A stretch of 18,621 bases of DNA, from contig MU631308.1 of assembly GCA_026770615.1 (NCBI GenBank), positions 762,938 through 781,558 of the forward strand, read 5' to 3'. Position 1 is the first letter of the stretch, and each line of letters starts with the position of its first letter. This DNA is from Pavlovales sp. CCMP2436. Lineage: Eukaryota; Haptophyta; Pavlovophyceae; Pavlovales. This document shows positions 1 to 18,621 of the stretch, piece after piece. The notes under the pieces are model-generated. The model saw nothing but the letters and a program-made list of their open reading frames with translations, ran no database searches and was not told where the DNA came from. Position numbers and translations under genes: made by a program.

Positions 1-60
1 ACCCTCATACTAATTTCAATTATAATAAATCAGGGGTTTGTGACCGCCTTCCCCGTTCAG

Positions 61-99
61 GCGGTTGGCGCACCCTTCGCACAAGCGCAACTCCTCGAG
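61..99 (+). CDS. Candidate exon (AVGAPFAQAQLLE)
   Basis: Thirteen codons in phase 0 between a pyrimidine-rich acceptor (CCTTCCCCGTTCAG, ending at 60) and the donor GAG|GTGACT at 100. A degenerate copy of its 3' part plus the donor lies 178 bp downstream, ending at 277. The exon is short and has no homologue that I recognise; the support is the splice signals and phase. Confidence 0.35.
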
Positions 100-3000
100 G
101 TGACTTTGTGTGTGTGTGTGTGTGTGTTTGTGTGTGAGGGGGGGGTACCTTATTAATTATTATCTATACTAATATATATATTAAGGGTATTATTCCAGTT
201 ATAATCACGATCGCTAGCACAATATGACACGATTTTTTTTTATTGGCACACATTTCGCACAAGCGCAGCTCCTCGAGGTGAAAAAAAAAGGGGGGGAATT
301 ATTCTCGTTCTAATCATGAGTGTATCAAAATTAATCTTTTAATCGTATATCGTCAGACCGGAGCAGCAGCTACGAGCCACGCCCCGTTCGGCGGGCAGGC
401 GTGGCCGCAGCAACCCTCCGCGCAGGTGAGGGTGGCATAGACCGCATAGATTATAAATGATGAACTTGTTACTGTGTAGAAAACTCATTTCAATACACGC
501 ACACACACACACGCACACACGCACGCACACACATAAGCCGCGCAGGGGATCTCGGTGAGGTTCGCATAGACCGCAGAGACTATCACGATTATGATTGATA
601 AGAATAAATGATGCACTCGCTGCTACTGATGACGGTTCAACAACAGCAATAATTAAGCAAACTAATAGCAGCTCCCCCCCCCTCCACAACAACAATAACT
701 AACCAAACTAATAGCAGGCCGGCTTGTCCGAGGCCCCGCCAATCACCCCCATCGAGCCACCGACAAGCACGCGCGGGAGGGGGAGGGGGCGGGGAATGGG
801 AAGGGGCGGCCAGTCAGAAGCCGCGGGCGCAGTAGGTGCGCGCACACTTTTGTACGAATTAAAATAGTGTTTGTTATTTTTATGATAGAGTGATGATTTG
901 AATTGTTTGCGCGCGTGTGCAGTCTTGCACTCTTCGAATACCCCGATGTACCAACTACTTTGTTAGAGCACCGCATAGGTGGGTGGGGAACCCCCCCCCA
1001 TCCCCTTCAATTCTACCCTCCCACGCACGCACAAACAACAAATGAAACAATTATTTGCAACTGCCTTTCTTTGGCAGTTACCCGGATTCGGCCCAGTCCG
1101 GATTCGAATTAGTCTGCCGTCAAAAGTGGTTTTACAATCGTTCTTGCCCCACAATCATAATATCTTTTTATTGCATAGGCTGGCCGAGAGTTCGGCCGTG
1201 GGGCAGCCTGTGGGGCAATTTTAGTACGGCCGTGGGGGAAGGGGGGGGGGAGAGAGAGAGACCGTGGGGCAGCAGACAACCCCCTCCCCCTCCCCCACCC
1301 CATCCCCACCCCCATCCCCCCCCTCACCCATTCACACATCACCCGCATACACTTTTTATTAGTAGTTCTTTGAACATCACCCGACTTGCAGCCCGAAGGC
1401 GCACGGGCATGAGACTGCTAACAACCGAACTATTTGAAGTAATCCTAGCAAAACAAAAAAATCACAACAACAGCGTGGAGCAAGACAAGGGGGAGTGGGC
1501 GTACAGACAGCTATCTTAAAGGTCTGATTCATATCATCATTCTGCTCAACGTCGTCATCATTAACTTTTATGTTTTATTATTTTTATATCTAGCAGCGCG
1601 GGGCAAACCAAGAGGCAGGCCGAGGGTTAGCGAACACACAGACAAAAGCACTAAAATATCGATCATAAGGAGAAGAATCAGAATATTATCCGCATCCTCA
1701 ACGTCGTCCTTTTTTCCCCTTTTTCTTTTTGAAGTCAATTAAAAGCGTGGGGCAAGCCGAGGGTCAGCGGGCAACATTACGAGTAATGTCTGCAATAATC
1801 AGAGAAATAAAATAATAGTAATATCATAATCCCCCCCCCGCATACACACACACGCGCGCACAGGCACAGCGCGGGGAAAGTCGAGAGGACGGCCGAGGGG
1901 CAGCGGACGCGGCGCGAGAGGCGGCGGCCGCATTGCCGCGCCCGTCGCACAGGCGATGGGGGTGAGCTCCATCCCCCCACCCCCCCCCCCATCCTGCATC
2001 TCTCCCGACCGTTTCTTTAGGTTCTTTTACAACATCAAATGTCATTATTATTAATCATAAATTAATAATGATAATGATGATTTCGTCGTTGTCGGTGTCC
2101 TTGATAATAATGAAAACCAGGCCTATTGGTTTTAGATACATTTATTATTGAAAAGGCGGACCTGCTGGACGACGAGCTCCACGATCTACAGGGGGTTGCG
2201 GGTAATAAGAAACAGTAAAGTTAAGAAACTGGGCCTGATCTTTTGTGCCATTCGATCGTAATTTAAGCAAAAATTAACCATTGTTTGTACATAACTACTT
2301 TGTTTGTGAAAGGCGGACCTGCTGGACGACGAGCTCCACGATCGGCTCTTTGGCGCCTCCTCAGAAGATGAGGTGAGTCTTTCTTTTCTTATTCCCCCCC
2401 AACCCCCCTCCCCGACTTGCAGCCCGAAGGCGTACGGGCTTGTCAACTTATTTCTTTCTTATTTCTATTTCTGTTACTAATAGTTACTTCATCGGCTCTT
2501 CGGCGCCCCTTTGGAATACGAGGTGCGTGTCTTTTCTCTATCATTTTTTTTTTAACCCCCCCCTTTCCTCTGCCGCCGTCGCCGCCGCCCCCACGCCCCC
2601 CCCCCCCCCCCGCCCCGCCACCAACGACTTGCAGCCCGTAGGCGTACGGACGTTTCTGATCTCTGATCTCTGATCTCGTATCTCTGATTTATTTAATTTT
2701 GACGGACAAAATTGGCTCTTCAGCTTTTTCGGCTCTTCCTAGGAGTTCTTCTTCGGAAGTCAAGATGTGTCTAATAATAACTTTCATTAGTAAAAATTAT
2801 GCTTATGTTATTGTAGAATTGTTGTTGATATTTTCTTATTATCGTTATCATCATCATCATACTCATTTTTATTATCGTTGTTATCTGATAATAATACCAC
2901 TAACAAATATCAAATTAATGGGCAACAACAATCATCATCATCATCATCGTCATCATCATCATCATCATATGCTAATACATAAATGCATGAATAATTATAA

Positions 3001-3200
3001 TTATAATTCTTATAACAACATAATAGGGCGTGGGTCAGCAGTCGCCTAGCCTCCCCTTCCCACCCAATAATAACAACGCCGCGCGCGGCGCGCCGCAGCT
3101 CGGAACGGCCTTCAGCAGAGTAGGGGCCGGCGGGCCCGCGCGTCCGCCACGCTCCACGCCACCCCCTGGGCAGGCGCCCTCAAGCAGCAGCAGCGATTGA
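61..3200 (+). CDS. Tentative multi-exon gene, Arg/Gly-rich AT-hook-like protein (5' end outside window)
   Basis: I infer a gene from short GC-rich blocks bounded by AG acceptors and GT donors in AT-rich sequence: 61-99, 357-425, 718-831, 1870-1961, 2313-2372 and 3099-3200 (TGA at 3198). The first three enter and leave in phase 0. Block 1870-1961 enters after one base of a codon and leaves in phase 0; 2313-2372 and the last block are phase 0. At least one exon between 831 and 1870 is therefore missing from the model; candidates start after AG at 1077 (peptide LPGFGPVRIRISLPSK) or at 1181. The product would be disordered: RG-rich, then an AT-hook-like RGRP core, an acidic stretch and a Ser/Pro tail. 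AT-hooks bind AT-rich DNA, so a chromatin role is possible but unproven. No ATG start is visible. The repeated junction copies could instead mean a decayed gene. Confidence 0.38.
65..281 (+). repeat. Direct repeat of exon 3' part plus donor (2 copies)
   Basis: 39-bp units at 65-103 and 243-281 differ at four positions by eye and share TCGCACAAGCGCA and CTCCTCGAGGTGA. Each ends in GAG|GTGA, so the repeat spans an exon-intron junction. Confidence 0.75.
105..133. repeat. GT microsatellite
   Basis: A (GT)n run with one TT interruption follows the candidate donor at 100, and is followed by a G-tract at 138-146. Confidence 0.9.
357..425 (+). CDS. Candidate exon, Pro/Gln/Ala-rich
   Basis: Twenty-three codons between the acceptor ATATCGTCAG (ending 356) and the donor CAG|GTGAGG at 426, phase 0 at both ends. 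The peptide begins TGAAATSHAPFGGQAW and looks like disordered protein. The donor and the first intron bases recur at 555-583. Confidence 0.38.
426..583 (+). repeat. Direct repeat of donor and intron start (2 copies)
   Basis: The units at 426-454 and 555-583 share GTGAGG and GCATAGACCGCA and continue into similar AAATGATG sequence. Each starts with a GTGAGG donor. Confidence 0.65.
497..533. repeat. CA microsatellite
   Basis: An imperfect (CA)n tract with interspersed CG steps lies between the two donor-side copies. Confidence 0.9.
641..717 (+). repeat. Tandem acceptor-side repeat (2 copies, 46-bp period)
   Basis: 31-bp units at 641-671 and 687-717 differ at three positions. Both end in AAACTAATAGCAG, the candidate acceptor before the exon at 718; a C-tract separates them. 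Confidence 0.75.
718..831 (+). CDS. Candidate exon with RG repeats
   Basis: Thirty-eight codons in phase 0. The acceptor at 716-717 follows a branch-point-like ACTAAC, and the donor is GCA|GTAGGT at 832. The peptide begins AGLSEAPPITPIEPPTS and then runs into RGRGRGRG and GRGGQSEAAGA, an RG-rich low-complexity segment of the kind found in RNA- or DNA-binding proteins. A second copy of the acceptor region lies 46 bp upstream (641-671). An alternative donor, GTGCGC, starts at 836. Confidence 0.4.
1474..1910 (+). repeat. Array of acceptor plus AT-hook exon start (4 copies)
   Basis: Units start at 1474, 1597, 1746 and 1870, each just after an AG, with CG(C/T)GG(A/G)G at the front and 123-149 bp spacing. 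In one common frame they read WSKTRGSGRT, RGKPRGRPRVSE, WGKPRVSGQ and RGKSRGRPRGSG. Flanking CTCAACGTCGTC at 1545 and 1697 shows that intron sequence was copied too. Only the last copy has a donor. Confidence 0.6.
1870..1961 (+). CDS. Candidate exon with AT-hook-like core
   Basis: The acceptor CACAG ends at 1869, after a C-tract and a CA repeat; the donor GGG|GTGAGC starts at 1962. Read after two bases that complete an upstream codon, it gives thirty codons starting RGKSRGRPRGSGRGARGGGR and ending AAPVAQAMG, in phase 0 with the next exon. RGRP is the minor-groove core of AT-hooks. Three further acceptor-plus-exon-start copies lie upstream at 1474, 1597 and 1746; that at 1597 reads RGKPRGRPRVSE in the same frame, a better AT-hook match. 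The other two reading frames also give open or nearly open peptides, so the frame choice rests on phase and on the AT-hook in two copies. Confidence 0.42.
2152..2343 (+). repeat. 35-bp perfect direct repeat, acceptor plus exon 5' half
   Basis: Positions 2152-2186 and 2309-2343 are identical (157-bp period). The copy runs from AAAG through the codons for ADLLDDELHD and stops inside the exon; after it the upstream copy diverges completely. Confidence 0.9.
2313..2372 (+). CDS. Candidate acidic exon (ADLLDDELHDRLFGASSEDE)
   Basis: Exactly twenty codons, phase 0, between AAAG ending at 2312 and a consensus donor GAG|GTGAGT at 2373. The peptide is acidic and helix-compatible. A perfect 35-bp copy of the acceptor plus the exon's 5' half lies upstream (2152-2186), and degenerate copies of its 3' half plus donor lie downstream (2493-2522 and near 2729). 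I do not recognise the family. Confidence 0.42.
2344..2775 (+). repeat. Donor-side repeat of exon 3' half (3 copies)
   Basis: CGGCTCTT(T/C)GGCGCC begins at 2344 and 2493, each running into GAG|GTGAGT or GAG|GTGCGT. A more degenerate third copy starts at 2729 and lacks a clear donor. The first two translate as RLFGASSEDE and RLFGAPLEYE, so similarity holds at the peptide level. Confidence 0.6.
2931..2969. repeat. CAT microsatellite
   Basis: (CAT)n with one CGT interruption. It would encode a His run in one frame, but the surrounding AT-rich sequence argues against coding. Confidence 0.9.
3099..3200 (+). CDS. Candidate 3'-terminal exon, Pro/Ser-rich tail
   Basis: After CGCAG at 3098 an open frame starts LGTAFSRVGAGGPARPP and ends with a Ser run and TGA at 3198-3200. 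Phase 0 fits a splice from the donor at 2373. The acceptor lacks a good pyrimidine tract, and the frame is open upstream to about 3072, so the exon start is uncertain. The composition resembles disordered C-terminal tails. Confidence 0.28.
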   Translation, partial: LGTAFSRVGAGGPARPPRSTPPPGQAPSSSSSD

Positions 3201-4289
3201 TGAACTCTCGTGAAATGACCTTAAACATTTGCAAAATTACGACATATAATGGACCAAGCCAACGTGGATTGATGGCGATCATATGCATCAATTGTGTGTC
3301 ACGTGTGATCGTGTATAGACCTGAGTTGCGGATATAAAACAAAAAATATCGTTCGAAACACGGCCAACTCATGTCAGTCAGTTTATAAATCAGTTGTGAG
3401 CCCATGAGACGGCCGGGCGACGGATCGTGGGCTCGATAAAAGGAACTCGATCCGAATAATGTCTTTATTTATTTGTTTTATTCGATCCGGGTCGACCCAT
3501 TCGGGAGCGAGCGAACATTAATCTACTTGTAATTAGATAAAATTTGTTAACTAATTAATTACACAGGGCGGGGACAACGGCTAGAGCGCCGCGAGCAACG
3601 GACCAGCATCCCGGTCCGCACCTCCTCTGAAAACGATCGACATCATATGTTTTACATTTATATCTGAACAAAATGGTCAAACTGTACTTAAAGCGAACTC
3701 ACGCACACGACGACGCGACTCCCCACAGATAATAGCAGAACAACCGCCATCAGAGCCCCACACCACCGTGTTCTGCGCTCATCCACAAGGCCCACAGCAG
3801 TGATTCAGACCCGCACACCCCAGCAGCCAGCGGAAGCGCGCCAAAAGCGCAAGAAGAGAGAGGAACAATGCCGCAAAAAAACACCCCAACATATTGAGCC
3901 CGAGGCTCACCCCCCTGAGGGGTGGGGTAGACCTGGACCACAATGAAGCCCCACCGTGTGATTCTTGCCCCTTGTGGACAAGAATTACACAGTGGGATAC
4001 ATACTATTGAAGGTTATTTGTCTGTTTATTTTGCGTTACAGGTGCGGCACGTGCGTAGGCGAGCTGCATTTTAGAACGAGCGAGAAGCAGCAGCGGCCGG
4101 TCAGCGCGTCAGTCAGAGAGTCGTCGATTGTCGTGTGTCGGATCAGCCATAGCGGTGGGGTCGTTATCCGTGTGCTCTGCAAAAATCCCTTGATCCGAGT
4201 GCTTCTCAACACTTGAGTCCGGTGGAGACTTGTCAGGGGATGGACGTATTTCTAGATACTTACACACTTAACGCGGGAAAGCAGCACAA
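3201..4289. other. Stretch with no supported gene
   Basis: A mixed AT/GC region after the putative TGA. Weak signals only: an open - strand frame at 3405-3112 that overlaps the + terminal exon; a basic + strand stretch after CCCCACAG at 3728, containing RQKRKKREEQCRKK and ending with TGA near 3942; and a good acceptor (TTTTGCGTTACAG) at 4028-4040 followed by GC-rich sequence. CGGATCG and CGATCCG form short inverted repeats near 3420-3454. None of these makes a convincing gene. Confidence 0.4.
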
Positions 4290-4419
4290 TTTTTAGTAGA
4301 CTACTAGGCTTTCAGCACTTATGCCGAAAGCTAGCAGCGTGGGGGGGGAGGGGGGGGGCGGGGTATTTTTAGTGAATAAATGCAGAATCGGCTGTCTGCC
4401 GATTCTGCATTTATTCATT
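4290..4419. other. Clustered hairpins with a G-tract between them
   Basis: Three dyads lie in about 130 bp. TAGTAGACTACTA is near 4294. CTAGGCTTTC and GAAAGCTAG form a stem around 4302-4334. A perfect 20-bp inverted repeat has arms 4373-4392 and 4398-4417 and loop TGTCT. Between the second and third lies a G-rich run (4341-4363) with four or more G blocks, compatible with a G-quadruplex. There is no T-run or polyadenylation signal that would make this an obvious terminator. Confidence 0.8.
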
Positions 4420-4464
4420 TCTATCTGATTCTCGTTTTATTCAGGGTTAGTAAATGCTTGTAAA

Positions 4465-4858
4465 ACCTTGAAGAGCTTTCTAGACGTAGAATTTGACGGC
4501 GGGGAACAATTTTGTTACTATGGTCCGTCACCTGATTCTTTCAGGAAGAAAGAACACATATATGGCACGCAGAAAAATTTACCGGAATCTCCCTGGCCTT
4601 GTTACTACACATCATTACATAAGTATGCCCGTTAGGAACCTTGAGAACACACCTAAACGTAGACGAATTGTACGAGAAACAATTTAGTTGCAAGGTTCGA
4701 CACCTGATTCTAACAGGATCGTCAAGAACAGAGGGGACGTAGTGAAGTCTTTTCACTTTGGAGGCCATTTTCTCGTCCTTCCTGAAAGAACCAGGTAGCG
4801 AACTACAAGACCAAAAGTGTTCCCCATCAAGTTCTACTTCTACGGAGGTCTTCAAAAT
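4465..4858. repeat. Mixed direct/inverted repeat family with a shared peptide motif (3 copies)
   Basis: Copy A (+, about 4465-4555) and copy B (+, about 4638-4733) are direct repeats 173 bp apart. Copy C (- strand, 4858-4772) is inverted. A and C align at roughly 70% by eye and share CAGGAAG and GTAGAA blocks. Translation also aligns: A reads TLKSFLDVEFDGGEQF then PDSFRKKE; C reads ILKTSVEVELDGEHFW then PGSFRKDE; B reads TLRTHLNVDELYEKQF. C lies in a - strand frame with an ATG at 4873, open to 4541, but its second half is antisense of A and B. This may be a decayed coding repeat or an inverted-repeat mobile element; I do not recognise it. Confidence 0.6.
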
Positions 4859-4873
4859 GTGATGAACAAACAA

Positions 4874-5735
4874 TTTGTATACATTTTATAACATCGGAAA
4901 ATGAATGCCCACTCAAAATACCCCCGCCTCACTTCTAGGAGGGCGGCGCAGCAGTGCGGGCCACCCTCCACTCATGCGGTAATATTTATTTTGGCCATCG
5001 TGCCAAGGGGCAGTGTTTGGGCAGTTCGCGGAAAAGGCTCTGAAGTTCCGCGTGCTCGCGAGCCCCTGCGTCGGCGGGCCTGCTGCGTGCGCACGCACGC
5101 CCCGCCCCGCGGCGCGGTGCGCGCTTGCCGCCTTCAAGGCCGCATACCCTTGAGGTTACTGGATCGAGGGGACTGCGATGCAACTTAGTTAGTTATCGAG
5201 TTCTTTAGGATATTGGCTCCCGCGTGCTGCGGTGCCGGGCGTGGGAAATGCTGCGGGCGCCTATGGTATGGTAACCACTGCCCCCCTCCTGCCGCCCAAA
5301 TATATGCCCACGTTATGCGGTAGCTTACGCTCCAACATTCGGTTAGGTAACTTGAGCTTTGCTGTGAGCTGAGCTCCGAGGCGCCGATTTAACTATCGGT
5401 CGCTTTTGCGGCGGTTGCTTGCGCATCCGGGGCGGATCCTCTCAGGGAGGGGGGCGGCTGCCGTGTCGCTCCGTTGCCAGACCCGCCAAACCTTCTTCGC
5501 GCTCCACATTTTCAAAACCAGCGCCTGCGTGCGTCAAACCCGGAGGTTCTCGGCAGCCATCTCCCCTCGCTCGGCCGCCCCGCCTCGACAGCCTCCGCAG
5601 CCCCCACTCGCAGCTTGCACCCGGGGCCGCTCGCCTCGCGCAGCTGACCCCTCCCACTCGCCGTTCGGGCCTTCCCAGCGCGCGCCTCGCCTCGAGCACC
5701 TCGGTCCGAGTCTCTCCGCGCCGCTGCCAGGTGCG
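4874..5735. other. GC-rich upstream region of the Sel1-MYND gene
   Basis: No convincing gene. A + strand frame with an ATG at 4901 stays open to 5188 but has biased composition and no recognised motif. From 5406 the frame of the Sel1-MYND gene is open upstream of its ATG without another in-frame ATG; the Pro/Arg/Ala-rich translation looks like a GC-rich 5' UTR. CTGCCAG|GTGCG just before the ATG at 5736 could be an acceptor. No TATA box is evident. Confidence 0.4.
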
Positions 5736-6815
5736 ATGGACGTGACCGAGCTTCGCCAAAAGGCCGACCAGGGCGACGCCGAAGCGCAGCACGTCCTCGG
5801 GTGGTACATCTAAAAAGGGCAGATCGTGCCGCAGGATTACGCCGAGGCTGCTGTCTTTCTCCGCCGCGCCGCCGACCAGGGCCACTTGGGCGCGCAGTTC
5901 AGCCTCGGGATTTGCTACCGCGAAGGTGAGGGCGTGCCTCAGGACGACCGCGAGGCTGCTCGGCTCTTCCGCCGTGCGGCCAACAAGGGGCACGCGCACG
6001 CGCAGTGCGAACTCGGGAAATGCTACGCAGAAGGTAGGGGAATGCCTCGGGACGACGACGAGGCCGCGCGCCTCTACCGCCGCGCGGCTGAGCAGGGGCA
6101 CGCGATGGGGCAACTCAATCTTGGTCGATCCTACGAACAAGGGAAGGGCGTGCCACAGGACGATCGCGAGGCAGCTCGCCTCTTTCGCCTCGCAGCAGAG
6201 CAAGGTCTCGCCGCGGCACGGTTCAAACTCGCGTTACTGTGCGGCTTGGGCAGGGGCGGATTGCCACAAGACGATCGCGAGGCTGCTCGCCTCTTGCGCC
6301 TCGCAGCCGAGCAGGGCCTCGCTGAATCCCAGCTCGGTTTCGGTGTATGCTGCAAAAAAGGCTTGGGCGTGCCGCAGGATATTGGCGAGGCTGCTCGCTA
6401 TTTCCGCCTCGCAGCCGAGCAGGGCCTCGCAGGAGCACAGCTTTGCCTGGGCGAGCTCCTCCTCGAGACGGCCGCTGCGGGAAGAGTGCTGCCTGCCGCG
6501 CCGGGAGAGGCCGCTCGATTCCTTGCGCAGGCGGCGCAGCAGACGGAAGTCGAGCAGGGCCGTCTCGATGCGCTCGCTGTGCTCAGCGAGCACGCGCACG
6601 ATCCCGACGTCGTCAAGACATGCTGCGTCGGCTGCGGCAAGACGCGGAAGCTCAGTACGTGCTCAAAATGTCTCACAGCAAAGTTCTGTGACGCCGAGTG
6701 CGTCCAGCGAATGTGGCCCGTGCTCAAGCAGAGCTGCAAGACCTTCGCCGCGGCCCGGGAGGAGGCTGCGGCGGCCGCGGACGGGCACGACGCGGCGCCA
6801 GCCGAAGCCTCGTAG
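5736..6815 (+). pseudogene. Sel1-repeat/MYND zinc-finger protein with an in-frame TAA
   Basis: The ATG at 5736 (context GCGATGG) starts MDVTELRQKADQGDAEAQ and leads into six to seven Sel1-like units of about 36 residues carrying VPQDDREAARL and RRAAEQGH. A MYND-like finger follows at residues ~297-334 and an Ala-rich tail ends at TAG 6813. Sel1 repeats are TPR-like scaffolds; MYND fingers bind proline-rich partners. Codon 26 is TAA (5811), although repeat length and frame continue normally across it, so this is a point nonsense rather than an intron. The finger keeps seven Cys, but the position expected to be His (WP-x-H-K) is Leu (CTC, 6723-6725). Both changes suggest a pseudogene. Alternatives are an assembly error or readthrough; no good ATG follows until the fourth repeat. 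Confidence 0.85.
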
Positions 6816-6849
6816 CAAATCACCTGCTCGCTTTGAACCATTTATTTGT

Positions 6850-7149
6850 TGTTGGAGGTATGGCTCTTGTATATGCTCTACTATTGCATATACTCAAGCT
6901 ATACTGCCTACATGCCTGTCCGCAGCACACAGCACCGCACACACTTACTGGCCACAACTCTGGCTCAGTTTAAATTGTGATTGCCACTCAGTGCTCGCTC
7001 ATTTTTGCCGTCCGCCACTGATCGCGTTGCGCTGATCGCTCGTGAAGATCTAACTCGCTGTATTTGATCCTGCCGCCCGTCGAGCCGACGGGCACCCTCT
7101 AGCGCTGCAAGGACTAGAGGAGAGACGGAGCGACCGGCTAACATCAACA
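6850..7149 (+). repeat. 5' LTR
   Basis: 300 bp, starting TGTTGGAGGT and ending CATCAACA. A TATA-like GTATATGC lies at 6869 within an 8-bp inverted repeat (arms 6869-6876 and 6886-6893). A second hairpin (GCCCGTCG/CGACGGGC, 7075-7093) lies near the 3' end. Both hairpins recur in the 3' LTR. The LTR should carry promoter and RNA-processing signals; I could not set U3/R/U5 borders. Confidence 0.93.
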
Positions 7150-9755
7150 TGCATGCATCGGGGGGCTCCCCCCGTGCCGGTCACGCAGCTCCGACACGGA
7201 GCAACGACAGCAAGGACAACTCGCGCATCCGCCTCTCGGACATCAACAAGCCGTCGGTCTTCCAGGGGATGATGCGCGAGTTCCAGGTGCTCACGGACAA
7301 GGACGCGACGCTCGCGCAGGGCTTTGTCGGCAACGAGCTCGACAAGGACGGCATCGCGACGGGCCGCTTGAAGCTGCTCACTCAGGATGAGTACGCAACC
7401 GCGCTCATATCTCCCCACGACGACAAGCTGGCCAAGTTCCACCAGATGGAGGACCAGATCTCGGCGATCAACAAGGTCGCAGCTGACAAGATAAGCAAGA
7501 TCAACTTGCAGGCGACGTACGACAAGTCCAAGATCACCACTGAACACGAGGAGGCATTGGCAGCCCAGCTCTTCGCGCACGCGACGAGCGTCGCGCTGGA
7601 GGCTTCCATGGCGGTGAAGCCGGTGCGGGCACGCTCGCTGTCACCGCCTCTGACGCGCGCTACGTCGCAGACCACGCCCGCGCTGCGCAGCCCAGCCGCA
7701 TCGCCCGCCGCGGTGGCTACCGTCGTCAAGCCGCTGATCTACACCGGCAAGGCGAGCGTGGTGAGCTATCTCGAGCTCAACCTGACGTTCATCGAGAGCA
7801 ACCACCTCGCCGAGATTGACCAGGTCTACTCCACTGCCGAGGCCAAGGTGGCAGAGGTCAAGGCAAAGTCGCAGTACGGCATCTACAACTCGTTCCTCGA
7901 GGTGCGGGAGGCCTACTACAAGAAGACTGAGGTCGATTTCATGGGTCACCTGCACGGCCGGCTGACGACCGAGGCCATGGCAGCGCTCAAGCAGTCGGCG
8001 CGCGCCGAGTCCAACTCCATCTCGCCCTCCGGCTGCTTCAGGCTGATCTGGGTGCAGTGGAAGAGCAAGGCGCAGCAGGCAGACCTCGGCCACGCCGCCA
8101 AGCTCTGGAGCGCGGTCCGCCTCAACTCGACGCTCTTTGGGTGCACGCTCTCGCTCGAGGAAGGCATCGCAGCGATGGAAGTGGCACGCATCGACGCGGG
8201 CGCCATCCCCATGACGCCGGCAGCGGAGAAGCTGTACATGCTGCTCGAGGCCGTGGTGCCGACCCTCGAGAACAGCGTGATCATCGCACGCTTCAAGGAG
8301 CTCAAGGTGGCAGCCATCACGGAGAAGTCGTACGAATATTTCGTGTTGGCACTCGGTCTGCTCGACAACGTCAAGCTCGGGGTAAGCGACGCGCCTGCGC
8401 CGCGCCAGCGCGAGCTCTCTCGCGCGCCGCGCGAGGCTGCGTCCATATTCGCGCGCGTCGTAGACGCTGAGCGCGTCCGCACCGAGTGGCTCAAGAGCAA
8501 GACCTGCTTCAGTTGCGGCGTGCTCAGCCACCTCAGGCAGGACTGCCCGCACCGCTACAAGGAGACGGCGCCGGCTGCAACGCGCCTGCCGTCGCCGCCA
8601 CAGCGTGCCAAGGGGCAGCCCAAGTCTGCGCTCCGCATCGGAGGCCCGGCGCGCGCCAAGGACGCCAACGCGCGCGGCTTCACGACGTCGTTCGCCATCC
8701 TCTCCGGCCTGGACTCGGCGGAGGAGGACTCGGACGATGAGACCGACCAGTCCAAGACCACCGACCCCGTCGAGTTGCCCGGAGCGCGGGGTGATGAGAC
8801 CGACCAGTCCGAGTCCACTGACTCCGACTACGAGCAGCTTGTGGTGAAAGCCGCCGCGAGCTCGACCGCCAAGGAGGTCTCTTTCTTCGTCGACACCAAG
8901 CAGGCCAAGCCGGAGTGGTACGGCGGCTACGGTGGCAACGGGCGCGGCTTCGGCCGCGGACGCGGCGGCGGCAGGGGCGGGCGCGGCGGGCTCGGCGTGG
9001 CAGGGCGGGAGGAGCTGGCTAAGCTGCGCGCCGCCCTCGCCCAGGCTGAGCAGCGCACCGTCCTCGCTGACGTCGAGCAGAAGGAGTATGCGCACGCGCG
9101 CTCTGCGCTGCCCTCTCGCGCTACGCCGAACAGCCGCATCGTCCGCCGCGGCGAGTTCGGCTCCCCCGGCCTCAACGTTCTCGGCACCACGTTCGAGCGC
9201 GTCAAGATGTGCGTAGACTCGGGCGCCGACGAGCACGTGTTCCCGGACAAGATGATCAGCAGCGAGGTGACGCCATGCGAGATAAATGGCGCTGACTCAA
9301 GCCACATCGTGTCGTTCGCCGCGGTCACCGGCATCGTCGCGATCTCCGCCATCAACGGCAAGCCCGGTGGGAAGCCGATCGAGTTGCCTGGAGCGTGGGG
9401 CACTGGCGAAGTGACGACTCCGCTCATCAGCGTGCCGCGCCTTATCAAGGCAGGTGCGGTCGTGCACTACGAGAAGGGCACCTCCTACATCGACCTCTCG
9501 GCCATCGGTGGCGGTCGTATCACCATCGACAAGAACTTGATGATCTTCGGCAACGTCGAGGGCATCAAGAAGGACACCGGCGCCGGTGCGACTGTCGGCT
9601 CGCGCGGGCGCGCGCACACGGCATCGGCTGTCGGCATGACGACTGCCCACGCGTTGCCGCCCAAGGTGCACTGCCGCGCGACCACCCGCCGCGGCGCTGC
9701 CTCCAACCTGCGCCGCCAGGCGCAGCGCCCCTCAGCCAATGGCCAGGGAAAGTAA
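7149..9755 (+). CDS. gag: Gag-protease polyprotein
   Basis: 868 residues, intact. The ATG overlaps the last base of the 5' LTR, leaving no leader for a separate primer-binding site; a later start at the MetMet near residue 41 is possible. The capsid-like region is at about residues 190-415. A CCHC zinc knuckle is at 453-466 (C453, C456, H461, C466), and a Gly/Arg-rich RNA-binding stretch at about 591-617. The aspartic protease signature DSGA is at 690-693. Gag packages the element RNA and the protease matures the polyprotein in virus-like particles. The frame ends at TAA 9753, which sits inside a donor-like GTAAGT, and then reopens in the same frame into integrase. That stop may be a mutation, a regulated gag-pol boundary or part of an intron. 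Confidence 0.9.
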   Translation: MHASGGSPRAGHAAPTRSNDSKDNSRIRLSDINKPSVFQGMMREFQVLTDKDATLAQGFVGNELDKDGIATGRLKLLTQDEYATALISPHDDKLAKFHQMEDQISAINKVAADKISKINLQATYDKSKITTEHEEALAAQLFAHATSVALEASMAVKPVRARSLSPPLTRATSQTTPALRSPAASPAAVATVVKPLIYTGKASVVSYLELNLTFIESNHLAEIDQVYSTAEAKVAEVKAKSQYGIYNSFLEVREAYYKKTEVDFMGHLHGRLTTEAMAALKQSARAESNSISPSGCFRLIWVQWKSKAQQADLGHAAKLWSAVRLNSTLFGCTLSLEEGIAAMEVARIDAGAIPMTPAAEKLYMLLEAVVPTLENSVIIARFKELKVAAITEKSYEYFVLALGLLDNVKLGVSDAPAPRQRELSRAPREAASIFARVVDAERVRTEWLKSKTCFSCGVLSHLRQDCPHRYKETAPAATRLPSPPQRAKGQPKSALRIGGPARAKDANARGFTTSFAILSGLDSAEEDSDDETDQSKTTDPVELPGARGDETDQSESTDSDYEQLVVKAAASSTAKEVSFFVDTKQAKPEWYGGYGGNGRGFGRGRGGGRGGRGGLGVAGREELAKLRAALAQAEQRTVLADVEQKEYAHARSALPSRATPNSRIVRRGEFGSPGLNVLGTTFERVKMCVDSGADEHVFPDKMISSEVTPCEINGADSSHIVSFAAVTGIVAISAINGKPGGKPIELPGAWGTGEVTTPLISVPRLIKAGAVVHYEKGTSYIDLSAIGGGRITIDKNLMIFGNVEGIKKDTGAGATVGSRGRAHTASAVGMTTAHALPPKVHCRATTRRGAASNLRRQAQRPSANGQGK

Positions 9756-9854
9756 GTGGTCCGGGGGGGACCGGCGTTGCTGGTCGCGGGGGTGTGCGCT
9801 CCTCCGTGGACTGGCTGCGTCTGTGGTCCCTCCGATCGGGCACAGTCGACAAGA

Positions 9855-10419
9855 CACTACTCGCACGTGGCAGTCGACGACATGGAGGGCCAAGCTCCGA
9901 TGTCGTCGGACCTCAACACGCTGTCCGACGCGCGCATGCGGCGGCTCACGCACGAGCTGCCACTTCCAGACGCCAAGGCTGCCGGCGAGATCACTTATCT
10001 CGACGTGTACTCGGCGTCCAAGTTCGACCTCCCCGTCAAGAACATCGACGGTGAGCGGCCGGGATTCAAGTATGCCATCCTGTTTGTGGACGCTTTCTCG
10101 CGCTTCCGGAGGGTCTACTTCGCCAAGTCGCAACGCGAGCTTCCAGGACTCGCGCGACACTACCTCTCCGAGCTCGGCGCGTCGGCACACGCCGGCGGTC
10201 TCTTCATGCTCGGCGATGGGTTCCGTCGGTATGTACATACAGATGGAGATACCTCGATGAACTCCGAGGCCTTTGAAAAGGTGCTCCTCGAGTTCGGGCT
10301 TGCGGCAAACGTCACGTCGTGCCCGCACACTCCAGCCAGCAATGGCGTGGCCGAGCGCAGCTTTGGGACGCTCGAGCCAGACGTGCGCGCGAGGCTGGCA
10401 ATGTCTGGTTTGAGCTACC
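9855..10419 (+). pseudogene. pol: Integrase catalytic core (pol fragment 1)
   Basis: Same frame as gag. It carries ITYLDVYSASKF (Asp at 10002), YVHTDGDTSMNS (Asp at 10242) and NGVAERSFGTL (Glu at 10353), with 36 residues between the second Asp and the Glu, as in D,D(35)E-type retroelement integrases. This domain inserts the cDNA into the genome. The stretch between the TAA at 9753 and about 9855 is not clearly coding in any frame, and a typical zinc-binding pre-integrase segment is not recognisable. Near 10420 the homology leaves this frame, so an indel has occurred. Confidence 0.88.
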
Positions 10420-11476
10420 GCCATTGCATTTCGTCACGCCGTGGCGGCGCGCAACCGCCTCGCGTCGCAGCGCGTCGTCGACTCGACGACCGGCGCTGTG
10501 CGCTACGTGTCACCCTTCGAGCTCTTCTTTGGCCGCCGGCCGAGCTGCAAGCACTCCGTGATCTTCGGAGCGCCGTGCCGAGTCCTCTTACTCGGGCAGA
10601 GGCGCAAGCCGAAGGGCAAGTTCGCCATGCAGTCGGCGCGCGGCAAGGTGCTCGGCCGTGGCGAGGACGGAATCCAGATCGACAAGACCTACCGCTACAT
10701 GCTAGGGTGGATTGTGCTGTTGGACGACGGACGGCTAGCATTCTCTCGGCATGTTCAGGTCGATGAGAGACAGCTCCTCGAGGGGGGGCACACGCCGTTC
10801 GACTCCAAGCACATGCCGTTCGACCCCAAGATCGACCCGTCGGAGCCCCTCTCCTATGGCTTCTCTGGGTCGGGTGGCGAGTCCGGCGCCGAGCCCGTGT
10901 CGGCCATCCTGAGGCCAGCTGGCGCCATACCGCTTGCTCTTCAGTATAACTCGCAGCGGCGTGATCGAATGTCGCGGAGCCGCAGTCCCGCCGCCGTCGC
11001 CGCCCGCAGTCCCGCCGCCGTCGCCGTCCGCAGTCCCGCCGCCGCCGTTGTCGCACGCAGGCCCGCCGCCGCCAGTCCAGCTGCCGCCGCCGCCGCCGCC
11101 GTCGCGCACGCACGACCGGCCAACACGTCGTTCCTCGACGGGCGGTCAGTTATCATCCCCAATAACTACCGACAGGCGCAATGCTCGGAGCAGGCCTTTG
11201 ACTGGCAGCGCGCCATGGAGGAGCACCTCAAGATGCACGACAACATGGGTACATTCCAAGTGGTCGTCGTGCCGGTCAAGACGAGGCTGCTCCCCTGTCG
11301 CTGGGTCTACTCGCTCAAGACGAGTAACGAGAACGAGGTGACGCGCTTCAAGGCTCGTACCGTGGTATGGGGCAACATGCAACGCCCCGAGATCGACTTA
11401 AAAGAGACGTTCTCGCCCACCGTTCGTGCCGAGCAGATCCGCCTGATGATCGCTGTCGGCGCCAGAGTTCACGGTG
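10414..11476 (+). pseudogene. pol: Integrase C-terminal region and RT N-terminus (pol fragment 2)
   Basis: The frame is shifted relative to the integrase core. It begins AFRHAVAARNRLAS, continues through the copia-typical YVSPFELFFGRRP and FGAPCRVLLLG, then a Pro/Ala/Arg-rich linker (10975-11110) built on CCGCCGTCGCCG-like repeats. It enters the RT with FDWQRAMEEHLKMHDNMGTF, CRWVYSLK, RFKARTVVWG and ETFSPTVRAEQIRLM. Homology is lost after about 11470, where the next frame takes over. RT copies the element RNA into DNA. Confidence 0.88.
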
Positions 11477-11477
11477 A

Positions 11478-12290
11478 GCGCTTGCGCAAGTGCGCGGACC
11501 TCTGGTCGCCGTGCTGTCGATCAGCGACGTGCTCTCCGTTGGAGACGTTAAGGACGCCTATCTTAACTCGCGGCTCGAGGAGGACAACGTGCTGACGGAG
11601 CTGCCGCCGGGCTTCGAGTCCGAGCTCTCCGTGCCCGACGGGTTCAAGGTCGCAGCTCGGCAAGTTCGGGCTCACCCCGGCCTCCGTCAGTCGGGACGAG
11701 CCTGGTTCAGAAACAATCGAGCGCGGCTACTCGAGCGCGGGTTCATCCAGTCCGAGGTCGCGCCGTGCATCTTCTTCAAGGACACGGTGTGTGGGGGCTT
11801 CATCACCGTCGGCGTCTTCGTCGATGACATGCTCGCCCTGAACGCGTCTGCCAACTCGCTGGCGTTCAAGGAGCTCGCCGACTCGCTCAAGGAGCACTAC
11901 GTGATCACACATCAAGACCTGGACAAGTTCTTGGGCGTACAGTTCGAGATCGGCAAGACGGGCATTAGGATGTACCTGACGCAGTATATTACCGGCATCC
12001 TCGCTCGCTTCGAGATGTCGGAGTGCCGGGTCAAGCGCAACCCGGAGTCGTCGCGCGACGACCCCATCACGGCTCCGGACGAGACGATGCTCAACCGCAA
12101 GGACATCTTGCTCTACCAGGAGATGACGGGCACGCTCCTGTTCTGCGTGACGATGTGCCGGTCTGACCTCGCTCACTCCGTCGGCATGTTGGCGCGGCGA
12201 GTGAGTAAGCCGCGGGTGCGCGATCACGTCGCGGCGTGTCGTGTCTTCCGCTACCTCCAGGGCACCAAGGACCTCGGCATTTTGCATTTT
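11478..12290 (+). pseudogene. pol: Reverse transcriptase catalytic region (pol fragment 3)
   Basis: Back in the gag frame. It contains VGDVKDAYLN (the first catalytic Asp block), GLRQSGRAWF, and FVDDM at 11817-11831 (the copia version of the YXDD active site), then LGVQFEI, QYITGILARFEM and HVAACRVFRYLQGTKDLGIL, typical of the RT-RNase H connection. Around 11650-11690 the usual copia motif is weak in this frame and better in a neighbouring one, so a pair of compensating indels is possible. The frame is lost near 12290, within a T-rich run. Confidence 0.88.
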
Positions 12291-12828
12291 GTTCAAGTAC
12301 AAGGAGGACTCCAAGCACCCCGGCCTCGTGGCGTATGCCGACTCCGACTGGGGCGTAGACACGGAGGGGCGAAGGTCGACAAGCGGCTACGTCGTGATGT
12401 TCAACGGCGCGCCGGTGTCGTGGCAGAGCAGCATGCAGTCGATCGTCGCGCTTTCCACTTGCGAGGCCGAGCACATCGCTGCCTCGGACGCGGCGCGCGA
12501 GGTCTACTACATGCGCGAGGTCGCCTCGTTCATCCGCAACCCGCAGCCCGGCCCGACGGTCATGTACGAGGACAACCAAGGCGCGGACCAGCTGGTCGAG
12601 AACCCGATGCATCACAAGCGCACGAAGCACATCGATGTAAAGTACCATTACATCCGCGCAGCGCAGGAGAACGGCGTGATCAAGGTCGAGAAGATTCACA
12701 CGGACCGCAACCACGCCGACATCATGACTAAGGCGGCGACCACGGTAACGTTCCACCGGCACGTCGACGCCCTCATGCAGCCGATGGTGCAGTTGGCGGT
12801 GCAGCCGATGGTGCAGTCGGCGGTGTAG
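12286..12828 (+). pseudogene. pol: RNase H domain and repeat tail (pol fragment 4)
   Basis: Same frame as fragment 2. It reads VAYADSDWGVDTEGRRSTSG, then ALSTCEAEHIAASDAAREV, VMYEDNQGA and RTKHIDVKYHYIR, the catalytic and conserved blocks of copia RNase H, which degrades the RNA strand during cDNA synthesis. The domain ends near 12775 and the frame runs into 8-residue QPMVQSAV-type repeats until TAG at 12826. Without that TAG and a second stop at 12922, the same frame would stay open into the 3' LTR, to TGA at 13207. Confidence 0.88.
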
Positions 12829-12969
12829 CCGATGGTGCAGTCGGCGGAGCAGCCGACGGTGCAGTCGGCGGAGCAGCCGGCAGTGCAGTCGGCGGGGCAG
12901 CCGACGGTGCAGTCGGCGGAGTAACCGGCAGTGCAGTCGGCGGAGCAGCCGGCGGCGCAGCCGGCGGGT
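12778..12969 (+). repeat. 24-bp minisatellite, 8 copies
   Basis: Eight head-to-tail units of 24 bp with consensus CAGCCG(A/G)(T/C)(G/A)GTGCAGTCGGCGG(A/T)G. Units 3 and 7 start with TAG and TAA where the others have CAG. Its frame encodes an octapeptide repeat with two Gln per unit. Confidence 0.92.
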
Positions 12970-13069
12970 TCAAGTAACGACACAGCCGCGCTGAGCAGCC
13001 CAGATGTGGGCCATGCTCGGCAGGCAAGTCGACGCCATCATGCTGGGCATTGTCCAGTACTGATGACGC

Positions 13070-13076
13070 GGGGGGG
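13070..13076 (+). other. Polypurine tract of the retrotransposon
   Basis: A G7 run directly abuts the TGTTGG start of the 3' LTR, the usual position of the plus-strand primer. It is short for such a tract. Confidence 0.6.
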
Positions 13077-13377
13077 TGTTGGAGGTATGGCTCTTGTATA
13101 TGCTCTTAGCTATTGCATATACTCAAGCTATACTGCCTACATGGCTGCCCGCAGCACACAGCACCGCACACACTTACTGGCCACAACTCTGGCTCAGTTT
13201 AAATTGTGATTGCCACTCAGTGATAGCTCAGTTTGCCTTCCGCCACTGATCGCCTTGCACTGATCGCTCGTGAAGATCTAACTCGCTGTATTTGATCCTG
13301 CCGCCCGTCGAGACGACGGGCACCCTCTAGCGCCGCAAGGACTAGGGGAGAGACGGAGCGACCGGCTAACACCAACA
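13077..13377 (+). repeat. 3' LTR
   Basis: 301 bp, about 96% identical to the 5' LTR. It keeps both hairpins: GTATATGC/GCATATAC (13096-13103 and 13115-13122, loop two bases longer than in the 5' LTR) and GCCCGTCG/CGACGGGC (13303-13321, loop AGA instead of AGC). Confidence 0.93.
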
Positions 13378-14056
13378 AGAAACTTACACACAGTAGATCC
13401 TTATTGGGCGAGTGGAGGCTGCCGAGGCGCCGCTTTTGAAAAGTCATAACGTGCAAAAGGGAAAACCGATTTTTTGTCGGTTGTGCTATCGCAAAATATG
13501 CCCTACGAGGGCCTTCCCGGGTGGGGGCAACCTGGGGGGGGGTTGGTCTTGACAGACGGTCGTCCTGCCCGGACAGGGTGGTCTTGACAAACAGTCATCC
13601 CGCCTAGGCACCGTCGTGGCGCACAATCGACTGGAGTACCACGCTGCGCATGCGGAGCAGCTTCAGATTTCGCTCGCGTCCGGGTGCGACCGGGGCCTCC
13701 CGGACAATAAGCGTCGAAACGCGAGCCGATATGTAATATCTAGACATCGGATCCCCCCCTTGGCATCAGAACACCAACAATAACTAACGCAGGCGTAGGA
13801 GTCTGCGTTGGAGCATTAAGATCAACTTGACTTGAACATGAAAAACCACCAGTCTGAATCTCCCTTCATTAATATATTTATAAGACTGGCAGACGCTAAA
13901 TAGCTCCCCTATCTGCGCGATCAGTAATATAGATTATTACAGTTACTGTGTCTATCACTGAAAATAATATGACCTTGATAAAATACCTCAGCTAATTATT
14001 TACGTTGATACTAATTATAATTCTGTTGGGAATTTTAGACATCCAGCGCCCGGCGG
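13378..14056. other. Stretch with no supported gene
   Basis: Flank of the retrotransposon. It contains a small hairpin (AACCGA/TCGGTT, 13464-13482) and a 27-bp direct repeat, TGGTCTTGACA..., at 13544-13570 and 13579-13605 (35-bp period). A GC-rich block runs from 13606 to 13730 without a convincing frame, followed by AT-rich sequence from 13830. TTTTAG just before 14040 could be an acceptor for the next exon. Confidence 0.45.
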
Positions 14057-14589
14057 ATGTTTGGGAAGCTTCCAGACACCTTCGTCGATGATATTTTATC
14101 TGATATCCATCTTGCGCCAGCACCGCCCGCCTTCGGGGCGAAACAGGCGGCTCAGCCCTGGGTAGAGGCAGCTAGAGCCGCCCTCCAGGGCAATACTTTG
14201 CTGGTAATAGGCCGCGGCTGTATTATAAATGATTCAAATTACCGACAGCCTTTATATTTAAATATTACCAATGACTGGTTATTAGTTCCTAATATGTCTA
14301 CGAATAGGGATTTACTTTATATAATGCCCACATCCTGCCGAAAGCGCCACTGCCGTATACTTAAAATACAGAAATAATTAATTAAGAATACCAAGGTTCC
14401 GACTTCTTATCGGGCTTCTGCGTTGACCTCAAGCTTGCTGACGACCCCAAGTTCGCGTCCGTGTGTCCGGAGGTGTCGAGCAACGCCGACTGCGACGGCG
14501 AACGCCATATCAGTAGAATTGGCGTATCAGTAGAGCCTCCGGCTGCAGGGCGCGGTGGCAGTGCTCGCGGTGTACATGTGGTGGTATGA
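14057..14589 (+). CDS. Hypothetical two-exon gene
   Basis: The first exon would be 14057-14203: ATG, 49 codons starting MFGKLPDTFVDDILSDIHLA, donor CTG|GTAATA, phase 0. The second would start at 14434 after a pyrimidine-rich stretch ending TCAAG, also phase 0: LADDPKFASVCPEVSSNADC, then DGERHISRIG and a Gly/Ala/Val tail to TGA 14587. The translations look protein-like, with two Cys in exon 2, but I recognise no family. Exon 2 is open upstream to about 14395, so its start is uncertain. Its end overlaps the - strand gene's last codons by 63 bp; an earlier donor (GTAGAA near 14510) would avoid this. The unspliced first frame is open to 14377, so a single-exon gene is the alternative. Confidence 0.32.
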
Positions 14590-16449
14590 CCCTACATCAC
14601 CCCACTCGCCGTGGTACAAACCGCGCGAAAGGTGCGGCTGCGTAGCATCCGCCGCGGTCGCGTGTGCGAGCGGCCGGCAGTGCACGAGCTGAGGGTCAAA
14701 TGCGTGCTGGCGACGCGCGTCGAGCGCCTCGTGCGCCGCGTGTGCTGCATGCAATGCGCGCGCCGTGTGCGCAGTGTGCGCCACGTGCACGTCAGCAACC
14801 TCCCCGCGCAGGCCGCCGAGCGACCCGCCAAGCGCGACGGCGAGTGCGTCGCTGATCGCGCGCACGGACGCGCTTGTCGAGCGGGAAAAGGGACTCGGGC
14901 CCAGGTGCGCAAGCGCGTTGGGATTCGGGTAGTGGCTGAGGCCGTGGAAGCCGCCAGAGCTGAACCCCGTGTCCGCCCCAGTGTCCACGGCGACGTTCTC
15001 GGCGGCACCAAAGGCAGGCTGGCGGGTAGGCGGGCGGCTGTGGGTGCCGTTGGCGGCAGCAGCTCGCAAGGACACGGCATCGGCCAGGGCGTCGGCGGGT
15101 CGCGAGTCAGCCGCACGCAGAGCCGGCCGCGCGCGCGCCGGCGGGCTCAGCTCGAGCGTGGATAGATCAAAAGGCGCGCGGCCGCCGCCGCCGAGCCTGC
15201 CGCCGACGAACCTGCGGCCGAGCCCGCCGACGCGCGCGGCGGGCGGTGATGCTGGCTCAGCCTGTGCTGGGGCCAGGCCACCCATGGAAAAGTACCCACG
15301 TGGCGACGCTGGCCGGTGGGGAAGGGGCTCGACGGGGGCAAGTCGGTGCCCCCAGCGAGCCCCTGCTCCCGCTTGGGGTTCGTCAGGGGCGAGTGAAGGC
15401 CTCCAGCGTGTCCCTGCTCCTACTGTGCGCGCACGGGGCGTGCGCAGGATCGCGGTAGTGCGCAGCTGCGGGCTACTGGCCGATGGCGAGGCAGCCTGCG
15501 CCGCCGCCTCCGTCCCCACCCCAACAGTGCTCGAGGAGAAGGCATCCTCCGCCTTCGCCCCCGCAGCAGCCGACGAGAAGGCAGCCGTCGCCGCCGCCCC
15601 CACCCGCTCAGTCGCGGAGTGTCGAAGGCGTCGTGGCGCGAGCGCGGCCCTTACTGGCATCGGTCGGTGCCGGACCTTCCCGGACTCCCCCGGAGCGGTC
15701 CGCCGCTCCCACCGCCCGAAGGCGAGACGCACTGCGCCCCACAGTGCCTCCTCGTCGGTCACAGTGGGGGCGGCGGCGGCTATCCTTTCCGCGGCTGATG
15801 TGGGGGCGGTGGCCGCTGCGTCTACTGCTGCAGCCGCTATGGCTGTTGCGGCTGTGGCTGCTGATGTGGTGGCTGTGGGGGAGGCCCACGTCACCGCCGG
15901 GGCCAAGCGCGAAGGAGGAGGCGCGCAGCCGGCACTGGGCAGCGCAGCCGCCGCAGCAGCCGCACTCGCCGCAGTCACCGCACCTGCCGCCTCTGCCACA
16001 GCCACCACCGCCGCAGCCTTCGCCGCAGCCTGCGCGCGCACCGCCGCTACCGCCGCTCTCGCCACCGCCCCGTCCGCCGCTTGTGCAACAGCGGCAGCGG
16101 CCTCCGTGACCGCAGCGGCCGCAGCTTCTGCAGCCGACACCATCGCCGCCTGCGCCGCAGCTGCCGCCGTCTGCGCCGCAGCTGTAGCAGCCTCTATCCT
16201 CACCCTTGCTGCCTCTGCCTGCGAAGCCGCTACCTCCGTGGCCGCAGCCGCCTCTGTCTTAGCCCTCTTCGCCGCCGCAGCCGGATCCACCGCAGCCACC
16301 TTCGCCACTGCAACCTGAGCAGCCACCGCCTCCACAGCCCCGAGCCTCGAGCGAAGTGCAGTCCGCCTCTCGGAACAGCGGCGCGCGAGGCGGCAAAAGG
16401 TGAAGTAGAGCAACAGGCGCGACTCGAGCTCGCTTGTGCGCCTCGCGCC
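14527..16449 (-). CDS. Exon 5 of the model, Ala-rich and disordered C-terminal region
   Basis: 1923 nt, 640 residues and TGA. The acceptor is strong: a C18 tract, a CA repeat and CTCACTCACAG ending at 16450. It begins GARRTSELESRLLLYFTFCR, then an Ala-rich coiled stretch, one more Trp-containing segment (AVRLAFGRWERR), Pro/Ser/Gly-rich disorder and a His/Ala-rich part (HTAHTARALHAAHAAHEA). The + strand is also open over much of this GC-rich stretch, but there it reads only Ala/Pro runs, whereas the - strand tail from about 15200 to 14550 is compositionally varied. The acceptor and phase favour the - strand. Further introns cannot be excluded. Confidence 0.55.
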   Translation of the reverse strand, partial: GARRTSELESRLLLYFTFCRLARRCSERRTALRSRLGAVEAVAAQVAVAKVAAVDPAAAAKRAKTEAAAATEVAASQAEAARVRIEAATAAAQTAAAAAQAAMVSAAEAAAAAVTEAAAAVAQAADGAVARAAVAAVRAQAAAKAAAVVAVAEAAGAVTAASAAAAAAALPSAGCAPPPSRLAPAVTWASPTATTSAATAATAIAAAAVDAAATAPTSAAERIAAAAPTVTDEEALWGAVRLAFGRWERRTAPGESGKVRHRPMPVRAALAPRRLRHSATERVGAAATAAFSSAAAGAKAEDAFSSSTVGVGTEAAAQAASPSASSPQLRTTAILRTPRARTVGAGTRWRPSLAPDEPQAGAGARWGHRLAPVEPLPHRPASPRGYFSMGGLAPAQAEPASPPAARVGGLGRRFVGGRLGGGGRAPFDLSTLELSPPARARPALRAADSRPADALADAVSLRAAAANGTHSRPPTRQPAFGAAENVAVDTGADTGFSSGGFHGLSHYPNPNALAHLGPSPFSRSTSASVRAISDALAVALGGSLGGLRGEVADVHVAHTAHTARALHAAHAAHEALDARRQHAFDPQLVHCRPLAHATAADATQPHLSRGLYHGEWGDVGSYHHMYTASTATAPCSRRLY

Positions 16450-18348
16450 CTGTGAGTGAGTGTGTGTGGGGGGGGGGGGGGGGGGTCAGAAGGAAGAGAG
16501 GCAGCTGCGGCTCGAGAGTTCGCTTTGCGCCCTGTAAGTGTGTGTGTGTGTGTGTGTGGGTGGGGGGGGGGGGGTATTCAGCTCGGTGTTTAACGGACAA
16601 AAGGAAACAGGTAGTGAGCACAGAAAGTGAGCGAAGACAGGGAACAGCAGACAGTGAACAACAGACTATGAACATCAGACACTGAACAACAGACAGTGAG
16701 CGCAGACAGTGAGCACAAATACGGAGCAGCACTCACCCGCAGCACAGCTGACCACGCGCGCATCGGTGCGCGCAGCCGGATGCGACGCCCGCCCCGGATG
16801 CCAGCAGCGGCAAGCCCAGCTCGGGTTGGTCTGCGCGATACTGTGGCGGTCCACGCGCGTAGCGCCGGGCGCAGCTGCAGTGAGCGAGCGGCGCGCTTCG
16901 CCTTGGCGGCTGCTGCTGCGGATGCTGCTGCGGCGGGGCCTGCGTCCACCCCCCACCGCCGCAGCGATGAGCGCAGGCGCAACAGCCGGGCGGCCCCCTT
17001 GGCAGTTGCTAGCAGCTCCGCTCGGCCCGCCGCGCGCGCTGCCGCGGCGGACCAGCGGCGCAGCGCAAGCCTGTTTGTATTATTGGTATCAATGGTATAC
17101 GTATTAGCTTCGGTATTCATGTTAGTCCCCCGACAAAACGACCATTATTTTAAAAGTCACCTTCTGCGCAGGCCCCTTCCCGTAACCGTAACCGTCACCC
17201 CGACAATTTCTCTCTCCACCGCCAGCTCCCGCGCAAACGCCCAGAGTCGCAGAACATTCCTATGATTACAAAAGCAACAATAATGACGAAAATAATAATA
17301 ATAATAGCAACAGAAGTAGCTTTTTACGAATTATTGTAATAATAGAAAAAAACGAGAATGAGAATGAGAACAATGAAACAATGAAAATAACGACAAAAAT
17401 AAATCACCTGCTTGCGAGCCTCCGCACCGCAGCACGACCGACCGCGCCTACTGCGCCTGCGACAATATGATATTATTAACAAAATTAACAATACTGGTAT
17501 TAGGTATAAACATAAAATATTCATCTTAAAATAATACGGCCGACCGCGCCTACTGCGCCAGCGACAATATTTCATTATTAACAAACATAATATTAAGGTT
17601 AGAGATAATAATAATGCATTTTCTTTGCATAATACGGCCGACCGTATCCACTGCGCCTACGACAGTAAAATTATAAGAATAATGGCATTACTAGTATAAG
17701 ATTATTTTTCAAGAGTAATAATAGATTATTTTTCAAACATACGAATTGGAACACGAATCATAACATTAAGAATATGGATACGAATATAGCCTCTTAGCCC
17801 AGCGTGCGCGCGTAAATTTTCATAACAAAAAAAATCATAAGAATAACATGGTTATTAATAGTCATCATCATTATTATTTCACCTCTCAGCCCAGCGCGCG
17901 CATGCACTTTTACAAAAACAACAATAATGACAATACTATTATGGTTATTAATAGTCATCATCATCATTATATCACCTCTCAGCCCAGCGCGCGCGCATGC
18001 GACGGCGAGTAAGACAATTATAATGATCATGGTAAACAGAATACTGATACGAATACATATTAAGGAAAACATCGAATACTGATACTAATACGTATACTAC
18101 TTATACGCATACTACCTCTCAGTCCTGCGCGTACGCACGAGGCAGTAGTAGTATTATTACTATTTTAACTATTATGTCGTATAAGATTGGCACGTAAAGC
18201 ATAGCAACAGCAACCATAATAATATTACTCTTATTAATAATCGTCATCATTGTTATTAATCATGATGCTCACCTCTCAGCCCTGCGCGTGCGCATGCGGC
18301 GGCGAGAGCGGCGAAGGCGCGCGATTCGCCGAGCAGGGCGCACGCAGC
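14527..18348 (-). CDS. Five-exon gene with Sfi1-like Trp repeats and Ala-rich tail (5' end not found)
   Basis: Exons on the - strand: 18348-18273, 17456-17408, 17259-17161, 17070-16737 and 16449-14527, with phases 0/1, 1/2, 2/2, 2/0 and 0/stop (TGA 14529-14527). All introns are GT...AG. The two central exons encode a helical, Ala/Arg-rich repeat with Trp codons at 17243, 17054, 16955, 16853 and 16754, spaced 33, 33, 34 and 33 residues. The first interval crosses a splice junction, which supports the model. The core L-x3-[LM]-x2-W (LRSSLRRW, LRPALRAW, LRAPMRAW) resembles the Sfi1 repeat that binds centrin on long helices at basal bodies or spindle poles; a cytoskeletal role is inference. The last exon adds 640 residues, Ala-rich then disordered. 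No start codon is identified, and more exons probably lie beyond the window. Confidence 0.55.
16450..16736 (-). other. Intron 4 with duplicated C-tract/acceptor block
   Basis: The intron carries two acceptor-side units, each a poly-C run (16574-16562 and 16485-16468 on the + strand as G runs), a CA repeat, an acceptor ACTCACAG or ACTTACAG, and a similar exon start (GARRTSELE versus GAKRTLEP). The upstream unit's AG is at 16533-16532, 82 bp before the used one. Either acceptor preserves phase 0. Confidence 0.6.
16613..16718. repeat. Short tandem repeat inside intron 4
   Basis: Degenerate 14-18 bp units built on ACAGTGA(A/G)C, with variants such as ACACTGAAC and ACTATGAAC, adjoin the donor of exon 4. 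Confidence 0.8.
16737..17070 (-). CDS. Exon 4 of the model, four Trp repeats
   Basis: 334 nt: one base plus 111 codons, starting LALRRWSAAAARAAG and ending MRAWSAVLR. The donor CGG|GTGAGT (16736-16731) is consensus; the acceptor ACAAACAG ends at 17071. Without splicing, the frame would extend to an ATG at 17120, but those residues are Asn/Thr low complexity from AT-rich DNA. Confidence 0.58.
17161..17259 (-). CDS. Exon 3 of the model, first Trp repeat
   Basis: 99 nt. The acceptor AATCATAG ends at 17260; the donor AGAAG|GTGACT starts at 17160. It reads NVLRLWAFARELAVEREIVG and ends GRGLRR plus AG. Its last two bases and the first base of exon 4 make AGG (Arg), keeping the 33-residue Trp spacing. 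Confidence 0.52.
17408..17456 (-). CDS. Exon 2 of the model
   Basis: 49 nt: two bases, fifteen codons (AVGAVGRAAVRRLAS), two bases. The acceptor TTGTCGCAG ends at 17457; the donor AGCAG|GTGATT starts at 17407. The pyrimidine tract is weak, and an alternative acceptor six bases downstream is possible. Upstream copies of its acceptor side are at 17541 and 17639. Confidence 0.4.
17439..17690 (-). repeat. Acceptor-side tandem repeat of exon 2 (3 copies, ~100-bp period)
   Basis: On the + strand, CGACCGCGCCTACTGCGCC recurs at 17439 and 17541, with a diverged copy at 17639; each is followed by (G/A)CGACA and AT-rich intron sequence. On the - strand each is the acceptor plus the first half of exon 2; only the 17439 copy continues into a complete exon with a donor. 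Confidence 0.8.
17789..18300 (-). repeat. Donor-side tandem repeat of exon 1 (5 copies)
   Basis: On the + strand, ACCTCTCAGCCC(A/T)GCGCG units start at 17881, 17974 and 18271, with diverged units at 17789 and 18114. Spacing is 92-157 bp, and the shared AT-rich TGGTTATTAATAGTCATC shows that intron sequence was copied too. On the - strand each is the exon's 3' end (ARAGLRG) followed by GTGAGC, GTAGTA, GTGATA or GTGAAA. Confidence 0.8.
18273..18348 (-). CDS. Exon 1 of the model (internal exon)
   Basis: 76 nt. The acceptor CTTTCTTGCCACCAG ends at 18349; the donor GAGAG|GTGAGC starts at 18272. It reads AACALLGESRAFAALAAACA then RAGLR plus one base, matching the next exon's phase. Another frame is also open (Arg-rich), so the frame is moderately supported. 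Partial copies flank it on both sides. Confidence 0.5.
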
Positions 18349-18580
18349 CTGGTGGCAAGAAAGGAATGGGGGGGGGGCATGGGCAGGGAGGGATTTAGAT
18401 TTGTGTGAGAGGGGGGGGGGTTAAGAATATGAAGGGGGGGGGGGGGGGGGATTCGCCGAGCAGGGCGCACGCAGCCTGGGCATGGGCAGAGAGGGAAGTG
18501 GAGATGCGTACGGGTGGGTGGGGGAGGGCAGGAATCTAAAAAAAGGGGAGGGTGGTTCACCAAGCAGGGCGCACACAGCA
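18324..18580 (-). repeat. Acceptor-side repeat of exon 1 (3 copies)
   Basis: ATTCGCCGAGCAGGGCGCAC on the + strand recurs at 18324 and 18451, with a diverged copy near 18555; GGCATGGGCAG(G/A)GAGG follows. On the - strand these are acceptor plus exon start: CCAG in the first two, CCAT (acceptor lost) in the third. Long G runs lie between them. Confidence 0.82.
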
Positions 18581-18621
18581 TGGGCATGGGCAGGGAGGCA
18601 AGTGGATATGCGTAAGAGGGG

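Follow-up and report, generated by a model that had tools for sequence, protein, structure and literature searches.

Mirage-like arrays of exon-intron junction copies in the haptophyte Pavlovales sp. CCMP2436

Introns that contain copies of their own boundaries have been described in lancelets. The repeat units of such "mirages" span an exon-intron boundary and include part of the exon, with unit lengths of 150–160, 157 and 10–72 bp (PMC3087553). Both boundaries are affected, AG or GT is found in many, not all, of the repeats, splicing is regular by RT-PCR, and the number of units varies between haplotypes (PMC3087553). The gene PGBD5 carries imperfect mirages (PMC3902484). Related events have been described in other lineages. 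For example, potato RdRp gained an intron by tandem duplication across the 3' intron-exon boundary (PMC4974935), and in the Rogers model, as described in the same paper, exon segments containing AGGT are duplicated. In duplicated human genes, variable internal tandem repeats at exon-intron boundaries are associated with novel introns and alternative transcripts (PMC2812944). The first-pass annotation of the locus described here reported an intron built from copies of its own splice junctions and knew of no counterpart; there is one, as lancelet mirages are of the same kind (PMC3087553, PMC3902484). Among the open-access titles and beginnings of abstracts that were listed, no report of such junction copies in algae was recognized, and the portion of the Pavlovales sp. 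CCMP2436 genome paper that was examined contains no word beginning "intron" (PMC9756366).

The window analyzed here, meaning the whole stretch of DNA, is 18,621 nucleotides long, and the gene of interest lies on the − strand at its right end. Exons 1–4 join into a single open frame; across exons 1–3 one frame is open and the other two have stops. Exon 1 (18273..18348, 76 nt, AACALLGESRAFAALAAACARAGLR) and exon 2 (17408..17456, 49 nt) are inferred coding exons with no counterpart in the deposited model P0241. Exon 3 (16737..17070, 334 nt) is part of the deposited model T492DRAFT_151968, and the start of exon 4 opens a long frame of the same gene (14527..16449). All three introns are GT-AG: intron 1 (17457..18272, 816 nt), intron 2 (17071..17407, 337 nt), inside which the start of the deposited model falls, and intron 3 (16450..16736, 287 nt), whose splice is the same as in P0241. 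In a protein search with 7998 scored candidates, the spliced window protein has one match, T492DRAFT_151968 of the Arctic alga Pavlovales sp. CCMP2436, at 99% identity over 79% of the 190 query residues. P0241 agrees with the inferred gene at exons 3 and 4, omits exons 1 and 2, and starts at a methionine in AT-rich DNA (17071–17123, − strand) that is read here as intron 2. The deposited gene may have been truncated in annotation. The right flank of the window reads N, and the 5' start of the gene presumably lies beyond the readable DNA. The gene models in all loci are our own.

The first-pass annotation had placed four donor-side and two acceptor-side copies in intron 1, on the − strand, and alignment recovers all six positions. 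Donor copy 1 (18115..18143) consists of 28 nt of the end of exon 1 followed by GT, with 18115 as the first intron-like base. Donor copy 2 (17975..18009) has 34 nt of the exon 1 end before its GT (17975) and matches the real exon 1 donor junction at 92% over 38 nt. Donor copy 3 (17882..17907), with ~25 nt of the exon 1 end and then GT (17882), matches donor copy 2 at 87% over 78 nt, and donor copy 4 (17790..17811) has ~21 nt and GC in place of GT (17790). On the other side, acceptor copy 1 (17634..17656) is TAG followed by 23 nt of the exon 2 start (first exon-like base 17656), and acceptor copy 2 (17536..17558) has the same 23 nt of exon 2 with TG in place of AG (first exon-like base 17558). 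The real donor lies at 18272 and the start of exon 2 at 17456; between them, going 5' to 3', every donor-type copy precedes the first acceptor-type copy. In local alignment, the two junction probes score 28 and 29 within this intron, whereas their best scores in 200 length-matched stretches from other genes' introns are 10 and 11; in a longer test of 1000 draws, both probes reach p = 0.001, the floor of that test. The description of the units as junction-spanning tandem duplications that carry part of an exon stands, the exon parts being unequal in the four donor copies (28, 34, 25 and 21 nt) and ending after 23 nt in both acceptor copies. The idea of simple outward growth does not fare as well: similarity to the real donor junction is not greatest in the copy next to it. 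The closest pair of units is formed by the second and third donor copies (+297 and +390; 61/69), and the real donor junction resembles the second copy (54/68) more than the first (50/67).

Further copies lie elsewhere in the window. Upstream of exon 1, on the − strand, there are two copies of the acceptor and first 26 nt of that exon, one with AG kept (18450..18475) and one with AG replaced (18554..18579). Intron 3 contains an acceptor copy of exon 4 (16494..16531, − strand) that follows ACAG (p = 0.001), and junction probes find no significant copy in intron 2, where the sole weak donor-copy candidate is at +247 with a score of 13. On the + strand, look-alike repeats occur in the region 1–3100. 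There, an acceptor-type copy at 2152–2186 of the putative exon start at 2309–2343 is identical over 35/35 nt (together 2152..2343), and a donor-type copy at 2491–2539, which corresponds to the 3' portion of that putative exon, is 76% identical over 49 nt (together 2341..2539).

The window also holds several other features. The motif CCGACTTGCAGCCC occurs at 1381 and 2412 (+), with a near-copy at 2625, and also in the kinesin locus C412 (~2892); a repeat family with this splice-site-like motif exists in the genome. A dispersed repeat at 4175–4275 is found also in L021, L049, L009, L034, L027/L041/L042 and L035, with ~36–93 matched bases at 73–93% identity. In C412 intron 3, a match to this repeat ends ~8 nt before the exon 4 acceptor, and the repeat may supply the splice acceptor there. 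Another repeat, at 1055–1160, is shared with the C467 locus (L040 714–802; 85% over 89 bp). On the + strand, positions ~7100–12830 hold a retrotransposon with RVT_2 in two overlapping frames, which we take to be of the copia type, and positions 5814–6812 encode a protein with Sel1 repeats and a sub-threshold match to a MYND finger. Rfam gives no match within the window at the gathering threshold.

How common are junction copies in other genes of this genome? Nine further loci were modeled from protein-family matches and tested together with the window (10 loci, 29 introns, 58 junctions): kinesins (C165, C115, C412, C281, C414 and C200), TCP-1-alpha (C455) and myosins (C177 and C287). Each junction probe comprised 30 nt of exon and 10 nt of intron, and 1000 draws set the p floor at 0.001. 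When probes were tested against their own introns, 17/58 junctions reached p ≤ 0.001, and 14/58 also scored at least 15. These 14 strong junctions are divided equally between donors and acceptors (seven each), such that both boundary types are affected, and they fall in 12/29 introns. The same architecture is found in kinesin, TCP-1-alpha and myosin genes. This is, on a small scale (14 of the 58 junctions in 29 introns), the survey of other introns that the first-pass annotation proposed, and it shows the same kind of copies in them.

The score cut of 15 and a length cut of 349 bp were fixed after the results had been seen, and the score cut was meant to remove three doubtful hits: a donor hit in C165 intron 2 that is a mis-hit on the next exon's acceptor copy, a donor hit in C115 intron 2 whose score equals that of the reversed control, and an acceptor hit in C455 intron 6 that scores just 10. 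C455, C177 and C287 were picked blind, whereas repeats in C165, C115, C412 and C200 had been seen before testing; in the loci chosen by family coordinates before the sequence was inspected, a strong copy is present in 3/10 introns (C455 introns 5 and 6, and C287). In a wrong-intron control, the donor probe of an exon was placed in the preceding intron or its acceptor probe in the following intron, and none reached p ≤ 0.01 (0/30 and 0/15, 0/45 in total, with C177 and C287 outside the controls). Self-comparison of the modeled genes found 12 repeat pairs, six of them across a junction, where 2.5 would be expected for one member under random placement. The models of C165, C115, C412 and TCP-1-alpha splice into continuous, recognizable proteins.

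Strong copies go together with intron length. They are present in 9/11 introns of at least 349 bp and in 3/18 shorter ones, and intron length is greater where a strong copy is present (Mann-Whitney p = 0.0004). Two introns of at least 349 bp lack a strong copy, in C177 (361 bp) and C281 (410 bp), so other routes to intron length exist; the C177 intron holds a dispersed repeat. Some sequences lay outside these counts. C108, C467, C126, C696, L047 and the window + strand 1–3100 offered no complete intron with both exons, and C467 shows the junction-copy pattern by eye. Likewise, the 58 tests did not include the copies of window exon 1 that lie upstream of it or the last-exon donor probes of C165, C115 and C455, as the exon on the far side was unavailable; the last C455 donor probe scores 12, with p = 0.001, in the next 200 nt. 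A separate observation concerns C115 (L037/L039): its 88-bp intron 1 opens with GTACGGGCA, and the next exon starts with a similar sequence, GTACGGACA. An intron gained by local duplication could show such a resemblance.

TCP-1-alpha indicates which junctions end up in the product. Copies of parts of exon 6 of this gene (81 nt) flank it on both sides: intron 5 contains the 5' end of the exon twice, as acceptor-type copies, and intron 6 contains its last 45 nt once, as a donor-type copy. The spliced gene is identical at 358/360 residues to a public protein, P0121 (564 residues), aligns without gaps over 359 residues to a solved TCP-1-alpha, and is 88% identical to its counterpart in the pavlophyte Diacronema lutheri. 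The eight TCP-1-alpha introns total 1567 nt, and the P0121 coding sequence is 1692 nt; together these exceed the longest source contig of P0121 (2138 bases), meaning that P0121 derives from spliced RNA or from an intron-less copy. Given the match at 358/360 residues, the outermost TCP-1-alpha junctions are used: judged by this protein comparison, they are the ones in the product. In three kinesins, homology points to the same use of outermost junctions. The proposal that one functional junction, the outermost, is kept is therefore in line with the protein evidence from TCP-1-alpha and with homology in the kinesins. Two details of P0121 are worth recording. First, its two mismatches are the first two residues of modeled exon 7 (L048, reverse-complement position ~2230), where the gene has NI and both P0121 and Diacronema have YF; an allele, an assembly error and another acceptor are candidate explanations. 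Second, beyond KILQ the C-terminal part of P0121 no longer follows the Diacronema protein, and this part may be a translated retained intron.

The arrays also hold information on how they formed. Units are spaced 44–157 bp apart, plus one spacing of 225, and the spacers between copies are homologous in 9/18 comparisons at p ≤ 0.01, so in at least those nine whole units were duplicated, not just exon pieces. The other 9/18 spacer comparisons show no homology at p ≤ 0.01 and are read here as decay, a reading short of proof. Two arrays have a shared exon breakpoint: both copies of window exon 2 include 23 nt, and the C200 copies begin at the same first exon base. These shared breakpoints fit one founding duplication followed by amplification of the unit, and they count against the suggestion of repeated independent seeding; the four donor copies of window exon 1, by contrast, are unequal in extent. 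Similarly, the claim that donor-side and acceptor-side copies keep to their own sides is strictly true of window intron 1 but does not hold generally. In C165 intron 3 the two types are interleaved, with an acceptor-type copy (2411), itself weak, on the 5' side of one of donor type (2458).

Aligned copies differ from their exon by ~12% per site overall. GT or AG is retained in 20/26 hand-listed copies, and 0.77 is expected from the 88% per-site identity of the exon parts; retention at the neutral expectation gives no sign of selection to keep or lose the copied sites. Outside the 26 are spurious acceptor alignments (window intron 1 at −552 and C412 intron 1 at −144), weak donor candidates in window intron 2, C412 intron 3 and C165 intron 1, and a third acceptor copy in C165 intron 3. 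One result fits poorly with copies that decay freely after tandem duplication. Exon-versus-copy differences fall at codon position 3 in 38/56 cases, a count that includes the inferred reading frames of the window exons, and in 30/43 cases without the window, in genes whose frames are fixed by homology. The 38/56 share compares with ~0.5 expected for a constrained exon and a freely decaying copy (p = 0.005), and with 0.55 by our own estimate if GC-rich positions mutate faster (p = 0.035). The excess may reflect exchange between diverged haplotypes, past coding use of the copies, or a small sample.

How do these arrays compare with the described systems? As in lancelet mirages, the units span a boundary and include part of an exon, both boundaries are affected, and AG or GT is mostly kept. 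The spacing found here falls in a range similar to that of the lancelet unit lengths, and head-to-tail units with the intronic part copied were found in the nine comparisons with homologous spacers. By their structure in one assembly, with the last of these features present in half of the comparisons, the arrays are therefore best filed, provisionally, as mirages. They differ in belonging to a haptophyte alga rather than a chordate, in affecting a single intron, and likewise a single exon, on both sides, and in occurring in 12 of the 29 introns examined, mostly long ones, whereas in lancelets a few genes are concerned. What is new, then, is the lineage, the involvement of both sides of one intron, and the apparently high frequency. 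The potato RdRp duplication also crosses the 3' boundary, but it produced a new intron and exon, whereas the copies here lie inside one enlarged intron. The Rogers model likewise involves tandem duplication at splice-site sequence. Intron gain of that type was rejected for these arrays: the copies contain intron sequence and sit inside an intron, no new intron is formed, and the intron is not wholly exon-derived. The human boundary repeats alter gene structure, as the copies here do, but in this alga the exons appear unchanged.

We consider it very likely that tandem duplication across junctions, tolerated as the outermost junction keeps the mRNA intact, lengthens introns in this genome. This reading starts from direct observations: the copies themselves, their specificity for their own introns, their recurrence in further genes, the greater length of the introns that carry them, and the use of the outermost junctions in TCP-1-alpha. 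Under the proposed mechanism, a unit would start inside an exon and end inside the adjoining intron, or the reverse. The founding duplication would break once within the exon and once within the intron. Neither the outermost junction nor the exon itself would be disturbed, and duplication of half an exon would thus be nearly neutral. A duplication that took in the complete exon and both splice sites would, by contrast, alter the mRNA and be removed. The unit would then be amplified by slippage or unequal exchange, much like a minisatellite, and the copies would decay in place, so that worn junction copies would accumulate at both ends of the intron and lengthen it. The copies would need no function, and the inner splice sites would probably be ignored or used at a low level. 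Here we infer that the change is neutral, by which route the units multiply (slippage or unequal exchange) and in what order the steps took place.

Several alternatives deserve weighing. The one that survives best, though it is on balance unlikely, is unequal exchange between diverged haplotypes, in which case the copies would have differed from the exon at synonymous sites from the start. The third-position differences are what this would produce, in the homology-fixed genes as well as with the window included, and the phrase "haploid gene models" in the published assembly table suggests a diploid strain (PMC9756366). However, some copies look too divergent for alleles (6/15 third positions in TCP-1-alpha), GC-rich third positions may simply mutate faster, the sample is small, and the window frames are inferred. 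A broader form of the preferred reading would make junction duplication the main genome-wide lengthener of introns in this organism, with copies taken from diverged, still-coding versions of the exon or once translated. Such an origin would explain why differences are mostly at third positions; the combined claim is doubtful.

A functional role for the inner copies, in nested or recursive intron removal or as regulated alternative splice sites, is highly improbable. The 20/26 copies with GT or AG intact could be cited for such a role, as could the third-position excess and a C412 copy that reads GTAAGT where the real donor is GTGCGG, the copy presumably being closer to a canonical donor. Yet the retention of GT and AG equals the neutral expectation, the TCP-1-alpha protein has the outermost junctions, and donor and acceptor copies are unequal in number (four and two in window intron 1).

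An origin by insertion, at exon borders, of a dispersed family with splice sites of its own (introner, satellite or transposon) is extremely unlikely. Introners are dispersed families of intronic repeats associated with splice sites, and the genome does contain a dispersed element with an acceptor-like motif, as CCGACTTGCAGCCC occurs 438 times compared with once for the reversed control. The units described here are instead local and gene-specific: the copies carry exon sequence of their own gene, and junction probes score low in the introns of other genes. In a search that skips very common words and in which one candidate was scored, the window intron matches only itself and one 30-base copy upstream in its own gene. 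One element at many unrelated loci, as an introner would be, was not encountered, either among the 45 wrong-intron comparisons or in the window-intron search, which is limited and returned local matches only. Chance, low-complexity matches or assembly error has a negligible likelihood: introns do contain simple repeats, and three low-scoring hits were doubtful, but the random-draw and wrong-intron controls speak against chance, and copies at ~12% per site from their exon are not identical, as misassembled ones would be. For the strong copies, the controls and the window-intron search reject chance, low complexity, and a dispersed satellite or introner.

What are the implications of these arrays? 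The finding is real and worth following up: the kind was already known, the frequency is unusual, and the lineage is distant from lancelets. First, intron growth and the origins of new introns have so far mostly been inferred from rare cases. Here, many introns of one genome preserve a record of their growth, and the exon that supplied the copies lies next to them; the births of units, their decay and any use of the copied splice sites become countable. Second, a structure previously known from a few genes of lancelets would now extend to a distant eukaryotic branch, which would suggest a general route. Third, the spliceosomes of Pavlovales sp. CCMP2436 must ignore many near-perfect decoys, making this alga a natural test of splice-site choice.
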